Origin: Opitutus sp. ER46
GTDB taxonomy: Bacteria > Verrucomicrobiota > Verrucomicrobiia > Opitutales > Opitutaceae
Length of the DNA stretch: 64,000 nucleotides
Assembly: GCF_003054705.1 (NCBI RefSeq)
Contig: NZ_QAYX01000023.1
Location: 372,001-436,000, forward strand
Direction of reading: 5' to 3'
Below the pieces are notes generated by a model, which saw only the letters and a program-made list of their open reading frames with translations, was not told the DNA's origin and searched no databases. Below, piece after piece: positions 1-64,000 of the stretch (the first letter of the stretch is position 1; every line of letters starts with the position of its first letter). The position numbers and the translations under genes were made by a program.

Positions 1-1443
1 GAAGCGGGCGCGAACGAACGGGTCTTCCGGTGCGCCTGCGCGCATGGCGTCGAGGCGCGGGAGTTCGAAGGTTTTCATCTGAACCAGCGAACCGGCGTGG
101 CGCAGGTGGCCGCGGAGCGGGCGACCGTGGTGTGGCGGCACCAGTTGCGGCCGGATGCGGCGCGCGAGGCGATGGCCGCGCGGGAGCTGCAGGCGTTCGG
201 CGCGGAGCTGGCGATCCCGGTGATGGGCCGCGAAGGGGTGACGGCACTCCTGCTCGTGGGGCCGCGGATTTCGGGCGACGCCTACAGCGACGACGAGGTG
301 ACGCTGGTTTACCACGCGATCGAGGGCTTGGCGCCGGTGCTCGGGCGGCCGGCGGAGACCCGCGCCGGGACGGAGACGCCCGGGCTGGAGCCGGGCATGG
401 TGCTCCAGGGAATCCCGATGGCCGCGGCCCTGGTCAGCCCCTCGCTCCGGCTGATGGAGGTGAACGCGGCGTTCCGGTCGCTGCTGGGACGCACGGAGGC
501 GTGCGAAGTGAAATTTGATGAACTGCCGCCGAGCTGGACGGGGCCGATCACGGCCGCGGTGCAGAACGGAGCGGATTCGGCGCGCGTGGAGCTGGAGCAT
601 CGGACGCTGGGCGGGCCGCGCAAGCTGCGCCTCGGCGTGCGACGCCTGGGCGCCGGCGCGCAGCCGGGCGGGTTCCTGGTGACGTTGGAGGAGGCGCTGC
701 CGGCGCTGTTGGCCGCGCAGGAGGCCGACGCCCACAACATGCACAATCTGCTGCAGCGGGTGGGTGAGCAGCTCTCCAACGAATTTCGCAATGCGCTCAC
801 GCCGGTGGACATCATGGTCCAGCTCTCGCGCGACACGTCGACAAGTCGGGACGAACTCGAGCGGCTCGGCACGCAGGTGGACACGGCGATCCACCGGTTG
901 CGCCGCCGCATCGACGACCTCGCCTACCTGACGAAGAACGCGATTATTCCCGAGCCGACGTCGGTCGGTGAGGTGATGCGCTTCACGCGCGAGCGGCTGG
1001 ATGACTGGCTCGAGCCGCGGCACCTCAAACGCATCGTCTGGCTGAACGAATTCTCGCCCACGGCGTTGATGGCTGACGGGCGCGCCCTCGCGCTGGCGGT
1101 GGCCGAACTCGTGATGAATGCGATCGAAGCTTCGGAAGGCCGGCAGGTGACGGTGACGGCGGAGGATAGTTCCGACGTGGTCAGTATTCGCGTGCGCAAT
1201 TCCGGCACCTGGGCGCCACCGCCGGAGTCGAGCGGCTTCCGGCATCGGCCGTTTATCTCCAACAAGTCGACCGGCGTCGGTCTGGGCATCGAGGTGGCGA
1301 GCCGGGTGGCGGAGAATCACGGTGGCCGGCTCGCGATCGGGCCCGTCTCCGCTGATGTCGTCGAAGCGATTCTGCGCGTGCCGCGGAGTTCCACGGCGGC
1401 CGGGCCGCGCGAGGTGCGGCCGGCGACGAAGCAGGAAGCCTAG
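1..1443 (+). CDS. Sensor histidine kinase-like protein, 5' truncated by window edge
   Basis: The frame is open from base 1, so at least 480 C-terminal residues are present and the start lies outside the window. Reading in order: a GAF-like segment (about residues 1-115), a PAS-like segment (about 125-235), a dimerisation helix pair (about 240-315) and a HATPase domain (about 325-465) with an N-box (ELVMNAIEA) and a glycine box (GVGLG). The phospho-acceptor region reads LSNEFRNALTP. Related kinases have His where this protein has Asn (codon 778-780), so classical autophosphorylation looks impossible at this site. The first ATP-binding glycine motif is NSG rather than DxG. The protein may be a pseudo-kinase scaffold or may act only as an ATP-dependent switch. 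The neighbouring ABC ATPase gene is convergent, 49 bp away. Kinase-like architecture is certain; signal and partner are unknown. Confidence 0.85.
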   Translation, partial: EAGANERVFRCACAHGVEAREFEGFHLNQRTGVAQVAAERATVVWRHQLRPDAAREAMAARELQAFGAELAIPVMGREGVTALLLVGPRISGDAYSDDEVTLVYHAIEGLAPVLGRPAETRAGTETPGLEPGMVLQGIPMAAALVSPSLRLMEVNAAFRSLLGRTEACEVKFDELPPSWTGPITAAVQNGADSARVELEHRTLGGPRKLRLGVRRLGAGAQPGGFLVTLEEALPALLAAQEADAHNMHNLLQRVGEQLSNEFRNALTPVDIMVQLSRDTSTSRDELERLGTQVDTAIHRLRRRIDDLAYLTKNAIIPEPTSVGEVMRFTRERLDDWLEPRHLKRIVWLNEFSPTALMADGRALALAVAELVMNAIEASEGRQVTVTAEDSSDVVSIRVRNSGTWAPPPESSGFRHRPFISNKSTGVGLGIEVASRVAENHGGRLAIGPVSADVVEAILRVPRSSTAAGPREVRPATKQEA

Positions 1444-1492
1444 CCGTCGGTGGGCGATTGAGCCGGCGCGGGGCCGACGCGCGCCCGCGAGC

Positions 1493-2482
<990 letters not shown>

Positions 2483-2655
2483 GGAGCGCCCAACTAAACG
2501 GGCTTTGGGCAAGAAGCAAAGCGAGCACTGTCAGGTAAATGCAGCGGCGCCCAATCGCGGCGGAGGACCGCTGCGGTGGCGGTTCCCCGGATTTGGTTTG
2601 AGCTTAGGATCGCATCCCGGAGTCCGATGATTATTCTCTCGTCCGCAAACCGTCC

Positions 2656-5600
2656 TTGAACGTGCCCATTGGTCTGAGTGCAGCCTTAACCCGCGTCCGC
2701 CTCTGGCCTGCCATCTTGGCGCTGGCCTTACCGGCTACGCCGGGGGGGGCGGCGGCGAGCGAAGCGCCGCCTCTGCCGCCGGTGATCACCCGGCCGGGAG
2801 AGATGTGGTGGGGCGATGCCGCAAGCCGCAACCAGCCGCAGCGGCTGCGGATGGAAGCCGTGGTGACGTACTACGACCCGACCTGGCAGCTGCTGTGGGT
2901 GGGAACGGACAGCGGTTTCGCGTTCGTACGGACGCACGGGCGCGAACTGCCAATCGTCGCGGGGCAACGCGTGTTGTTCGAAGGCACGGTGATTCCCGCG
3001 GTCGGCATCTCGGCCGACGCCGTGAAGGCGACGGTGCTCGCGGAGGAAGCGCTGCCGGCGCCGGTCTCCGCGCAAGGACGGCTGGACGACATCGCGGCTC
3101 TGGATGCGGCGTGGGCGACGGTGGAGGGCTCCGTGTGCTTCCAGCGCGAGAACGACCCGCGGCATCTCGACCTGGACGTCCTGTGCGACGGGCGGCTGGT
3201 GCGGGCGCATCTGCTGGTGGGAAAAGACGCGCCCGTGCCGCAGCTCGTGGGCACGCAGGTGCGGATGAATTTTGTCTATGTCGGCACGCGGGATGCCGCG
3301 GGCGGCGTGCGCCGTATCGATGCCTGGGTGCCGCGCGCGCGCGACCTCGTCGCGCTCGGATCCATCGATCGGGACCCGCGGTTCGCGCTGCCGGTTACGC
3401 CGATCGACCAGCTGGCCAAGGCGCCGGCAGACACCTGGGTCAATCTCGTCGGCGAGGTCCGGGACCTGGAGGCTGGCCGCTCGGTGACCCTGCGTGATGC
3501 CACGGGCCAGATCACCATTGCCACGGAGCAGCCGCTCGAGGTGCAGCCGGGCGATCGGCTCGCGGTGGTCGGGCGGAGGATCGGTTCGGGCGTCAAGGTG
3601 ACGGTGACCAACCCGCTTTGCCGGATCGCGCGGGAGGGCTCGGCCATGGGGCGGCACGATGGCGTCGCGCCGCCCCGCGCGAAGCTGCGGCTGGTGCAGC
3701 AGGTGATGGAATTGCCGCCGGACGAGGCGGCACGGCATTACCCCGCGAGCGTGCGCGGCGTGGTGACGTGGTCCGATCCGCAGGCCAGCTTCTTCTTTCT
3801 GGAGGATCCCAGCGGTGGCATCCGTGTGCAATGCGGCCAGCGGACCGAGCCCGCACCGGCGCCGGGTTCGATCGTATCGCTCACGGGTGTCTCCGTGACG
3901 GGGGCGTACGCCCCGGAACTCGAACTGCGGGAACTCACGGTGGACGAGGGCACGGTGGAGCCGACGGCGGTGCCAATCTCGCTGGAGGAGGCGATGACGG
4001 GAGCGCAGGAGGCGCAGCGCGTGCAGATCCGGGGCTATCTCCGGAGCGCGGAGCAGGCCGGACGGTGGCTGCAGTTGAACCTGACGACGGTGACGGGCGA
4101 GTTCACGGCGTTCATGCCGACCCGGGAATCGGCGAGCGCGCTGGTGGGCTCGATCGTCCGCCTTTCCGGCGTGTGCACCGCGGTGGCGAACCCGCGCCGG
4201 CAACTGACCGGTATCCGGCTTTGGGTGACGGGGCTGGCCGACGTGCACGTGGAGCACCCGCGTCCGGACGACCCATTCACCGCGCCGCTGAGCACGGTCG
4301 AGAGCCTGCACCAGTTTATCGCGTTGCGGACCCAGGCCCGCCCGGTGCGGCTGGTCGGATGCGTGCTCTACAACCGGCCCGGGCGCTTCCTTTATCTGCA
4401 GCAGGAAGACGCCGGGGTGCTCGTCCTGCACCGGGTGATGACGCCCGTGGCGCCGGGGACGTGGATCGAACTCGTCGGCCTGCCGGGGCGGGACGGCAGC
4501 CGCTTCGTGCTGCGCGAGGGCAATTGGCGGCCGGCAGCGACGCCCGGCCAGGCGCCGGTGCCGCTGCTGATCCGGAAACCCTCGGTGCTGGCTCCCGATG
4601 CGGACGCGCGGCTGGTGACGGTGCGGGCGCGGCTGCAGGACAAGATCACGGGACTGGGCACGCACCGGCTGATGCTGGCGGCGAACGACGTGCGCTTTGA
4701 GGCCCGGCTCGATGCCACCATGCCGCTGACGGCGCTGCCGCAGGATGGCAGCATTGTTGAGATCACGGGCGTGTATGTGGTGGAGCACGACGAATCCCGG
4801 CAGCCGCGCGCGTTCCACCTGGAGGTGCGGTCGCTGGCCGACGTGCGCGTGGCGAAACCGCCGCGCTGGTGGACGGCTTCCCGGGCGCTGCGGGTGTCGG
4901 CCGGCCTGGGGGTGCTGGTGCTGGTCGTCGTCGCGTGGGTGGTGGTGCTGCGGCGGCGCGTGCGGCAGCAGACGGAGCAGATTCGGAAACAGATGGAGAA
5001 CGAGGCCCGGCTGAATGCGGAACTCGAGCGGTCGGCGCGACTCGAGTCGCTCGGTGTGCTCGCCGGCGGCATCGCGCACGACTTCAACAACCTGCTCACG
5101 GTGATCATGTCCAACCTCGGCCTGGCAGCGATGGATGCGCGGGTGCAGGCGGCGGCGGGCGACATCATCGCGGATGCGGAGCGCGGGGCGCGGAGGGCGG
5201 CGGACCTGACTCAGCAGCTGCTCACGTTTGCCAAGGGCGGGGACCCGGTGCGGCGGGCGGTGGCGCTGCCGGACGTGGTGCGGGAGTCGGCGGAGTTTGG
5301 GCGGCACGGCTCCCGGATCCGCTGCGACTATGAGTTTGCGGCCAACCTGCCACCGGCCGACGTCGATCCCGGGCAGATCAGCCGGGTGGTGCACAACCTG
5401 GTCCTGAATGCGGCGCAGGCGATGCCCGATGGCGGCGTGGTGTGCCTGCGGCTTCGGACCGTCGAGGTGGGGCCGAAGGAGCTGTCCCTGCCCGCGGGCC
5501 GCTACCTCCTGCTGTCGGTAGAGGACAACGGCCCGGGCATTCCGCCGGAGCGGCTGGAGCGAATTTTCGAACCCTATTTTTCGACGAAGGCGAAGAACAG

Positions 5601-6156
5601 CGGGCTGGGCCTGGCGACGGTGCACTCGATCATCAAGAAGCACCAGGGCGAGATCCGGGTGCAGTCGGAAGTCGGGCGCGGCACGGTTTTCGACCTGTGG
5701 CTGCCGATCGCGCAGGGCGAGGTGGCGGCGGCGGTGACGCCGGCGCCGGCCGGCCCTGTGCTGAAGACGCGGATACTCTTCATGGATGACGAGGAGGTGA
5801 TCCGGCGCAGCGGGGCAAACCTGCTGGAACGGATGGGTCACGAGGTGACGGCGGTGGCGGACGGGGAGGAGGCGGTGCGCGCGTTCGAGCAGGCGCGGCG
5901 GACTGGCCGGCCGTACGGCGTTGTGATCCTGGACCTGACGGTGCCGGGCGGGATGGGCGGCAAGGCCGCGATGGAGCGACTGCGGCAGATCGATCCCGCG
6001 GTGTGCGCGATTGTCTCCAGCGGCTACTCCACCGATCCGGTCGTGGCGAACTACCGTGAGTACGGCTTTGCCGCGCGGGTGCCGAAACCCTACCGCGTGG
6101 AGGAGCTCGCCAGCGCCGTGCAGGAAGTCCTGCGCCGGGAGCCGCCGACGACTTGA
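2656..6156 (+). CDS. Hybrid sensor histidine kinase with OB-like periplasmic repeats
   Basis: Membrane hybrid kinase, about 1166 aa. After an N-terminal signal or membrane segment come roughly 700 residues made of about seven consecutive modules of 80-110 residues. Each has the pattern V-x-V-x-G, a strand containing L-x-L-x-D-x-x-G, and G-x-x-V-x-V-x-G, which suggests tandem OB-like beta barrels outside the membrane. One transmembrane helix (about 744-768) leads to a coiled coil, a HisKA domain with His808 in GGIAHDFNN, a HATPase domain (NLVLNAAQA, DNGPGIP, GLGLATV) and a C-terminal receiver with Asp1093 in ILDLTVPGG and the conserved Lys in PKPY. Phosphate probably passes His to Asp within the protein. 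The first codon is uncertain (TTG 2656 or GTG 2662) and no clear ribosome-binding site is visible. Ligand unknown. Confidence 0.88.
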   Translation: MNVPIGLSAALTRVRLWPAILALALPATPGGAAASEAPPLPPVITRPGEMWWGDAASRNQPQRLRMEAVVTYYDPTWQLLWVGTDSGFAFVRTHGRELPIVAGQRVLFEGTVIPAVGISADAVKATVLAEEALPAPVSAQGRLDDIAALDAAWATVEGSVCFQRENDPRHLDLDVLCDGRLVRAHLLVGKDAPVPQLVGTQVRMNFVYVGTRDAAGGVRRIDAWVPRARDLVALGSIDRDPRFALPVTPIDQLAKAPADTWVNLVGEVRDLEAGRSVTLRDATGQITIATEQPLEVQPGDRLAVVGRRIGSGVKVTVTNPLCRIAREGSAMGRHDGVAPPRAKLRLVQQVMELPPDEAARHYPASVRGVVTWSDPQASFFFLEDPSGGIRVQCGQRTEPAPAPGSIVSLTGVSVTGAYAPELELRELTVDEGTVEPTAVPISLEEAMTGAQEAQRVQIRGYLRSAEQAGRWLQLNLTTVTGEFTAFMPTRESASALVGSIVRLSGVCTAVANPRRQLTGIRLWVTGLADVHVEHPRPDDPFTAPLSTVESLHQFIALRTQARPVRLVGCVLYNRPGRFLYLQQEDAGVLVLHRVMTPVAPGTWIELVGLPGRDGSRFVLREGNWRPAATPGQAPVPLLIRKPSVLAPDADARLVTVRARLQDKITGLGTHRLMLAANDVRFEARLDATMPLTALPQDGSIVEITGVYVVEHDESRQPRAFHLEVRSLADVRVAKPPRWWTASRALRVSAGLGVLVLVVVAWVVVLRRRVRQQTEQIRKQMENEARLNAELERSARLESLGVLAGGIAHDFNNLLTVIMSNLGLAAMDARVQAAAGDIIADAERGARRAADLTQQLLTFAKGGDPVRRAVALPDVVRESAEFGRHGSRIRCDYEFAANLPPADVDPGQISRVVHNLVLNAAQAMPDGGVVCLRLRTVEVGPKELSLPAGRYLLLSVEDNGPGIPPERLERIFEPYFSTKAKNSGLGLATVHSIIKKHQGEIRVQSEVGRGTVFDLWLPIAQGEVAAAVTPAPAGPVLKTRILFMDDEEVIRRSGANLLERMGHEVTAVADGEEAVRAFEQARRTGRPYGVVILDLTVPGGMGGKAAMERLRQIDPAVCAIVSSGYSTDPVVANYREYGFAARVPKPYRVEELASAVQEVLRREPPTT

Positions 6157-6205
6157 GCGCGCGCGAGGCGGGGTGGGCGGACGCGCGTTGTCGCGCCGCC
6201 GTGGG

Positions 6206-6237
6206 CACAAAAAAGCCGCGACCGAAGTCGCGGCTTT
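6206..6237 (-). terminator. Rho-independent terminator of pnp
   Basis: An 11-bp perfect stem (6212-6222 with 6227-6237) closes a TTCG loop as read on the minus strand, flanked by C and G. This is the classic ultrastable C(UUCG)G tetraloop. On the minus strand the stem runs straight into a T tract, 36 bp beyond the pnp stop codon. On the plus strand only TTT follows the stem, so it may also slow transcription from the hybrid kinase gene. Confidence 0.92.
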
Positions 6238-6272
6238 GAAACTAGCGCAGGCGGCGCGTGGCCGCCCGTGGA

Positions 6273-8474
6273 TCAGGCAACGTCGGAGGGCGCCGCGGGA
6301 GCCGCCGGGGCCGCGGGAGCGGCGGCCGGAGCCTTCTGGGCTTCCATCTCCTTGACGGCGGCCTTGCGCGAGAGGCGGACCTTGCCGGACTTCTCGTCGA
6401 TGCCGACGCACTTCACCCAGATCATCTCGCCCATCTTGACGACGTCCTCGGTGCGACGGACGCGGAAGTCGGCGAGTTCGCTGATGTGGCACAGGCCTTC
6501 CTTGCCCGGCATGCACTCCACGAAGCAACCGAAGTCCTTAATGCCGGTGACGCGGCCGTGATAGATCTTGCCGACCTCGATCGGCGTGCCGCCGCCGCAG
6601 AGGGAGTCGATCTCGTTGACCGCGCGGGCCATGGCGTCGGCGTTGTTCGAGTAGATGAACACCTTGCCGGAGTCGTCCTCGGCGATGTCGATCTGCGCGC
6701 CGGTGGTCTCGGTGATGCGACGGATCGTCTTGCCGCCGGGCCCGATGAGCAGGCCGATCTTCTCGGGATCGATCTGGATCGTCTGGATGCGGGGCGCGTA
6801 CTTGCTGAGGTCGGCGCGCGGCGCGGGCAGCGCGGCGAGCATGACCTTGAGGATCTCGATGCGGGCCTCGCGGGCCTGCAGGATGGCGGTCTTGGCGATC
6901 TCGAACGGCAGGCCGTTGATCTTCAGGTCGAGCTGGAAGCCGGTGATGCCCTTGGTGGTGCCGGCGAGCTTGAAGTCCATGTCGCCGAAGTGGTCTTCCT
7001 CACCGAGAATGTCGGTGATCGTGACCCACTTCTTGATCGAGCCGTCGGCCGCGTTCTCGGTCATGAGGCCGCAGCTGATGCCCGCCACGGGGGCGATGAT
7101 CGGCACACCGGCGTCCATCAGCGACAGACAGCCGCCGCAGATCGAGGCCATCGAGGTCGAGCCGTTGGAGGCCATGATCTCGGAAGTGACGCGGATCGAG
7201 TAGGGGAAGACATCCTCGGGCGGGAGCACCGGGACGAGCGAGCGCTCGGCGAGGGCGCCGTGGCCGATTTCGCGACGGCCCGGCGAGCCGGTGCGGCCGG
7301 TTTCACCGACGGAGAACGGCGGGAAGTTGTAGTGGAGGATGAAGCTCTTCGACGTGGCGCCGCCGGTGAGGCCGTCCATGTCCTGGGCTTCCTTGGTGGG
7401 CCCGAGGGTGGTGAGGGCGATGTTCTGGGTGTCGCCGCGCTGGAAGGTGGCGGAACCGTGGACGCGGGGGAGGATGCCGACCGCGGCGTTGAGCGGGCGA
7501 ATGTCCTTCTGGCCGCGGCCGTCGGCGCGCACGCCGCGCTCGAGCACGGTCTGGCGGTAGGCCTTGTACTGCAGGTCCTCGAACACGACGTTCAGGTCGA
7601 CGTCGGTGAACTTGTCGGCGCCGAGTTCGGCGGTGAGGGCGGCCTTGGCCTCCTCCTTGAGCACCTTCACGCCGGCGGCGCGGGCGGCCTTCTCCTTGCC
7701 GAAGATGGCGTCGATGATGCGCTGGGTCGGGACGACGCGCTCGATGATGGCGCGGGCCTCGGGGGTGGCGCCGACGAGCGGGAAGGTGGCCTTCGGTTTG
7801 CCGGCGAGCTTCTGCAGCTCCTCGATGGCGGCGATGATCGGCTGGATGGCCTGGTGACCGAACTCGAGGGCCTTGATGAACTCCTCTTCGGGCAGCTGGT
7901 CGGCGCTGCCTTCGATCATGAGCATGTCCTTCTTCGTGCCGACGTAGATGAGGTCGAGCGACGAGCCGTACATCTGCTCGATCGTGGGATTGGCGACAAA
8001 CTGGCCGTCAATCAGGGCGACGCGGACGCAGGCGATCGGGCCGTTCCACGGAATATCGGAGATGGCGAGGGCGGCGCTGGCGCCGTTGACCATCGGGATA
8101 TCGGACTCGTTGAGCTGGTCGGCGGACAGCAGCTGGCCGATGATCTGGACCTCGTTCAGCAGACCCTCGGGGAAGAGCGGGCGGCAGGGACGATCGCAGA
8201 GGCGGGAGGTGAGGATTTCCTTCTCGGACGGACGGCCTTCGCGCTTGAAGTAACCGCCGGGAAAACGGCCGGCAGCGGCGTACTTTTCGCGGTAATCAAC
8301 GGTGAGCGGGAAGAAGTCCTGGCCGGGCTTCGTCGTTTGGGCGATACAGGCGGTAACGAAGACGTTGGTCTCACCAACACAGACGTTAACGGCGCCATTG
8401 GCCAGATTGGCATACGTGCCGGTGGAGAACGTGATCCCGAGGCCGGGCACGGTGACTTGATGTTTCTGATTCAT
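6273..8474 (-). CDS. pnp: Polyribonucleotide nucleotidyltransferase (PNPase)
   Basis: 3'-to-5' phosphorolytic exoribonuclease of RNA turnover, 733 aa, normal for the family. The two RNase PH-like domains, the all-alpha linker, a KH domain ([15 protein letters not shown], about 595-650) and an S1 domain (about 660-715) are all recognisable. The C-terminus is a low-complexity Ala/Pro tail. The start MNQKHQV gives the usual N-terminus. The gene lies downstream of rpsO on the same strand, the classical rpsO-pnp order, but a strong hairpin (8714-8744) separates them and leaves a 281-bp spacer that may hold a separate pnp promoter and the leader used for autoregulation in other bacteria. Confidence 0.97.
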
Positions 8475-8713
8475 TTCGAACTTTCGTAGACGGCGCGTGG
8501 TGCGGATAGGACGGAACGTTCAGCGCCACGCCGCTGAGGCGTCCCGTTTGGCCTCCGCTAGGCGGAGGCGGCGCCGGCAGGGGAGCCGAGCGCGAGGAGG
8601 GTTGGGACCCCTTCGAAACTGCTCACTTGGACGCGAGAGATTTCGGTTTGGCGCCCCTCGGGCGAGGAGCAGCAAGCGGAAATGTCCCGGTCTCGAGTAA
8701 GTGTCGTAAAGAC

Positions 8714-8744
8714 AACGGGCGACCCGCGGATCGGGTCGCCCGTT
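8714..8744 (-). terminator. Terminator after rpsO
   Basis: A 12-bp inverted repeat (8714-8725 with 8733-8744, 7-base loop) starts 12 bp beyond the rpsO stop. On the minus strand it is followed by a short T-rich stretch (TTGTCTTT). It may be a leaky terminator that sets the rpsO to pnp ratio. Confidence 0.75.
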
Positions 8745-8755
8745 AGGTCGAAAGG

Positions 8756-9022
8756 TTACTTGCGCAGATTTAGCTTCTGCAGCAGCTCGTTGTACTTCGG
8801 AAGGTTGTGACGCTTCAGATAGTCGAGCAGCTTGCGGCGGCGCGAAGCCATCTGGAGGAGACCGCGGCGGGAATGGAAATCCTTGCGGTGGGTGCGGAGA
8901 TGCTCGGTCAGGTGATTGATCCGGGCAGTGAGCAGGGCGACCTGGACTTCGGACGAGCCGGTGTCCTTGTCGTGGGTTTTGTATTCTGCGATGATCTCGG
9001 GCTTAACGACTGATGTAGACAT
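8756..9022 (-). CDS. rpsO: 30S ribosomal protein S15
   Basis: Primary 16S rRNA-binding protein of the small-subunit central domain, 88 aa, standard size. The family signature is clear: [16 protein letters not shown], then [14 protein letters not shown] and [10 protein letters not shown]. The start at MSTSVVKPE matches the family N-terminus; a longer upstream open frame is not conserved-looking and was rejected. pnp follows downstream on the same strand. Confidence 0.97.
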
Positions 9023-9354
9023 GGTTTTTGTTGAGGGTTTCACGGACTGTAGGGCACCGGAGGCGCCGTGACTCCCGCTTCCCCCGACTGGCAATCGGGC
9101 AAAGCCGGCGTCACCGTTCCAATCCGGCGGGATGCCGGACCAGCCATGGCGGGATCCCGCAACCGACGGGATTCCACTAACGCAAGGTGCGCACGCTCCC
9201 GGAACGGCTCGCCCCGCGCAAGCCGAAATTTTGGCAGTGGCGGAGTCCTTCGATCGGACGCTGCTAACCGTCGCCAAAGACCTGCGCTAAAGGCTGAAAG
9301 CAGGAGAGTTGCGGAATCAGGATAGCCGTGGCGGGCGCGCGTGGCGGACGGCAT
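9023..9354. other. 332-bp intergenic region, no gene seen
   Basis: This spacer between the DciA-like gene and rpsO holds the rpsO leader and promoter. Short GC-rich inverted segments are visible around 9100-9160 and a TGAAAGC-type heptamer around 9290-9305, but there is no tRNA-like fold and no credible coding frame. Confidence 0.5.
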
Positions 9355-9744
9355 TCAACCGTTGCGCAGGTGGATGGATTTTACGTGCTCGCAGCCTTTG
9401 ACGGCCTGGATGCGGCTGAGGATCTCCTCTTTATGGAGAAAGAGCTCGTTGCGGACGATCGCGTGTGAGGTGACGACCAGGAGGCGGTTCCGCTCGATGG
9501 TGACGGCGTGCGAGTAGCTGGCGTTGGCCGCGCCCACGATCTCGACCCAGCGTTCACGGAGCGCGTCTTCCGGGGTGGAGCGCCCGATCTGGTGTTTTTG
9601 GAGAAGTTGCTCGACGACCGCGGCGAGCGGCTGGGTTTCGCGTTTGCGGGAACGCTTGGGCTCCTCGGACGCAATGCCCCGCAGATCGGCGACGAGTTCC
9701 TCGGCGATACGGCTGAAGGCGTGCGGATGGTGAGCTTCGGGCAT
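9355..9744 (-). CDS. DciA-like protein (DUF721)
   Basis: 129 aa from the ATG at 9744 (MPEAHHPHAF). An upstream extension is open but Pro/Arg-rich and unlike the family. The C-terminal half matches the DUF721/DciA fold: a helix with WVEIVG, then SHAVTIERNRLLVVTSHAIVR and an N-E-L-x-x-x-K helix ending at the C-terminus. DciA is the ancestral bacterial protein that helps load the replicative helicase DnaB. The role here is inferred from family membership only. The gene is 332 bp upstream of rpsO and about 100 bp downstream of a glycosyltransferase gene. Confidence 0.8.
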   Translation of the reverse strand: MPEAHHPHAFSRIAEELVADLRGIASEEPKRSRKRETQPLAAVVEQLLQKHQIGRSTPEDALRERWVEIVGAANASYSHAVTIERNRLLVVTSHAIVRNELFLHKEEILSRIQAVKGCEHVKSIHLRNG

Positions 9745-9842
9745 GGTGGCGGGCGAGCGGGGCGGAAGAGAGGAGGCGAAGGTGGCGGGTTCCGGCGGCG
9801 CGGGCAAATGGGACGTGGCGGGCGCGGCCGAGAAAGTCGCGC

Positions 9843-10640
9843 TCAGTCCTGACCGGGCGCGGGGGGCCGGGCGTGTTCGGCTTCGTAGAGCCGGCTGTGG
9901 CGGACGAGCGCGCCGAACGCGGTGGCCCACGCGATGTAGTATCCAGGAAATCCATCCAGGAAGCCGCGCTTCAGGATGTACGCGCGGAAGAAGCGCCACG
10001 CAGGCCGGCCGATGGCGGCGGCGAGGGAAAAACGGCGCCCGCGCGCCTGTTGCTGGCGCAGGAAGAGCTCGGCGAACGGGTTAACCTTGGCGACGTGGCT
10101 GGCGAGCGTGGGGAAGGAGTAGTGGTGCAGATCGCCGGCGAGCGTCGCCACCGGACCGTCGCACTCGATCTTCTCGTGCACGAACGCGTCGCCGCCCCAG
10201 CGAGCGCGCCCACGGTGGAAGAGCCGCAGGCTCAGGTCAGGGTACCAGTCGCCGTGGGTGATCCAGCGATCGAGGAACCACACCTTGCGCGGAAATCGGG
10301 CCCCGGCGAACGCGTCGCGGTCGGCGCGGGCGATGAAGGCGGTGATCGCCTCGCGCAGCGCGGGCGAAACCTCCTCGTCGGCGTCCAACGAGAGCACCCA
10401 GTCATGGCGGGCGAGCGCGAGCGCGGCATTCTTGGTGTCGCGGTAACCCTGCCAGGGGCGTTGCTCGACGCGCGCCCCGAGTTGCCGGCAGACCGCCTCG
10501 CTGTCATCGGTCGTGTCGTTGAGGACCACGACCTGGTCCTCCGTCCAACCCTGCACGCTGGCGAGGCAGCGGGCCAGGTTCCGGGCCTCGTTCCGCGCGA
10601 CGATGACGACGGAGATCGGGAGGAGAGTCGGGTTGCTCAA
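9843..10640 (-). CDS. Glycosyltransferase family 2, WaaE/KdtX-like
   Basis: 265 aa. The N-terminal GT-A fold is clear (ISVVIVARNEARNLARCL) with the DxD-type metal motif in LSLDADEEV. The middle and C-terminal parts (WFLDRWITHGDWYPD, VHEKIECDGPV, DLHHYSF, then a membrane-associated helix near SLAAAIGRPAW and GFLDGFPGYYIA) resemble the family that adds beta-1,4-glucose to heptose in the lipopolysaccharide inner core. It probably works on the cytoplasmic face of the inner membrane. It is the last of a run of same-strand glycosyltransferase genes. Donor and acceptor are inferred by similarity only. Confidence 0.85.
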   Translation of the reverse strand: MSNPTLLPISVVIVARNEARNLARCLASVQGWTEDQVVVLNDTTDDSEAVCRQLGARVEQRPWQGYRDTKNAALALARHDWVLSLDADEEVSPALREAITAFIARADRDAFAGARFPRKVWFLDRWITHGDWYPDLSLRLFHRGRARWGGDAFVHEKIECDGPVATLAGDLHHYSFPTLASHVAKVNPFAELFLRQQQARGRRFSLAAAIGRPAWRFFRAYILKRGFLDGFPGYYIAWATAFGALVRHSRLYEAEHARPPAPGQD

Positions 10641-10715
10641 GGGGGGAGGGACGAAGCCTGTGTTGCCGGGAAAGGAGGACGGCGTAAAGCGGCGCGTGCG
10701 GCGGGGTGCCTGGCG

Positions 10716-11672
10716 CTAGATGCGGCCGCAGAGGCTGCGCGGGATCTGGTAGACGTAGCCGCAGGAGCGCCAGGCGCGGACGAGGGCCTGCTTGGCGGCG
10801 CCGCGCCGGAGCACGATGGCATTGAAGAGCGCGAGCAGGGCGAACGCGCCGGCCTTGGCGAGATTGGCGATGAGGCGGCCCGCGAGGTAGGTCCCGGCGC
10901 CGGGCTGGCCGGCGCGATCGATCACGCGGGAGCGGGCGGAGTCGAACGCGTGGCGTGAGGCGTAGCGGAAGGTGGTGCGGCTGGCGGGCATCTGGTGCTG
11001 CACGGCGGCGGCGGGGGTGAACCACACCTCGTAGCCGGCGGCGCGCACGCGCCGGACCATTTCGCTGTCCCCGCCGGAGAAGTAGTTGCCCGCGGCGCGA
11101 TCGAGCGCGGTGTGAAACGGCCCCAGTTCCGCAAAGACCCAGGCCGGGAACGCGAGGTTAGCGCCCATCGGGCAGTGTCGCGGCGGCAGCGGACCGGCGT
11201 CGGAGCGGAAACCGAGCGGCGCGTGCCACTCCTTCACCCAGTCGGGTAACCCATGCGGGAAGACGGGAATCACCTCACCGCCGACCGCGCCGATGCGCCG
11301 GAGCGGGCCGTCGGCCAGGAGCGGCGCGGCCATCTGGGCGAGCCAGTCGGGGCGCACGAGGATGTCGTCGTCGCCGAACACGATGATCTCGCCGCGTGCC
11401 TCGGAGATCGCGCGGTTGCGGGCGTAATCGAGGCCCTGGCGCGTTTCCTGGATGTAGCGCGGCGCGGGCTGGGCGCCGGCGAACTCGGCCACTACGGCGC
11501 GCGTGTGGTCGGTCGAGTTGTTGTCGATCACGAGCACCTCGAAGTGGTCGCGGGGGAATTGCTGCGCGGCGATGCCGGCGAGCGTTTGGCGCAGGAAGTC
11601 GGCCCGGTTGTACGTCGGGATGGCGACGGTGAGCTTGAGGGAGGAGCCGGCTGGCATCGTGCGTCCCGGCAT
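10716..11672 (-). CDS. Glycosyltransferase family 2
   Basis: 318 aa (313 from the second Met at 11657). GT-A fold: LTVAIPTYNRADFLRQTL, the nucleotide-binding DNNSTDHT, and the metal motif in IVFGDDDIL. The C-terminal half contains GGDSEMVRRVRAAGYEVWF, typical of family 2 members that elongate surface glycans, and a hydrophobic helix near GAFALLALFNAIVL. Enzyme specificity is not readable. It lies 75 bp upstream of the WaaE-like gene, with a 468-bp repeat-filled spacer on its other side, so it may start its own transcript. Confidence 0.88.
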   Translation of the reverse strand: MPGRTMPAGSSLKLTVAIPTYNRADFLRQTLAGIAAQQFPRDHFEVLVIDNNSTDHTRAVVAEFAGAQPAPRYIQETRQGLDYARNRAISEARGEIIVFGDDDILVRPDWLAQMAAPLLADGPLRRIGAVGGEVIPVFPHGLPDWVKEWHAPLGFRSDAGPLPPRHCPMGANLAFPAWVFAELGPFHTALDRAAGNYFSGGDSEMVRRVRAAGYEVWFTPAAAVQHQMPASRTTFRYASRHAFDSARSRVIDRAGQPGAGTYLAGRLIANLAKAGAFALLALFNAIVLRRGAAKQALVRAWRSCGYVYQIPRSLCGRI

Positions 11673-11792
11673 CGTCGCAGGGCGGCGGCGGGAGATTCAA
11701 CCCGCGATTTTGGGCCGGCCGGGCGGCGGCCGTGAGCCTGGCAAGCGGGCGACGCGCCCGACGATTGCTGGCGGGCTGCGGGGGCTACAGGA

Positions 11793-11855
11793 GAGATAAC
11801 ACGCCAAATCTGGCGTGTTATGAGCGATAACACGCCAGATTTGGCGTGTTATCTC
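11793..11855. repeat. Nested palindrome (63 bp)
   Basis: Two 29-bp arms (11793-11821 and 11827-11855) are exact reverse complements around the 5-bp spacer GAGCG. Each arm is itself a hairpin: ATAACACGCCA, a four-base loop, then its complement. The element can form one long stem or two adjacent 11-bp stems, that is, a cruciform with two alternative forms. It is much more AT-rich than its surroundings. It lies between two glycosyltransferase genes of the same strand. Confidence 0.9.
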
Positions 11856-11867
11856 GAAATGGGGAAT

Positions 11868-11957
11868 CGATCGGACAGATCGGAGGGATCGACCGGATCG
11901 GACGGATCCGACGGATCCGACTGATCGGACTGATCCGACGGATCGGATGGATCGGGC
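11868..11957. repeat. Ten tandem nonamers with phased GATC sites
   Basis: Ten 9-bp units without a gap, consensus GGATCCGAC/GGATCGGAC, each with GATC at the same place, so GATC recurs exactly every 9 bp. Some units contain the palindrome CGGATCCG. Because the unit is three codons long, both strands stay open across the array, but no real gene is apparent. Confidence 0.88.
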
Positions 11958-12074
11958 TGGCCGGCGGGGGGCGGCCTTGGCGGGGCTGCCGGGGGAAGCG
12001 CGAGGGCGCAGCGGAGGGGCGCGGATGGGGCGACCCGGGCACCGCGGGCCGCGGCGAGGAGACCGATCGGCTGG

Positions 12075-12107
12075 GAGAACGAGAACGATTTCGAGAACGA
12101 GAACGAG
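12075..12107. repeat. GAGAAC hexamer repeat
   Basis: Two GAGAAC units, the interruption GATTTC, then two more GAGAAC units and GAG. Same unit as the eight-copy array at 53825 and the arrays near 48000 and 63380. Confidence 0.8.
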
Positions 12108-12126
12108 TGCGGCCGGCCGGCCGCTT

Positions 12127-12166
12127 ACTCCCTCATTCCCTCACTCCTTCACTCCCTCATTCCCTC
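12127..12166. repeat. Five tandem octamers over a gene's stop codon
   Basis: Five units alternating ACTCCCTC and ATTCCCTC (one ACTCCTTC). The stop codon of the adjacent glycosyltransferase gene (12141-12143) lies inside the array, so the last residues of that protein (GNEGVKE) are encoded by repeat DNA. Confidence 0.85.
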
Positions 12167-13115
12167 GCTTCGCCAGCAGGCGAAGCAACGCCCAGACCCA
12201 GCCGCTGGGGACGCGGCTGAAGGCGATCCGCTCCAGCCGGCGGGCGCGCGTGAGGGCGAGCGTGAGCGGCTGGTCCTTGAACCGGCGGGCGTACGCTCGG
12301 GCCATCCGCGCCGTGTAGAAGCGCGCGATCCAGCGCCCGAGAATAGGCGCGTTCGGCAGTTGTTCGCGGGCGATCCGGCGCCGCAGCACGAGTGAAGCGC
12401 GCAGCATCTGCGGCCACGCGCGATCGGTCCACTGACCTTCGTTGACCCGGTAGAACGCGGCAACCTCGGGGCAGACCTCGACGCGGCCGCTGCACGCGAG
12501 CCGGTACCAGAAATCGTAGTCGGCCAGCCCGGCCATGCGCGGGTTGAACCCGCCGAGTTCCAGAGCGCGGAGGCGGTTCACGGCGACGCCCGGGAACGGC
12601 GTCATGCTGCTCTTCAGGAACCAGAGCGGGGCGTAGCGATAAGGTGGGCGCAGGTTTTCCGGCGCGGTGAGCGTGGGCGGGGTCGTGCCCTGGACGCAGC
12701 GCGTGCAGACTGCCGCCACGCCGGGCTGGAGCCGCGGGGCGATGGTGGCGAAGAACCATGGGTAGATCAGGTCGTCCTCGTGCAGGACGGTGACCCAAGG
12801 CGTGGTGGCGAGCGCGAGGCCGCGGTTCCAGTTGTCAACGGCGCCGAACGCGCGGCGGTTGGCGTAGTAGCGCAGGTTGCGCACCCCGCTCGCCTCGACC
12901 ACCTGGCGCAGGTCCGAGGTCGCGCCGTCGTCGCTGACCACGACCTCGAACCACGGAAACTCCGCTTGCGCGGCGGTGAGAGAGGCCAGCGCCTCGGCGA
13001 GGAACTGCGGTCGGTTGAACGCGGGGATGCCGACCGTGATCACGGCGCTCGCGGCGGAGCCGCGCGCGAACACCGGCGGAGTCGTCGCGGGGGCAAGAGG
13101 CGCGGGGAGATTCAT
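12141..13115 (-). CDS. Glycosyltransferase family 2
   Basis: 324 aa. GT-A fold with ITVGIPAFNRPQFLAEAL, the binding motif VVSDDGATSD and the metal-binding LHEDDLIYP. The acceptor half has GGFNPRMAGLADYDFWYRL, the usual position of the catalytic base region in family 2 enzymes. The C-terminus is basic and helical and ends inside an octamer repeat. Only 12 bp separate it from the upstream GT9 gene, so the two are probably co-transcribed. Sugar and acceptor unknown. Confidence 0.87.
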   Translation of the reverse strand: MNLPAPLAPATTPPVFARGSAASAVITVGIPAFNRPQFLAEALASLTAAQAEFPWFEVVVSDDGATSDLRQVVEASGVRNLRYYANRRAFGAVDNWNRGLALATTPWVTVLHEDDLIYPWFFATIAPRLQPGVAAVCTRCVQGTTPPTLTAPENLRPPYRYAPLWFLKSSMTPFPGVAVNRLRALELGGFNPRMAGLADYDFWYRLACSGRVEVCPEVAAFYRVNEGQWTDRAWPQMLRASLVLRRRIAREQLPNAPILGRWIARFYTARMARAYARRFKDQPLTLALTRARRLERIAFSRVPSGWVWALLRLLAKRGNEGVKE

Positions 13116-13127
13116 GACGGCCCGCGC

Positions 13128-14162
13128 TCAGCGCTTCGCGGTCAAACGGGCGCGGACGGCTTCACGCACGCGCTCGAGGGAAATGTTCTGCACGCAGAGG
13201 TTGTGGTACGAGTCTGCGGGCACGCAGCGTTCGGGGGCGACGCACGTGCGGCAGGGCAGCGGGGGCTGCAGGAGCGTGTGGTTCGGGCCCATCGGCTGGA
13301 ACAGCGTGGCGTTCTGCGAGCCGTAGAGCGCGATGACAGGCGTGCCCACGGCGGCGGCGACGTGCATCGGACCGCTGTCGTGGCAGACCAGCGCGTGGCT
13401 GATCCGGGCGAGGGCGGCGAAACGTGCGATCGGGAGCGGGCCGGGCAACGCGAGCAGGTGCGTGCCCACGTGGCGGCGGATTTCCGTCAGGACGGCCTCG
13501 TCGGCCGGCCCGCCGGCGAGGATGACCTGCGCGCCGAGTTCGTCCTGCGCGTAGTCGATCAGCGCGGCGAACCGCTCGGCGGGCCATACGCGCATCGGGC
13601 TGCGACTGCCGGGGTGGACCAGCAGCACGCGTTCGCTGGCACCCACGAAGCGCTGCAGCTCCGCCACCTCCTCGGCGGGCGGCTCGAGTCGGATCTCGCG
13701 CGTGACCACCGGCACGCCGAGCGGCTCCAGGGCGCGCAGGTAGTATTCGGTGATCGGATTCGCCTCGTGGCGGGCGTCGTCGTCGCGAACGGAATTGGTG
13801 TAGAGTGGGCGAAACTTGAGGCGGTAGCCGCCGTGGTGGAGCGCTACCCGGATCGGCGCGCCGGTCCAGCGGGCGATCACGGCGGTCTTCTCGGTGTTGT
13901 CGAGGTTCAGGACGTGGGTGAAGCGCTCGCGGCGCAGGCGCCGGAGAAAACCCGGCCATTGCGTCGCGGATTGCGGGAGCGGGACCGCCTGGTCGACGTC
14001 GGGGTTGAGCGCGAGGAGGTCGACGAAGCGCGGTTCAACGAGGACCGCGAGGTGGGCGTCGGGCCAGTGCAGGCGCAGATTGCGCAGGAGCGAGCCCAGC
14101 AGCACGATGTCGCCGAGGTAACGTCGGCGAATGATCAGGATGCGGCGGGGGCGGTCAGGCAT
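13128..14162 (-). CDS. Glycosyltransferase family 9 (heptosyltransferase-like)
   Basis: 344 aa. GT-B fold of the ADP-heptose:LPS heptosyltransferase family: RILIIRRRYLGDIVLLGSLL at the N-terminus, VLLVHPGSRSPMRVWPAERF at the start of the second Rossmann domain, and the conserved nucleotide-sugar motif CHDSGPMHVAAAVGTPVIALYG. The C-terminal PLPCRTCVAPERC resembles the Cys-rich ends seen in this family. It probably transfers heptose to the lipopolysaccharide inner core at the cytoplasmic membrane. It lies between GT2 genes on the same strand. Whether it is heptosyltransferase I, II or another branch cannot be told. Confidence 0.88.
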   Translation of the reverse strand: MPDRPRRILIIRRRYLGDIVLLGSLLRNLRLHWPDAHLAVLVEPRFVDLLALNPDVDQAVPLPQSATQWPGFLRRLRRERFTHVLNLDNTEKTAVIARWTGAPIRVALHHGGYRLKFRPLYTNSVRDDDARHEANPITEYYLRALEPLGVPVVTREIRLEPPAEEVAELQRFVGASERVLLVHPGSRSPMRVWPAERFAALIDYAQDELGAQVILAGGPADEAVLTEIRRHVGTHLLALPGPLPIARFAALARISHALVCHDSGPMHVAAAVGTPVIALYGSQNATLFQPMGPNHTLLQPPLPCRTCVAPERCVPADSYHNLCVQNISLERVREAVRARLTAKR

Positions 14163-14251
14163 GCGTGCAGCCGATTACGCCGAGGGCGGTCCCGCGGGGT
14201 CAAGCCCCGCGGCGGGGGCGCCGAGGCGCCGCCGGGTCGGCTGCCCGGCGG

Positions 14252-15322
14252 TCAGCTCGCGGCAGCGAAGACCGGGCGCACGCGGGGCGCGGGCGCAGTG
14301 AACACCGGAGCGACGGGCTGCACCGAGGGGAGGGCTCGCGCGCCGGGACCGAACGTCCGGACCAAGAAGGTTCGCAGTCGGTGGAACGGGCCCGTGACGC
14401 GGTGATGCGTCCACATCACCGCGTACCACGGCTGGCGGAGGTGGGCGTGCACCATGGCCTCGGCGACGAGGATGCGCGCGGAGCGCGGCACGCGTTTGCG
14501 CGAGTAGTGAAGGCGCCGGTACAGAATGCGCCGCCGCTGGAACGGAGTGCAGCCCCCCCATGCCGGGTTGGAAATGCAATCGATGTAGCGGGTGAGGAGG
14601 AGGAGGCTTTCGAGCGGGCCGATGAAGGAACCCTGGTTCACGCGGGTCTGTTGCGCGCCGTGCTGCCGGAAGGCGCAAAGCGGTTCCGTGAGATAGACGA
14701 AGTCGCCGCGCAGCAGGAGGTGCAGCCAGAACTCCTCGTCGACGATCTGGCGGAAGTTGGGGTCGAAACCGCGGGCGGCCTGGTCGCGGCGGAAGAGAAC
14801 GGTGGACGGTTCGCCCACCAGGTTGCGGTCTTCGTGGAGGCAGCGTCGGATCACGCTGATGCCGTGGTGGTGGCCGGCGGCGCGAAAATCGTCCCAAGTG
14901 GAAACCACGCGCGAATGCTCGTCGATCAGGAGCCGGGCGGAGGCGACGAGGGCGGCCTGCGGCGCACGATCGAGAGCCGCGACCATTTGCGAGAGGGCGT
15001 CGGAGCGGGTGAAGCAGTCGTCGCCGAACATGAACTTCACGTACTCGCCGCGGGCGTGGCGGAGGCACCAGTTCCAGTTCTGGACCATGCCGAGGTTCTC
15101 GCGGTGCGCGTAGGCGTGAATCCGCGGATCACGGGCGGCGTACTCGCGGAGGATCTCGGCGGAGTCGTCCTGCGAGGCGTCGTCGCTGATGATCAGTTCA
15201 AAATCGGCGAAGTCCTGCGCGAGGATCGAGTCGAGCGTCTGGCGGAGATAGCGGCCGTAATTGAACGTTGGAACGAGGACACTGACCTTGGGTTGGGCGG
15301 ATGCGGGAGGGACGGAAACCAT
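14252..15322 (-). CDS. Glycosyltransferase family 2
   Basis: 356 aa. VSVLVPTFNYGRYLRQTL, then LIISDDASQDDS and the metal site FMFGDDCFTR place it in GT2. IVDEEFWLHLLLRGDFVYL is the expected acceptor-side segment. The C-terminal 100 residues are basic and probably membrane-associated. It is the first gene of the glycosyltransferase run after a spacer with an inverted repeat (15352-15380), so it may head the operon, with the lipid flippase gene upstream on the same strand. Specificity unknown. Confidence 0.87.
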   Translation of the reverse strand: MVSVPPASAQPKVSVLVPTFNYGRYLRQTLDSILAQDFADFELIISDDASQDDSAEILREYAARDPRIHAYAHRENLGMVQNWNWCLRHARGEYVKFMFGDDCFTRSDALSQMVAALDRAPQAALVASARLLIDEHSRVVSTWDDFRAAGHHHGISVIRRCLHEDRNLVGEPSTVLFRRDQAARGFDPNFRQIVDEEFWLHLLLRGDFVYLTEPLCAFRQHGAQQTRVNQGSFIGPLESLLLLTRYIDCISNPAWGGCTPFQRRRILYRRLHYSRKRVPRSARILVAEAMVHAHLRQPWYAVMWTHHRVTGPFHRLRTFLVRTFGPGARALPSVQPVAPVFTAPAPRVRPVFAAAS

Positions 15323-15351
15323 ACGCCCTGCCCAGACTCGCCGGTGCCTCG

Positions 15352-15380
15352 CTATGTTTCATTAAATCACTGAAACATAG
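15352..15380. promoter_or_regulatory. Inverted repeat upstream of the glycosyltransferase run
   Basis: Perfect 10-bp arms CTATGTTTCA and TGAAACATAG around nine AT-rich bases, 30 bp upstream of the GT2 start. A TTGACT hexamer lies just outside on the minus strand. It could be an operator at a promoter or a leader hairpin. Confidence 0.5.
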
Positions 15381-15441
15381 TCAATTGTGTCATAATCCAG
15401 CGCGAGCGTAAGCAGGGAATGACGCGCGAAGTGGGACGGAG

Positions 15442-17223
15442 TTACGTCGAACGCTCGGCGCCGCTACCTTGCTGACGATCGTAGAGCGAACGATAGAGCC
15501 CGTTACCGGCGTAAAGTTCCGTGTGGGTGCCGGTGGCGACGAGCTGGCCGCGGTCGAACACGAGGATCTTCGAGGCGTCGCGGATGGTGGAGAACCGATG
15601 GGCGATGATGAGGACGGTCTTGCCGATCACGAGCTTCTGGAGCGCGGCCTGGATGGCAGCCTCGCTGTCGCTGTCGAGCGCGCTGGTGGCCTCGTCGAGG
15701 ATGAGGATGGGCGCGTTGCGCAGGAAGGCACGGGCGATGGCGATCCGCTGTTTTTGCCCGCCGGAGAGCCGGCCGCCGCGTTCGCCGACGACGGTGTCGT
15801 AACCGAGCCCGCCCTCGAGTTTCAGGATGAAGTCGTGCGCGAACGCATCGCGGGCCGCCTGCTCGACCTCGGCGCGAGTGGCGTCGCGGCGGCCGAGCAG
15901 CAGGTTGGCGTAGATGGTGTCGTTGAAGAGGACGGGTTCCTGGGAAACGACGGCGATGTTCCGGCGCAGGTCGGCGAGGCGCAGCGATCGGATGTCGTGG
16001 CCGTCAACCTTCACCGCGCCGGCGGCGACGTCGTAGAAGCGGGGCACGAGGTTGGCGAAGGTGCTCTTGCCGGCGCCGCTCGGGCCGACGAGCGCGCAGG
16101 TGGTGCCGGCCGGAATCTGGACGGACACGTGCTTCAGCACGTGGTCGTCCCCCTTGTAGGCGAAGGTGACGTCGGCGAAGGTGATGTCACCGCGCAGCCG
16201 CGTGACTGGGACGGGCTGGGCGGGGTCGGTGATCGTCTCGGGCTCGTTGAGCACGATCTCGAGGCGGTCGAGGGCGGCGGTGCCGCGCTTCAACTCGTTG
16301 TTCAGGGTCCCGAGTTTCTTCACGGGATCGTAGCTCTGATAGAGCGCGGCGATGAGCGCCAGGAACGTGTCGAGATCCAGGCCGCCGCTGTACGCGTACA
16401 CGAGCGTGATCGCGATGCCGACGGCGGAGATGACCTCGATCGTGGGCGTCAGCGCCAGCGCGTACTTGGCGATCTTCATCTGCGACGTGATCAGCAGGCG
16501 CGAGCGCCCGGCGAAGCGGGTGGTCTCGTGCTCCTCCAGCCCGAAGGCGCGCACCTCGCGGGCGGCGGCCAGATTCTCGGAGAACAGGCTGGTGACGTCG
16601 CCCAGCTGGCTCTGCATCTGGGCCGCGCGCTTGATCACTTTGCGCCCGACGAAGCGGACGGGAAAAACGGTGAGGGGTACGATGGCGAGGCAGACCAGCG
16701 CGAGGAAAACGCCCTCGGCGCGGAACGCGAGATAGCCCACGGCGCAGAGCGCACCGATTAGCGTCGCCGGTTGTTTGATGCCGTCGTTCGCGAGGCCGGA
16801 GAGCGTGAATTGCAGCTGCGCGGTGTCGGACAGCCCGCGGGAGATGAGGTCGCCGGTCTGCTTGCCGTGTACGAACGAGAGGGGCAGGACCTGCAGCTTG
16901 CGGAAGTAATCGACGCGCAGGGATTCCAGGATGCGCACGCCGGCGAGCTGGGTGAAGTAGCTGTTCAGGTAGCCGCTGATGGCGCGGACGAGGAAGATCA
17001 ACGGGATGCCGGCCGCGATCAGCGCCACGGCACTCAACGCCAGCGGCGGATCGGCCCGCGTGAAGATGCGCGGGAAAACATACTTTAGCAGGAGCGGCAT
17101 GCCGGCGCCGCTCGAGGCGCCGTAGATGATCCCCGTGACGATGGCCGCCGCGATGACGCCACGGACCGGAATGAGGTACTTGAGATAGGGACGGAGGCGG
17201 CGCATCGGGAAGGGACGCAGCAT
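15442..17223 (-). CDS. ABC exporter, MsbA-type lipid flippase
   Basis: 593 aa from the ATG at 17223 (a TTG at 17256 would add eleven residues). Half-transporter: six transmembrane helices in about the first 320 residues, then an ATPase with Walker A GPSGAGKST, signature LSGGQKQR, Walker B ILILDEAT, D-loop SALDSDSE and switch His in IIAHRF. The order membrane-ATPase and the length match MsbA, which flips lipid A core across the inner membrane. The position directly upstream of five glycosyltransferases supports that role. Related peptide or drug exporters have the same layout, so the substrate is inferred. Confidence 0.88.
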   Translation of the reverse strand: MLRPFPMRRLRPYLKYLIPVRGVIAAAIVTGIIYGASSGAGMPLLLKYVFPRIFTRADPPLALSAVALIAAGIPLIFLVRAISGYLNSYFTQLAGVRILESLRVDYFRKLQVLPLSFVHGKQTGDLISRGLSDTAQLQFTLSGLANDGIKQPATLIGALCAVGYLAFRAEGVFLALVCLAIVPLTVFPVRFVGRKVIKRAAQMQSQLGDVTSLFSENLAAAREVRAFGLEEHETTRFAGRSRLLITSQMKIAKYALALTPTIEVISAVGIAITLVYAYSGGLDLDTFLALIAALYQSYDPVKKLGTLNNELKRGTAALDRLEIVLNEPETITDPAQPVPVTRLRGDITFADVTFAYKGDDHVLKHVSVQIPAGTTCALVGPSGAGKSTFANLVPRFYDVAAGAVKVDGHDIRSLRLADLRRNIAVVSQEPVLFNDTIYANLLLGRRDATRAEVEQAARDAFAHDFILKLEGGLGYDTVVGERGGRLSGGQKQRIAIARAFLRNAPILILDEATSALDSDSEAAIQAALQKLVIGKTVLIIAHRFSTIRDASKILVFDRGQLVATGTHTELYAGNGLYRSLYDRQQGSGAERST

Positions 17224-17290
17224 CAAACGTCGTCCCCCGGCGTCGTTCCATCCCAATTTTCCGGGCGGCCGGTTGCGACCGATTGGCGGC

Positions 17291-18205
17291 TCAATCCTTG
17301 GACGAGCGGACGTCGAGGGCGTCGCGCAGGCCGTCGCCGAGGAAGTTCAGCGAGAACAGCGTCAGCGAGAAGAGCGTGCCGGGGAAGATGAGCAGCCACG
17401 GGTACTCCTCCATCTTCTCGGCGCCGTCCTTGATCAGCACGCCCCAGGAGCTCATCGGCGGCTGCACGCCGAGGCCGAGGAAGCTGAGGAACGCCTCGAG
17501 GAGCATGACGGCGGGGATCGTGAGCGTCGTGTAAACGATGATCGGGCCGAGGATGTTGGGGAGGATGTGGCGGAAGATGATCCGCCGGCGGCCGAACCCG
17601 AGCGAGCGGGCCGCCTCGATGAACTCCATCTTCTTCACCGCCATCACCTGGCTGCGGACGATGCGGGCCATGGTGAGCCATTCGACGGCGCCGATCGCGA
17701 GGAAGAGCAGCACGATGTTCCGGCCGAAGAAGACCATCAGCAGGATCACGAAGATCGCGAACGGCAGGGAGTACATGATGTCCACCGCGCGCATCATGAA
17801 CGCGTCGCGCTTGCCGCCGAAGAAGCCGGCGACGGCGCCGTAGGTGACGCCGATCGTGAGCGCGACGAGCGTCGCGCAGAGGCCGACGCCGAGCGAGACG
17901 CGGCCGCCGTAGAGGAGCCGCACGAAGAGGTCGCGCCCGAGCGTGTCGGTGCCCAGCCAGTGCGCGCCGCTCGGAGCCGACGCGCCGAGATCGAGGTCCT
18001 GCTCCTCGTAGCCGTGCTGGGTAAACCACGGACCCGCGACGCACAGCAGGGCGACGACGGCGAGGGTGAGCATGCCGAAGACGGCGAGCTTGTTCTTGCG
18101 CAGGCGGAGCCACGCGTCGTGCCAGAGCGAGAAGCCGCGCTCGGCGGCGTCGCTGGTCGCTTCGGCGACGGCGGTGAGGCGGGAGGGCTTCGGGCCCAGG
18201 GTCAT
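17291..18205 (-). CDS. Oligopeptide ABC transporter permease OppC-like
   Basis: 304 aa from the ATG at 18205, whose first bases overlap the oppB-like stop (ATGA). Six membrane helices; the N-terminal extension before the first helix and the periplasmic loop with HWLGTDTLGRDLFVRLLYG are the OppC hallmark. The coupling-helix motif EAARSLGFGRRRIIFRHILPN is present. It should form a heterodimer with the OppB-like protein. No OppD or OppF ATPase gene is in the window, so the energising subunits must come from elsewhere. Confidence 0.92.
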   Translation of the reverse strand: MTLGPKPSRLTAVAEATSDAAERGFSLWHDAWLRLRKNKLAVFGMLTLAVVALLCVAGPWFTQHGYEEQDLDLGASAPSGAHWLGTDTLGRDLFVRLLYGGRVSLGVGLCATLVALTIGVTYGAVAGFFGGKRDAFMMRAVDIMYSLPFAIFVILLMVFFGRNIVLLFLAIGAVEWLTMARIVRSQVMAVKKMEFIEAARSLGFGRRRIIFRHILPNILGPIIVYTTLTIPAVMLLEAFLSFLGLGVQPPMSSWGVLIKDGAEKMEEYPWLLIFPGTLFSLTLFSLNFLGDGLRDALDVRSSKD

Positions 18206-19119
18206 TCCAGCCTCACTTTCGGATTCATCCACGCCTGGACGACGTCGGCGACCAGGTTGAGCGCCATGATGAGGACCGCGTACAGGATGACGGTGCCCAG
18301 CACCAGGGTGTAGTCGCGGTTGAAGGCGGAGTTCACGAATTCGCGGCCGATGCCGGGAATCTGGAAGATGGTCTCGATTACGAAGGAGCCGGTGAGGATG
18401 CCGGCGATCGCGGGCCCGAGATAGCTGACGACCGGGAGGAGGCCGCCGCGGAGGGCGTGGCGGAAGATGATGCGCAGCTCGGAGGCGCCCTTGGCGCGGG
18501 CGGTGCGGATGAAGTCCTGGTGCAGGACCTCGAGCATGCCGCCGCGGGTGAGCCGGGAGATGGGCGCGGCGTAGGCGAGCCCGAGTACGAGCGCGGGCAG
18601 CACGCGGTCCGAGGGCGTGTACCAGCCGGAGGCGTTGAACCAGCCTGCGTGGATGGCGAGGCCGAGCACCAGCAGCGGGCCGACGACGAACGTCGGGATG
18701 GAGATGCCGGCCATGCCGAAGGTGGAGGCGACGTAATCGATCCAGGTGTTGCGGCGAATCGCGGCGAGCGTGCCGAGGCCGATGCCGACGACGAGTGCGA
18801 TGGCGAGCGCCTCGGCGCCGAGCTCGGCGGAGACGGGCAGCTTGTCGGCGATGATCTCGTTGACGGTGCGGTTGGCGTACTTGAACGACGGGCCGAGATC
18901 GCCCTGCGCCAGCCGGCCGAGGTAATCGAGGTACTGCTGCCAAACCGGCTTGTTGAGGCCGTAGTGGGCCTCGAGGTTGCGCAGAATCTCAGGCGTGACG
19001 GCCTTCTCGGCCGTGAACGGCCCGCCCGGCACGGCCCGCATCATGAAGAACGTCGCCGACACCACCACGAACAGCGCGAGGAGCGACTGCAGCAGGCGGG
19101 ACGTGATGAAGCGGAGCAT
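18202..19119 (-). CDS. Oligopeptide ABC transporter permease OppB-like
   Basis: 305 aa inner-membrane permease. N-terminal helix LLQSLLALFVVVSATFF followed by R-x-V-P-G-G-P-F, and the family signature NKPVWQQYLDYLGRLAQGDLG, are typical of OppB. The coupling motif is RTARAKGASELRIIFRHALR. The start codon is preceded directly by a pyrimidine-rich hexamer repeat (19121-19154 on the opposite strand), so no Shine-Dalgarno sequence is visible. Its stop overlaps the oppC-like start by four bases, so translation of the pair is coupled. Confidence 0.92.
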   Translation of the reverse strand: MLRFITSRLLQSLLALFVVVSATFFMMRAVPGGPFTAEKAVTPEILRNLEAHYGLNKPVWQQYLDYLGRLAQGDLGPSFKYANRTVNEIIADKLPVSAELGAEALAIALVVGIGLGTLAAIRRNTWIDYVASTFGMAGISIPTFVVGPLLVLGLAIHAGWFNASGWYTPSDRVLPALVLGLAYAAPISRLTRGGMLEVLHQDFIRTARAKGASELRIIFRHALRGGLLPVVSYLGPAIAGILTGSFVIETIFQIPGIGREFVNSAFNRDYTLVLGTVILYAVLIMALNLVADVVQAWMNPKVRLE

Positions 19120-19120
19120 G

Positions 19121-19154
19121 AAAAGTGAAAGTGAGAGTGAGAGTGAAAGTGGGG
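19121..19154. repeat. GTGARA hexamer repeat abutting the oppB start
   Basis: Four to five units of GTGAAA/GTGAGA ending one base before the OppB start codon (minus strand). On the mRNA-sense strand it is a TTTCAC/TCTCAC pyrimidine tract occupying the place of the ribosome-binding site. A shorter relative lies at about 19196-19210. Confidence 0.8.
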
Positions 19155-19239
19155 ACGGAGGGTCGGAGTGGAGCGGAGACGGGCGACGGAGGAGCGGAGA
19201 GTGAGAGTGGAACGGGCGGGAAGGCGAGCACTCCGGCGG

Positions 19240-20877
19240 TCAGTTGCCGATCGAAAGGTATTTGTAGGGATGGTTGTCGAGGAGCGTCGGGTAATAGCCG
19301 CGCACCTTCGGGTTCAGCGCGCGGACGGTGGTCCAGTAGTAGATGGGCAGGATGGGCAGCTCATCGACGAGGATGGCGTCCATTCGCTGGTAGATGGCGT
19401 AACGCGCAGCCTGGGTGGGGGCGCTCAAGGCGGCCTGGAGGAGCCGGTCGTACTCGGGGTTGGCCCAGTTGGTGTCGTTGTTGCCGCTGGTGGACTCCCA
19501 GATCTCGAGGAAGACGTGCGGGTCGACGTAGTCGGCGATCCAGCCCGCCCGCTGGAGGGTGAAGTTCCGCGTCTGCTGCAGGTCGAGGTACACGTTCCAC
19601 TCGTAGTTCGCGAGGGTGATGTCGATGCCGAGGTTGCGCCGCCACATCTGCTGGATGGCCTCCGCTACGGCGCGGTGGTTCTGGGACGTGTTGTAGGTCA
19701 GCTCGACGGTTGGGAAACCCTTGCCCCCGGGGAAACCGGCTTCGGCGAGGAGCCGGCGGGCGTCCTCGACGGTGCCGGTGAGCCGCGCCTCGGGCGTGTA
19801 GCCGGCGACGCCGGGGTAGCTGACGGCGTAGGCCGGCTGCTGGCCGCCGCGCATGACATTGCGGACGATGGATTCGCGGTCGATGGCGAGGGCGAGCGCG
19901 CGGCGCACGCGTTTGTCGTTAAACGGCGGCCGCGCGACGTTGAACCGGTAGAAGTACAGCCCGAGGTACGGCTCGATGTGCAGCGCCTGCGGGTGGTCGC
20001 GACGGTAGGTGTCGATCTTGGCGTTGGGCAGTTCCCACGTCTGGTCGACCTGGCCGGTGCGGAACATGCGCTCGTCGACGTTCACGTCCTCAGTCGGAAA
20101 GAAGTGGATCTCGTCGAGTTTCACGGTGGCGGCGTCCCAGTACTGCGGATTCCGTGCCACGACGATGTGCTGGTGGGGCGCCCACTCCTTGAGGACAAAG
20201 GGGCCGTTGCCGACGAGGTTCTCGGGGCGGGTCCACGCGGTGCCTTTCTCGTCGAGCCGGCCGAAGCGCTGGATGACGCGGGCGGGCACGGGCGTCCACG
20301 CGTAGTGGCTCGCGATGATGTTCATCAAGTACGGCGTCGGGTTGCGCAGCGTGACCTGGAGCGTGCGCGGATCGGGCGCCTTGATGCCGACTTGGCTGAA
20401 GTCGGTGAGGCGACCCTCGTAGTAGTCCTTCGCGCCGGCGACGAAGTTGTAGATCAGATACGCGTAGCGGGAGGCGAAGGCCGGCGAGAGCATGCGCTGG
20501 TACGAGAGGAGAAAGTCCTCGGACGTGATCGGGTCACCGTTGGACCAGCGGGCGTTGGCGCGGAGATGAAACGTGTAGACGAGGCCGTCAGCGGAAATGT
20601 CCCACGATTCCGCCACGCCGGGGACGGGGTGGAGGTCCCGCGGGTCCTCGGTGGCGAGGCCCTCGAAGAGCGCGGCGACGATCTTGTGCTCGGGGACGCC
20701 GCTGATGGCCTGCGGGTCGAGGTCCTGCGGTTCGCCGCCGTTGCCGATCCGCAGCACCTGGCGAACGGGGGCGGGGGATGCGCCGGGGACGCTGGCGGGC
20801 ACGACCTCTTTTCGCGCACAACCGGCGAGCGCGAGGAGCAGGAGGAGGAGGACGGCCCAGGACTGGCGAGCGAGCAT
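19240..20877 (-). CDS. Oligopeptide-binding lipoprotein (SBP family 5)
   Basis: 545 aa. Lipoprotein signal with lipobox LAGC (Cys20), then an OppA/DppA-type binding protein: the N-terminal ELDPQ-like motif is EPQDLDPQAI, followed by VAALFEGLATEDP, the domain-I segment AESWDISADGLVYTF and WSNGDPITSEDF. The C-terminus ends PILPIYYW and HPYKYLSIGN. It should deliver peptides to the OppBC-like permeases encoded 120 bp downstream. It is the closest of three paralogous binding proteins here, so it is the most likely direct partner. Peptide preference unknown. Confidence 0.92.
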   Translation of the reverse strand: MLARQSWAVLLLLLLALAGCARKEVVPASVPGASPAPVRQVLRIGNGGEPQDLDPQAISGVPEHKIVAALFEGLATEDPRDLHPVPGVAESWDISADGLVYTFHLRANARWSNGDPITSEDFLLSYQRMLSPAFASRYAYLIYNFVAGAKDYYEGRLTDFSQVGIKAPDPRTLQVTLRNPTPYLMNIIASHYAWTPVPARVIQRFGRLDEKGTAWTRPENLVGNGPFVLKEWAPHQHIVVARNPQYWDAATVKLDEIHFFPTEDVNVDERMFRTGQVDQTWELPNAKIDTYRRDHPQALHIEPYLGLYFYRFNVARPPFNDKRVRRALALAIDRESIVRNVMRGGQQPAYAVSYPGVAGYTPEARLTGTVEDARRLLAEAGFPGGKGFPTVELTYNTSQNHRAVAEAIQQMWRRNLGIDITLANYEWNVYLDLQQTRNFTLQRAGWIADYVDPHVFLEIWESTSGNNDTNWANPEYDRLLQAALSAPTQAARYAIYQRMDAILVDELPILPIYYWTTVRALNPKVRGYYPTLLDNHPYKYLSIGN

Positions 20878-20980
20878 CCGGCAAGCGAAGCGGATGGCCG
20901 AGCCGGGGCAAGCGTCGGGGCGGGGCGAAGGACGTGGGCCTCGGCTCAGCGTCCTGAGCCGGTTCGGCGGTGGCGGAAAT

Positions 20981-22630
20981 CTATCGCTGCGCCTTCTTCG
21001 CGAATTCGCTGCCGGGTTTCCAGGTGGGGCGCTGGGGCGCGTTGGCGATCTCGAGGCCGACGAGGAAGAGGAACTCGGCGTCCTGGGCGGCGCCCTCGAA
21101 GGTCCAGTCGGGCCGCACCTCGTCGCTCACCTGGTGGTAATGGTGGGCGATGTAGTCCTGGATGACCTTTTCGCCGAAGTCGGCGGGTTTGCCGAGGTAC
21201 TGGCGTCCCGTCTTGGGGTAGTAGCTCGGCACGCCGACCTTCGCGAATTCGAAGTGGTCGCTGCGGTAGTACGACCCGTGTTCCGGGTGGCTTTCGGGCT
21301 TCATGGTGCGCCCCTGACGTTGGGCGACGGCGATGCCGATGTCGTCGATCGTCGAAGCGCCAAAGCCGATCGTCTCCATATCGCTGGTCGGGCCGTACGG
21401 GTTGGCGCCGTCCATGTTGATGTCGGCCACGGTCTGGCGGAGCGGATACAGCGGATGGCGCGCGTAGTAGCCCGAGCCGAGCAGGCCCTTCTCCTCGGCG
21501 GTCACCGAGAGGAAGAGGATGCTCCGCCGGGGCCGCGACGCGGCTGGCAGGGAGTGGAACGCCTGGGCGAGCTCCACGAGCACGGCGGTACCCGAGGCGT
21601 TGTCGCCCGCGCCATTGAAGATCTGGTCGCCCTCGAGCTTGAGATCGCGGCCAAGGTGATCCCAGTGCGACGTGTACACCACGTACTCGTCGCGGAGCTT
21701 GGGATCGGAACCGGGTAGGAGGGCGACGACGTTGCGCGAGTCCACCTGGCGGAGCGTGCTGTCGATCGTGAACGACGCGGTGGCCTTGAGCGGGACAGGT
21801 CGGAAATCGCGCGCGAGGGCCGCTTGCTTCAACGCGTCGTAGTCCTGGCCGGCCGCGGTGAACAGCCGCCGGGCGGCGTCGAGCGTGAGCCAGCCATCCA
21901 TGGCCGCGCGGCCGGCGTTGCCGTCCGGGGTGCGGATCTCGAAGTTTTCCCGCGAGCGGCTGGAGACGACGACGCTGAACGGGTAGGCGGCGGGTTTGGT
22001 CTCGTGGACGATGAGGCACGCAGCGGCTCCCTTCTCGGCGGCGATCTCGTACTTGTACGTCCAGCGCCCGTAGTAGGTCATGCCCTCGCCCGCGAAGACC
22101 TTGGGGTCGAGCTGGCCGGTCCGTGGGTCGGTCACGGGCGGATCGTTGATCAGCATGACGATGGTTTTGCCGCGCACATCGACGCCCTTGTAGTCGTCCC
22201 AGCCATACTCGGGCGCGACGATGCCGTAGCCGACGAAGACCACGTCGCTGGCCTTCACCTCGAGGTGAGTCGCGGAGCGGCTCGTCGGGCCGACAAAATC
22301 GACGCTGGGCTGCAGGACGATCTGTTCGCCGCCGACCGTGAAGGAGAGGGTCGGACGCGAGGTGATGCCGACCAGCGGGACCTGCTGGATGTACGTGCCG
22401 TCGGGATTGCCGGGCGTGAGGCCGAGTTGGCGAAACTCCCCGACCAGGTAGTTGACGGTCTTCTCCTCGCCGGCGGAGCCAGGCGCGCGGCCCTCGAACT
22501 CATCGGAGGCGAGGACCTTGGTCCGTTCGAGGATGCGGGCGGGCGAGAAGGCGGGCGTGGGCGCGGCCGCGGCGAGGAGCGGGGCGAGACCGGCGAGCAG
22601 GGCGCCGACGAGGGGTGAAAACGAGCGCAT
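20981..22630 (-). CDS. Secreted M28-family zinc metallopeptidase with PA domain
   Basis: 549 aa with an N-terminal signal peptide (cleavage after about residue 23). A PA-like insert is visible between about residues 110 and 260. The M28 zinc-binding set follows in order: His in YTSHWDHLG, Asp in GAGDNASGTA, the Glu pair in TAEEKGLLGS, Asp in NMDGA and the last His in RSDHFEF. Such enzymes are aminopeptidases or carboxypeptidases that trim peptides in the periplasm or on the cell surface. Its place between oligopeptide-binding protein genes suggests that it prepares peptides for uptake. Spacing is 52 bp from the upstream and 103 bp to the downstream binding-protein gene. Confidence 0.9.
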   Translation of the reverse strand: MRSFSPLVGALLAGLAPLLAAAAPTPAFSPARILERTKVLASDEFEGRAPGSAGEEKTVNYLVGEFRQLGLTPGNPDGTYIQQVPLVGITSRPTLSFTVGGEQIVLQPSVDFVGPTSRSATHLEVKASDVVFVGYGIVAPEYGWDDYKGVDVRGKTIVMLINDPPVTDPRTGQLDPKVFAGEGMTYYGRWTYKYEIAAEKGAAACLIVHETKPAAYPFSVVVSSRSRENFEIRTPDGNAGRAAMDGWLTLDAARRLFTAAGQDYDALKQAALARDFRPVPLKATASFTIDSTLRQVDSRNVVALLPGSDPKLRDEYVVYTSHWDHLGRDLKLEGDQIFNGAGDNASGTAVLVELAQAFHSLPAASRPRRSILFLSVTAEEKGLLGSGYYARHPLYPLRQTVADINMDGANPYGPTSDMETIGFGASTIDDIGIAVAQRQGRTMKPESHPEHGSYYRSDHFEFAKVGVPSYYPKTGRQYLGKPADFGEKVIQDYIAHHYHQVSDEVRPDWTFEGAAQDAEFLFLVGLEIANAPQRPTWKPGSEFAKKAQR

Positions 22631-22682
22631 CGCGCGAAAATGGGGCGGATCCCGGGTTTCGCAACTGCGCCCGCGCCGGGAC

Positions 22683-24386
22683 CTAGTCGCCCTCGACGAT
22701 CACCTCGTTGTAGCGGCGGGACCAGAGGGCGTCCTGCTGCCAGCCCTCGACCCGCGTGCTCATCATCCAGTTCTGCACGTTGAAGTAGACCGGCGCGACG
22801 GCGCCGGACTCGAGGAGCAGCGACTCCGCGGTCAGAATGTCCGGACGCGGATCGGCGGTGCGGGAGGCCCGCTGGACGGCTTCGTCAAAGGCCGGTGAGC
22901 TCCAGTGTGGGAAGTTGTTGGGCGCGCCCGTGGTGAAGTCGGTGAGCGCGGCGACCGGGTCGCAGACATCGAGCAGGCTGGTGACGAAGGCGATGTCGTA
23001 GGCCCCGGCGTTGATGGCGGCGAGGTGGACCTTGGCCTCCTGGACGACGATGCGCACCTCGATGCCCAACTCCTGGCGCCACATCTGCTGGATGGCGTCG
23101 AGGACCGGGTTCTGTACCCAGCCGGCGAGTTCAAGCGCCGGGAAGCCGCGGCCATTGGGGAAACCGGCTTGCGCCAGGAGCCGGCGGCTCTCTGTCGGAT
23201 CGTAGCTGAGCGGGGACGGGGAGTCGGGGTGGGGAGGCTGGCCGGCGGCGGCGGAGTCCAGCCCGCGTTCGCCGCCGAGCACCGAACCCGCGAGCAGCGC
23301 GGGCGAGAGGTAACGCGTGGCGGGGTGCTGGCCGCCGCGGAGGACGTACGTCACAAGCTTGTCCCGATCGATGGCGAGGGCGAGCGCGCGGCGGACCCGC
23401 GCGTCACTGAGCGGCGCGCGCGTGGTGTTGAAAGCGAGGAAGCGGGTCTCCGCGAGCGGGGCGCGGTGCAGTTCCGGCGCGCGTTCGACGGCGTAGGGCT
23501 CGAGCTTGGACGGCGGCACGGCCATCGTGACGTCGATCTGTCCGGCGCGATAGGCGCGGTCCTCGGTGTCCTGGTTGTCGAAGCGGATGAACTGGATCTC
23601 GGCGGTGGGGACTGGGGCGGGGGCGTGATACCGCGGATTGCGTCGGACGACGATGCGGCGTTGCGAACGCCATTCGGTGAGCACGTAGGGGCCATTGCCC
23701 ACGTAACGACCGGGGGCGGTCCAGTGGCGGCCGTGCTGGGCGACGGCGCGCGGGTTGACGGGGATCCACGGGCCGCTGGCGACATACAGCGGAAAACTTG
23801 GGTTGGGGTGCGCGAGCGTGACGACGACGGTGCGCGGGTCGGGGGCGGCGAAGCCCACCTGGTCGAACGCCGTCACCTGGCCCCACACAAAGGCCTCCGC
23901 ATTCTTTACGGCGTAGAACAGATGCGCCTTGGGCGCGGCGGTGGCGCGCGTCAGGACCCGCCGGAACGACGCGAGAAAGTCGGCCGCGGTGAGCGGCTCG
24001 CCATTGGACCATTGCAGGCCGGGTCGCAGCTGGAACGTGTAGGTGAGTCCGTCATCGGAAACCCGATACGCCGCCGCAGCGCCGGGCAGGGGCGCGCCGC
24101 CGGCAGGATTGGGCACCAGCAGGCCCTCGCCGAGGGCGCGGATGATGAAGAACTCGTCGGGCAGCGAGGCGGTGGCGGGATCGAGGTCGGTGGGCTCGTT
24201 GCGCTGGCTGACGCGGAGGATGCCCTCGGGCGCGGACCGTGATTTCTCGCGGCAGCCAGTCGCGACCAGCAGGAGCAGCGCGAGCGCGCCGGCACTAAGG
24301 AGCCACCGCGGGCGCCGCGGCGCCGCACGCCGGCGGGGGGCGTCGGCGGCCAACAGGGCGGAGGAGCTGGCGCCGGGAGCGGACAT
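22683..24386 (-). CDS. Oligopeptide-binding lipoprotein (SBP family 5), second paralogue
   Basis: 567 aa. A long positively charged N-region precedes the hydrophobic stretch and lipobox VATGC (Cys45). The binding fold follows: NEPTDLDPATASLPD, AAYRVSDDGLTYTFQL and WSNGEPLTAADF. The C-terminal third is more divergent than in the two neighbours: SLLDVCDPVAALTDFTTG replaces the usual YVDP-type segment and the last residues differ (RYNEVIVEGD). It therefore probably binds a different set of peptides. It lies 27 bp downstream of the third paralogue, likely in the same transcript. Confidence 0.9.
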   Translation of the reverse strand: MSAPGASSSALLAADAPRRRAAPRRPRWLLSAGALALLLLVATGCREKSRSAPEGILRVSQRNEPTDLDPATASLPDEFFIIRALGEGLLVPNPAGGAPLPGAAAAYRVSDDGLTYTFQLRPGLQWSNGEPLTAADFLASFRRVLTRATAAPKAHLFYAVKNAEAFVWGQVTAFDQVGFAAPDPRTVVVTLAHPNPSFPLYVASGPWIPVNPRAVAQHGRHWTAPGRYVGNGPYVLTEWRSQRRIVVRRNPRYHAPAPVPTAEIQFIRFDNQDTEDRAYRAGQIDVTMAVPPSKLEPYAVERAPELHRAPLAETRFLAFNTTRAPLSDARVRRALALAIDRDKLVTYVLRGGQHPATRYLSPALLAGSVLGGERGLDSAAAGQPPHPDSPSPLSYDPTESRRLLAQAGFPNGRGFPALELAGWVQNPVLDAIQQMWRQELGIEVRIVVQEAKVHLAAINAGAYDIAFVTSLLDVCDPVAALTDFTTGAPNNFPHWSSPAFDEAVQRASRTADPRPDILTAESLLLESGAVAPVYFNVQNWMMSTRVEGWQQDALWSRRYNEVIVEGD

Positions 24387-24413
24387 GAGACGGAGGGCGG
24401 CGGGCGGAGCGCG

Positions 24414-26057
24414 TCAGGGCTCCAGCCAGACGTGCTTGAATGGATGGTGGTCGAGGAGCGTGGGGTGCCAGCCCTTGACGGAAGGATGCAACAGGAAGGT
24501 GTGGGCGTTGTAGTAGAGCGGCACGACGGGCGCGGCCTGGAGGAGAAGGGTCTCGGCCTCCTGCAACTGGCGGGCGCGGGCAACCGGGTCGCTGTTGCGG
24601 GCGGCCGCGAACAGCAGGGCGTCGTAATCGGCGCTGCGCCAGTTGGTGTGGTTGTTCGCGCTGTCGCCGCGCCACGGGTCGAGGAAGGTCGTGGCGTCGA
24701 GGTAGTCGCCCACCCAGTCGGAGAGCAGGATCTGGTAGCGGCCGGCGCGGCGTTCGGAGAGGACGACCTTGTACTCCTGGTTGGCGATCTCGACGTTGAG
24801 GCCGAGTTCGCGGCGCCACATCTCCTGCAGGGCTTCGGCGACGACGCGCAGGTTCTCGTTGGTGTTGTACAGGAGCTGGAGGGTCGGGAGCGGTTGGACG
24901 CCGTTGCGCGTGACCTCCTGCAGGAGGCGGCGCGCCTCGGCGGCGTCGGAGCGGACGGCCTGCGGGGGCGTGTACGTGGCGAGCCCGGGCGGCGTGAGGG
25001 AATGGGCAGGACGCTGGCCGGCGCGCAGGACCTTCTCGACCAGCACATCGCGGTCGACGGCGAGCCCGAGCGCCTGGCGGACGCGGACATCGTCGAACGG
25101 CGCGCGGGCGGTGTTCAGGCGCAGGAAGTAGGTGTTGAGGTAGGCGTCGGACCGGAGCAGTTGCGGCGACTCACGGCGGTAGGCGTCGGCCTTGCCGAAC
25201 GGCAGCACGTAGGTGACGTGGAGCTGGCCGGCGCGGAAGGCGCGCTCCTCGGCGTCGACGCTGTCGATCGGGTGGAACCGCACGCCCTTGAGCTTCACGC
25301 GGGTGGCGTCCCAATAGGTCGGCGACTGCTCGACGAAGATCTCCTGATTTGGCCGCCACGTCTTGAGGACAAAGGCACCGTTGCCCACGAGCGAACCCGG
25401 GCGTGTCCAGCGGTTGCCGCGGTCGGCGAGGCCGCCGAAGCGCTGGATGGTGGCGACCGGGACGGGCAGCCACGCGGAGTGGGTGAGGAGGGAGAGAAAG
25501 TACGGGGTGGGATGGTCGAGGCGGACGCGCAGCGTGTAAGGATCGAGCGCGGTCACGCCGACCTGGCTGAAGTCCGGGTTCGCGCCCCGGTGGAAGGCCT
25601 CGGCGCCCTGGAGCACGTAGAGCAGCCCGGCATTTTCCGCCGCGAGGCTCGGCGTGAGCATGCGCTGCCACGACGCGACGAAGTCAGCCGCGGTGACCGC
25701 GGTGCCATCGGACCATTTGGCGTCGCGGCGCAGGAAGAAGGTGTAGGTGAGGCCGTCGGCCGAGACATCCCACCGCTCGGCAACGCCGGGCACGGGATGC
25801 AGGTCAACCGGGTCCTCGACGACGAGGCCCTCGAACAGCGCGGAGACGACGTCCATCTCGGCGATGTTGACGGCGGTCTGGGGGTCGAGGTCGGTGACGT
25901 CGGCGTGGGCGCCGCGTTCGAGAATCTGTTCGCGAATGCCGCGTTCGACGGCGCTTTCGCGCCGGCCGCAGCCGGGCAGGAGCAGGAGCGCCGCGAGGAG
26001 CGCGGGCAGCAGGCGAAGGAGGGACAGGGCGGGCAGGCGACGGAGGAGAATGCGCAT
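24414..26057 (-). CDS. Oligopeptide-binding lipoprotein (SBP family 5), third paralogue
   Basis: 547 aa from the ATG at 26057; a start eight codons upstream would overlap ispF. Lipobox LPGC (Cys30). The fold markers are DVTDLDPQTAVN, VSALFEGLVVEDP, ERWDVSADGLTYTFFL and WSDGTAVTAADF. The C-terminus, HPTLLDHHPFKHVWLEP, matches the first paralogue closely and supports local gene duplication. It starts 10 bp after the ispF stop, so it may be read through from ispD-ispF. Confidence 0.91.
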   Translation of the reverse strand: MRILLRRLPALSLLRLLPALLAALLLLPGCGRRESAVERGIREQILERGAHADVTDLDPQTAVNIAEMDVVSALFEGLVVEDPVDLHPVPGVAERWDVSADGLTYTFFLRRDAKWSDGTAVTAADFVASWQRMLTPSLAAENAGLLYVLQGAEAFHRGANPDFSQVGVTALDPYTLRVRLDHPTPYFLSLLTHSAWLPVPVATIQRFGGLADRGNRWTRPGSLVGNGAFVLKTWRPNQEIFVEQSPTYWDATRVKLKGVRFHPIDSVDAEERAFRAGQLHVTYVLPFGKADAYRRESPQLLRSDAYLNTYFLRLNTARAPFDDVRVRQALGLAVDRDVLVEKVLRAGQRPAHSLTPPGLATYTPPQAVRSDAAEARRLLQEVTRNGVQPLPTLQLLYNTNENLRVVAEALQEMWRRELGLNVEIANQEYKVVLSERRAGRYQILLSDWVGDYLDATTFLDPWRGDSANNHTNWRSADYDALLFAAARNSDPVARARQLQEAETLLLQAAPVVPLYYNAHTFLLHPSVKGWHPTLLDHHPFKHVWLEP

Positions 26058-26067
26058 CGGGCGCCGA

Positions 26068-26547
26068 TCAGGCTTTGGCAATGAGGGCGACGGCGTGGGC
26101 GGCGATGGCGAGGCCGCGGCCGAGATCGCCGACCCCCTCGTTGGTGGTGGCTTTGAGGCCGATGTTGGCGGCCGGAAGGTGGGTGGATTTGGCGAGCGCG
26201 GCCTTCATTTCGGCGAGCCGCGGGTAGAGCTTGGGTTTCTCCGCGATGACCGTCGCGTCAATGTTGCCGATGGCGAAGTTGCGTCGGGACAACTCGCCGC
26301 AGACGCGGGTGAGGAGAATCTGCGAATCGATGTTCTTGTACGCCGGATCGGTGTTCGGGAAGAAGTGGCCGATGTCGGGCAGCCCGGCGGCGCCGAGGAG
26401 CGCGTCGCAGATGGCGTGGGTGATGCAGTCGGCGTCGCTGTGGCCATCGAGGCCGAAGTCGGTGTCGAACCGGACGCCGGCGAGGACGAGGGGACGTCCG
26501 GTGACGATGCGGTGAATGTCGTAACCGTGGCCGATCCGGAAGTTCAT
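26068..26547 (-). CDS. ispF: 2-C-methyl-D-erythritol 2,4-cyclodiphosphate synthase
   Basis: Fifth enzyme of the MEP isoprenoid pathway; converts CDP-methylerythritol 2-phosphate to the cyclic diphosphate. 159 aa from the ATG at 26547, family length. Zinc ligands are in GYDIH and LDGHSDAD; the loop GLPDIGHFFPNTDP and the C-terminal KATTNEGVGDLGRG are canonical. A longer upstream frame is open but overlaps ispD and is rejected. It starts 20 bp after the ispD stop; the two enzymes act two steps apart and are often linked or fused. Confidence 0.96.
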   Translation of the reverse strand: MNFRIGHGYDIHRIVTGRPLVLAGVRFDTDFGLDGHSDADCITHAICDALLGAAGLPDIGHFFPNTDPAYKNIDSQILLTRVCGELSRRNFAIGNIDATVIAEKPKLYPRLAEMKAALAKSTHLPAANIGLKATTNEGVGDLGRGLAIAAHAVALIAKA

Positions 26548-26567
26548 GGGGTTGACCGGGGTTGGGG

Positions 26568-27281
26568 TCATGCGGCGGGAGGCGGCGACTCCTGGGCGAG
26601 GAGGAACTCGAGATACTTGAAGTCCGCTGCCGTGGTGAGCTTCGGGTTGGGGTGGGGGTTCTCGAGGAGAGCGACCGGCTCGCCCAGGGTTTCCACCGCC
26701 TGGGCATCGTCGGTGATGTGCAGGCCGCGGGCCTGGACGCGGGCGTAGGCGCGGGAGATGAGTTCGCGGGAGAAAACCTGCGGGGTCTCCATGCCCCAAA
26801 GGCGGGCGCGGTCGATGGTGCGGAGCCGCACGTGCTCCTGCCCGCCGGCGGTGCGGACGAGATGCTCCTTGATGGTGTCGGTGACGCGGTGGGCGAGGAC
26901 GACGGCGTGTTCGCGGCGGACGATCTTGTGGAGGGCAACCAGTTGTTCGGGCTGGATGAGCGGGCGGGCGCAGTCGTGGATGAAGACGTGAGCGATGTCG
27001 GCGGGGAGCGCCGCGAGGGCGTGCATGACCGACTCCTGGCGCTCGTTGCCGCCGCGCACGAGGACGGAGGGCGTGGGGGCGTAGGCCGAGAGCTCGAGCA
27101 TCTGGCGCTGGTCGCGATACACGATCACGTACAGGTCGGCGATGGCGCTCTGCATGAAGGCCGAGACGGAGTACGAGAAGACCGGCCGGCCGGCGAGGGG
27201 GGCGAGGATCTTGTCCGTAACGACCCCGTTCATGCGTGAGCCGCTGCCGGCGGCGAGGAGGATGGCGGCGGTGCGGGACAT
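26568..27281 (-). CDS. ispD: 2-C-methyl-D-erythritol 4-phosphate cytidylyltransferase
   Basis: Third enzyme of the MEP pathway; couples CTP with methylerythritol 4-phosphate. 237 aa. The nucleotide loop is AAILLAAGSGSRM. VLVRGGNERQESVMHAL, HDCARPLI and TPQVFSRELI are the other family motifs, and the C-terminal ITDDAQAVE is conserved. The catalytic Lys near the N-terminus is in TDKILAPL. ispF follows by 20 bp. A heptamer array (27295-27329) lies just upstream of the start codon. Confidence 0.95.
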   Translation of the reverse strand: MSRTAAILLAAGSGSRMNGVVTDKILAPLAGRPVFSYSVSAFMQSAIADLYVIVYRDQRQMLELSAYAPTPSVLVRGGNERQESVMHALAALPADIAHVFIHDCARPLIQPEQLVALHKIVRREHAVVLAHRVTDTIKEHLVRTAGGQEHVRLRTIDRARLWGMETPQVFSRELISRAYARVQARGLHITDDAQAVETLGEPVALLENPHPNPKLTTAADFKYLEFLLAQESPPPAA

Positions 27282-27294
27282 GACGACGGAATGC

Positions 27295-27329
27295 TGAAGG
27301 CTGAAGGCCGAAAGCTGAAGGCTTAAAGC
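27295..27329. repeat. Five tandem TGAAGGC heptamers upstream of ispD
   Basis: Five units without a gap: TGAAGGC, TGAAGGC, CGAAAGC, TGAAGGC, TTAAAGC. They sit 14 bp before the ispD start on the opposite sense. The same family sits before the esterase gene at 51157-51191, sharing CGGAATGCTGAAGGC. Confidence 0.85.
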
Positions 27330-27361
27330 GGGGGGAATCGCAGCACCTGGGTTGCGCCAGT

Positions 27362-28069
27362 TCAGCGTCCCGAGGCGTTGGAAGTGAGCTCGGCGAGAAT
27401 GGCGCGGGCGGCGGCGACTGGATCCGGGGCCTTGAAGATGGGCCGGCCGACCACGATGAAGTTGGCGCCGGACTGTGCGGCCTCGGCGGGCGTCATGACG
27501 CGCGTCTGATCGTCGGCCTTGGCGTCGCGCGGGCGGATTCCGGGCGTGACCAGGGCGACCTCGGCGGGGAGCACGGCGCGCAGCGGACGGATTTCAAGCG
27601 GGGAGCAGACCAGGCCGCGGACGCCGGCGGCGGCGGCGAGCTGGCCGAGGCGGACGACCTGGCGCTCGGGTGAATCGGGCACGCCGACCTCGTTGAGGCC
27701 GGTGGCGCTCATGGAGGTGAGCACGGTGACGCCGAGAAGCAGGAGCTCGGGGGCGTGTTCGCGCTGGGCCTTGACGGCCCACTCCATCATCTCGCGGCCG
27801 CCGCAGGTGTGGAGCGTGAGCATGCGGATGGGCAGGCGGGAGGCGGACTGGACGGCCTTGGCGACGGTGTTGGGGATGTCGTGCAGCTTGAGGTCGAGGA
27901 ACACGTTGTAGCCCAGGTCGGCGATTTCGCGGACGCAGTCGGGGCCGCAAGCGGTGTACATTTCGAGGCCAACCTTGGCCCAGCGGACGGTTCCCTGCAG
28001 CTGGCGGAGCGCGGGCAGGACCTCGCGGGGAGACTGGGCATCGAGGACAAGGATCAGGTCACAGGACAT
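27362..28069 (-). CDS. pyrF: Orotidine 5'-phosphate decarboxylase
   Basis: Last step of de novo UMP synthesis. 235 aa from the ATG at 28069 (MSCDLILVLDA). The catalytic D-x-K-x-x-D tetrad segment is FLDLKLHDIPNTV, TLHTCGG is the conserved following loop, and the phosphate-binding end is TPGIRPR with FIVVGRPIF. An open extension upstream of this ATG is not conserved-looking. It is divergent from ispE with 126 bp between the starts. Confidence 0.95.
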   Translation of the reverse strand: MSCDLILVLDAQSPREVLPALRQLQGTVRWAKVGLEMYTACGPDCVREIADLGYNVFLDLKLHDIPNTVAKAVQSASRLPIRMLTLHTCGGREMMEWAVKAQREHAPELLLLGVTVLTSMSATGLNEVGVPDSPERQVVRLGQLAAAAGVRGLVCSPLEIRPLRAVLPAEVALVTPGIRPRDAKADDQTRVMTPAEAAQSGANFIVVGRPIFKAPDPVAAARAILAELTSNASGR

Positions 28070-28195
28070 CGGCGCAACGGCTAGACGGGAAAACCGGGTC
28101 AGGCGAAGGCAAATCTTGGGGCGGAAGGGCGACGAGGCGGGGCGAAATCCGGGCTGGAGGCTGCCGGTTGAATCGGGCTGCATGGAAGCCACCAC

Positions 28196-29113
28196 ATGAC
28201 TGCGGTCACCCAGACGATATTCGCGCCGGCGAAGCTCAACCTGTTCCTCGCGATCACGGGCCGCCGGCCGGATGGGTTTCACGATCTGGTGTCGGTCGTG
28301 GCTCCGCTCGCCTTCGGCGACGAGCTCAGCGTCACGGTGCGACGCTCGGCTTCGCTGGTGTTGACGCTGACGTGCACGGACCCGGAGGTGCCGGTGGACG
28401 AGAGCAATCTCATTTTGCGGGCGGGCCGCGCCTTTGCCGAGGCGGCGGGTTGGACGGGAACGGTGGCGTTCCATCTCGAGAAGCGGATCCCAATGGGGGC
28501 CGGGCTTGGCGGCGGCAGCAGCAACGGGGCGGCGGCGTTGCGCGTGCTGAACCGGCTGGCGGGAAATCCGTTGTCGGCGGAAGCGTTGCGCGACGTGGCG
28601 GCGACGCTTGGATCGGACTGCCCGCTTTTTCTGGAGGAGGCGCCGGTCGTGATGCGCGGACGGGGCGAGCGGCTCGAACGGTTGCCCGAGACGGCGGCGG
28701 CGCGGCTGCGCGGGCGGGACGTTTTGGTGTTCAAGCCACCGTTTGGCATTCCGACCGCGTGGGCGTATCGGCGTCTGGCGGAGCTGGCAGCCGAGGCGGG
28801 TGCGGCCGGGGGCATCTATCTGCCGGCGGCGGAAGCCGAGCGCCGCCTGGCCGAGTGGATCGAGGCGCCGGCCGCGCCGGTGGAGGACCTCCTGTACAAC
28901 AACATGGAGACGGCCGCGTTTGCGAAGTACCTGGCGCTCCCGACCTTGCTGGACCAGATGCGGGAGCGTTTTGGCCTCGCACCGCGGATGACGGGCAGCG
29001 GAAGCGCCTGTTTTGCATTTACGGGGCCGGGCCGGCCGATGGACGGCCTGACGGCCCTGATCGACGAAGCCTGGGGCAAGTCGGCGTGGAGGGTCGCAAC
29101 TCGTGTGGCGTAA
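28196..29113 (+). CDS. ispE: 4-diphosphocytidyl-2-C-methyl-D-erythritol kinase
   Basis: Fourth enzyme of the MEP pathway, a GHMP kinase, 305 aa. FAPAKLNLFLAITGRRPDGFH is the substrate segment, PMGAGLGGGSSNGAAAL the ATP-binding glycine loop, and RMTGSGSACFAF the C-terminal motif. ispD and ispF lie within 3 kb on the other strand, so three consecutive pathway steps cluster here. The gene is 84 bp upstream of ptsI on the same strand. Confidence 0.95.
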   Translation: MTAVTQTIFAPAKLNLFLAITGRRPDGFHDLVSVVAPLAFGDELSVTVRRSASLVLTLTCTDPEVPVDESNLILRAGRAFAEAAGWTGTVAFHLEKRIPMGAGLGGGSSNGAAALRVLNRLAGNPLSAEALRDVAATLGSDCPLFLEEAPVVMRGRGERLERLPETAAARLRGRDVLVFKPPFGIPTAWAYRRLAELAAEAGAAGGIYLPAAEAERRLAEWIEAPAAPVEDLLYNNMETAAFAKYLALPTLLDQMRERFGLAPRMTGSGSACFAFTGPGRPMDGLTALIDEAWGKSAWRVATRVA

Positions 29114-29120
29114 AACCGCA

Positions 29121-29150
29121 TTGACCCTTCCTTCCGGGCACGCGTTATCG
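29121..29150 (+). promoter_or_regulatory. Possible sigma-70 promoter of ptsI
   Basis: TTGACC (29121-29126), 18-bp spacer, TTATCG (29145-29150) in the gap after ispE, predicting a leader of about 40 bases. The match to consensus is moderate. Confidence 0.4.
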
Positions 29151-29197
29151 TCTCACGCGGCTGCGTCCTCCCCTAGGGTGCGCCGTAACCACCTGTC

Positions 29198-30961
29198 ATG
29201 AGCTCCCCGGAGAAAGACGAGATCGTTGTGCAAGGCATCGCCGCCTCGCAGGGAATCGCTTATGGCCAGATCTTTCTCTTTGTCCGCAGCGAGGTCGAAA
29301 TCCCGACCTACCAGGTCGATCCGGCAAAGCGCATCGACGAGGTCGCGCGCTTTGACCGCGCGCTGGTGATGACGCGCCAGCAGATCGCGCGCATCAAGGC
29401 GGAGGTGGAGAAAAACATTGGCCCGGAGGAGGCGGCCATCTTCGACGCCCACCTCATGGTGCTCGAGGACCAGGCGTTGATCGGCGAGACGATCCGCGCG
29501 TTCGAGTCGACCGGGAACAACATCGAGACCTGCTTCAACCTCGTCTCGCAGCGCTACATCAAGGCCTTTTCCGAGATCGACGACGAGTACCTGCGCGAAC
29601 GCGCGGGCGACCTGCGGGATGTGACGCAGCGCGTGTTGCAGAACCTGCTCGGCCAAACCGAGAACGCACTCAACCGGCTGGCCGACCAGCGCATCGTGGT
29701 GTCGCACGAGATCTCACCGTCGGATTCCGCGACGCTCGACCGGTCGGCGACGCTCGCGATCGTCACGGACTCGGGCAGCAAGACCAGCCATGCCGTGATC
29801 GTCGCGCGGTCGATGAAGGTGCCGGCCGTGGTTGGCGTGCGCAACCTGACGCAGCGCGTGAAGAGCGGGGACTGGGCGATCGTCGACGGGTACGACGGCA
29901 TCGTGATTCTCAACCCGACCGAGAGCACGCTGTTCCGCTACGGCAAGGTGCAGGAGCGAAAGAAGTCGTTCGAATCGCGGCTGCTCGAGGCCAACCGGGA
30001 GCCGGCGATCACGAAGGACGGCGTCAGCGTGACGCTGATGGCGAACATCGAGAAGGCCGACGAGGTCGGCATCGTGAAGAATTTCTTCGCGCAAGGCGTG
30101 GGGCTGTTCCGCACCGAGTTCCTGTTCATGAACGCGGCACGCATGCCGTCGGAGCAGGAGCAGTTTGTCGCGTACAAGTCGGCGGCCGCCGCGCTGGCGC
30201 CGCAGCCGGTGATCATCCGCACGCTCGACATCGGCGGCGACAAGCCGCTCTCGCTGCAGGCGGACCTGTTCCCGAAGGAGGACAACCCCTTCATGGGCTT
30301 CCGGGCGATCCGGTTTTGCCTGGAGCACCAGGACATCTTCAAGGACCAGTTGCGCGCGATCCTGATGGCGAGCGCGCACGGCAAGGTGCGGATCATGTAC
30401 CCGATGATCAGCGGCTCCGAGGAGATGGCGCGCGCGAATGCGGTGCTCGCCGAGTGCATGACGGAGCTGAAGCAGCGCGGCCAGCCGTTCGACGAGAACA
30501 TCGAGGTGGGCGCGATGATCGAGATTCCGAGCGCCGCCGCGACCATCGACCTGCTCGCGCCGGACTGTGCGTTTTTCAGCATCGGCACCAACGACCTCAT
30601 CCAGTACCTGCTCGCGATCGACCGGGTGAACGACCGGATCGCGCACCTTTACGAACCGACGCATCCGGCGGTGTTGCGCACGCTGCAGCACATCGTGGAG
30701 GAGGCGCACAAGCATGGGATCCCGGTGAGCGTGTGCGGGGAAATGGCCGGAGATCCGGTCTTCTCGCCGCTGTTGCTGGGCCTGGGCGTCGACGCGCTCA
30801 GCATGTCACCCGCGTGGATTCCCTCGGTGAAGTACCTGGTGCGCGCGATGACGATGGCGGAGGCGCGGGCGCTGGCGGCCGAGGCCCTGACGCTCGGTTC
30901 GCCGAAGGAAATCTACGCCCGCTGCGACGCGTTCTACCGCGCGCGGGTGAAGATGGACTGA
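29198..30961 (+). CDS. ptsI: PTS enzyme I (phosphoenolpyruvate-protein phosphotransferase)
   Basis: Cytoplasmic first kinase of the phosphotransferase system; passes phosphate from PEP to HPr. 587 aa, family length. The active-site His198 is in GSKTSHAVIVAR (more usually GGRTSH). The PEP-binding barrel has VGLFRTEFLFM, IIRTLDIGGDK, FRAIRFCLEH and Cys513 in SVCGEMAGDP. No HPr or EII gene is in the window and there is no N-terminal GAF domain as in the nitrogen-type PtsP. It may serve regulation rather than sugar import. Confidence 0.95.
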   Translation: MSSPEKDEIVVQGIAASQGIAYGQIFLFVRSEVEIPTYQVDPAKRIDEVARFDRALVMTRQQIARIKAEVEKNIGPEEAAIFDAHLMVLEDQALIGETIRAFESTGNNIETCFNLVSQRYIKAFSEIDDEYLRERAGDLRDVTQRVLQNLLGQTENALNRLADQRIVVSHEISPSDSATLDRSATLAIVTDSGSKTSHAVIVARSMKVPAVVGVRNLTQRVKSGDWAIVDGYDGIVILNPTESTLFRYGKVQERKKSFESRLLEANREPAITKDGVSVTLMANIEKADEVGIVKNFFAQGVGLFRTEFLFMNAARMPSEQEQFVAYKSAAAALAPQPVIIRTLDIGGDKPLSLQADLFPKEDNPFMGFRAIRFCLEHQDIFKDQLRAILMASAHGKVRIMYPMISGSEEMARANAVLAECMTELKQRGQPFDENIEVGAMIEIPSAAATIDLLAPDCAFFSIGTNDLIQYLLAIDRVNDRIAHLYEPTHPAVLRTLQHIVEEAHKHGIPVSVCGEMAGDPVFSPLLLGLGVDALSMSPAWIPSVKYLVRAMTMAEARALAAEALTLGSPKEIYARCDAFYRARVKMD

Positions 30962-30989
30962 GCTCGCGGCGCGCCCGCCGCGGCGCCGG

Positions 30990-31928
30990 TCAGCGCCGCT
31001 CCTTCACGCCGCTGGCGAGGAGCGTCTCGAAATACGGCTCGATCGATTCCCGGGCGACGGCGCTCACCTCCACCTTGGTGAAGCCGGCCTTCTTGAGGAA
31101 CCCGTGCAGGGCGCCTTCCCGGAAGCCGAGCCAGATGTCGGCGTAGAGTTCGCGCGCCTTCTCGAACCCGTGCTCATTGAGGTCGAGCACGAGGACCTGG
31201 CCGCCGGGGCGGAGGACGCGGAACGCCTCGTTGACGGCGTCCTGCGGGTGCTGCGCGTGGTGGAGGGCCTGGCTCAGAATGACGAGATCGACGGAGCGGT
31301 CGGCGAGCGGCACCTGCTCGATGTCGCCGAGCTTGTAGGTGAGGTTCTCGAGCCCGTTCTTGCGGGCAAGTTCGGTGCCGACCTCGACCATCCGCGGCGA
31401 GTTGTCAATGCACCACACCTGGCGGGCGCGACGCGCGAGCAGCTGGGAAATGAGACCCTCGCCGGCGCCGAAATCGGCGATGTCGATGGCGGGCGTGAGG
31501 CGCAGGGCGAGATGACCGATGGCCTCCCACGACCGTCCCGGGCAGTAGTTTTTGCCCAAGCGGCCGGCGATGAGGTTGAAGTATTGCTCCTGCGTGCGTC
31601 GGCGCTTCTGGAGGATGAGGTCGAGGTTCTCGCGGTCCGCGGCGAGGATGGGCAGCTCGCTGATGGAATCGATCGCGGCACCGAGGAGGGCTTGGGTCTT
31701 GGCCGGCAGTTTCTCCTGCAGCGAATAGAAGGCGTTCTTCCCCTCGCGCCGGTCGAGCACGAGCTTGGCCTGGCGCAGTTGGGCGAGTTGCGACGAGATA
31801 CGCGACTGGCCCATGGCGAGGATGTCCTGGAGCTCGGCGACGGAAAGCTCCTCGCGAGACAGCAGGGCGAGCAGCCGCAGGCGCGTCGGGTCCGAGAGAA
31901 TCTTCAGGATGTCCCAGGAGGAGTTCAC
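30990..31928 (-). CDS. ArsR-type regulator fused to SAM-dependent methyltransferase
   Basis: 312 aa, GTG start. Residues 1-90 form an ArsR winged helix (LSDPTRLRLLALLSREELSVAELQDIL with a recognition helix MGQSRISSQLAQLRQAKLV). No metal-binding Cys pair is seen in the recognition helix. Residues 140-290 form a class I methyltransferase: IADFGAGEGLISQLLARRA, D in VWCIDNSPRMVEVG, and LVILSQALHHAQHP, closest in style to UbiE or Ubie/COQ5 enzymes. Such fusions are seen in several phyla, and the regulated genes are unknown. It is convergent with ptsI (28-bp gap) and downstream of the LysE gene. Confidence 0.88.
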   Translation of the reverse strand: MNSSWDILKILSDPTRLRLLALLSREELSVAELQDILAMGQSRISSQLAQLRQAKLVLDRREGKNAFYSLQEKLPAKTQALLGAAIDSISELPILAADRENLDLILQKRRRTQEQYFNLIAGRLGKNYCPGRSWEAIGHLALRLTPAIDIADFGAGEGLISQLLARRARQVWCIDNSPRMVEVGTELARKNGLENLTYKLGDIEQVPLADRSVDLVILSQALHHAQHPQDAVNEAFRVLRPGGQVLVLDLNEHGFEKARELYADIWLGFREGALHGFLKKAGFTKVEVSAVARESIEPYFETLLASGVKERR

Positions 31929-32010
31929 GTGGCGGCAACCGTGGGCAAAAGCCCGGGGCAGCGCAACGTCCGAACCAGCACCGCGGTATCCGCGGAGGCC
32001 GGCTCCGGGC

Positions 32011-32637
32011 TTAGCGCGTAAGAAAGTTGCGGACGAACGCGGCGAGCTGCCAGGCGCCGAGCAGCGTGATGATCGTGCCGGCGACGAGATTCATGACGCG
32101 GAGGCCGCTCTGCTCGAGCCGGCTGCCGAGCCACCCGCCGGCGAGGCTGACCACCAGCCACCAGCCCACGGAACCGACGAAGACGCCGAGGACGAGCAGC
32201 ATGGCGCCGGTGATGCTGCCCGCTTCGGCCCCGAGTCCGAGCCCGGCGAAGATCGCCAGGAACGACAGGATGGTCATCGGGTTCATCAAGGTGAGCGCGA
32301 GCGTCGAAAGGTAGGCGGCGCCCAAACCGCGGGGTTCACCGGCGGCGCGACGGGCGGCGGGACGGGCCCGGAACGCCGCGGCGCCGATCGCCACGAGCGC
32401 GAGGCCGCCCACGAGCTGGATCCAGAGCTGGTTCGCCACGAGGGCCTGGCTGATCGCGGTGAAGCCGAAGGCGGCGATCGCCCCATAGAGCGCGTCGGCC
32501 GTCGCCGCGCCCAGCCCGCACGCGAAGCCGACCAGCCGGCCATGTGCCACCGAACGATGGATACACAGCATCCCAATGGGGCCAACGGGGGCGGCGATCG
32601 CGAGGCCGCCGACGAGTCCGGTCACAAAGAGAAACAT
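32011..32637 (-). CDS. LysE/RhtB-family amino-acid exporter
   Basis: 208 aa from the ATG at 32637; a TTG four codons upstream runs into the preceding terminator. Six hydrophobic segments. The family signature APVGPIGMLCIHRSVAHGR lies in the first loop, and LTLMNPMTILSFLAIFAGLG in the fourth helix contains the conserved N-P pair. Substrates of this family are basic, neutral or thiol amino acids; which applies here is not readable. It sits between the greA-like gene and the ArsR-methyltransferase gene on one strand. Confidence 0.88.
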   Translation of the reverse strand: MFLFVTGLVGGLAIAAPVGPIGMLCIHRSVAHGRLVGFACGLGAATADALYGAIAAFGFTAISQALVANQLWIQLVGGLALVAIGAAAFRARPAARRAAGEPRGLGAAYLSTLALTLMNPMTILSFLAIFAGLGLGAEAGSITGAMLLVLGVFVGSVGWWLVVSLAGGWLGSRLEQSGLRVMNLVAGTIITLLGAWQLAAFVRNFLTR

Positions 32638-32647
32638 GCAGGGTAAC

Positions 32648-32675
32648 AAAAAGGCGGGCCGGGACTCGGCCCGCC
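32648..32675 (-). terminator. Rho-independent terminator of the greA-like gene
   Basis: 8-bp GC stem (32653-32660 with 32668-32675), 7-base loop, followed on the minus strand by TTTTT. It starts 21 bp after the stop codon. Confidence 0.85.
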
Positions 32676-32696
32676 GGGAGGGGGGAAGCGGTGGGA

Positions 32697-34547
32697 TCAG
32701 CCCGCGGCCTGGTCGACGTAGCGACTGATGGTGACGATGGTGTAGTCCTCCTCGTTGCCACCGGTCTTAACCTTGACGATCTCGCCGCGCTTCTTGCCGA
32801 CGAGGGCGGCGCCAAAGGCGGTCTTGTAGGAGATGATGTGGCGGTCCGGATCGCCGTCCCAGGCGCCGAGGATCGTGTAGGTGGTGGTCGCGCCGGTGGC
32901 GTTGTTCTTCACCTCGACCACGGTGCCGACGCCGACCTGGTCGGTGGAGGCATCCTTGAAGTCGGTGACGCGCGCCCGGGCGAGATCGCGTTCGAGCTGG
33001 GCCTTCTGCGCCATGAGGACCGACTGGTCCTGCTTGGCCATCTTGAACTCGGAGTTCTCGCGGAGATCGCCGTGCTCGCGGGCGGCGGCGATGGCCTTGG
33101 AGTTCTCGGGAATCTTCTTGGCGACGATCGTATCGTACTCCTCGCGCTTCCGGTCGTAGCTGGAGCGGGAGACGAGCAGCTGCTCCTCCTTGCCCTCGGC
33201 ATCGGCGGCGACGAGCGACTGGATCTTGGGGAAGATTTTGATGAAGCGGGCGAGGAGCGACTTCTTGGTCAGCTCTTCGAAGCCCTGGTTCAGCATCAGG
33301 GTGTTGGCCAGATCGCGCGCGGTCTCGGGATCGGCGGTCGACAGCAGGTCCGAGATCAGGTCGGGATCGTCGCTCAGGATGTCGGCGAGCGGGATGCGGC
33401 GGGCGCTGGCGGCCTGCAGGGCCTCGTAATCGATGGCGAAGAAGATGGCGCCGAGGAGGCGGGGGGTGATGAGGTCGTTGAGCAGCTTGGCGAATTTCTT
33501 CGAGTGGCGATTCTTGACGATCCACAGGAGGACCGGCGCGCGGAGGTTCTGCTCGGTCTGCCAGCGCTTGAGCGTGTTCGCGAGTTCGTCGGAGTGGCCC
33601 TGCTCCACGAGGAAGTTGATCACCTCCGTGGTAAACTTGCCCTGCGACGTCTTCAGCAGGCTGAAGAGGATGTCACGGGCCTCGATCGGGTGCGTGGCCT
33701 GAACGAGCTCGAGGAAGCGGGACTGGAAATGAACCGGGATCGTCTCGGCGATGGTCGGGAGGTCGCGGGCGACGCTGACGAGCGACGCCTGCGTGGGTTC
33801 GAAATTGTTCTCCGCGCCGATTGCCTTCGCGAGGTCGTCGCGCACGGCCGCACCGTAGAGGCGCTCGGCGGCGGTCAGCTGGTTCGACTCGCGCACGGCG
33901 TCGGCGACGGTCTTCAGCATGCCGGTCAGGTGATCCGGATGGAGGTCCTTGGTGTCGGTCGCGAGGAGCTCTTCCGCGAGGAGAATGCGGCGGCGGGCGG
34001 AGCGCGTGCTGCCGAACTGCTCGATGATCTCGTCTTCCGCGGAGACCGGGGTTTCGCGCAGCACGTAGCACTCGGTCTTCTTCTCGGGCACGGCGACGCG
34101 CGGATCCTTGGCCAGCGCCTTCTTGGCGGCCGACCACCACTTCTTGAATTTGTCCTCGCCGATGACCTGGCCGAGCGTCACCTCAAGCTCGATGCCGGTC
34201 GCGGCGTTGTTGGGATACGCCTGCAGCGCCTCCACCACGAGCTGGGCCGGGTTCTCGGCGATAAGCTCCGCGATCTTCTTCGGCTCGGTCTCCTTGCGCA
34301 CCAGCAGGTGCTTCGGCGGCAGCACGTCCATCGTGTTGACGCAGAACGCCGGGTCCATCGGGTGGTTCTTCTTGTCCCGGAAATCGATGAGGAGCTTGTG
34401 CGACGCTTCGTCGTAGCTCTTGATCTGGCCGAACCCCCAGCTGCGATGCACGACGTACGTGCCAGGCTCCATCGCTTCGAGTTTGGCTTTGGCCGGCTTG
34501 AGCGACGGAGATTTGGCGAGCAGAGCGGAAACGGCTTCGGAATTCAT
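32697..34547 (-). CDS. greA: Long-form transcript cleavage factor GreA
   Basis: 616 aa from the ATG at 34547, about four times the usual 158 aa. The last 155 residues are a complete GreA: a coiled coil with the acidic tip in REHGDLRENSEFKMAKQDQ, followed by the FKBP-like domain (VGVGTVVEVKNNATG, TYTILGAWDGD, GAALVGKKRGEIVKV). The first 460 residues hold a small beta domain near VVHRSWGFGQIKSYDEASHKL (about 30-75, resembling a CarD/SH3-type RNA polymerase-binding fold) and then a long alpha-helical array. Chlamydial GreA is similarly long, which suggests a shared PVC trait. The expected role is rescue of backtracked RNA polymerase by stimulating transcript cleavage. It has its own terminator. 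Confidence 0.88.
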   Translation of the reverse strand: MNSEAVSALLAKSPSLKPAKAKLEAMEPGTYVVHRSWGFGQIKSYDEASHKLLIDFRDKKNHPMDPAFCVNTMDVLPPKHLLVRKETEPKKIAELIAENPAQLVVEALQAYPNNAATGIELEVTLGQVIGEDKFKKWWSAAKKALAKDPRVAVPEKKTECYVLRETPVSAEDEIIEQFGSTRSARRRILLAEELLATDTKDLHPDHLTGMLKTVADAVRESNQLTAAERLYGAAVRDDLAKAIGAENNFEPTQASLVSVARDLPTIAETIPVHFQSRFLELVQATHPIEARDILFSLLKTSQGKFTTEVINFLVEQGHSDELANTLKRWQTEQNLRAPVLLWIVKNRHSKKFAKLLNDLITPRLLGAIFFAIDYEALQAASARRIPLADILSDDPDLISDLLSTADPETARDLANTLMLNQGFEELTKKSLLARFIKIFPKIQSLVAADAEGKEEQLLVSRSSYDRKREEYDTIVAKKIPENSKAIAAAREHGDLRENSEFKMAKQDQSVLMAQKAQLERDLARARVTDFKDASTDQVGVGTVVEVKNNATGATTTYTILGAWDGDPDRHIISYKTAFGAALVGKKRGEIVKVKTGGNEEDYTIVTISRYVDQAAG

Positions 34548-34650
34548 TATTGCGTAGGTGAGGGCCTGAACGGGAGAGTTGAGCCGACAATGACTAGCCT
34601 TGTCAAACCGCGTGTAAAAACCCGTGCCGCAACGCACTTTACCCATCGCC

Positions 34651-34656
34651 GGAGGT
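34651..34656 (+). promoter_or_regulatory. Shine-Dalgarno sequence fixing the RsmB-like start
   Basis: GGAGGT ends 4 bp before the ATG at 34661. A GTG at 34655 overlaps it and is therefore an unlikely start. Such a strong site is unusual in this window. Confidence 0.75.
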
Positions 34657-34660
34657 GCGC

Positions 34661-35965
34661 ATGAGCACCGTGGCGGAGTCCGCGCCCGGAGGCGCATGGA
34701 GGTCGGCGGCGCAGTTGATCGCCCGGTGGCTCGACCGGCGTGAACGGGTGGACGTGTTGCTCGACACGCTACCGTCGGGGCTGGCTCCGGCGGAGCGGGC
34801 GCGGTGCCAGCACCTCGTGCTGGGCGTGATCCGGCATTTTGGCCGGATCGACGCGGCGCTGGCGCGGCTGGTGCCGCATCCGCCGCGGTTTGTGACGCGA
34901 GCGGTGCTGTTTGTCGCGGGCTTCGAGCTGATCGAGGCGGCGGGCAACGCCGCCACCGCCGAAGGCCAGGCGGCGAAGATCGTGCATCACGCCGTGGAGC
35001 AGACGAAGACGCTGGCGAGCCCGGCGGAGGCGCGGCTGGTGAACGCGGTGGTGCGCAAGCTGAAGCCGTTGCTGTCGGGGCCGGCGCCGGCGGCGGGCGC
35101 GGCGGCGGCCGAACTGGCGGAGTATTTTTCCCATCCCGAGTGGCTGGTGCGGAGCTGGCTGGCGCAGTTTGGGCCGGACGCGACGCGCGCGCTGCTGGAG
35201 TGGAATCAGAAGCCGGCGCCGGTTTACGCGCGCTGGCGCGCGACGGCCGAAAAGCCGCCCGAATGGCTGAAGCCGACGCCGTGGGCGGGATTCTTCGAGA
35301 TCGAGTCCGGCCGGTGGGCGGCGGTCGAACCGCTGCTCAAGGCAGGACAGATCTACCTGCAGGATCCGGCGACGCGCCTCCCGGTGGAGGTGTTGGCGCC
35401 GCAGGAGAACGAGACGTTGCTCGACCTGTGTGCGGCTCCCGGCGGCAAGGCGCTGCTGATGGCGGACGCGATGAAGGCGGGGCGGCTCGTGGCCGTGGAT
35501 CTGCCGACCAGCCGGATCGATCGGCTGAAGGAAAACCTCTCCCGCGCGGGCGCCGTGACGGTGGCGCTGGTCCAGGGCGATGTGCTGGCGAAGTTCGAGG
35601 CACTGCTGCGGGAGCACGAGTTGCCGCCCGTTTATGACGGCGTGCTGATCGACGTGCCCTGCTCGAACACCGGCGTGATGCGGCACCGCGTCGACGTGAA
35701 ATGGCGGCTGCAGGAGGGTGACTTCAAGAAGCATCCCCAGCAGCAGCTTTCGATGCTCCATGTGGCCGCGCGGCTGGTGCGCCCGGGAGGTCGGCTCGTC
35801 TACTCCACCTGCAGCATTGATACCGAGGAGAACGAGCACGTCGTGCGCAGCTTCCTGGCCAGTCGCGCCGGCGGGCCGTACACCCTCGAGTCCACGGTGC
35901 TCAGCTTCCCGTGGGTCCAGGGCCACGATGGTGGCGCCAGCTTCCTGCTGCGGCGGTCGACTTGA
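34661..35965 (+). CDS. RsmB-like 16S rRNA (cytosine-C5) methyltransferase
   Basis: 434 aa. An N-terminal NusB-like RNA-binding domain (about 10-150) is followed by a NOL1/NOP2/Sun methyltransferase domain: DLCAAPGGKALLMADAM (SAM loop), DVPCSNTGVMRHRVDVKW (motif IV) and the catalytic Cys in VYSTCSIDTEENE (motif VI). RsmB methylates C967 of 16S rRNA; the two-domain layout and length fit. It is divergent from the greA-like gene with 113 bp between the starts. Confidence 0.9.
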   Translation: MSTVAESAPGGAWRSAAQLIARWLDRRERVDVLLDTLPSGLAPAERARCQHLVLGVIRHFGRIDAALARLVPHPPRFVTRAVLFVAGFELIEAAGNAATAEGQAAKIVHHAVEQTKTLASPAEARLVNAVVRKLKPLLSGPAPAAGAAAAELAEYFSHPEWLVRSWLAQFGPDATRALLEWNQKPAPVYARWRATAEKPPEWLKPTPWAGFFEIESGRWAAVEPLLKAGQIYLQDPATRLPVEVLAPQENETLLDLCAAPGGKALLMADAMKAGRLVAVDLPTSRIDRLKENLSRAGAVTVALVQGDVLAKFEALLREHELPPVYDGVLIDVPCSNTGVMRHRVDVKWRLQEGDFKKHPQQQLSMLHVAARLVRPGGRLVYSTCSIDTEENEHVVRSFLASRAGGPYTLESTVLSFPWVQGHDGGASFLLRRST

Positions 35966-36007
35966 GCCGGTTGCCATGGCCGCGGCGCCGAGGCCGGCGA
36001 CCGCGGT

Positions 36008-37279
36008 TCAGGGGACCAGGTCGAAGACGGCCACGGTCTTCTCCACCTCGGTCGTGCCGAAAAGCAGGGTGAACGTGATGCTCGAGGTCGAGCTCACCAG
36101 TTGCTCGTAGCGGGTGAGATTCCACTTCGACACGGACTCGCCATTGATGCGCGTGACCAGGTCGCCGAACTGGATGTTGGCGGCGGCCGCCGGAGAATCG
36201 GGAATGACGCCGGCGACGCGCCAATAGGCGGGAGTCTTGCTGAAACTCAGCCCGGCGCTGCGCCTGGCCGGCAGCACGATCGGGGCGGTGGAGTCCCGGA
36301 GAAAAGTCACCTGGTCGTGGGCGGTGTCGAAGGTGACGGTGAAGTGTTTCAGAATGCCGCCGCCGACGGCCGACAGGTCCTCCGTCAGGTCGACCACGGG
36401 GTTAGGCAGGGCGTACTCGGCGATGGAAAGTTCCTCCCCCAGGCGGCCGATTTCCTGCGGATGGTCGCCGCCGATGGTGCCCAGCGTCGCACCACGGCGG
36501 GGGCCAAACGCGAAGGCGGCATCGAGGCCGTGCGGATTGAGGCTGAGGGTGGCGTCGCTGCCGGAGTCGAGCAGCACGATCACGTTGCGCGAGCCGATCT
36601 GCACATGGATGACGGGGGTCTTGTGGACGTCATCGAAGCGCACGGAGCGGCCGGGCGTGAGGGCGGTGGTCGCCATCGGCTGGAGCAGAACGCGGTGGTG
36701 CGGGTAGTCGAGCGTGAGGCGCGTCTCGCGAAACAGTGGGAAGCCCAGGAGCCCGTCGATCCGCACGCCCAAGTGGGCGGAGAGCTCGGCGAGATCGTGG
36801 ATCAACACCGGCACGTCCTCGAACGTGGCATCGCCGAGCTCGAGGCGGTGCAGGGACCCCGCCGGCAGTTCGAGGACGTCGCCCTCGGCGGAAGCGACCC
36901 GCACGCGCGGGGCGCCGGGCCCGGGCATGCCGGTGCCGTGGCGGCGGACCAGCGCCGGGGTGACGAGCGTGTTGGCAGACCCGGTGTCGATGAGGAAATG
37001 GTACGGCCCCTGACGGTCCCACTTGGCCTCGACGATCAGGAAGTTGCCAACGATCTGCGCCGGCAGCTCGACGATCGGGGAACCCAGGCGGGTCCGGCCC
37101 GGCCGGGCGGGTTCGCGGCGAAAAGGCAGGTACATGCAACCCGACGCGAAGAGGAGGCAGCAAAAAGCCGAAACCAGGCACGCCATTCGGACCCCGGAGC
37201 CTCCCGACCGGCGCGCCGCGGCGGGCGCCGGCGAACGCGGGCCGCCGAGATGGCGCGAGGGCGAGGAAAGGACGTTCAT
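36008..37279 (-). CDS. Lipoprotein with two retropepsin-like domains and PDZ
   Basis: 423 aa from the ATG at 37279, which overlaps the stop of the MFS gene (ATGA). A hydrophobic segment ends in lipobox FASGC, so the protein is probably anchored in an envelope membrane. Two aspartyl-protease half-domains follow, each with its own active-site triad: FLIDTGSANTLVTP (about residue 100) and VLLDSGSDATLSL (about 240). Together they could make one pepsin-like active site in a single chain. A C-terminal PDZ domain (AGVIPDSPAAAANIQFGDLV) would bind substrate tails. Bacterial proteins of this type are poorly studied. Translational coupling with an exporter suggests a shared envelope function. Confidence 0.83.
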   Translation of the reverse strand: MNVLSSPSRHLGGPRSPAPAAARRSGGSGVRMACLVSAFCCLLFASGCMYLPFRREPARPGRTRLGSPIVELPAQIVGNFLIVEAKWDRQGPYHFLIDTGSANTLVTPALVRRHGTGMPGPGAPRVRVASAEGDVLELPAGSLHRLELGDATFEDVPVLIHDLAELSAHLGVRIDGLLGFPLFRETRLTLDYPHHRVLLQPMATTALTPGRSVRFDDVHKTPVIHVQIGSRNVIVLLDSGSDATLSLNPHGLDAAFAFGPRRGATLGTIGGDHPQEIGRLGEELSIAEYALPNPVVDLTEDLSAVGGGILKHFTVTFDTAHDQVTFLRDSTAPIVLPARRSAGLSFSKTPAYWRVAGVIPDSPAAAANIQFGDLVTRINGESVSKWNLTRYEQLVSSTSSITFTLLFGTTEVEKTVAVFDLVP

Positions 37280-38601
37280 TTCACCGGTTTGGGCAGGCGC
37301 AGACTCAACCCCAGGGCGGCCAGGGACAAGCCAGCGCTCACCACAAACACGATCGTGGAACCGAAACGCCAGAACACGAGGCCGGCGAGCATCGGCGTGA
37401 CCGCCCGCGCGAGCGAACCCAGCGAGCGGAAGATGCCCAGGACACGGCCCTGTTCCTCGCGGCCGGCGTAGAGCGAGATGAGGCCGGAGGTGGAGGGGTT
37501 TACGAGCCCCGAGCCGAGCGCGAGCGCGGCCAGGCCGACGTACAGCATCCACGGCCGCGGCGCGAAGCCGATGAGCAGGAGGCCGACGGTGGTGAAGACA
37601 AGCCCGCTGCCGAGGATGCGGATTTCGTCCACCACGTTCAGGAGTTTCCGGACGATGTAGCCCTGCGTGATGATCGCGCAGAGGCCGAGAAAGCCGAGCA
37701 GCTTGCCGTTGTCCCACGCGGTGTAGCCGAACCGCTGGGCGGCGAGGAAGGTGAGCGCGGACTCCATCGCGACGAAGGCGACGGAGTACACGAACGACAC
37801 GAGGTTGGCGCGCCGGATCGCGGGGTCATGGAGCCCGAGGATTGCGCGCAGGGGATTGCGCAGCCGGGGCTCGCGGGACTCCGCGCGAGTGCCGGCCGGG
37901 AGCGTCTCGTGGAAGCGCCGGTAGATCCAGGCCAGGTTGGCCACGCAGAGCAGCAGGGCGACGAGCGCGGGGCCGGAAAACGGATTGAAACCCAGGTGGG
38001 CGAGGGCGGGAAACGTCTTGAGCACGTTCCATTGCGCGGTGACCGCGCCGAGCATGGGGCCGGTGACGAGGCCGAGGCCGAAAGCGGCGCCCACGAGGCC
38101 CATGGCTTTCGAGCGTTCCTCGCGGGACGTGACGTCGGCCACGGCGGCGGTGGCGACAGACAGGTTGCCGCTGAAACCGCCGCTCACGATGCGCGAGAGG
38201 AGAAACAGCCAGAACGACCCGCTGCACACCCAAACGAGATAGCCGACGGCGGTGCCGGTGACCGTGACGAGCAGCACTGGCCGGCGGCCACGGCGGTCGC
38301 TCACTGCGCCCCAGAAAGGGGCGAACACGAACTGCAGGATGGAGAAGAACGAGCTCAGCACGCCGCCGAACAGGACCGGGGCGTAATTCTGGATCCCGGC
38401 CGCGCCCGCGAGCGCGTCGATCTGCCGCAGCACCCAACCGAGCAATCCGCTGTGCCCCTCGAGTCGGAGGTAGTAGTCCAGCAGGTCGGGGCCGAGCGGG
38501 AAGATGATCGAGAAGCCGATGAGGTCGATGTACAGCGTGAGGAAGATCACGCCGAGCGACAGGGGCCGTGTGGGACGTCCGGGCTGGGTGGGAGGCGGCA
38601 T
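37276..38601 (-). CDS. MFS transporter, TetA-like
   Basis: 441 aa from the ATG at 38601. About twelve membrane helices; the MFS signature is GAVSDRRGRRPVLL after helix 2, and FLLSRIVSGGFSGNLSVATAAVADV resembles the fourth-fifth helix region of TetA-type drug:proton antiporters. The first periplasmic loop is enlarged (about 40 residues around GLLGWVLRQIDALAGAAGI). It is coupled to the aspartyl-protease lipoprotein by a four-base start-stop overlap. Substrate unknown. Confidence 0.88.
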   Translation of the reverse strand: MPPPTQPGRPTRPLSLGVIFLTLYIDLIGFSIIFPLGPDLLDYYLRLEGHSGLLGWVLRQIDALAGAAGIQNYAPVLFGGVLSSFFSILQFVFAPFWGAVSDRRGRRPVLLVTVTGTAVGYLVWVCSGSFWLFLLSRIVSGGFSGNLSVATAAVADVTSREERSKAMGLVGAAFGLGLVTGPMLGAVTAQWNVLKTFPALAHLGFNPFSGPALVALLLCVANLAWIYRRFHETLPAGTRAESREPRLRNPLRAILGLHDPAIRRANLVSFVYSVAFVAMESALTFLAAQRFGYTAWDNGKLLGFLGLCAIITQGYIVRKLLNVVDEIRILGSGLVFTTVGLLLIGFAPRPWMLYVGLAALALGSGLVNPSTSGLISLYAGREEQGRVLGIFRSLGSLARAVTPMLAGLVFWRFGSTIVFVVSAGLSLAALGLSLRLPKPVK

Positions 38602-38732
38602 GGATCCTTCGGTGGGCAAGGAGGCGAAACGAAAGACAGATGGAGCGAACTCGCCAAGGCGCAACTTCCTGCCTGAAACCGTCCTGGGCGACGCCAGCGG
38701 CTGGCCGCAGCGGCCGGAGCCCGCGCCGCCCG

Positions 38733-41390
38733 CTAGACGAACAGCTCGCGGAGCTTGTCCTCGAAGGCGTCGGGTTCGAATGGCTTGGCGAGGAAGCCGA
38801 CGCGGCCGGGGCCGCGCACGCGCTCGAGGATTCCGCCTTCGGCGTAGCCGCTCACGAGCAGGACGCGGATGTCCTTCCGGATGGCCCGGATCGCCTTCAG
38901 GGTTTGTTCGCCGTCCATGCCCGGCATCAGGAGGTCGATGACGACCAGGGTCCAGCGGTCGGGATCGGCCCTGAAGGCTTCGATGCCCGCCGGGCCGTTC
39001 CCTTCAATCTGGGTGGAAAAGCCGAAGGTCTTCAGCAGTTCGGCAATCACGTGCCGGACCGATTCCTCGTCGTCGATGACGAGCACGTGGCCGGTGTGCT
39101 GCCAGCGCGTGCGGGGGGCGGGTTTCGCCGCCTCGATCTGCACCGCCTCGCCGGCGATCGCCGGGAGGAAGAGGCGGAAGAGCGTGCCCTTGTCGACCTC
39201 ACTTTCGACCTGGAGCGCGCCGTTGTGGCTGCGGACGATGCCCTGCACCGCGGCGAGGCCGAGCCCGCGCCCGGCGAACTTGGTCGTGAAGAACGGGTCG
39301 AAAATTTTCCCCAGCACCTCGCGCGACATGCCGCAGCCGGTGTCCTGCACCTCGAGGACCACGTAGTCGCCGCCGGGAAGATTCTGGCCGGTGACGGAGG
39401 TGGCGAACTCGGCCTTGTCGATCGTGCGATAGCCGGTGCGGATGGTGACATCGCCGCTGCGCCCGGCGAGGGCGTCGACCGCGTTGAGCACGAGGTTCAT
39501 CACGATCTGGCGGAGCTGCGTCGCGTCAGCGCGTACGCCGGGCACCGGCGTCGTGAGTTCGAGGTGCAGCTGGGCCGAACGCACGACGGAGACGCGGAGA
39601 AGCGGGAGCATGTCCTCGACGAGCGCGGAGAGGTCGACGCGTTCGATGATGAACCGCCCCTTGCCCGCGTAGGCGAGCATCTGCCGGCAGAGCTCGGCGG
39701 CGCGGAGCGAGGCGGTTTCGATGGCGCGCAGTTGCGGGTCGATCGGATTGCCGGCGGGGAGCGTCATCCGCGCGAGGCTGGCGTTGCCGAGGATGGCGCT
39801 GAGGAGATTGTTGAAATCGTGGGCGATGCCGCCGGCGAGCAGGCCGAGACTCTCGAGCTTCTGCGTCTCGAGCAGCTTGCGCTCGATCGCGAGCCGAGAT
39901 TCCTCGGCGCGCTTCGTGTCGGTGACGTCGATGACGATGCCCTCGACGACGACGAGCCGGCCGGCGTCATCGTACACGCCGCGGCCCCGGGAGAGCACCC
40001 ACTTCACCGTGCCGTCGCGCAGCCGCGTCCGGTACTCAACCTCGACGTCCCGGTGCGCCTGCAGCGCGGCGCGGGTTTCGTCGCGGACGCGGGCGACATC
40101 GTCGGGATGGATCAGTTCGCGGACCCGGACGGCGCCACTCACCAGTTGCTCGGGGGTGCAGCCGGTGAGGGCGAGGGCGCCTTCGCTGGCGAAGGTGAGC
40201 TGAAAGTCGCCGTCGTAGGTGGCGCGGTAGGCCATGCCGGGCAGCGCGTGGACCAGGTTGGCGAACTGCCGGCGGCTGTCGGCCAGCTCGGCGGTGCGTT
40301 CGTTGACCTCGCGGGTGATGGTCTGGGCGCGGCGGCCTAGGACATTGACCAAGCCGCCGAGGAGGGCGGCGAGGGCCAGGACGCTGCCGACGCGGGCCAG
40401 GGGGGTGGAGGTGTGCTGGGTGGCGAGCCATTCCGGCCGCGGCCGGTAGATCACGTGCCACTCCCGCTCGCCGATGTGCAGGGGAAAGGCGCGGGTAAAG
40501 GCGGCGTCGCGGCGGAACTCCGCTTCGCTCGGGGCCTGGTCGCGGGCCGTGGCGTCGAGCGCAGGCCGGTAGTACATGATGCGCGGGGCCGGGGCGACCG
40601 CCGAGGCGTCGACAAACAGCATGTCGAAGGCGGCGTCGGGGTCGCTGGCGCTGGCGGTCTCCAGCAGCTCCCGCACGTGGAACACGCATTGGACGAAGCC
40701 CGTGAACGTCTCCTCGGCCGGCTCCGTCGGGGCGGGCCCGCCGGGGCGAAACACCGGGATGACCATGACCACCCCGAGCTCGTTGCCCCGCTCCTGGACG
40801 AGGCGAAACTGGTGCGTGACGACGAGGCGGTGCAGCTCACGGGCCCGCTGGAGGTACGGGCCGCTGGGGGCGTTCGTGAGGTCGTAGCCGAGGGCGAGCT
40901 CGTTGCCGTGCATCGGCTCGACGAATACGATCGGGTAGTAGAACGGCCGCGGCGGTGCGCGGTGCGCGAGGCCGTTGGCGTCGAAGTCCATGAACTCGAA
41001 ACCACGGCGCGGATACACCTGCCGCATGGCCGTCTCGAGGGTGGCGCGGTTCTCGTCCGTCACGAGCGGCACCCATTCGAACGCGAGCGAACCGGTGAGC
41101 CGGGCCTGCAGCCGCTGGGTGGCGCGGGCGAACTCGGCGCGTGTGAGCGTGGTGTCGAGCGCGAAGATCGAGGAGACGCCGAAGAGCGATTCGGTGTAGC
41201 GGGACAGGACCTCGCTGGTGAGCGCGTGGCGCAGCGAGGCGCGCCGGACAAACTCGCTCTCGGCGTGCAGCTGCTCGGAGTGGCGGGCCTCCCGGTAAAG
41301 CAGCACGGCCGCGAGCACGCCGCACAGCACGATCGCGATGATGGTGACGCGGTAAGGCAGGGGGGTGGAGGTCCGCGGTCTGCCGGTCAT
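38733..41390 (-). CDS. CHASE-domain hybrid sensor histidine kinase
   Basis: 885 aa from the ATG at 41390; another Met six codons upstream is possible. First membrane helix (about 12-34), a CHASE sensor domain outside the membrane (FYYPIVFVEP and LALGYDLTNAPSG are its markers), a second helix (about 340-362), a PAS domain with a C-terminal PAC segment (TVKWVLSRGRGVYDD), HisKA with His524 in GGIAHDFNN, HATPase (NLVLNAVDA, DTGCGMS, GRGLGLAAV) and a receiver with Asp819 in VVIDLLMPG. CHASE domains sense small molecules such as cytokinin-like compounds or peptides; the ligand here is unknown. Downstream on the same strand is the MFS gene. Confidence 0.9.
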   Translation of the reverse strand: MTGRPRTSTPLPYRVTIIAIVLCGVLAAVLLYREARHSEQLHAESEFVRRASLRHALTSEVLSRYTESLFGVSSIFALDTTLTRAEFARATQRLQARLTGSLAFEWVPLVTDENRATLETAMRQVYPRRGFEFMDFDANGLAHRAPPRPFYYPIVFVEPMHGNELALGYDLTNAPSGPYLQRARELHRLVVTHQFRLVQERGNELGVVMVIPVFRPGGPAPTEPAEETFTGFVQCVFHVRELLETASASDPDAAFDMLFVDASAVAPAPRIMYYRPALDATARDQAPSEAEFRRDAAFTRAFPLHIGEREWHVIYRPRPEWLATQHTSTPLARVGSVLALAALLGGLVNVLGRRAQTITREVNERTAELADSRRQFANLVHALPGMAYRATYDGDFQLTFASEGALALTGCTPEQLVSGAVRVRELIHPDDVARVRDETRAALQAHRDVEVEYRTRLRDGTVKWVLSRGRGVYDDAGRLVVVEGIVIDVTDTKRAEESRLAIERKLLETQKLESLGLLAGGIAHDFNNLLSAILGNASLARMTLPAGNPIDPQLRAIETASLRAAELCRQMLAYAGKGRFIIERVDLSALVEDMLPLLRVSVVRSAQLHLELTTPVPGVRADATQLRQIVMNLVLNAVDALAGRSGDVTIRTGYRTIDKAEFATSVTGQNLPGGDYVVLEVQDTGCGMSREVLGKIFDPFFTTKFAGRGLGLAAVQGIVRSHNGALQVESEVDKGTLFRLFLPAIAGEAVQIEAAKPAPRTRWQHTGHVLVIDDEESVRHVIAELLKTFGFSTQIEGNGPAGIEAFRADPDRWTLVVIDLLMPGMDGEQTLKAIRAIRKDIRVLLVSGYAEGGILERVRGPGRVGFLAKPFEPDAFEDKLRELFV

Positions 41391-41470
41391 GAGGTTCGCC
41401 GCGAGCATGGGCAAAGCCTGGGCGCGATCAAGTTTTGCCCGGGGCCGACGCCCGCAAGCCAGTCGCAAAA

Positions 41471-41499
41471 CAAAACGGCCGCGGGTGCACCGCGGCCGT
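41471..41499 (-). terminator. Rho-independent terminator of glyA
   Basis: 10-bp perfect stem (41475-41484 with 41490-41499), 5-base loop, followed on the minus strand by TTTTGTTTTG, 26 bp after the glyA stop. Confidence 0.9.
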
Positions 41500-41524
41500 G
41501 AAGGAGAGGGAGCCGGCTGGCGCC

Positions 41525-42790
41525 TTACAGGCGGTACGGCAGCGGATGCCGGTCGGTCAGCACCTTGATGCGCGCGCGCACGGCGGCGAGGGCGGACTCC
41601 TGGTTGGGCGTGTCAACCGCGGCGAGCACCGCATCGATACAACCGGCGATTTCGTCCATCTCGGCCTCGACGAAGCCGCGGGTGGTGACGGCCGGGGTGC
41701 CGAGGCGGATGCCCGAGGCCTGGAACGGGCTGCGGGTTTCGAACGGCACGGTGTTCTTGTTGCAGGTGATGTGGGCGAGATCGAGGGTCTCCTGCGCCTT
41801 CTTCGCCGTGAGCTCGGGGAACTTCGGGCGGAGGTCGACGAGCATGAGATGGTTGTCGGTGCCGCCGGACACGATCTTGTAGCCGCGCTTGGTCATGGCG
41901 GCGGCGAGGGCGCGGGCGTTCTTCACGATCTGCTCGGAGTACGTCTTGAACTCGGGCTTGAGGCACTCGGAGAAGCACACGGCCTTGCCGGCGATGATGT
42001 GCATGAGCGGGCCGCCCTGGCCGCCGGGGAACATGGCGGAGTCGATCGCCTTGGCGTGCTGGGCGCGGCAGAGGATGAGGCCGCCGCGCGGGCCGCGCAG
42101 CGTCTTGTGCGTGGTGGTCGTGACGAAGTCCGCGTGCGGCACGGGGGAGGGATGCACGCCCGCGGCCACCAGGCCGGCGATGTGGGCGATGTCGGCGAAG
42201 AGCAGCGCGCCGACGCTGCGGGCGATCTCACCCATGCGGGCGAAGTCGATGACGCGCGAGTAGGCGCTCGCGCCGACGGTGATCATCTTGGGCTTCTCGC
42301 GCTGCGCGACGGCGGCGAGCTCATCGTAGTCGATCAGGCCGTTGTCCTCGCGGACGCCGTACTGGCAGAACGAGTACAGCTTGCCGGAGAAGTTCGCCGG
42401 GTTGCCGTGCGTGAGGTGGCCGCCGTGGCTGAGGTTCATGCCGAGGACCTTGTCGCCCGGCTGGAGCATCGCGGTGTAGACGGCGAAATTGGCCTGCGAG
42501 CCGGAGTGCGGCTGCACGTTGGCGTGTTCGGCGCCGAACAGTTTCTTGGCGCGGTCGATGGCGAGCTGCTCGACCTTGTCGACGTGTTCGCAACCGCCGT
42601 ACCAGCGCTTGCCGGGGTAACCCTCGGCGTACTTGTTGGTCAGCACGCTGCCCTGCGCTTCCATCACGGCAGGGTAGGTGAAGTTCTCCGAGGCGATCAG
42701 CTCGATGTGGCTCTGCTGGCGGCCTAGTTCGGCGGAAATCGCGGCGAAGATTTCAGGATCAACGGTGGAGAGCGGCGCGGAGTTTAGCAT
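41525..42790 (-). CDS. glyA: Serine hydroxymethyltransferase
   Basis: PLP enzyme that interconverts serine and glycine and charges tetrahydrofolate with a one-carbon unit. 421 aa. [10 protein letters not shown] near the N-terminus, [18 protein letters not shown], and the PLP-Lys in [14 protein letters not shown] are canonical. The start [11 protein letters not shown] fits the family. The 89-bp spacer to the phosphatase gene contains CCGCAAT and TATTCCG-type heptamers. Confidence 0.97.
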
Positions 42791-42879
42791 TGCGGAATAC
42801 GGAGTGCGGTTGGCGGTCGGAAAATAACCGCGGGCAGCCGATGGCTTAACGCCGCAATCCGCAATTCCGAAATCCGGCG

Positions 42880-43374
42880 CTAGGCCGGCGTCGACGGGGG
42901 CAGCAGTGTCTTAAGGTGTTCGAGCAGCGCCGGGATCGCCTCGACCATCTCGTCGCGCGCCATCTCGTAGATGCGGAGCGGGCCGCCGTAGGGGTCGCCG
43001 ATCTCCTTCTCGCCGTTGCCGGGCATGAACTCGCGAAACAGGAACAGGTTCTTCGGCACCGGCTCGGCCTGCACCTGGATCATCGCGCGGTGCGATTCGG
43101 TCATGCACAGCACGACGAGCGCCTGGTCGAGCATCTCCTGGGTGAGGGGCTGGCTGTGGTGCGCCGAGAGGTCGATGCCGACCTTCTTCAGCGCCGTCAC
43201 CGAGTTCTCGGAAGCGGGTTCGCCGCCGCGGGCGGCGACGCCGGCCGAGATGACCTGCAGCGAGCGCAGCGGCTCAGGCTGGGCGGCGAGGGCATGCTGC
43301 AACAGCGCCGCCGCCATCGGGCTGCGACAAATGTTCGCCGTGCAGACGGTAACAATGGTTCCGGGCGATGGCAT
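42880..43374 (-). CDS. Low-molecular-weight protein tyrosine phosphatase
   Basis: 164 aa from the ATG at 43374. The phosphate loop C-x5-R-S is [10 protein letters not shown] near the N-terminus (Cys11, Arg17), and the general-acid Asp is in GDPYGG near the C-terminus. [13 protein letters not shown] and VLCMTESHR are family segments. In bacteria such enzymes often act on tyrosine kinases of exopolysaccharide export or on phospho-arginine; no kinase partner is nearby. It lies upstream of glyA on the same strand. Confidence 0.9.
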
Positions 43375-43481
43375 CCGCGTGGGAGCGAAAGGACATGGAT
43401 TCGGGTGAAAGGCAAAGCCGGAGTGCGGCGCGTTCCGCGCCGCGGCCGCGCGGCGGCGGCGACGTCGTTTTCCCGGGGCCG

Positions 43482-44171
43482 TCACTTTCTCGCCGGCGGG
43501 GGTTGGGTGGCTCCGGCCAGCGCCTGCAGGCCGCGGTGCAGATGGATGGCGCGCTGCAGCACGGCGTCCTTTGGCGGCGTCGCCTCGCCGGGCTGGGCGG
43601 CGGAATCCGCGGCCACGGGCGAGGCCGGCTCCGCCAGCGGATCGCGCGAGAGGCTGGCCTCGTCGTTGCGCACCTTGGCGGGAAGATCCGTCGTGAGCGC
43701 GAGCAGCGTTGTGCCCGCCGCGAAGGCGTCGTAACCGCGCCGCTCGTTCTCCGCGCTGTCGTCGACGGTGATGTCGGCGGCGAACCGCTGCCCGCGCAGG
43801 CCCACCGTGAGCACGCCGGCGGGGTGGCCCGGCCGCGCGAGCGCTGCCTGGACGGCGGGGCCGGTCGCGCTGTTGACCAGGACAAAGACCGGGCGCTGGC
43901 GATGGGCGTGAAACTTGAGCCAGGCCGCGAGGAGCTCGGCGTCCGGCGCTGCGGCCGCGGCGTAGCGCAGGTCGAGGATGCAGGCCCGCTGGCGCAGTTG
44001 TTCCGCCGAGGGCAGGTCGGTCGCGACCGCATGGACGCGCACGTACACGAGGGCGGAGTCGACCTCGCGCACCTCGGGAGCGGCGCAGGCGACGAGGGCG
44101 AGGGCGAGCAGCGCGCCGAGGCGGAGAACCGAACGGCGCGCGGCGCGGGCAATGCAGGCGGCCGGCCTCAT
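43482..44171 (-). CDS. Putative lipoprotein with S41-peptidase-like segment
   Basis: 229 aa from the ATG at 44171, overlapping the purD stop by four bases. Lipobox LVAC follows a hydrophobic stretch. The middle (ACILDLRYAAAA, then RPVFVLVNSATGPAVQAAL and GVLTVGLRGQ) has the order of strands seen in C-terminal processing proteases of family S41, where ILDLR precedes a catalytic T-A-S motif. Here the Ser position reads T-G-P, and the protein lacks a PDZ domain and is short, so it would be catalytically dead. The similarity is inferred by eye and may be superficial. The C-terminus is Pro/Ala-rich. It is translationally coupled to purD for no obvious metabolic reason. Confidence 0.55.
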   Translation of the reverse strand: MRPAACIARAARRSVLRLGALLALALVACAAPEVREVDSALVYVRVHAVATDLPSAEQLRQRACILDLRYAAAAAPDAELLAAWLKFHAHRQRPVFVLVNSATGPAVQAALARPGHPAGVLTVGLRGQRFAADITVDDSAENERRGYDAFAAGTTLLALTTDLPAKVRNDEASLSRDPLAEPASPVAADSAAQPGEATPPKDAVLQRAIHLHRGLQALAGATQPPPARK

Positions 44172-45454
44172 CGACGGTTCAGCTGGCGCGCGCCGATGTC
44201 GCGGCGGAAGTACTTCGACGCGCACTGGATCGCGTCGCAGGCCGCGTACGCGCGGGCGGCGGCTTCCGGCAGCGTGGGGGCCAGCGCGGTGACACCGAGG
44301 ACGCGGCCGCCGTGGGTCACGATGTGTCCGTCGGCATTGCGCGCGGTGCCGGCGTGCAGGATGGAGACGCCAGGCGGCAGCGAGGCGGGGAAGGTGATGA
44401 CGTCGCCCTTGCGGAACGCGTCCGGGTAACCCTTCGCGGCGATGACGACGCAGAGCGCGTGCTCGGGCTTCACCGCGAGGCGGTGGCCGGCGAGTTCACC
44501 GCGGGCGGCGGCCCAGAGCAGTTCGAGCAGGTCCGACGCGAGGCGCGGGAGGACAACCTGCGTTTCGGGATCGCCGAAGCGGGTGTTGAACTCGAGCACG
44601 CTCGGGCCCTGCGGCGTGAGCATGATGCCGATGAAGAGCGTGCCGCGAAACTCGATGCCCTCGGCGGCGATCGCATCGACGGAAGGCCGCACGATGTCGC
44701 GTTCGATTTGGGCAAGGAGGGCGGGCGTGACGACCTCGGCGGGGGAGTAGGTGCCCATGCCGCCGGTGTTTGGGCCGGTGTCGCCGTCGCCGATGCGTTT
44801 GTGGTCCTGCGAGGTGGGCAGGATCACGTAGTCACGGCCCGACACCACGACCAGAAGGGAGGTCTCCTCCCCGACGAGGCAGTCCTCGATGAGGATCTCG
44901 CGACCGCTGGCGCCGAAGCGTCCGCTCTCGAGCATGTCGCGCACCGCGGCCTCGGCTTCGGCGCGCGACTGGGCGACGATGACGCCCTTGCCGGCCGCGA
45001 GGCCGTCGGCCTTGACGACGATCGGGACGGGATGGGTGTTGAGGTAGGCGAGGGCCGGCTCGACTTCGCGGAAGAACGCGGCGCCGGCGGTGGGAATGCG
45101 GTACTTCAGCAGGAGCTGCTTGGTGAAGATCTTCGAGGCCTCCAGGCGGGCGCCGTCGGCCTTGGGGCCGTAAACAGGAATGCCGGCCGCCTGGAGCTGG
45201 TTGGCGAGGCCGAGTGACAACGGGACCTCGGGACCGACGACCACGAGCTCGATCTGTTCGCGCTTCGCCAGGGCCACGAGCTCCGCCACCTGGTCGGCGG
45301 CAATGGCGAAGCAGGGAACGTCCTCCGCGATGCCGGCGTTGCCGGGCGCGCAGATCACGCGCGGTTGGGCGGGCGAGGCGAGGAGGGCGCGAACGAGGGT
45401 GTGTTCACGACCGCCACCACCCACAACGAGGACGGAGCGAGGGAGTTTGGCCAC
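44168..45454 (-). CDS. purD: Phosphoribosylamine-glycine ligase
   Basis: GARS of purine synthesis, ATP-grasp ligase, 428 aa. N-terminal VLVVGGGGREH, VVVGPEVPLSLGLAN, the ATP-grasp segment VVKADGLAAGKGVIV, and FNTRFGDPETQVVLPRL are all canonical. A standalone enzyme, not fused to other Pur domains. The lipoprotein gene downstream overlaps its stop codon. Upstream is a 432-bp region with a 21-mer repeat. Confidence 0.96.
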   Translation of the reverse strand: MAKLPRSVLVVGGGGREHTLVRALLASPAQPRVICAPGNAGIAEDVPCFAIAADQVAELVALAKREQIELVVVGPEVPLSLGLANQLQAAGIPVYGPKADGARLEASKIFTKQLLLKYRIPTAGAAFFREVEPALAYLNTHPVPIVVKADGLAAGKGVIVAQSRAEAEAAVRDMLESGRFGASGREILIEDCLVGEETSLLVVVSGRDYVILPTSQDHKRIGDGDTGPNTGGMGTYSPAEVVTPALLAQIERDIVRPSVDAIAAEGIEFRGTLFIGIMLTPQGPSVLEFNTRFGDPETQVVLPRLASDLLELLWAAARGELAGHRLAVKPEHALCVVIAAKGYPDAFRKGDVITFPASLPPGVSILHAGTARNADGHIVTHGGRVLGVTALAPTLPEAAARAYAACDAIQCASKYFRRDIGARQLNRR

Positions 45455-45886
45455 GGCGCGAGTCCACAGGCGCGCTGCGGAAGTTTCAAGTCTGGCAGCC
45501 CGTGGGACTTCGTGCGGTGAACGCCGGTCGGGACCGCCGGGCTCAATCGCTGCCGCCGAGCCGTGCCGGTGAGTATCCGGACACTATTCCGCAGTATCCG
45601 GACATTATTCCCGAGTATCTGGACATTATCGCGTTAATTGCTGCGCCATAGCGCGATATAATTGCATCCCTCGTCCCCTCGTTGTCCTTGCCCGGGAGTC
45701 GAAGTGCAGGCCTGAGCCGGGCGCGAAGTCCGGCGTGGCCGTGATGGGTTGGGTGGCGGGCCCGGACGAGCAGCCCCGCACGAAGCCAGCCGCCGAGCGG
45801 CGACGGGCCGGCGGGGGCGAACGGTGATGCGAACGGGAACGCACTCGAGGCGCCGGTGAACCGAGCGCCCCGAGTCCGTGGAAGGA
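45455..45886. other. 432-bp intergenic region with 21-mer repeat
   Basis: The spacer lies between the LOG-type gene and purD. It carries the 21-mer array (45573-45635), a TATAAT (45657-45662) and a near-inverted repeat TTATCGCG/CGCGATATAA (about 45626-45661). The purD promoter should be here. No credible gene is seen. Confidence 0.6.
45573..45635. repeat. Three tandem 21-bp units
   Basis: Three contiguous units with consensus GTATCYGGACAYTATTCCCGA, third copy more diverged. Being a multiple of three, the array stays open on both strands and would encode a heptapeptide repeat (YPDIIPE-like), but no gene context supports translation. Confidence 0.85.
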
Positions 45887-47791
45887 TCAGAGCACCTGCA
45901 GCTTCTTGCGGTAGAACTCCACGACCTCGTCGGGATCGTCGGTGAAGAGCACGTAGTCGGCGATCCACGCCGGGGCGCGGCGGGTGCGGATCATGTGCTG
46001 GAGCTGCTTCCGCATGTCGGTCCAGAACTTCGCGTTGAAGAACACGTACGGGACGCGCGGGCGGACACCGAGCTTGAGGTTGCACATCTCGATGCCGATC
46101 TCCTCGAGCGTGCCGACGCCGCCGACGTTGAAGATGCAGAAGTCAGCCGCTTCGAACCATTTTTGGCGGAAGTGGCGGGACGACTCCTGGAACGTGTTGA
46201 AGAAGTCGACGCCGAGCTCCGGTGGCTGGGCCTCGAGCTCCAGGAAGCACGCGCCCGTGAGCGCGCCCTTCGCGCGGGCCTGGTCGGTGGCGAGACGCAT
46301 GACGCCGCCACCGCCACCGGTGAGGACGCCGAGGTTCGTGCCGATGAACGACGTCAGCTTGTCGACGAGCGACGAGATGCGGTCGGTGTCGGCCGGCTCG
46401 AGCCCGATGGCGGAGCCGTAGAACGCGAGGATGGTCGACTCCTGGAACTTGCGGGCGCTCTCCTCGCGGACGAAGAAACCGTGGTCCTTCTTGTACGTGT
46501 GCATGTACAGGTCCTTGGTGAGCTCGTCGTACCAATAGACCTGCAGGCCGATCGCCTCGAACGTGTCGAGCCGCGCGTGCGCGTTGCTCGAGAGGAAATA
46601 ACCGTGCGTGCGCGACGCCTTCCGGAAGATGACGCGCTTCAGCTTGATGTCGCCGATGCGCGTGAGGAGCTCGATCTGTTCGATAAGGTCCGGGAAGTAG
46701 TCGAGGACCAGGGTGTCGGCGTTGTCCGGCGCGGCGTCGAGGGCCTGGATCATCGTGCGATGACCGCAGCCGTTGCCGTTGCTGAGGACGGCCTTGAGGT
46801 CGTCGCCCGCGCGGACGAGCGTGGCGCGATTCTCCATCGTGGCGCTCTGGCCGCGAACGGTGATCTTGGTGCGCGGCTGGACGGGACCGGAGTCGCGCGC
46901 CGGGTTTTCGTCCATGCTCTTGTAGAGCTCGGAGGCGGTCGCGAGGAGCCGGGTGCGGCGCTTGGCGAGCGTCTTGTACTCGGGATCGTTGGCCTCGGGG
47001 GCGCGGAAGAGCTCGACCGACACCACGGGATTCACCACCGGCTGGTCGCCGGTGTTGTAGATCTCGAGCATGATGTTCGTGCCGAACGTCTTGATCGGAT
47101 CGAGCAGCACGGCGCTCGTGTGGATGCCGAAGTTGCCGGCGCCCTGGTTGAGGACGACGAAGTGCTCCTTCAGGTACATCGAGCAGCTCGTGAGAATGCC
47201 CGAGCGCGGCGGGATCGTGAGCGGGGAGGCGTCGTGGCGCACCTGCACGCGGTCGAGATACCCACGGCCGGCGACGCCACTGACGACGCGCTCGAAGTCT
47301 GCGCGCTGCAGCTTGGTGCTGAGCGTGTAGCTGAGCTGGTGCGGCGTCAGGAAGACGCGGCCGCTGCTATCGATGCTGACGGTGTTGGGCAGCTTGATGC
47401 GGTTCTCCTTGAGCGCGTCCCAGATCTCTCCGGTGGAGAGCTTGGCGGCGGGAGGCGCGAAGAAGAGGCGGCCGACGGGCGCACCAACGCGCATCAGTTT
47501 CTTCCAGTAGGTCGCGTTGGGGAAGCTGCTGTCGTAGATGAAGGCATCGGCCTCGAGCTCGAGGCGGTTGCCCTCAATGCGGGGAGCTCCCTGCGTGAGC
47601 ATTTCGATACCGACGCGCGCGAGTGAGCTGCGCTCGGTGAACTGCAAGGCGGGGAGGTGGGATTTGGCGAACTCCAGTTCTGCCGGATGGCGGGGCCAAA
47701 ACGCCAAGGTGAGCGTTACAGAGTGCTCGTCCTTGTTTTTGACGGTAAGGATCTGGCCATCCTGACTGGTCCAAAATTGGTCAGGATTCAT
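45887..47791 (-). CDS. LOG-family (TIGR00730-like) protein with large N-terminal region
   Basis: 634 aa. The last 190 residues resemble LOG nucleotide phosphoribohydrolases: LGVLTGGGGGVMRLATDQA, RHFRQKWFEAADF and GGVGTLEEIGIEM align with the LOG ERK and PGGxGTxxE motifs, though the Pro is replaced (NVGGVGTLEE). The segment at about 195-270 (GILTSCSMYLKEHFVVLNQG, HTSAVLLDP, IMLEIYNTGDQPVVNP) has the order of a dUTPase/dCTP-deaminase jelly roll. A Rossmann-like middle part (about 350-420) follows. The combination suggests a nucleotide-processing protein, but this is inference. Family LOG enzymes are usually 180-450 aa. It stands alone, upstream of the purD region on the same strand. Confidence 0.65.
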   Translation of the reverse strand: MNPDQFWTSQDGQILTVKNKDEHSVTLTLAFWPRHPAELEFAKSHLPALQFTERSSLARVGIEMLTQGAPRIEGNRLELEADAFIYDSSFPNATYWKKLMRVGAPVGRLFFAPPAAKLSTGEIWDALKENRIKLPNTVSIDSSGRVFLTPHQLSYTLSTKLQRADFERVVSGVAGRGYLDRVQVRHDASPLTIPPRSGILTSCSMYLKEHFVVLNQGAGNFGIHTSAVLLDPIKTFGTNIMLEIYNTGDQPVVNPVVSVELFRAPEANDPEYKTLAKRRTRLLATASELYKSMDENPARDSGPVQPRTKITVRGQSATMENRATLVRAGDDLKAVLSNGNGCGHRTMIQALDAAPDNADTLVLDYFPDLIEQIELLTRIGDIKLKRVIFRKASRTHGYFLSSNAHARLDTFEAIGLQVYWYDELTKDLYMHTYKKDHGFFVREESARKFQESTILAFYGSAIGLEPADTDRISSLVDKLTSFIGTNLGVLTGGGGGVMRLATDQARAKGALTGACFLELEAQPPELGVDFFNTFQESSRHFRQKWFEAADFCIFNVGGVGTLEEIGIEMCNLKLGVRPRVPYVFFNAKFWTDMRKQLQHMIRTRRAPAWIADYVLFTDDPDEVVEFYRKKLQVL

Positions 47792-48235
47792 TTGTGAGGG
47801 GGTCGGTGATGGCGGAACCCCGCCCCCGGCGCAAGTGGGGAGTATCAGGGGCCTTGGAGGGCCTCCATCGTTCTCGTAATCGTTCTCGTTCTCGACGGCC
47901 CGAGGCGATGCCGGCCCTCCGGCGCATCCTCTTTCTCATACTCTTCCTCTTTCTCTTTCTCTCATCCGTCCAGGCCGCCGGAGCGGCCCACATGAGAGAA
48001 CGAGAACGAGTACGAGAATGAGAACGATTTGGGGCCGGCGCTCAGGGCCGGCCCTTCCTCAATCCCTTGAGAGGAAGAGAAAGAGGAAGAGTAAGAGGAA
48101 GAGCCCTGCCCCGGCCCCGCCCCGGGCCGGAGCGGGGCGGCCACTCTCGGGTTGCTTTTGGACGGAGGACTGGCTGATTCGCTCGATTTTACGGCACTGT
48201 TCCCCTCCGGAACGCGTCTACCCGAACCCTCCAAT
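47792..48235. other. 444-bp intergenic region with mirrored purine repeats
   Basis: Divergent spacer between the LOG-type gene and the FKBP gene. It contains four low-complexity arrays (47868-48104) and must hold both promoters. No gene is seen. Confidence 0.6.
47868..48104. repeat. Mirrored pair of hexamer repeat elements
   Basis: Element A appears as pyrimidine strand at 47868-47894 (TCGTTCTCG units) and purine strand at 47994-48030 (GAGAACGAG units ending GATTT). Element B appears as pyrimidine strand at 47928-47964 (CTCTTTCTC) and purine strand at 48069-48104 (GAGGAAGAG). The order is A', B', A, B, so the two complementary pairs are interleaved. Element B shares AAGAGGAAGAGTAAGAG with the copy at 58161-58200. 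Confidence 0.85.
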
Positions 48236-49066
48236 ATGAACCTGAAGCATTCTCTCGCGCTCTGCATCGCTGCGGCCGGCCTCACCGTCGCCCGCGCCGA
48301 GGGCGTCAAATTCAATCCTCCGGCCCAGGGTGACCAGGCTGGTGCGGCTCCGGCTGCCGCGGCTCCCGCGGCTCCGGCGCCCGCCACCGCTGCGCCCACG
48401 CCCGCCCCGACGTTCACCGACGCGCAGGTGGCGGAAGAGCTCGGCTGGTTCTACGGCAAGCGCATGGGCCTGTCCGAACTCGGCTTCAGCGCCGCCGAGA
48501 CCCAGGCGCTCCTCAAGGGCCTCTCCTCCGCGGCCGCCGGCAAGGACTCGCCGTTCGACCTCGAGAAGATCAGCCCGCGCGTCGAGGAGTTCATGCAGCA
48601 GAAGCAGGCCGCCTACCTCGCCAAGCTGAAGGAGCAGAGCAATGCCGAGAACCTGGCCTTCTTCACCAAGCTCAAGGAGAACAAGAACATCGTCGAACTG
48701 CCGGACGGCCTCCGCTACGAGATCGTCCAGGCCGGCAACGGCGCGTACCCGAAGGCCGAGGACACCGTGAAGGTTCACTACACCGGCACGCTCGTGAACG
48801 GGTCCGTGTTTGACAGCTCCGTCGAGCGCAAGGAGCCCGCGACCTTCGCCCTGAAGGAAGTCATCCCCGGCTGGACCGAGGGCATCCAGAAGATAAACAA
48901 GGGCGGCAAGATTAAGCTCTACGTGCCGCCGCACCTGGCCTACGGCGACGATCCGCGTCCTGGCATTCCTCCGGGCTCCACGCTGATTTTCGACGTCGAG
49001 CTGCTCGACATCAATCCGCCGGCCCCCGCCGCGCCCACGCCCACGCCGGCGCCGGCGACGAAGTAA
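48236..49066 (+). CDS. FKBP-type peptidyl-prolyl isomerase, exported
   Basis: 276 aa. Signal peptide (about 1-22, ending VARA), an Ala/Pro linker (about 33-60), an FKBP_N dimerisation domain of helices (about 60-150, EELGWFYGKRMGLSELGF) and an FKBP domain (about 165-262) with VKVHYTGTLVNGSVFDSS, VIPGWTEGIQ and YVPPHLAYGDD. This is the Mip/FkpA layout of periplasmic folding helpers. The Tyr, Asp and Trp of the FK506 pocket are present. An Ala/Pro tail ends the protein. A strong terminator follows. Confidence 0.93.
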   Translation: MNLKHSLALCIAAAGLTVARAEGVKFNPPAQGDQAGAAPAAAAPAAPAPATAAPTPAPTFTDAQVAEELGWFYGKRMGLSELGFSAAETQALLKGLSSAAAGKDSPFDLEKISPRVEEFMQQKQAAYLAKLKEQSNAENLAFFTKLKENKNIVELPDGLRYEIVQAGNGAYPKAEDTVKVHYTGTLVNGSVFDSSVERKEPATFALKEVIPGWTEGIQKINKGGKIKLYVPPHLAYGDDPRPGIPPGSTLIFDVELLDINPPAPAAPTPTPAPATK

Positions 49067-49090
49067 GCGCCGCGTCATTCGTTTCCGCCT

Positions 49091-49124
49091 GAGCGCGACC
49101 GAACTCCGGTCGCGCTCTTTTTTT
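49091..49124 (+). terminator. Rho-independent terminator of the FKBP gene
   Basis: 11-bp perfect stem (49091-49101 with 49107-49117), 5-base loop, followed by seven T, 25 bp after the stop. Confidence 0.95.
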
Positions 49125-49132
49125 GGCTGCGC

Positions 49133-49618
49133 TCAGCGCGTGGATGCCGCCGCGATCTGAAGCTCGCCCGGGGCAAGGCCGGCGACGCTGGCGCGAAGGA
49201 CAATGACGCCCCGACCGGCCGACGCCCGGACGTACGCGACGCAGCGCCCTTGGATGGCCGTGCGCTCGGTGGCATGGAAAGCCTCGTGGCTCGTGTTGTC
49301 GCCGTCATCCACGGCGACGACGTGTCCGGGACCTTCCGCGCGAAACGAGACGAGGTGCGCGGCGGAGGGGACGCGCACACCGGCGGCGTCGACGATTGTC
49401 GCGGTGACGCGGACCACGTCCTCCCAGTCGGGCGACACCTGCGTCCGGTCGGCGGTGAGGACGACGCGGGCGGGGGGGGCGGCGGTCACGAGTTCGTCGC
49501 GCGCGACTTCGCGTCCGCCATTGCGGGCGACGGCGCGAAGGGTGCTGGGGGCGAAGGGGACCGGCCAGACGCGCGGCGAGGCGTCGGCGTTGAGTGGCTT
49601 CGCGCCGAGCGAGCGGGT
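49133..49618 (-). pseudogene. C-terminal remnant of a GH2 beta-galactosidase
   Basis: About 160 codons that read like the end of a glycoside hydrolase family 2 enzyme: RSLGAKPLNAD, RVWPVPFAPSTLRAVARNGG, ARVVLTADRTQVSPDWEDV, then HLVSFRAEGPGHVVAVDDGD, TSHEAFHA and the terminal beta strands. In intact enzymes this domain follows sugar-binding, Ig and TIM-barrel domains, none of which is present. Homology fades exactly where the upstream esterase gene ends (stop at 49624-49626), in a different frame and without a good start codon. This is best explained by a deletion that joined the esterase gene to the tail of an old GH2 gene. The frame is still free of stops, so the loss may be recent or the fragment may be translated. 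Confidence 0.75.
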
Positions 49619-49623
49619 CGAGA

Positions 49624-51153
49624 TCAGCGCGGGAGCGAGGCCTGAAACGGCGCGGCGGGGAGGCCCTCGCCGTTGTACAGGTTGCAGCCCGCGGGGAACG
49701 GGGCCCAGGCGTAGCGGACGGATACGGGCGTCGCGACGGCGGAGCTGGAGACATAGACCGTGTCGCCGTCGATGGTGGCGGTGGCCGGCATGAATTTCCC
49801 GTCGTCACCGGCGACCTCGAAACTGCGCAGGGGAGCGCCGCGGTCGGTGAGTCCGCCGGTGGTGTGGCTGAAGGTGAGGCGCAGCGCGCCACCGAGGCCC
49901 ACCATCTTTTCGAGTTGGGGGCCGGAGTACTCGATCGGTCGGCCATAGGTGCGCGCCAGGGCGATGCGGCAGAGTCGCGCGCCGACGTCCTGCTTGTTGC
50001 GCGGGTGAACGTTGCGCTCCTCGCCAATGTCGATCGTGACCGCCATGGCGGTGTTGGGGAGCTTGAGGGCCTCGGCCTGCCAGGCGCGGACATCGGGGCC
50101 GTTGCTGGCGGCGTTCTGGCCGGCGAGCTGGCAGAAAAAGAAGGGCAACTCGCGGCCCCAGAGTGTCCGCCAGTCCTTGATCAACGTTTCATTCCAGAGC
50201 GGGAAAAGCTCGCGTGGGGCGGTGATGGATTCGCCCTGGTACCAGAGCACGCCGCGGATGGAGAAGCCGACGAACGGCGCGACCATGCCGTTGAACATAA
50301 CCGTGGGGTTGTGCTGGTCCTGCACCGGGTGGGGGCGCGGGCGGCGCGGTGGCCGCTTCTTCTCCTCCTTCGCTTTGGCGACGGCCTTGTCCCACACTTG
50401 CTGTTCCTGCGCGGACGGCGGGGCGTACGCCTTCACCTTGGCGTCGAAGTCATCGAGCACGGGCTTGAGCCGGGGATCGGCGGCGATGGCTTTGCGGCGG
50501 ATCCAGGCCTGCGCGGTGCTGGCGCCGTAGGTCAGGGTGACGATGCCGACCGGCACGCCGAGTGCCTGCTGGAGATCGCGGGCGAAGAAGTAGCCGACGG
50601 CGGAGAACTCGCGCACGTTCTCCGGGGTGCAAACCTTCCACGTGCCCGGGACGCGGGCCTGCGGGACGTAGGCGCGCGTCCACTCGCCGGTGAACATGCG
50701 CAACTGCGGATGGTCGGCGCGGGCCACTTCCTCGGCCTCGTTGGCCACGCCGGCGAAGCCATACTTCTCGGTCTTCGCGACGGTGAAATCCATGTTCGAC
50801 TGTCCGGAACAGAGCCAAACCTCGCCGACGAGGACATCGGAGAGTTCGATCACCTCATCCGCGCCCGCGCCGCGGACGCTCAGGACGCGCGGTTCGCTCG
50901 ACGCGGCGAGGGGGGCCAACTGGACGCGCCATTGCCCCTGGTCGTCGGCGGTCGTGGTCATTTGTTGGCGATCGAACTGCACGGTGACCTTTTCGCCGGG
51001 CGCGGCCGTTCCCCACACCGGGACGGGCTGCTCGCGCTGGAGCACCATGTGCGAGGTGAAAGGACTGGCGAGTTCGACGGCGGCCCGCGCGACGAAGGCG
51101 GTGCCGGCCGCGGCGGCGAGAAGGACTAGGCGGACGAGGCGACTGAAGTGCAT
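49624..51153 (-). CDS. Sialate O-acetylesterase-family carbohydrate esterase
   Basis: 509 aa from the ATG at 51153, with a signal peptide (about 1-25). SGNH-hydrolase motifs: catalytic Ser in LCSGQSNMDF, block III GVLWYQGES, and the Asp/His pair in DIGEERNVHPRNK. N-terminal FTSHMVLQREQPVPVWGTA and the C-terminal FPAGCNLYNGEGLPAAPF are the family ends, so the gene is complete. A Lys/Pro-rich insert (KEEKKRPPRRPRPHP) precedes the third block. It removes O-acetyl groups from sugars; given the pectin lyases nearby, acetylated rhamnogalacturonan is a plausible substrate. Heptamer repeats lie just upstream. Confidence 0.9.
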   Translation of the reverse strand: MHFSRLVRLVLLAAAAGTAFVARAAVELASPFTSHMVLQREQPVPVWGTAAPGEKVTVQFDRQQMTTTADDQGQWRVQLAPLAASSEPRVLSVRGAGADEVIELSDVLVGEVWLCSGQSNMDFTVAKTEKYGFAGVANEAEEVARADHPQLRMFTGEWTRAYVPQARVPGTWKVCTPENVREFSAVGYFFARDLQQALGVPVGIVTLTYGASTAQAWIRRKAIAADPRLKPVLDDFDAKVKAYAPPSAQEQQVWDKAVAKAKEEKKRPPRRPRPHPVQDQHNPTVMFNGMVAPFVGFSIRGVLWYQGESITAPRELFPLWNETLIKDWRTLWGRELPFFFCQLAGQNAASNGPDVRAWQAEALKLPNTAMAVTIDIGEERNVHPRNKQDVGARLCRIALARTYGRPIEYSGPQLEKMVGLGGALRLTFSHTTGGLTDRGAPLRSFEVAGDDGKFMPATATIDGDTVYVSSSAVATPVSVRYAWAPFPAGCNLYNGEGLPAAPFQASLPR

Positions 51154-51156
51154 GAA

Positions 51157-51191
51157 GAAAGGCTGAAGGCGGAATGCTGAAGGCTGAAATC
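51157..51191. repeat. Five tandem TGAAGGC-type heptamers before the esterase start
   Basis: Units GAAAGGC, TGAAGGC, GGAATGC, TGAAGGC, TGAAATC, beginning 4 bp before the esterase ATG (minus strand). Same family and 15 identical bases as the array before ispD. Confidence 0.85.
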
Positions 51192-51417
51192 TGCGGCAAT
51201 GGAGAGACGGCGTTGGCACGCTCGAAGATGCTGGAGCGCGGGCAAATGGAAGACCGGGAGAGAGAATCAGGAGGTGACCACGAATGGACACCGATATGCG
51301 CGAAAGTGGAGGACGGAAGCGGGGAAGAAAAGACGCGCCGCCCGAAATAGGGGCGCGCAACCGAGGGGCGGGGCGGTGCGTCCAGCGCGACATTGCCTGC
51401 CGTCCCGGTTGGTGGTG

Positions 51418-52212
51418 ATGGTGGCGATCCCCTTCATGCACTCCATCTCCCTGCTTTCGTTCCGTCCTCTGCTGGCCGGCCTCGTCCTCGGTACCGGCGC
51501 TGCGCTGGCCGCAGCCGAACCTGCCGCTTCTGCCCCGGCACCGTCCTCCCCGACCGCGGGCGCACCCGCCGCACCGATTGACCAGCACACCCTCGACAAG
51601 CGGACGTCCGGCGTGCTGAAGCGGCTGCAGTTGAGCGACGCGGCCCAGAAGGAAGCGGTGCTGCAGATCCTGGAACAGCATTTCCGCGCGTTGTATGACT
51701 GGCACCAGCAGCACGATCCGGAGCTGGCCGGGCTGTGGAAACGCTGGGCGGATGCGCGCACCCAGGACGCGAAGGACGAGACGAAGGCGGCGGCAGTCGT
51801 CGCGGAGATCCGCGCGACGTACGCCTCGCTCCAGCCTCAGCACCAGAGTTTTCTGCAGGCGCTGGCGAAGCACCTCACGCCGGAACAGGTCGAGGCGGTG
51901 AAGGACGCCATGACATCCTCGCCGGGGATGCGCCGCACCTACGAGGCCTACCTGAAGATGATCCCGACCTTCACCGACGAGGAGAAGGCGTTCATTGCCG
52001 GGAAGCTGCTCGTGGCCCGCGAGATGGCGATGGATGCCGTCAGCGACAAGGAGAAGGCCAACCTTTTCAAGACGCAGAAAGTACAGGTTGAGGCTTACAT
52101 CGACGCGCAGGGCTATGACTACCGAGCCGCCTACAAGGCGTTTGCCAACAACCAGCCTGCGCCGAAGGACGCGATCACCAAACGCGTGCGCACGGCGCCG
52201 GCGGCTCCGTAA
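51418..52212 (+). CDS. DUF3826 protein, exported
   Basis: 264 aa; starts ATG 51418, with ATG 51436 as an alternative. A signal peptide ends near residue 33. The rest is helical: LKRLQLSDAAQKEAVLQILE, HFRALYDWHQQHDPEL, and the C-terminal block LKMIPTFTDEEKAFIAGKLL, AREMAMDAVSDKEK, VEAYIDAQGYDYRAAYK is the conserved core of DUF3826. The family is known mainly from polysaccharide-utilising Bacteroidetes and Verrucomicrobia; its function is unknown. It is next to a carbohydrate esterase gene and 6 kb from rhamnogalacturonan lyases. The 264-bp spacer before it holds the heptamer array and an inverted GCGCC/GGCGC repeat. Confidence 0.75.
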   Translation: MVAIPFMHSISLLSFRPLLAGLVLGTGAALAAAEPAASAPAPSSPTAGAPAAPIDQHTLDKRTSGVLKRLQLSDAAQKEAVLQILEQHFRALYDWHQQHDPELAGLWKRWADARTQDAKDETKAAAVVAEIRATYASLQPQHQSFLQALAKHLTPEQVEAVKDAMTSSPGMRRTYEAYLKMIPTFTDEEKAFIAGKLLVAREMAMDAVSDKEKANLFKTQKVQVEAYIDAQGYDYRAAYKAFANNQPAPKDAITKRVRTAPAAP

Positions 52213-52236
52213 GGCGGCGCCGCCCGGCGGGCCGCG

Positions 52237-53514
52237 TCACCACACGCCGGCGACGGCGGTCTGGCAGTGTGGGCAACGACCTCCGACGAGGACGTTCCGG
52301 GTGACCGCGAAGCCCGTGCGCTCGATCACCGGCCGGCGGCACTGGGGGCAGAACGTGGCTTCGGCGCCCTCCAGTTCCGGCACGTTGCCGATGTAGACGT
52401 GGCGCAGGCCGGCGTCCCGGGCGATGTCGCGGGCGCGCAACAAGGTGTCCACCGGCGTGGGCGCGAGGTGCTCGAGTTTGTGCTGCGGGTGGAAACGCGA
52501 GAAGTGCAGCGGCCGGTCGGGCCCGAGTTCCGCGACAATCCAGCCGCACATCCGGCGGATGGAATCGAGGCGGTCGGTGTAGCCCGGCACGACGAGATTG
52601 ATGATCTCGAACCACACGCCGAGTTCGTGGCAGACCTTGAGCGTACGCAGGATCGGCGCGAGCCGACCGGAGTTGAGCTGGCGGTAAGTGGATTCGTCGA
52701 AACCCTTCAGATCGATGTGGGCGGCGTCGACGAAGGCGAGCAGCTCGCGCAGCGGGCGCTCCTCGATCGAGCCGCAGGACACCAGGATGTTTTGGCGGCC
52801 GGCGGCGCGGACCGCCCGGCAGGAGGCCAGCGTGTACTCATAGTAGGCCGTGGGCTCGGAGTAGGTGTAGGAGACGCTGGGGCAGCGCAGGGCTTCCGCC
52901 ACGCCGGGGAGATCTTCGGGAAACAGGCTCAGCCGGCTCATCTCGTCGAGCGTGAGCGTCGCGGGGAGCGGGGCGCGCAGGCGCAGTTCGGCACCGCGGG
53001 CGTCCTTGGTGTCCTCGGGCCGGCGCTGGGAGATTTCCCAGTTCTGGCAGTTGAGGCAGCGGAAGACGCAGCCGGCGGTGGCGAGGGAGAACGTGCGCGC
53101 GCCCGGATGAAAATGGAACAGCGGCTTCTTCTCCACGGGGTCGACGTGGAAGGTGCACGGGTTGCCGTAGGCCAGGGTGTAGAGCGTGCCGTCGCGGTTC
53201 ACCTTGTTGCGACAGTGGCTGCGGTCGCCCGGCGCGAGGATGCAGTTGTTGGGGCAGACCTTGCACTGCACGTTGCGGCCGAGCTTCACGTAATGGGCGG
53301 CCTCGCGCGCCCAGCCGCGCTGTGCCCAGCGCCGCCACGTGGCCTCGCCGGGGGCATCCCCCTTGAACACCTCGGCCGGCCCGTCGCCGTCGGCACCGAG
53401 TCCGAGCAACCGCTGCAGCCACGACGCGTCGGTGGCCGCGAGGAGGGCGGTGGCGCCGCCGGCGCGGAGGGCGGTGCGGCGGGAGACGGGGGCGCTGGCG
53501 ATGGCGAAGGACAT
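52237..53514 (-). CDS. AmmeMemoRadiSam system radical SAM enzyme, Tat-like signal
   Basis: 425 aa from the ATG at 53514. The N-terminus VSRRTALRAGG followed by ATALLAATDA looks like a twin-arginine signal. A Cys cluster (Cys84, 87, 91, 101) precedes the radical SAM motif C-x3-C-x2-C (Cys149, 153, 156 in AGCVFRCLNCQNW). SYTYSEPTAYYEYTL and the DLKGFDESTYRQL segment are family markers. The C-terminus has two C-x2-C pairs (FCPQC, GRCPHC), as in a zinc ribbon. The family is defined by co-occurrence with Memo and AMMECR1, both encoded 2.5 kb upstream on the same strand. The substrate is unknown in all organisms. It begins two bases after the stop of the small membrane-protein gene, so the two are tightly coupled. 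Confidence 0.9.
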   Translation of the reverse strand: MSFAIASAPVSRRTALRAGGATALLAATDASWLQRLLGLGADGDGPAEVFKGDAPGEATWRRWAQRGWAREAAHYVKLGRNVQCKVCPNNCILAPGDRSHCRNKVNRDGTLYTLAYGNPCTFHVDPVEKKPLFHFHPGARTFSLATAGCVFRCLNCQNWEISQRRPEDTKDARGAELRLRAPLPATLTLDEMSRLSLFPEDLPGVAEALRCPSVSYTYSEPTAYYEYTLASCRAVRAAGRQNILVSCGSIEERPLRELLAFVDAAHIDLKGFDESTYRQLNSGRLAPILRTLKVCHELGVWFEIINLVVPGYTDRLDSIRRMCGWIVAELGPDRPLHFSRFHPQHKLEHLAPTPVDTLLRARDIARDAGLRHVYIGNVPELEGAEATFCPQCRRPVIERTGFAVTRNVLVGGRCPHCQTAVAGVW

Positions 53515-53516
53515 GT

Positions 53517-53774
53517 TCAGGCCCGCGGCTTGATCCATTCCCACCGCACGAAGGCGAGGTAGACGGAAGGGACGAGGTGGAACCCAACCAGTAACGCCAG
53601 TGGCAGGTGCAGCCGCCGGTGCAGCGCCAGCGCGGTGCGCTCGTCGAGCCAGACCCCGAGGCCGAAGCCGTCGCTCAGCGCGTATCCGGTGAAAAAGAAC
53701 GCGAGCACCACCGGGATCAGGAGCCAGCCGGTCCAGCGGACCAGTTTCAGGGCGAAGAACTGCAGGCGGCTCAT
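53517..53774 (-). CDS. Small two-helix membrane protein, cytochrome b-like
   Basis: 85 aa. Two hydrophobic helices: about 12-34 (LVRWTGWLLIPVVLAFFFTG) and about 53-76. His residues lie at the start and inside the second helix (LHRRLHLPLALLVGFHLVPS), spaced as in heme b-binding helices of small cytochrome b-type domains. Heme binding is inference. It lies between the spermidine-synthase-like gene and the radical SAM gene, two bases before the latter, which suggests that it serves the radical SAM protein, for instance as an electron donor or anchor. Confidence 0.75.
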   Translation of the reverse strand: MSRLQFFALKLVRWTGWLLIPVVLAFFFTGYALSDGFGLGVWLDERTALALHRRLHLPLALLVGFHLVPSVYLAFVRWEWIKPRA

Positions 53775-53824
53775 GGGCGGGAATAGGGACGATGGTGGCG
53801 GTTGGGCGGGCGGTGCGACCTCAC

Positions 53825-53872
53825 GAGAACGAGAACGAGAACGAGAACGAGAACGAGAACGAGAACGAGAAC
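53825..53872. repeat. Eight perfect GAGAAC hexamers
   Basis: Eight identical copies in tandem within the 105-bp spacer between the spermidine-synthase-like and small membrane-protein genes. On the mRNA-sense strand it is GTTCTC repeated. It is the cleanest copy of the GAGAAC family in the window. Confidence 0.95.
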
Positions 53873-53879
53873 CGGGGGG

Positions 53880-56063
53880 CTAGCGGGAGGGGCGAGCGAC
53901 GGCGGCGCAAGCGAGGTTCAGGGCGGCGGCGAAGAGGCAGACGGGGACCAGGCCCCATTCCGGGAGCATGAACGAACTCACGGTGAGCGCGCCGAGCGCG
54001 GCGCCGACGAGGTCGGCGGAGAAGATGCGCGGCGCCTGGCGCGCAGCGTTGCCCGTCGGCTGCGCCGCGGCGTACGCGAACTGCGCGCCGACCACGCCCG
54101 AGATCAGGAGGGTCAATCCGAGCAGCACGGTGTAGCCGCCGGGCGTGCCGGTCGCGGCGTCGATGGCGCCAAGCCGGGGCAGGAGCAGCGCGCAGACCAG
54201 CGCGAGCGCGCCCAGCGCGAAACCGCCGGTGCGCACCAGGCGCCGGAGGTGGCCGCTCGGGTGGCGCCGCGCGAAGGCCGCGCCGAGGGCGAGGCCGGCC
54301 ATGAACAGCGCCGTGACCAGTCCGATCTGCTGATAGAGCGAGCCGTAGCAGACCTGGAGGGTAACGAGCAGCGCCAGTTCGAGCGTGGACGCGGCATAGC
54401 CCGCGGCGAACACCAGCCGGGGAATCGCGGGCAGCCGCACGAGGGCGGTGACGAACACCAGCACGAGCGTGCCGCCAAAGGCTCCGGCGGGGAAAGAAAA
54501 CTGGCTGAGCCACTGGCGGAGGCGCAGCACGTAGAGGATCGGGCGGAAATCGGTGTTAATCGGGGCGGGGGTGAGGCTGGCGCGATCGACATCGGCGAGC
54601 CGGTCCGGCGCGAGCGTGGCCGCGAGGTAGTGGCGGTTGACGAGCCGCGGCGCGACACCCAGCTGCTCGAGCGCGGGGGCGATGTCGCGGTGCAGGGGAC
54701 CGTCGGAGCCGAGGAAGAACACGCGCGCACCCGGGAGCACGGCGACGTGGGAGAACGCGGTGGCGAGCGTGGCGCGTGCGGAGCCCAGGGTGGCGGCGAG
54801 TTCCGGGCTGATGTAGTTGACGTAGTAGCCGGTGCCGAAGGCGAACACGCCGGCGGGGTGGAGCGCGCGTTTCGCGAGTGCAAAGAACTCGGCGGTGAAC
54901 AGGCGGTTCAACTGGAGCGTGGTGGGGTCCGGCAGCGCGATGAGGATGACGTCGAAGCGCTCGGCCGTCTGCTGCAGGAAACGTCGGCCGTCGGCGGCGA
55001 CGACGCGGATGCGCGCATCGGCGAACGCGTTCGGCAGGTGCTCGCGCGCGGCCATTAGCAGGCCGGGGTCGAGCTCCACACACGTGACTTGTTGGATCGT
55101 GGGATGACGCAGCACCTCGGGCGCGGCGCCCGCGACGCCGCCGCCGACCAGCAGCACGGAGCGGGCGCCGGGACGCTGGGCGAGCGCGTAATGCACGATC
55201 TCCTCCGCCGCCGCGGCGTTGGCACTGAAGCTGACCGGCACGCCGTTTTCATACAGCGCCAGCTGGCCGGCGTCGCGGGTCACGACGACGCGCCCATACG
55301 GCGTGGTGCGGTGGTCGACCACGAGCGCGGGGTACTGCCATTGCGTTGATCGCGTCGCGAGATCGCCGAACCACGCGAGCGCGGCGAGGACCACCGCGCC
55401 GGCCGCCGCCACGAGGCGAAAGCGGTGACCCCAGGTGCGCCGGCTGATGCCGGCGGCGAAAGCGCACAGGCCGGCCGCCAGCCAGGCGAGCAGCGTCATG
55501 TGGTCGATGCCGCGTCCGAGCCAGACGGTGAACAGGACGGCGCCGAGCACGGCGCCAGCGACATCGGCGAGATACACGCGCGCAACCGGATGACCCTCGT
55601 TCTCTCGGAACAGGATTCGGCACCCAAATGTGAGGAGCATGCCGCTGCCGAGGCAGAACGGCGCGAGCACGAGGAGCGTGCCGTAGGTGGTGCCGAGGGG
55701 ATCGATGGTCTCTCCCGCGCCGAAGACACCCCCGCGCAGGCTGCGGATCGCGAGGCCCTCCGCGAGGGCCACGACGCCGAGGAGCGCGGTGCCGCCCACG
55801 AGGTGCCGCACCGGGTGCGGGATGTGCCGCACCAGCGCGCCGAGCCAGGTTCCGCCCGCGGTCAGCACCAGCCAGCAGCTCAATGTGATGCCGAAGGTCA
55901 GCTCGTTTGCCGAAAACACCGCGAGCAGTTCGCGCATGAGCGCGAGCTGGATGATGACCGCGCCGGCGCCCAGCACGCCGACCGTGACGATCACGTACGG
56001 GCGACGCGAATACGCGCCCTGCAGGGGCTGGTCGGTGGGCGCGGCCTTGGCGGCGTGAAACAT
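53880..56063 (-). CDS. Membrane-integrated spermidine-synthase-like protein
   Basis: 727 aa from the ATG at 56063. About eight membrane helices, then a Rossmann SAM-type domain resembling spermidine synthase (SVLLVGGGVAGAAPEVLRHP, CVELDPGLLMAA, VVAADGRRFLQQ, FDVILIALPDPTTLQLN), then about six further helices. The usual G-G-G-D-G reads GGGVAG, and the usual DSTDP acidic motif reads ALPDP, so classical aminopropyl transfer is doubtful. Such fusions are widespread and uncharacterised. It starts 17 bp after the Memo-AMMECR1 stop on the same strand and so belongs to that transcript. The catalytic domain most likely faces the cytoplasm, but topology was not computed. Confidence 0.85.
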   Translation of the reverse strand: MFHAAKAAPTDQPLQGAYSRRPYVIVTVGVLGAGAVIIQLALMRELLAVFSANELTFGITLSCWLVLTAGGTWLGALVRHIPHPVRHLVGGTALLGVVALAEGLAIRSLRGGVFGAGETIDPLGTTYGTLLVLAPFCLGSGMLLTFGCRILFRENEGHPVARVYLADVAGAVLGAVLFTVWLGRGIDHMTLLAWLAAGLCAFAAGISRRTWGHRFRLVAAAGAVVLAALAWFGDLATRSTQWQYPALVVDHRTTPYGRVVVTRDAGQLALYENGVPVSFSANAAAAEEIVHYALAQRPGARSVLLVGGGVAGAAPEVLRHPTIQQVTCVELDPGLLMAAREHLPNAFADARIRVVAADGRRFLQQTAERFDVILIALPDPTTLQLNRLFTAEFFALAKRALHPAGVFAFGTGYYVNYISPELAATLGSARATLATAFSHVAVLPGARVFFLGSDGPLHRDIAPALEQLGVAPRLVNRHYLAATLAPDRLADVDRASLTPAPINTDFRPILYVLRLRQWLSQFSFPAGAFGGTLVLVFVTALVRLPAIPRLVFAAGYAASTLELALLVTLQVCYGSLYQQIGLVTALFMAGLALGAAFARRHPSGHLRRLVRTGGFALGALALVCALLLPRLGAIDAATGTPGGYTVLLGLTLLISGVVGAQFAYAAAQPTGNAARQAPRIFSADLVGAALGALTVSSFMLPEWGLVPVCLFAAALNLACAAVARPSR

Positions 56064-56080
56064 GGCGGACGGCGCGGGGC

Positions 56081-57586
56081 TCAGGGCTCGTGCTCCCGGA
56101 ACGACGCGACCTGGTACACGGCGACCTCGACCCCGGGCCGGCGCCAATCGCCCGCGCGCCCGCCCGCCTTCTGCGCGAGCGTGTCCAGAAACTCGGTCTT
56201 GTCCGGCAGTTGCTGCCAGACCTGGGGCAGGTAGGTGGCGGTGCCGGCGGGCACGCGCAGAATCACGCCGTCCACCCCGGGGCGCAGTTGCCGGAGCAGG
56301 TCATCGGGCGAGGTGAACGGCAGCGGGAGGGGGGCCGAGAGCACGCTGATCTCGATCTCGAGCCCGGCCACCTCCGCCGGGCGCACCGGGGAGAAGCGCG
56401 GGTCCTCGCGTGCCGCGCTGCGGGCATTGTCGATCACGGCAGCGTAGAGCGGGCCGCGGGCCAGCAGGTTGCCGATGCAGCCGCGCAACTGGCCGTGCCG
56501 CGTGAGCGTGACGAAGACCGCGCGGGAGGCGGTGAGGCTGGGCCGGTTCGCGAGCTCGCCGGGGGCGGGGAGCTCCTCGTTGCCGGCGGTCGCCACCACC
56601 GTGCGGCGCGCGAGGGCCAGGAGCAGGCTTCGTTCCTCGGCGTTGAGGGTCGCGCCGGCCGGACGCGCGTAGAACGCGACGGCGGCGTAGCCGACGACCC
56701 GGGACGAGTCGCCGGCGGTGTCGCCGCTGTTCCGGAGGTCGAGCAAGCGGGCCTCCCACCCGCGTTGGCGCGCGAGGTGGACCAGCGTCTGCACGGGCAC
56801 CAGGCCGCACGCTTCCTGCGTCGCGAGTTGGCGCAGGTCCAGCGCGAGGACGGCATCGACCCACCGCCGGTCGAGCCGGCGCGCCTGGGCGGCGGAGTGG
56901 TAGTGGCTGAGATCGGTGCTGACGACGAGGAGCGTGCGGTCATCGACGAACCGATCCAGGGCGCGCGCGGCGGCGGCCGGATCGACGCGGCCCATCACGA
57001 CCGGGAGCAACTGGAAACTTCCGAGGCTGCGCTGCAGGAAAGGAACCTCGACTTCGCCGGAGTGCTCCCAGGTATCGGCCTGGTCCTCCCCCGGGCGCGG
57101 CAGCGGGCGTGACGCTTGGTCGGCCCACGGCGGCCGCTGGACATCCAGCGGGTGATCGAGTGCAAAGGGCGCGTGCCGGGCGAGTTCGCGGGCCTGCGGG
57201 GCAACCGGCACGTCGCCGAGCGGCGTGCGATAGATGTCGGCGTCCGAAACCGCGGCGAAGTCGATGGCCGCGTAGTGGGCCGGCGAGAGCAGGACGACCG
57301 TGGCGAAGGACGATCCTCGCAGGAGGGCAAAGCCGGAGGCGGCGACGGGTCCCGAATAGTCGTACCCCGCGTGCGGGCAGATTAGCGCCCTGAGCTCACC
57401 GGTCGGCGAGGTCTTGGCCGCGGCGAGGTACGCGTCGACCGTGCGGCCGAGCACGCCGGGATCCTTGGGGTAGAACAGCCCTGCCACCGCCGGCTCCCGC
57501 ACCTCAGAAGCCGATGGCGGGGTGGCGAAGACGGTGACCGCGCAGGCGAGGGCAAACGCGAGGACGGGGCACGGGGAGCGTTTCAT
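56081..57586 (-). CDS. Memo-AMMECR1 fusion protein with signal peptide
   Basis: 501 aa. A signal peptide (about 1-27, ending PPSAS) is followed by a Memo domain (about 30-310): REPAVAGLFYPKDP, CPHAGYDYSGPVAASGF, LLSPAHY, VVSTDLSHYHS and LRNSGDTAGD hold the metal-site-type His and Asp residues. Then comes an AMMECR1 domain (about 315-495) with the invariant LRGCIGNL, VIDNARSAAREDPRF and a C-terminal VAVYQVASF. In the AmmeMemoRadiSam system these are components B and A, often separate and cytoplasmic; here they are one exported chain. It is the first gene of the four-gene unit ending with the radical SAM gene. Reaction unknown. Confidence 0.9.
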   Translation of the reverse strand: MKRSPCPVLAFALACAVTVFATPPSASEVREPAVAGLFYPKDPGVLGRTVDAYLAAAKTSPTGELRALICPHAGYDYSGPVAASGFALLRGSSFATVVLLSPAHYAAIDFAAVSDADIYRTPLGDVPVAPQARELARHAPFALDHPLDVQRPPWADQASRPLPRPGEDQADTWEHSGEVEVPFLQRSLGSFQLLPVVMGRVDPAAAARALDRFVDDRTLLVVSTDLSHYHSAAQARRLDRRWVDAVLALDLRQLATQEACGLVPVQTLVHLARQRGWEARLLDLRNSGDTAGDSSRVVGYAAVAFYARPAGATLNAEERSLLLALARRTVVATAGNEELPAPGELANRPSLTASRAVFVTLTRHGQLRGCIGNLLARGPLYAAVIDNARSAAREDPRFSPVRPAEVAGLEIEISVLSAPLPLPFTSPDDLLRQLRPGVDGVILRVPAGTATYLPQVWQQLPDKTEFLDTLAQKAGGRAGDWRRPGVEVAVYQVASFREHEP

Positions 57587-57649
57587 GCGGGGTGACTCCT
57601 TCCGCCCGGAAGTTGGGCGGGCCGACGCTAGGAATCCCTCTTACGCAGT

Positions 57650-58012
57650 TCAATGCAGGAGGAGCAGGCTGGTCAGGAGACCGGTCCAGGCGACGAGACC
57701 GCCGCCTACGAGAAAGAAGGTGAGCCGGCGGGAGTGGGCCTTCGCGGCCTGGGACAACCGGAGCCACGAGACGTCCACCACCCAGTGAATCTGCGGCATG
57801 CCGGCCGGCAGCGGGTACCATTGGCAGCCGTCGGCAATGAATCCCTCGGCTGCGAGCTGGCGGATGAAGGCGATCTTTCTGCGTTCGGAGAAGCTGTTGC
57901 GCGTCGCGCGGACGATCACGGTCTCGGGGTCCGGGGTTTCCACCTTCAGGAGCGTGTCCACATCGGGGAAGGTGAACTCATAGCTCCGGGTCTTCAGCGC
58001 GGGCGTGTTCAT
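57650..58012 (-). CDS. Hypothetical protein with C-terminal membrane helix
   Basis: 120 aa from the ATG at 58012. The first 90 residues are soluble (YEFTFPDVDTLLKVETPDPE, NSFSERRKIAFIRQLAAEGF, WYPLPAGMPQIHWVVDVSWL) and end in one helix (FFLVGGGLVAWTGLLTSLLL), suggesting a tail anchor. I do not recognise the family. It is 63 bp upstream of the Memo-AMMECR1 gene on the same strand, so it may be part of that unit. Confidence 0.7.
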   Translation of the reverse strand: MNTPALKTRSYEFTFPDVDTLLKVETPDPETVIVRATRNSFSERRKIAFIRQLAAEGFIADGCQWYPLPAGMPQIHWVVDVSWLRLSQAAKAHSRRLTFFLVGGGLVAWTGLLTSLLLLH

Positions 58013-58160
58013 CCGCGCGATAGACCAGGGAAATGGAAAGTGGAGCGCCGTGCGCGGCGGAATTTTCGCGGCGAGAGCGTTCAAAGGCCGGATGTCAGAA
58101 GTCAGAGGTCGGATGTCAGATGTCGGAGATCAGAAGTCGAAATCCAGAGGCGGTTTGTCG

Positions 58161-58200
58161 GAGGGAGAGTAGGAGAAAGAGGAAGAGTAAGAGAAAGAGC
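58161..58200. repeat. GAGGAA-type purine repeat (element B)
   Basis: About six units of GAGRAA with one GAGTAA. Shares AAGAGGAAGAGTAAGAG with the copy at 48069-48104, 10 kb away. The preceding 80 bp (58085-58160) carry short imperfect ATGTCAGAAGTC repeats. Confidence 0.85.
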
Positions 58201-58206
58201 TTGGGG

Positions 58207-60870
58207 CTACTCGCCCGAGGGCTTTTCCCACTCGGGCAGGTAGGCGCGGGCGAGTTCGAGGGTTTCGATCGCGTTGAGCGCCCATTGCACGCTGGCGACG
58301 CCATGGAGCTGCCAGCCGACGGAGGCTCCGAGGAAGGCAGGATCGGTCACGGGGCGCACGACGCTGGGGGCGGCGTAGCGCTTGGGCTGTGGCAACGGGG
58401 GCAGCACGCCGGCGGGGCCGATCAGCTTTTCCCAGGCCATCCGGCCAAGCGCGGCGTCACCCTTGCGGTTGGCGGCGTAGGCGAGCATGCGGGGGCCGGT
58501 CATCTCATTGCCCTGGACGGCGCGGCCGACCGCCTCCGAGGTCGCGACCCACGCGCGCCAGAACTCGGGGATGTCGTACATCGGCTCCATCTCCCACATG
58601 TTCTCCGGTCCGCCGAAGATCATGTCGAAGTAGCGCCCTTGAAACTTGCCGTCGGCGTCGACGTTGCGGGCCATGGCGCGCATGGCGGACTCGATTTCGG
58701 CACGCCAGCGCGGGTCGCCCCCGCGTTCCCATTCGGTCGTCCAGTTGGCCGCGTAGCACATCCATTCGAGCCCGAAGCGGGTGAACGGTTCACGCTGGGC
58801 GGCGGTGCGGCGGGCGGTGAATTCCTCCGGACGCGGCGCGGGGACCGCGCTCGGGGCGTTCGGGAACCGCGGGTTCTTGCGCGCGTCGAGTACCGGCCGG
58901 CCATCGGCGTCCGGCACGTAGTGGGACGCGTTGAACTGTTGCAGGTACTCGTAGGTGAGATCGGCATCGAGCTGCTCGCGGAGGAGATCGCCGACGCGGC
59001 CGTCGCCACCGCTGAGGAAGTAGAACGCGCGCTTGAGCCCGGCGTGGCTCGCCCGGGGCTGCTTCGCGCCGTCGCCCCAGTGGTTGACGTTGTGGCGAGA
59101 GCCCAGCGGGGCGAACGGCCCGATGTGGTACGCGTCGACCTCGCTGGTGTGCCGGGTCATCGCAGCGGCGAACCGGTACAGGTCGGCGCGGCCGGTGCGC
59201 AGGAAGGAATACCAGAGCAGCATGTCGGGCATGAGCTCGGTGTTCGCCCAGGCCCAGCCGCCGACGTCGTACCGCCACTCGTGGCGTTCGAAGTCGTAGT
59301 TGTGCATGATGTCGCCGAAGTCCCAGAACCCATACCAGGAGCGCTCCTCGACCTGCCCGTGGTAGAAATCCACGAAGCCCTGCACCTGGTCCTCGATCCA
59401 GCGTAGCGTGGGCGTGGAGCGATCCGGCAGGCTCCAGTATCCGAACGCGTGTTGCGCGTGGTAGTGCTCCGGGGGGCACACGAGCAGGGAGGGCTCGGCG
59501 GCGACGCGGCTCATGCCGACGAGGGTCTCATTGCGCGGCACGCCGTTGAGCACCCACAGCGTGAGATCCTGCGTGTTGGCGATCCCGAGCGGGGTGCCCC
59601 AGCCCGGTTTCCAGTCCTCGTAATTGATGGCGAGTCCGTGCGGGATCTCGTCGTAGCGGCGGAGATCCATCGCGGGCGCCTCGGGCGACCAGAACCACAC
59701 GCGCAAGTCCGCGGCGGGCGAGGCGCCGCCGGTGATTTCGATCGAGCGCGGCGCCTTTTGCCAGAAGTCCTTCACGCCGACGGCGAGCGCCCCGCTGCAA
59801 TCGCCGACGAGCGCGAGGCCGCGCGAGCGGCGGCCGTCGTTTACGTGCAGCCAGGAGGCGGCGGACGTGGTGCGCTTGGCGATGGACCAGCCATTGGGCG
59901 AGAGCTGGGTGAGTTTGGCGTCGGCCCAGATCGGCATCGTCTGCAACGCGTCGCGGGTGCGCGGTTCGAGGTCCGCGACGTTGGGCACGCGCTGGCCGGC
60001 GAGGTGCTGCGGGTAGAGCTGGACTACCTCGGGCCCGGCCTGGGTGCGGAAGCCGGGCAGCATGCGCACCGGCTGCGCCCACATGCCGGCGTCGGTCTCG
60101 CCCGCCAGACGGACATGGCGGTTCTGCAGCTGCTCGCGGAACGGGACGGCGAAGGTCAGGCCGATGCCACGCAACGCGTCCTGCTGCGGGTCGAGGTCGT
60201 ACACGAAGGAGTGGGTCACGCGGACCGCCGGCGAACCCGCGAAGAACGAGAGCCGCACCGTGAACGGCAGCACGGCGCGGTTGCCGGTGGTGGCGAGGTG
60301 GCGGCCGGTGACCTTGATCACGGCGTGCACCGGACCGGAACGTTCGACGGTGGCGGAGGTGATGTCGCTGACGAACTCCGTGGCGGCCCCGCCGGTCTGC
60401 GTCTGCGCGACCAAGTGCCCCTCGCGCGCCACGGCGCCGGCGGCGGTGGTGAAGGACTCGATCACGTTGGGGCCGCGTTTGCCGATGCGGGCGACGAACC
60501 CGCCGGTATCGACGGTGATGGCATCGGCGGTGTCGGTGACGGTGAGCGCCTGGGTCGGCGCGGCGGGCTGGCCGACGGCGAGTTGAAACGACGCGGGCAG
60601 CGAGGCCTGTGCGGCGATGGCGTGGCCGCTCCACTTCACGGAGCCATCGGGCCAGAACGCCAGCGGCCATGACTGCACGGGAATCGCGGTGCCGTCGGCG
60701 CCCACAAGCGCGAGCGGGTCGGTCGCCTTCAGTTCGCCCTTGGCCCAGGGTACGCCCCACGTGACGCCATCGGGTGCAGGCGGCGGCGCGCCGTCGAGCC
60801 AGTGCACGCTCACCGGAGCGGCGGAGGCGAACAGCGGCAGGGCGAGCAACGCGAGCAGACTGGCTTTCAT
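58207..60870 (-). CDS. PL26-like exo-rhamnogalacturonan lyase (PcRGLX/YetA family)
   Basis: 887 aa from the ATG at 60870, with a signal peptide (about 1-17). The N-terminal barrel is recognisable from GVTWGVPWAKGELK and PVQSWPLAFWPDGSVKWSGHA, as in YetA and fungal PcRGLX. The middle has THSFVYDLDPQQDALRGIGL. The C-terminal helical domain contains WSLPDRSTPTL, WYGFWDFGDIMHNYD and DVGGWAWANTEL. Characterised members release unsaturated disaccharides from rhamnogalacturonan I ends. It is 50 bp downstream of the PL11 lyase gene on the same strand, so endo- and exo-acting enzymes are probably made together. Confidence 0.85.
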   Translation of the reverse strand: MKASLLALLALPLFASAAPVSVHWLDGAPPPAPDGVTWGVPWAKGELKATDPLALVGADGTAIPVQSWPLAFWPDGSVKWSGHAIAAQASLPASFQLAVGQPAAPTQALTVTDTADAITVDTGGFVARIGKRGPNVIESFTTAAGAVAREGHLVAQTQTGGAATEFVSDITSATVERSGPVHAVIKVTGRHLATTGNRAVLPFTVRLSFFAGSPAVRVTHSFVYDLDPQQDALRGIGLTFAVPFREQLQNRHVRLAGETDAGMWAQPVRMLPGFRTQAGPEVVQLYPQHLAGQRVPNVADLEPRTRDALQTMPIWADAKLTQLSPNGWSIAKRTTSAASWLHVNDGRRSRGLALVGDCSGALAVGVKDFWQKAPRSIEITGGASPAADLRVWFWSPEAPAMDLRRYDEIPHGLAINYEDWKPGWGTPLGIANTQDLTLWVLNGVPRNETLVGMSRVAAEPSLLVCPPEHYHAQHAFGYWSLPDRSTPTLRWIEDQVQGFVDFYHGQVEERSWYGFWDFGDIMHNYDFERHEWRYDVGGWAWANTELMPDMLLWYSFLRTGRADLYRFAAAMTRHTSEVDAYHIGPFAPLGSRHNVNHWGDGAKQPRASHAGLKRAFYFLSGGDGRVGDLLREQLDADLTYEYLQQFNASHYVPDADGRPVLDARKNPRFPNAPSAVPAPRPEEFTARRTAAQREPFTRFGLEWMCYAANWTTEWERGGDPRWRAEIESAMRAMARNVDADGKFQGRYFDMIFGGPENMWEMEPMYDIPEFWRAWVATSEAVGRAVQGNEMTGPRMLAYAANRKGDAALGRMAWEKLIGPAGVLPPLPQPKRYAAPSVVRPVTDPAFLGASVGWQLHGVASVQWALNAIETLELARAYLPEWEKPSGE

Positions 60871-60920
60871 GATGAGAGGAAGGGACCGGGACCGAGACAC
60901 AGGGAGGGCGAGGCGGCGGA

Positions 60921-63047
60921 TCAGCGCGGTTCGGCGACGCGGATCACGGGCTTGGGCGGCAGCGGCGCGGCCTCGTCGAGATAGAAGCTCGGGTGGGGCG
61001 GCTGGTTGTAGGCGACGTTCTGCCACGCGACCGCGAGGCGGTACTGCCGGTCGTGCATGAGCGTGCACAGCCGATGGGGCGTGGGGATCGTCGTCGTGTA
61101 GATTCGCAGTTCCTTGCCGTCGTTGCTGCGGAGGACGAGTTCCTCGCGCCAGTCGCCGAACAGGTCGGCGCAGAGCGTCGGGGTGGCCTTGGTGCCGTTG
61201 TTGGAGGAGGCACCCTGCGCGATCAGCAAGGTCGATTCCGTGCCGGACTCGGGGTGCCATTTGGTGATCGTGTTGCGGTCGAGCAGCTCTTGGAGAAAGT
61301 CGCCGTCCCAGTAGATCGCGAAGTTGCAGGAGCGCGGCGTGCGATCGGAAATTTTGCGGCCGTGGGCGTCGAGCATGCCAACCTGTTCCACGGCGGCGCC
61401 GCGGGCCCAGGACTCGGCGCCGGGATAGCGGGGATCGATGTTGAAGGCGACGCCGCGGCCGGGACCTTCGCCGGCGTCACCACCGCTCTCGGCGGCGTGG
61501 ATCGACGCGATGGTGAAGATCGGGCGACCGGTGCGGGCGTCGCGCATGGCCATGCCCTGTTTGTCGAAGCGCTCCTGGATCGTGAAAACCTCGAGGCCGG
61601 GATTGTCGGGCACGAGATCGGAGACGTGCATGGCGTCGCCGTGGCCCCAGCCGGTGGAGTAGAGCGGCTTGCCGTCGTCATCGATGACCATGGCGCCGTA
61701 GACGATCTCGTCGCGGCCGTCGGCATCGACGTCGGCGACCGTGAGGTTGTGGTTGCCCTGGCCGCGGTAGGGATTGGTGCGGTCGGCCGGGCCATAGGCA
61801 TCGCTGTCGAAGAACCAGCGGCGGGTGAGCTTGCCGTCGCGCCAGTCCCAGGCGACGAGCGTGCTGCGCGTGTAGTAACCGCGGCACATCACGACACTCG
61901 GGTGAACGCCGTCGAGGTAGGCGACGGCGGCGAGGTAGCGGTCGGAGCGGTTGCCGCTGGCATCGCCCCAGCGCGTGGCGAGGCCCTGCGGGTCGAGTGT
62001 CGTCGGGCCGTCGATGCGACCGGGAATGTAGTCGGTGGTGGCAAGGGCGGCGCCGGTGGCGCCGGAGAAGACGGTCAGGTATTCGGGGCCGCTGAGAATG
62101 TGGCCGGCGGGGTTGACCGTGCGCTCCACGGCGGGGCCGTTGCCGTCGCGCGGTGGGTGCATTACCTTGAACGACGCGCCCTCGGGCTGGACCCAGTTGG
62201 CGTTGGCGTCGCCGATGACCTTGCCCGTGCCGTCGATCGTGCCGTCGGCGGTCTTGCAGACGACCTCGGCGCGGCCGTCGCCGTCGAGGTCGTACACCAT
62301 GAACTGCGTGTAGTGGGCACCCCCGCGGATGTTGCGGCCGAGGTTGATGGTCCAGAGGTGGCGGCCGTTGAGCTTGTACGCCTGGAGCAGGGTTTCGCCG
62401 GTGGCGCCGCCCTGGGAGTTGTCGCGCGGCTGGCGCTCCTGCTTGATGACGAGCTCGTATTCACCGTCGCCGTCGAGATCGCCGGCGGAGCCATCGCCCG
62501 GCGTGTAGCCCTCCGGCGTCTGCAGCGGGATGGCGAGGTAGGGCAGCGGCGCGGGGGCGGCGGGGAAGGTGAACGCGGCGCTGGGCTCCTGCTCCTGGCC
62601 ATCGACCACGGCGCGCACGAAGTACGAGGTGCTCGTGGCGAGGTTCGGCGCCTCGTCGAGAAAGCAAGTCGGGCCGGTGAGAGGAGCGGCATTCAATTTC
62701 ACCGGCTGGCCGGACTCCGCCGCGCGGGGGCCGAACCCGCCGGGGCCAGGACGGCGACCGTTGCCACTGGCTGGCGGCGTGGCGCCCGGGGGCGTACTGC
62801 GCGGAGGCGGAAAGCCGGGCGGACGCGGGAGAGGCTCGGACTTGCGATAGAGGTTGAAGGCGACGCTGTCCGGATCGGTAGCAAGGAGCCGCCAGCTGAC
62901 GAAGACCTTGCCGTCGGGCTGGTGGATCGCGACGACGCCGCGTCCGAGCTTTTCCATGACAGGCTGGGCAGGGGAGAGCGTGGCGGCGGCGCAGGCGACC
63001 GCGGCCAAGACAAAGAGGCGGAGGGGAGACATGGGTGAGACAGCCAT
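60921..63047 (-). CDS. PL11 rhamnogalacturonan lyase
   Basis: 708 aa from the ATG at 63047 (ATG 63032 possible), with a signal peptide. N-terminal Ig-like domain (EKLGRGVVAIHQPDGKVFVS), then an eight-bladed propeller rich in calcium-binding D-x-D-x-D-G loops (GDLDGDGEYELVIKQE, VYDLDGDGRAEVVCK, VADVDADGRDEIVYG), and ending LCTLMHDRQYRLAVAWQNVAYNQPPHPS as in YesW/YesX. It cleaves the rhamnogalacturonan I backbone by beta-elimination. An unusual Pro/Gly-rich insert of about 40 residues (near 75-120 in this numbering) interrupts the Ig-like domain. A palindrome 71 bp upstream may be its operator. It is followed by the PL26-like gene. Confidence 0.93.
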   Translation of the reverse strand: MAVSPMSPLRLFVLAAVACAAATLSPAQPVMEKLGRGVVAIHQPDGKVFVSWRLLATDPDSVAFNLYRKSEPLPRPPGFPPPRSTPPGATPPASGNGRRPGPGGFGPRAAESGQPVKLNAAPLTGPTCFLDEAPNLATSTSYFVRAVVDGQEQEPSAAFTFPAAPAPLPYLAIPLQTPEGYTPGDGSAGDLDGDGEYELVIKQERQPRDNSQGGATGETLLQAYKLNGRHLWTINLGRNIRGGAHYTQFMVYDLDGDGRAEVVCKTADGTIDGTGKVIGDANANWVQPEGASFKVMHPPRDGNGPAVERTVNPAGHILSGPEYLTVFSGATGAALATTDYIPGRIDGPTTLDPQGLATRWGDASGNRSDRYLAAVAYLDGVHPSVVMCRGYYTRSTLVAWDWRDGKLTRRWFFDSDAYGPADRTNPYRGQGNHNLTVADVDADGRDEIVYGAMVIDDDGKPLYSTGWGHGDAMHVSDLVPDNPGLEVFTIQERFDKQGMAMRDARTGRPIFTIASIHAAESGGDAGEGPGRGVAFNIDPRYPGAESWARGAAVEQVGMLDAHGRKISDRTPRSCNFAIYWDGDFLQELLDRNTITKWHPESGTESTLLIAQGASSNNGTKATPTLCADLFGDWREELVLRSNDGKELRIYTTTIPTPHRLCTLMHDRQYRLAVAWQNVAYNQPPHPSFYLDEAAPLPPKPVIRVAEPR

Positions 63048-63117
63048 ACGCAGGAGCGGGGGCAAGGTGACGGGTCTGGGCTGGGATCGCGCAGCTACCG
63101 ACGTCGGATGGTCTTCG

Positions 63118-63141
63118 CAGTTTTCGCGTCCGCGAAAACTG
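63118..63141. promoter_or_regulatory. 24-bp palindrome, probable operator of the lyase operon
   Basis: Perfect 11-bp arms CAGTTTTCGCG and CGCGAAAACTG around two bases. It lies 71-94 bp upstream of the PL11 start and just downstream of a possible -10 box, a good place for a repressor. The short spacer argues against a hairpin terminator. Confidence 0.65.
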
Positions 63142-63183
63142 AAGAAGGAGCAGGCGATCGAGCCGTGTATTGTAAGATAATAT

Positions 63184-63201
63184 GCGCTAGTTAGATAGCG
63201 C
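63184..63201. repeat. Small inverted repeat
   Basis: GCGCTA, six bases, TAGCGC, in the AT-rich part of the divergent spacer. Possible regulator site or chance. Confidence 0.4.
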
Positions 63202-63378
63202 TATTTGACTGCCGCCTGGCCGGAGGTGCTGCCGTAACATGAAGGGCAAATGCTAAGAGGGGCGGTGTCGGGGCCGAGGAGGCGGGGCTGGGGGCGTGTT
63301 GTTCGCTTGTGTCGGGTCGGCGCTATCCGCTTGAGCCGCTCTGCCACTTGTTACGCGACGGCGTCGAGTGACGGAGTC

Positions 63379-63396
63379 GAGAACGAGAAAGATTTT
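63379..63396. repeat. GAGAAC-type repeat in helicase leader
   Basis: GAGAAC, GAGAAA, GATTTT, followed by GGGG. The ending GATTT-GGGG matches the array ending at 48030. Confidence 0.65.
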
Positions 63397-63405
63397 GGGG
63401 GAGAT

Positions 63406-63432
63406 ATGCGGCTGGCAGATTGCCCAACGTGA
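63406..63432 (+). CDS. Possible leader peptide of the DEAD-box helicase gene
   Basis: ATG and seven further codons (MRLADCPT) then TGA. A GGGGGAG ribosome-binding site starts 9 bp before the ATG. The stop codon lies at the loop edge of the hairpin 63421-63446, so a translating ribosome would open that hairpin. Short frames arise by chance; the strong site and its placement are the only support. Confidence 0.35.
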   Translation: MRLADCPT

Positions 63433-63446
63433 CGCCACGTTGGGCA
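63421..63446 (+). promoter_or_regulatory. Hairpin abutting the helicase start codon
   Basis: Perfect 11-bp stem TGCCCAACGTG/CACGTTGGGCA with loop ACGC, ending one base before the ATG at 63448. It occupies the place where a ribosome-binding site should be, so it probably controls translation. Confidence 0.75.
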
Positions 63447-63447
63447 C

Positions 63448-64000
63448 ATGGACAAGAAGCCGTTTGCGGAACTGGGGTTGTCGGCCGAGTCGCTCAAAGC
63501 GACCGAGAAGATGGGGTTTGAAGAGGCTTCGCCCATCCAGACAGCGGTGATTCCGGTGGCGTTGACGGGGCGGGACGTGGTGGGGCAATCGTCGACCGGT
63601 TCGGGAAAAACCGCCGCGTTCATGCTGCCCGCGATCGAGCGGATCGAGGCGCGGAAGCGCGTGGTGCAGGTGCTGGTGCTGTGTCCCACGCGCGAACTGG
63701 CGGTGCAGGTCGCCGAGGAGACCGGACGTCTGGCGGCGTTCAAACCGGCGATCCGCGAGGTGCCGATCTACGGCGGGCAGAGCTACGAGCGGCAATTCCG
63801 GGCGCTGGCGGCGGGCGTGCAGATCGTGATCGGGACGCCGGGCCGGGTGATGGACCACATGGAGCGCGGGACGCTGCCGCTGGATCAGTTGCGGGTGGTG
63901 GTGCTCGACGAGGCGGACCGGATGCTGGACATGGGTTTTCGCGAGGACATCGAGAAGATCCTGAGCGCGACGCCGCCGGAGCGGCAGTTGTTGTTTTTCT
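63448..64000 (+). CDS. DEAD-box RNA helicase, 3' truncated by window edge
   Basis: The first 184 residues of an ATP-dependent RNA helicase. Reading in order: [13 protein letters not shown] and a Q motif ([12 protein letters not shown]), Walker A SSTGSGKT (usually A-x-TGSGKT), Ia PTRELA, YGGQ, Ib TPGR and [15 protein letters not shown]. The remaining motifs and the C-terminal tail lie outside the window, so the subtype (RhlE-, CsdA- or DbpA-like) cannot be fixed. No ribosome-binding site precedes the ATG; a hairpin abuts it instead. Confidence 0.93.

Follow-up and report, generated by a model that had tools for sequence, protein, structure and literature searches.

Here, we analysed a 64,000-nt stretch of contig NZ_QAYX01000023.1 of Opitutus sp. 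ER46 (the window; all coordinates are window positions) that carries an AmmeMemoRadiSam unit of four genes, read from the window as frames that all lie on the minus strand between positions 52237 and 57586 (Table 1). Membership in the system follows from the NCBIfam models for proteins A and B and the radical SAM enzyme, all of which scored above cut-off: TIGR04336 (Memo) and TIGR04335 (AMMECR1) matched P0004 with 224.1 and 178.6 bits (cut-offs 26 and 99, respectively), and TIGR04337 matched P0001, the radical SAM enzyme (RS), with 317.6 bits (cut-off 220). P0003, the large membrane protein (SPD), passed the cut-off of the fused MFS_SpdSyn model NF037959 (49.9 versus 40 bits) and that of PF01564. 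Thus, as proposed in the first-pass annotation, the three hallmark components share one same-strand unit with two membrane proteins, SPD and the small P0002 (SM2). The RS frame probably starts at GTG 53544 rather than at ATG 53514, because some relatives begin with MGMDQ and the window frame reads GMDQ at this point; RS would then overlap the end of SM2. BLAST found no counterpart of the frame directly upstream on the same strand (P0005, 57650-58012) at the 80 loci of relatives, and this frame was therefore not counted in the unit; a promoter and terminator scan yielded nothing above chance. Flanking genes, judged by eye, differ between loci and were dropped as a pathway indicator. Among the relatives, whose rows and loci carry L-numbers (the window RS is row L196), RS has a DUF362 neighbour in L193 and in L149, and L025 and L031 have multihaem cytochromes; both observations are too rare to build on.

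Table 1. Features of the AmmeMemoRadiSam unit in the window
Feature	Position	Strand	Basis
P0004, Memo-AMMECR1 fusion (AmmeMemoRadiSam B+A), 501 aa	56081..57586	minus	TIGR04336 and TIGR04335 above cut-off
P0003, SPD, MFS-fold membrane protein, 727 aa, SpeE-like domain mid-protein	53880..56063	minus	NF037959 above cut-off; AF2
SPD, possible earlier start	56147	minus	
SPD, N-terminal seven TM helices, aa 21-232	55368..56003	minus	loop charge and AF2
SPD, SpeE-like (spermidine-synthase-fold) domain, aa 247-520, predicted extracytoplasmic; nucleoside-pocket residues E330, D358	54504..55325	minus	
SPD, C-terminal seven TM helices, aa 526-722	53898..54488	minus	loop charge and AF2
P0002, SM2, 85-aa two-helix membrane protein, half-size cytochrome b561-like	53517..53774	minus	modelled as two helices
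P0001, RS, AmmeMemoRadiSam radical SAM enzyme, twin-arginine signal	52237..53544 from GTG (53514 from ATG)	minus	
RS, twin-arginine pair, R12-R13 from ATG	53476..53481	minus	
RS, radical SAM cluster motif C149-x3-C153-x2-C156	53047..53070	minus	

The RS family falls into two halves, I and II, separated by a bipartition with 0 errors (SH-aLRT 93 in a 71-row subset). Cysteines C149, C153 and C156, along with 41 other positions, are at least 90% conserved in both halves (rows not de-duplicated). The signals were scored separately for 94 rows of half II, including the window protein, 58 rows of half I, and 20 rows of a short, signal-less clade within half II. A strict rule, which asks for a twin-arginine motif with a mildly hydrophobic core after it, is satisfied by 87 of the 94 half-II proteins, among them the window RS, with the N-terminal stretch SRRTALRAGGATALLAATDASW, as against 0/58 in half I and a background of 32/1198 control genes; a first, loose rule matched 252 of 1274 ordinary genes and was discarded. 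The short clade scores 0/20 and lacks any RS signal or N-terminal extension. Taken by itself, the Tat signal of the window RS is marginal (12.3 bits to the Pfam model TAT_signal, PF10518, with a cut-off of 22.7; E 0.18), and the case for export is built on the conservation of the strict motif across half II as opposed to half I and control genes. An S or T stands before the basic pair in 74 of 93 rows, and the residues that follow the pair are Tat-like; L058 and L059 lack the second basic residue of the motif, and L149, L204, L205 and L207 have an N-terminal TM anchor in place of the Tat motif. Radical SAM enzymes normally reside inside cells, where SAM and reductant are available in the cytoplasm, so that an RS located outside the membrane would be unusual; nevertheless, this pattern makes such a location very probable in the lineage of the window.

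The Memo-AMMECR1 fusion begins with a plain hydrophobic Sec-type signal (about aa 1-27), and in the half-II branch generally, these proteins carry a Sec or lipoprotein signal. A hydrophobic N-terminal stretch is present in 43 of 45 closed rows of half II and in 9/9 rows of the short clade with Memo-AMMECR1 close to RS, compared to 2/23 in half I, both within longer fused frames; given that the rule is loose (383 of 1132 control genes pass; at most two TM stretches, first 50 residues), it is the contrast between the halves that lends weight to this result. The AMMECR1 residues L367, R368, G369, C370 and G372 and the Memo residues His72 and His104 are conserved in both RS halves. Memo-AMMECR1 is, by these signals, almost certainly located outside the membrane, and export of Memo/AMMECR1 and RS is supported as a property of the whole branch, that is, of this bacterium and many relatives. 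The first-pass annotation had assigned a Sec-type signal to the fusion and a Tat-like one to RS, and the sequence-rule scans recovered a signal on both soluble proteins, the one on RS by virtue of its relatives. In these scans, neither of the outcomes that the first-pass annotation had named as refuting it was observed. Its stronger claim, that every soluble part is exported, is supported for Memo-AMMECR1 and most half-II RS but does not extend to the 20 signal-less RS of the short clade.

In the AF2 model of SPD (pLDDT 91.7), 14 helices, seven on either side, flank the SpeE-like domain. The domain has the spermidine synthase fold (1uir and 3anx, Z 29.9), whereas the TM part has the MFS fold (SV2A, Z 27.6 over 349 residues; PepTSt, Z 25.4 over 363). 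The even loops contain 11.8 K+R compared to 3.3 in the short odd loops, and the SpeE domain occupies an odd loop; its flanks, with 3.46 K+R in 30 positions, do not favour an outside location. Because the loop charge bias, the helix count of the model and the MFS fold agree, the domain can be placed outside with considerable confidence. The alternative is that RS and the SpeE domain are both cytoplasmic, with the RS N-terminus serving as an uncleaved, non-exported tether, so that the system operates at the inner face of the membrane and only Memo-AMMECR1 lies outside. The weak Pfam score of the window signal, the RS clade devoid of an N-terminal extension, the positive flanks of the SpeE domain and the habitual use of cytoplasmic SAM and reductant by radical SAM enzymes all fit such an arrangement. 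We nevertheless consider it very unlikely because the residues around the basic pair are Tat-like, a hydrophobic N-terminal helix after arginines normally places the remainder of the protein outside, and three separate features put the SpeE domain there.

The nucleoside pocket of SPD is nearly invariant in the class that accompanies a Tat-type RS (E330 in 60 and D358 in 61 of 61 distinct SPDs), but E330 is found in 0/16 SPDs of the short class and is lost in 2 of the 4 SPDs of the TM-anchor class (L149 and L205), despite the anchored RS. Position 376, which we take to correspond to the catalytic base of polyamine synthases, holds Ala in the window SPD; of 81 distinct SPDs, 41 have Asp here (40 of 61 in the Tat class). 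Conceivably, SPD could be an ordinary polyamine aminopropyltransferase, its association with RS and Memo reflecting a link to the polyamine pathway, as the fold of the SpeE domain and the retention of the nucleoside-binding residues, and frequently of the base, in the Tat class would suggest. This is highly improbable, given that SPD falls short of the polyamine aminopropyltransferase equivalog cut-off (173 versus 472 bits), that the base is unconserved, that the domain is predicted to lie outside, and that SPD co-occurs genome-wide with half-II RS. The match of SPD to PRK03612 is below cut-off as well. Thus, the original label of a spermidine-synthase-like protein is apt for the SpeE fold but not for the protein as a whole, which has an MFS fold, a SpeE domain predicted outside and, in the window, no synthase base.

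Within the phylum, SPD was detected at a threshold of at least 200 bits in 30 of 194 genomes, all 30 of which encode a half-II RS, although in about ten of these SPD is on another contig than RS. At the 80 named loci, 21 fetched stretches lacked SPD; all 21 genomes were then searched elsewhere, and 19 contain an SPD of at least 200 bits (12/12 in the first set, 7/9 in the second), with a Memo match adjoining the distant SPD in 7 of the first 12. Of the other two, the genome of L073 has no SPD of at least 200 bits, and that of L028 only a contig-end fragment. No SPD reached 200 bits in seven identified half-II genomes, of which four belong to a single genus. In a second phylum, at least two RS matches were found in 44 of 49 genomes with SPD versus 8 of 69 others. 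Judged from these sequence matches, SPD is a component of the half-II branch, linked to the RS gene or not, rather than of the cytoplasmic half. The stricter notion that SPD travels only with an exported RS is ruled out by the signal-less clade, in which 16 of 20 genomes carry SPD, so that RS apparently need not be outside for the system to operate.

The other membrane partner, SM2, was recovered by BLAST at 37 and by HMM at 39 of the 80 loci; most loci whose titles are deltaproteobacterial lack it. Hence, of the two membrane neighbours whose conservation the first-pass annotation proposed to check, SPD does track half II genome-wide but SM2 is not a fixed partner. In 37 members, His52 and His66 of helix 2, which are 14 positions apart, are invariant, and both positions are His in 43/43 rows (40 distinct loci). 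PF01292 matches 15 of the 37 members (E up to 0.05, best 8.5e-6), the window SM2 not being among them; a fold search with the SM2 model returned no match under E 0.001, and the best hit of the SM2 profile against PDB sequences was an acyltransferase with E 0.061. Since SM2 has only two helices, heme binding would probably require a dimer. Other potential redox modules occur elsewhere in the branch. Among the 15 short-class SPDs scanned, 14 contain FMN_bind and 12 Fer4_5; ApbE is encoded in 14/14 genomes with an FMN_bind-SPD, yet also in 7/14 control genomes, and is therefore common. A DsbD_2 domain is fused to RS in L145 and adjacent to it in L149. These extra modules (SM2, flavin/Fe-S and DsbD-like) are likely electron donors, although a quinol-fed b-type heme is not an obvious donor to a low-potential [4Fe-4S] cluster.

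After its own family, RS scores best with glycyl-radical activases, and among PDB sequences it matches the PFL activase alone (E 0.0033). It is therefore possible that Memo is the redox enzyme outside, with RS acting as a PFL-activase-type maturase of Memo-AMMECR1 (or of SPD), before export where RS is signal-less and after export where it has a signal; the electron modules would then serve the Memo metal site, and the nucleoside pocket of SPD would be incidental. Such a division of labour would account for the export of Memo-AMMECR1 both in the clade with signal-less RS and in the rest of half II, and for the occurrence of the FMN_bind/Fer4_5 module in exactly that clade. However, RS is exported in most half-II rows, through either Tat or a TM anchor, the fusion in L145 ties an electron module to RS itself, and the activase equivalog cut-offs are far off (46 versus 250.2 bits for YjjW and 43.8 versus 231.75 for PFLA). 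On balance, we regard the maturase scenario as rather unlikely.

The reading that we prefer, on the combined sequence and model evidence, is that of an extracytoplasmic, electron-fed AmmeMemoRadiSam system, an envelope branch of the family, which we consider moderately probable as a composite. RS would be exported through Tat in the folded state, with its Fe-S clusters in place, and would act at the outer face of the inner membrane next to Memo-AMMECR1 and SPD. SM2, as a half-size b561-like cytochrome, would carry electrons through the membrane to the exported redox proteins, a role that could be played in other lineages by the flavin/Fe-S module fused to SPD or by the DsbD-like module fused or adjacent to RS. 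SPD may bind, and possibly export, a SAM-type nucleoside for RS outside, and RS, the metal-containing Memo with its dioxygenase fold, and AMMECR1 could jointly alter an envelope substrate, as in the modification of a periplasmic or lipid substrate originally envisaged. The parts of this scheme differ in strength. Whether RS performs SAM radical chemistry outside appears evenly balanced, and there is about an even chance that the substrate is a lipid or a quinone rather than a protein; that SPD supplies the nucleoside is a tentative suggestion, more doubtful than either. To our knowledge, SAM is not known in the periplasm. The scenario in full, in which a radical SAM enzyme exported via Tat works outside the cytoplasm, SPD delivers or captures SAM-type nucleosides, an interchangeable electron module replaces the cytoplasmic reductant and an envelope component is modified, falls somewhat short of an even chance.

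Conservation of Memo and AMMECR1 extends from archaea to humans, and we know of no reaction that has been assigned to the two jointly. The principal comparative study of Memo contexts is reportedly that of Burroughs et al. 2019 (J Biol Chem), where part of the context described here may already have been noted. The conservation and the unassigned reaction of MEMO1 are also mentioned in passages of PMC7694686. Our literature search did not retrieve AMMECR1 together with spermidine synthase, although an earlier description of Memo contexts is possible, nor did it retrieve any of six phrases denoting an exported, periplasmic, secreted or extracellular radical SAM enzyme. A single paper, PMC10924467, combined at least three of radical SAM, spermidine synthase, MFS and Tat signal peptide, and in a passage of this paper a radical SAM gene is named only as the neighbour of another gene. 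The exported branch narrows the search for the reaction: both its substrate and its product must be accessible on the outer side of the membrane, where a supply of electrons and of a SAM-type nucleoside would also be required. If RS indeed works outside, this would overturn the usual assumption that radical SAM chemistry takes place in the cytoplasm, and SPD could then be considered as a protein that moves or holds SAM across a bacterial membrane.

The branch and its parts can be compared with several known systems. Like the cytoplasmic AmmeMemoRadiSam system (TIGR04335/04336/04337), the half-II branch comprises the same three families, all above cut-off in the window, with the same RS cysteines, Memo histidines and AMMECR1 RGC-G residues, but it is predicted to be exported, is accompanied by SPD and by putative electron modules in the membrane, and has RS proteins that make up their own half of the tree. 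SPD shares MFS-like helices and a SpeE domain with the fused MFS/spermidine synthases of NF037959 and with membrane-bound PRK03612-type SpeE, from which it differs in its 7+7 helices, the predicted outside location of the SpeE domain, the unconserved base and the occurrence in genomes with half-II RS. The FMN_bind and Fer4_5 domains of SPD in the related clade, from genomes with ApbE, recall the NosR/NapH-like flavinylated modules (Meheust et al. 2021, PMC8238504). The main text of that study makes no mention of spermidine, radical SAM, Memo, AMMECR1 or MFS; here, by contrast, the module forms one protein with an MFS/SpeE part and occurs together with Memo and RS. SM2 resembles the prokaryotic cytochrome b561/Ni-Fe hydrogenase cytochrome b family (PF01292) in the matches of 15 of 37 members and in the two invariant His of one helix, but has only two helices and, in the window, no match to the family. 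Finally, the domain fused to RS in L145 and adjacent to it in L149 is that of the DsbD/CcdA thiol electron conduits (PF13386); what sets it apart is its fusion to a radical SAM enzyme.

The four-gene AmmeMemoRadiSam cassette described in the first-pass annotation was recovered intact, with the genes and their common strand as claimed (see table) and with the hallmark model scores of its proteins (TIGR04335, TIGR04336, TIGR04337) above the cut-offs. The host genome holds a single AMMECR1-family match and a single frame matching the radical SAM enzyme (RS), both inside the cassette, so that no cytoplasmic copy of either is seen in the assembly. A perfect hexanucleotide repeat, ACGAGA, of 8.3 copies (window 53823-53872) lies between the genes for the MFS/spermidine-synthase-like membrane protein (SPD) and the 85-aa two-helix membrane protein (SM2), outside both frames, and its copy number could vary. 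Directly upstream of Memo, on the same strand, is an orphan of 120 aa with a C-terminal hydrophobic stretch (P0005, window 57650-58012), which has no Pfam or NCBIfam match; short imperfect tandem repeats with periods of 14-21 cluster upstream of the cassette (window 58081-58199).

Genes of the AmmeMemoRadiSam cassette in the window
Gene	Position	Strand	Remark
Memo-AMMECR1	56081-57586	minus	first in gene order
SPD	53880-56063	minus	second in gene order
SM2	53517-53774	minus	third in gene order
RS	52237-53514	minus	fourth in gene order; start probably GTG at 53544

Of 461 relatives found in a single scan across 84,980 species genomes, the best 80 were used; a further search covered 194 genomes of the phylum of the window and 11 genomes behind named loci, and 100 and then 20 more stretches were fetched, representing part of the RS places over the cut-off. 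Among the matches listed, the nearest relatives of RS are Opitutia/Opitutaceae and other Verrucomicrobiota records. When the best 80 of 461 loci were searched by BLAST with the proteins of the window, SPD was found at 59, Memo-AMMECR1 at 44, SM2 at 37 (39 by HMM) and P0005 at none; these counts are lower bounds because many stretches stop at contig ends. Genes beyond the cassette edges differ among loci. To judge from the titles of the records, SM2 is characteristic of Verrucomicrobiota, is found elsewhere in Omnitrophota (L012), Thermogutta (L042), Myxococcota (L040) and proteobacterial loci (L052, L065, L073), and is missing from most deltaproteobacterial ones.

In a FastTree phylogeny of 172 RS domains (24 of 196 rows having been excluded: 17 repeat loci of re-fetched places, 5 identical sequences and 2 truncated ones), one branch with support of 93 parts 58 rows (half I) from 114 (half II), the latter comprising 94 rows with an N-terminal extension and 20 “short” rows that lack it. 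The split recurs with 0 errors and support of 90 when 10 rows, two of them repeats, are added, and in a mixture-model tree built on 71 of the rows (SH-aLRT 93), where a branch with support of only 71 has all 35 exported rows on the same side. A strict Tat rule (one of S/T/N/D/G followed by RR/RK/KR, with Tat-like residues and a 9-mer free of charges after the pair) was passed by 87 of the 94 extended half-II enzymes, as against 0/58 in half I, 0/20 short ones and 32/1198 other called genes. The seven failures are L023 (P before RR), L046, L058, L059, L145 (DsbD_2 fusion), L149 (transmembrane anchor) and L161. By a looser count, the best basic pair in 93 RS rows is RR in 68, RK in 19, KR in 4 and KK in 2, preceded by S or T in 74/93, with none in L149; in L204, L205 and L207 an N-terminal transmembrane anchor takes the place of the Tat motif. 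Memo/AMMECR1 proteins carry a hydrophobic N-terminal stretch in 43/45 closed half-II rows (3 open rows removed) and 9/9 short ones, versus 2/23 in half I, both of the latter within long fused frames; the two half-II misses are L040, with a signal-like stretch further upstream, and L050, a separate AMMECR1 piece. The export proposed in the first-pass annotation is well supported, as a branch-wide property, by these predicted signals. The RS clade without a signal is a main result counting against a simple export reading; the second main point against it is that SAM and a substrate outside the membrane, which such a reading needs, are both putative. At L212 (4775-5890), another twin-arginine radical SAM protein (PF04055, 2e-9), missed by the RS profile, adjoins SPD.

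The SPD family has 14 hydrophobic segments, with a SpeE-like domain between the 7th and 8th. Mean K+R is 2.87, 2.04, 1.88, 0.33, 3.51 and 1.16 in the even loops, 1.03, 1.51, 0.04, 0.20, 0.55 and 0 in the odd loops, the domain loop aside, and 3.46 in the 30 residues flanking the domain. On balance, the SpeE-like domain is predicted to lie outside. An AlphaFold2 model (46 rows; pLDDT 91.7, pTM 0.91) has 7 helices, the domain and 7 helices; fold matches of the domain are spermidine synthases (1uir, Z 29.9, 282 aligned), and those of the membrane part are MFS proteins (SV2A, Z 27.6, 349 aligned; PepTSt, Z 25.4, 363 aligned). In PepTSt-type MFS proteins, there are two extra central helices, the loop between which would be outside. 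E330 and D358, which, from alignment to solved synthases, we take to be SAM-pocket positions, are kept, respectively, in 60/61 and 61/61 distinct SPDs of the Tat class, 0/16 and 14/16 of the short class, and 2/4 and 4/4 of the transmembrane-anchor class, classes being assigned by locus or genome and 10 Tat-class rows coming from stretches with a borderline RS or none of their own. Because the short class is one clade, its loss of E330 counts as one event. What is presumably the catalytic-base position of the synthases is Asp in 41/81 distinct SPDs (Tat class 40/61) and Ala in the window (Ala376).

SPD at or above 200 bits occurs in 30 of the 194 phylum genomes (a partial 173-bit match in G129 being left out), and all 30 have a half-II RS. 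At least 37 half-II genomes were identified, of which seven (G192, G087, G101, G035, G050, G159, G098), four of them from one genus, have no SPD of at least 200 bits. In about 10 genomes, SPD and half-II RS are on separate contigs, some of which may reflect assembly breaks. For the 21 named loci without SPD in the fetched stretch, whole genomes were searched: SPD was present elsewhere in all of the first 12 (388-945 bits for the best piece, and in G202 split over frames), with a Memo match beside it on the same contig in 7, and in 7 of the remaining 9 (281-909 bits). The genome of L028 has only a C-terminal fragment of 71 bits close to the end of a contig, and that of L073 has no SPD of at least 200 bits (54 bits). 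A second phylum, to which G196 (a record titled Deltaproteobacteria) belongs, was searched over 118 genomes: SPD reaches 200 bits in 49, and two or more RS matches occur in 44/49 of these versus 8/69 others, in raw counts not assigned to halves, in which one gene may account for more than one match and genome size may contribute; at least 20 SPD-RS pairs within ~5 kb were seen by eye among the matches listed. In G196 itself, one SPD sits between two RS copies (L184, 6848-11436). The new point is that SPD, an MFS protein with a predicted outward SpeE domain, tracks the half-II branch even when unlinked.

Two His residues, 14 apart in the second helix, are invariant in 43/43 SM2 rows (three being repeats). 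In a Pfam scan of 37 members, cytochrome b561 (PF01292, best 8.5e-6) is matched by 15 and Sdh_cyt by 3, the window SM2 having no match there. Short-class SPDs are usually longer (868-1466 aa); of 15 scanned, 14 carry FMN_bind and 12 Fer4_5, L216 having neither. At L147, one further hydrophobic segment precedes FMN_bind, beyond the 14 family helices, so that FMN_bind would be outside, consistent with the SPD topology. ApbE was found in each of the 16 genomes checked for it, the 14 with FMN_bind among them, and in 7/14 controls; at L130 (G148:C124), its gene is ~3 kb from a short-clade RS. DsbD_2 is fused to RS at L145 (4.3e-16) and encoded next to SPD at L149. That transmembrane electron carriers of three unrelated kinds occur in a single gene neighbourhood suggests a common requirement for electrons outside, and we infer that the carriers serve RS, not Memo. 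SM2, and this too is new, is one among several interchangeable candidate electron modules. Beside or near half-II RS genes lie DUF362 proteins (L193, 5979-6851; L149, 1925-3082), of which one has 4Fe-4S motifs, and multihaem c-type cytochromes, possible alternative electron partners, lie upstream of Memo (L025, 1701-2954; L031, 1492-3270).

Conservation in both halves is 90% or higher at the radical SAM cysteines and another 41 positions of RS, at His72 and His104 of Memo, and at L367, R368, G369, C370 and G372 of AMMECR1, so that, from their residues, all three enzymes look active. Phrase searches of open-licence literature, outside which most subscription journals lie, returned no report of an exported radical SAM enzyme; the main text of PMC8238504 does not mention spermidine, radical SAM, Memo or AMMECR1, and PMC10979944 gave no match to the terms sought. 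PMC6393860, PMC7694686 and PMC10924467 were also drawn on. “Recently-described Memo-Ammecr1 systems” are named in PMC7159879, with citation of Burroughs 2019. By sequence, RS matches PFL activase alone among solved structures (E 0.0033), and Memo and AMMECR1 have their matches in human MEMO1 and archaeal AMMECR1-type structures.
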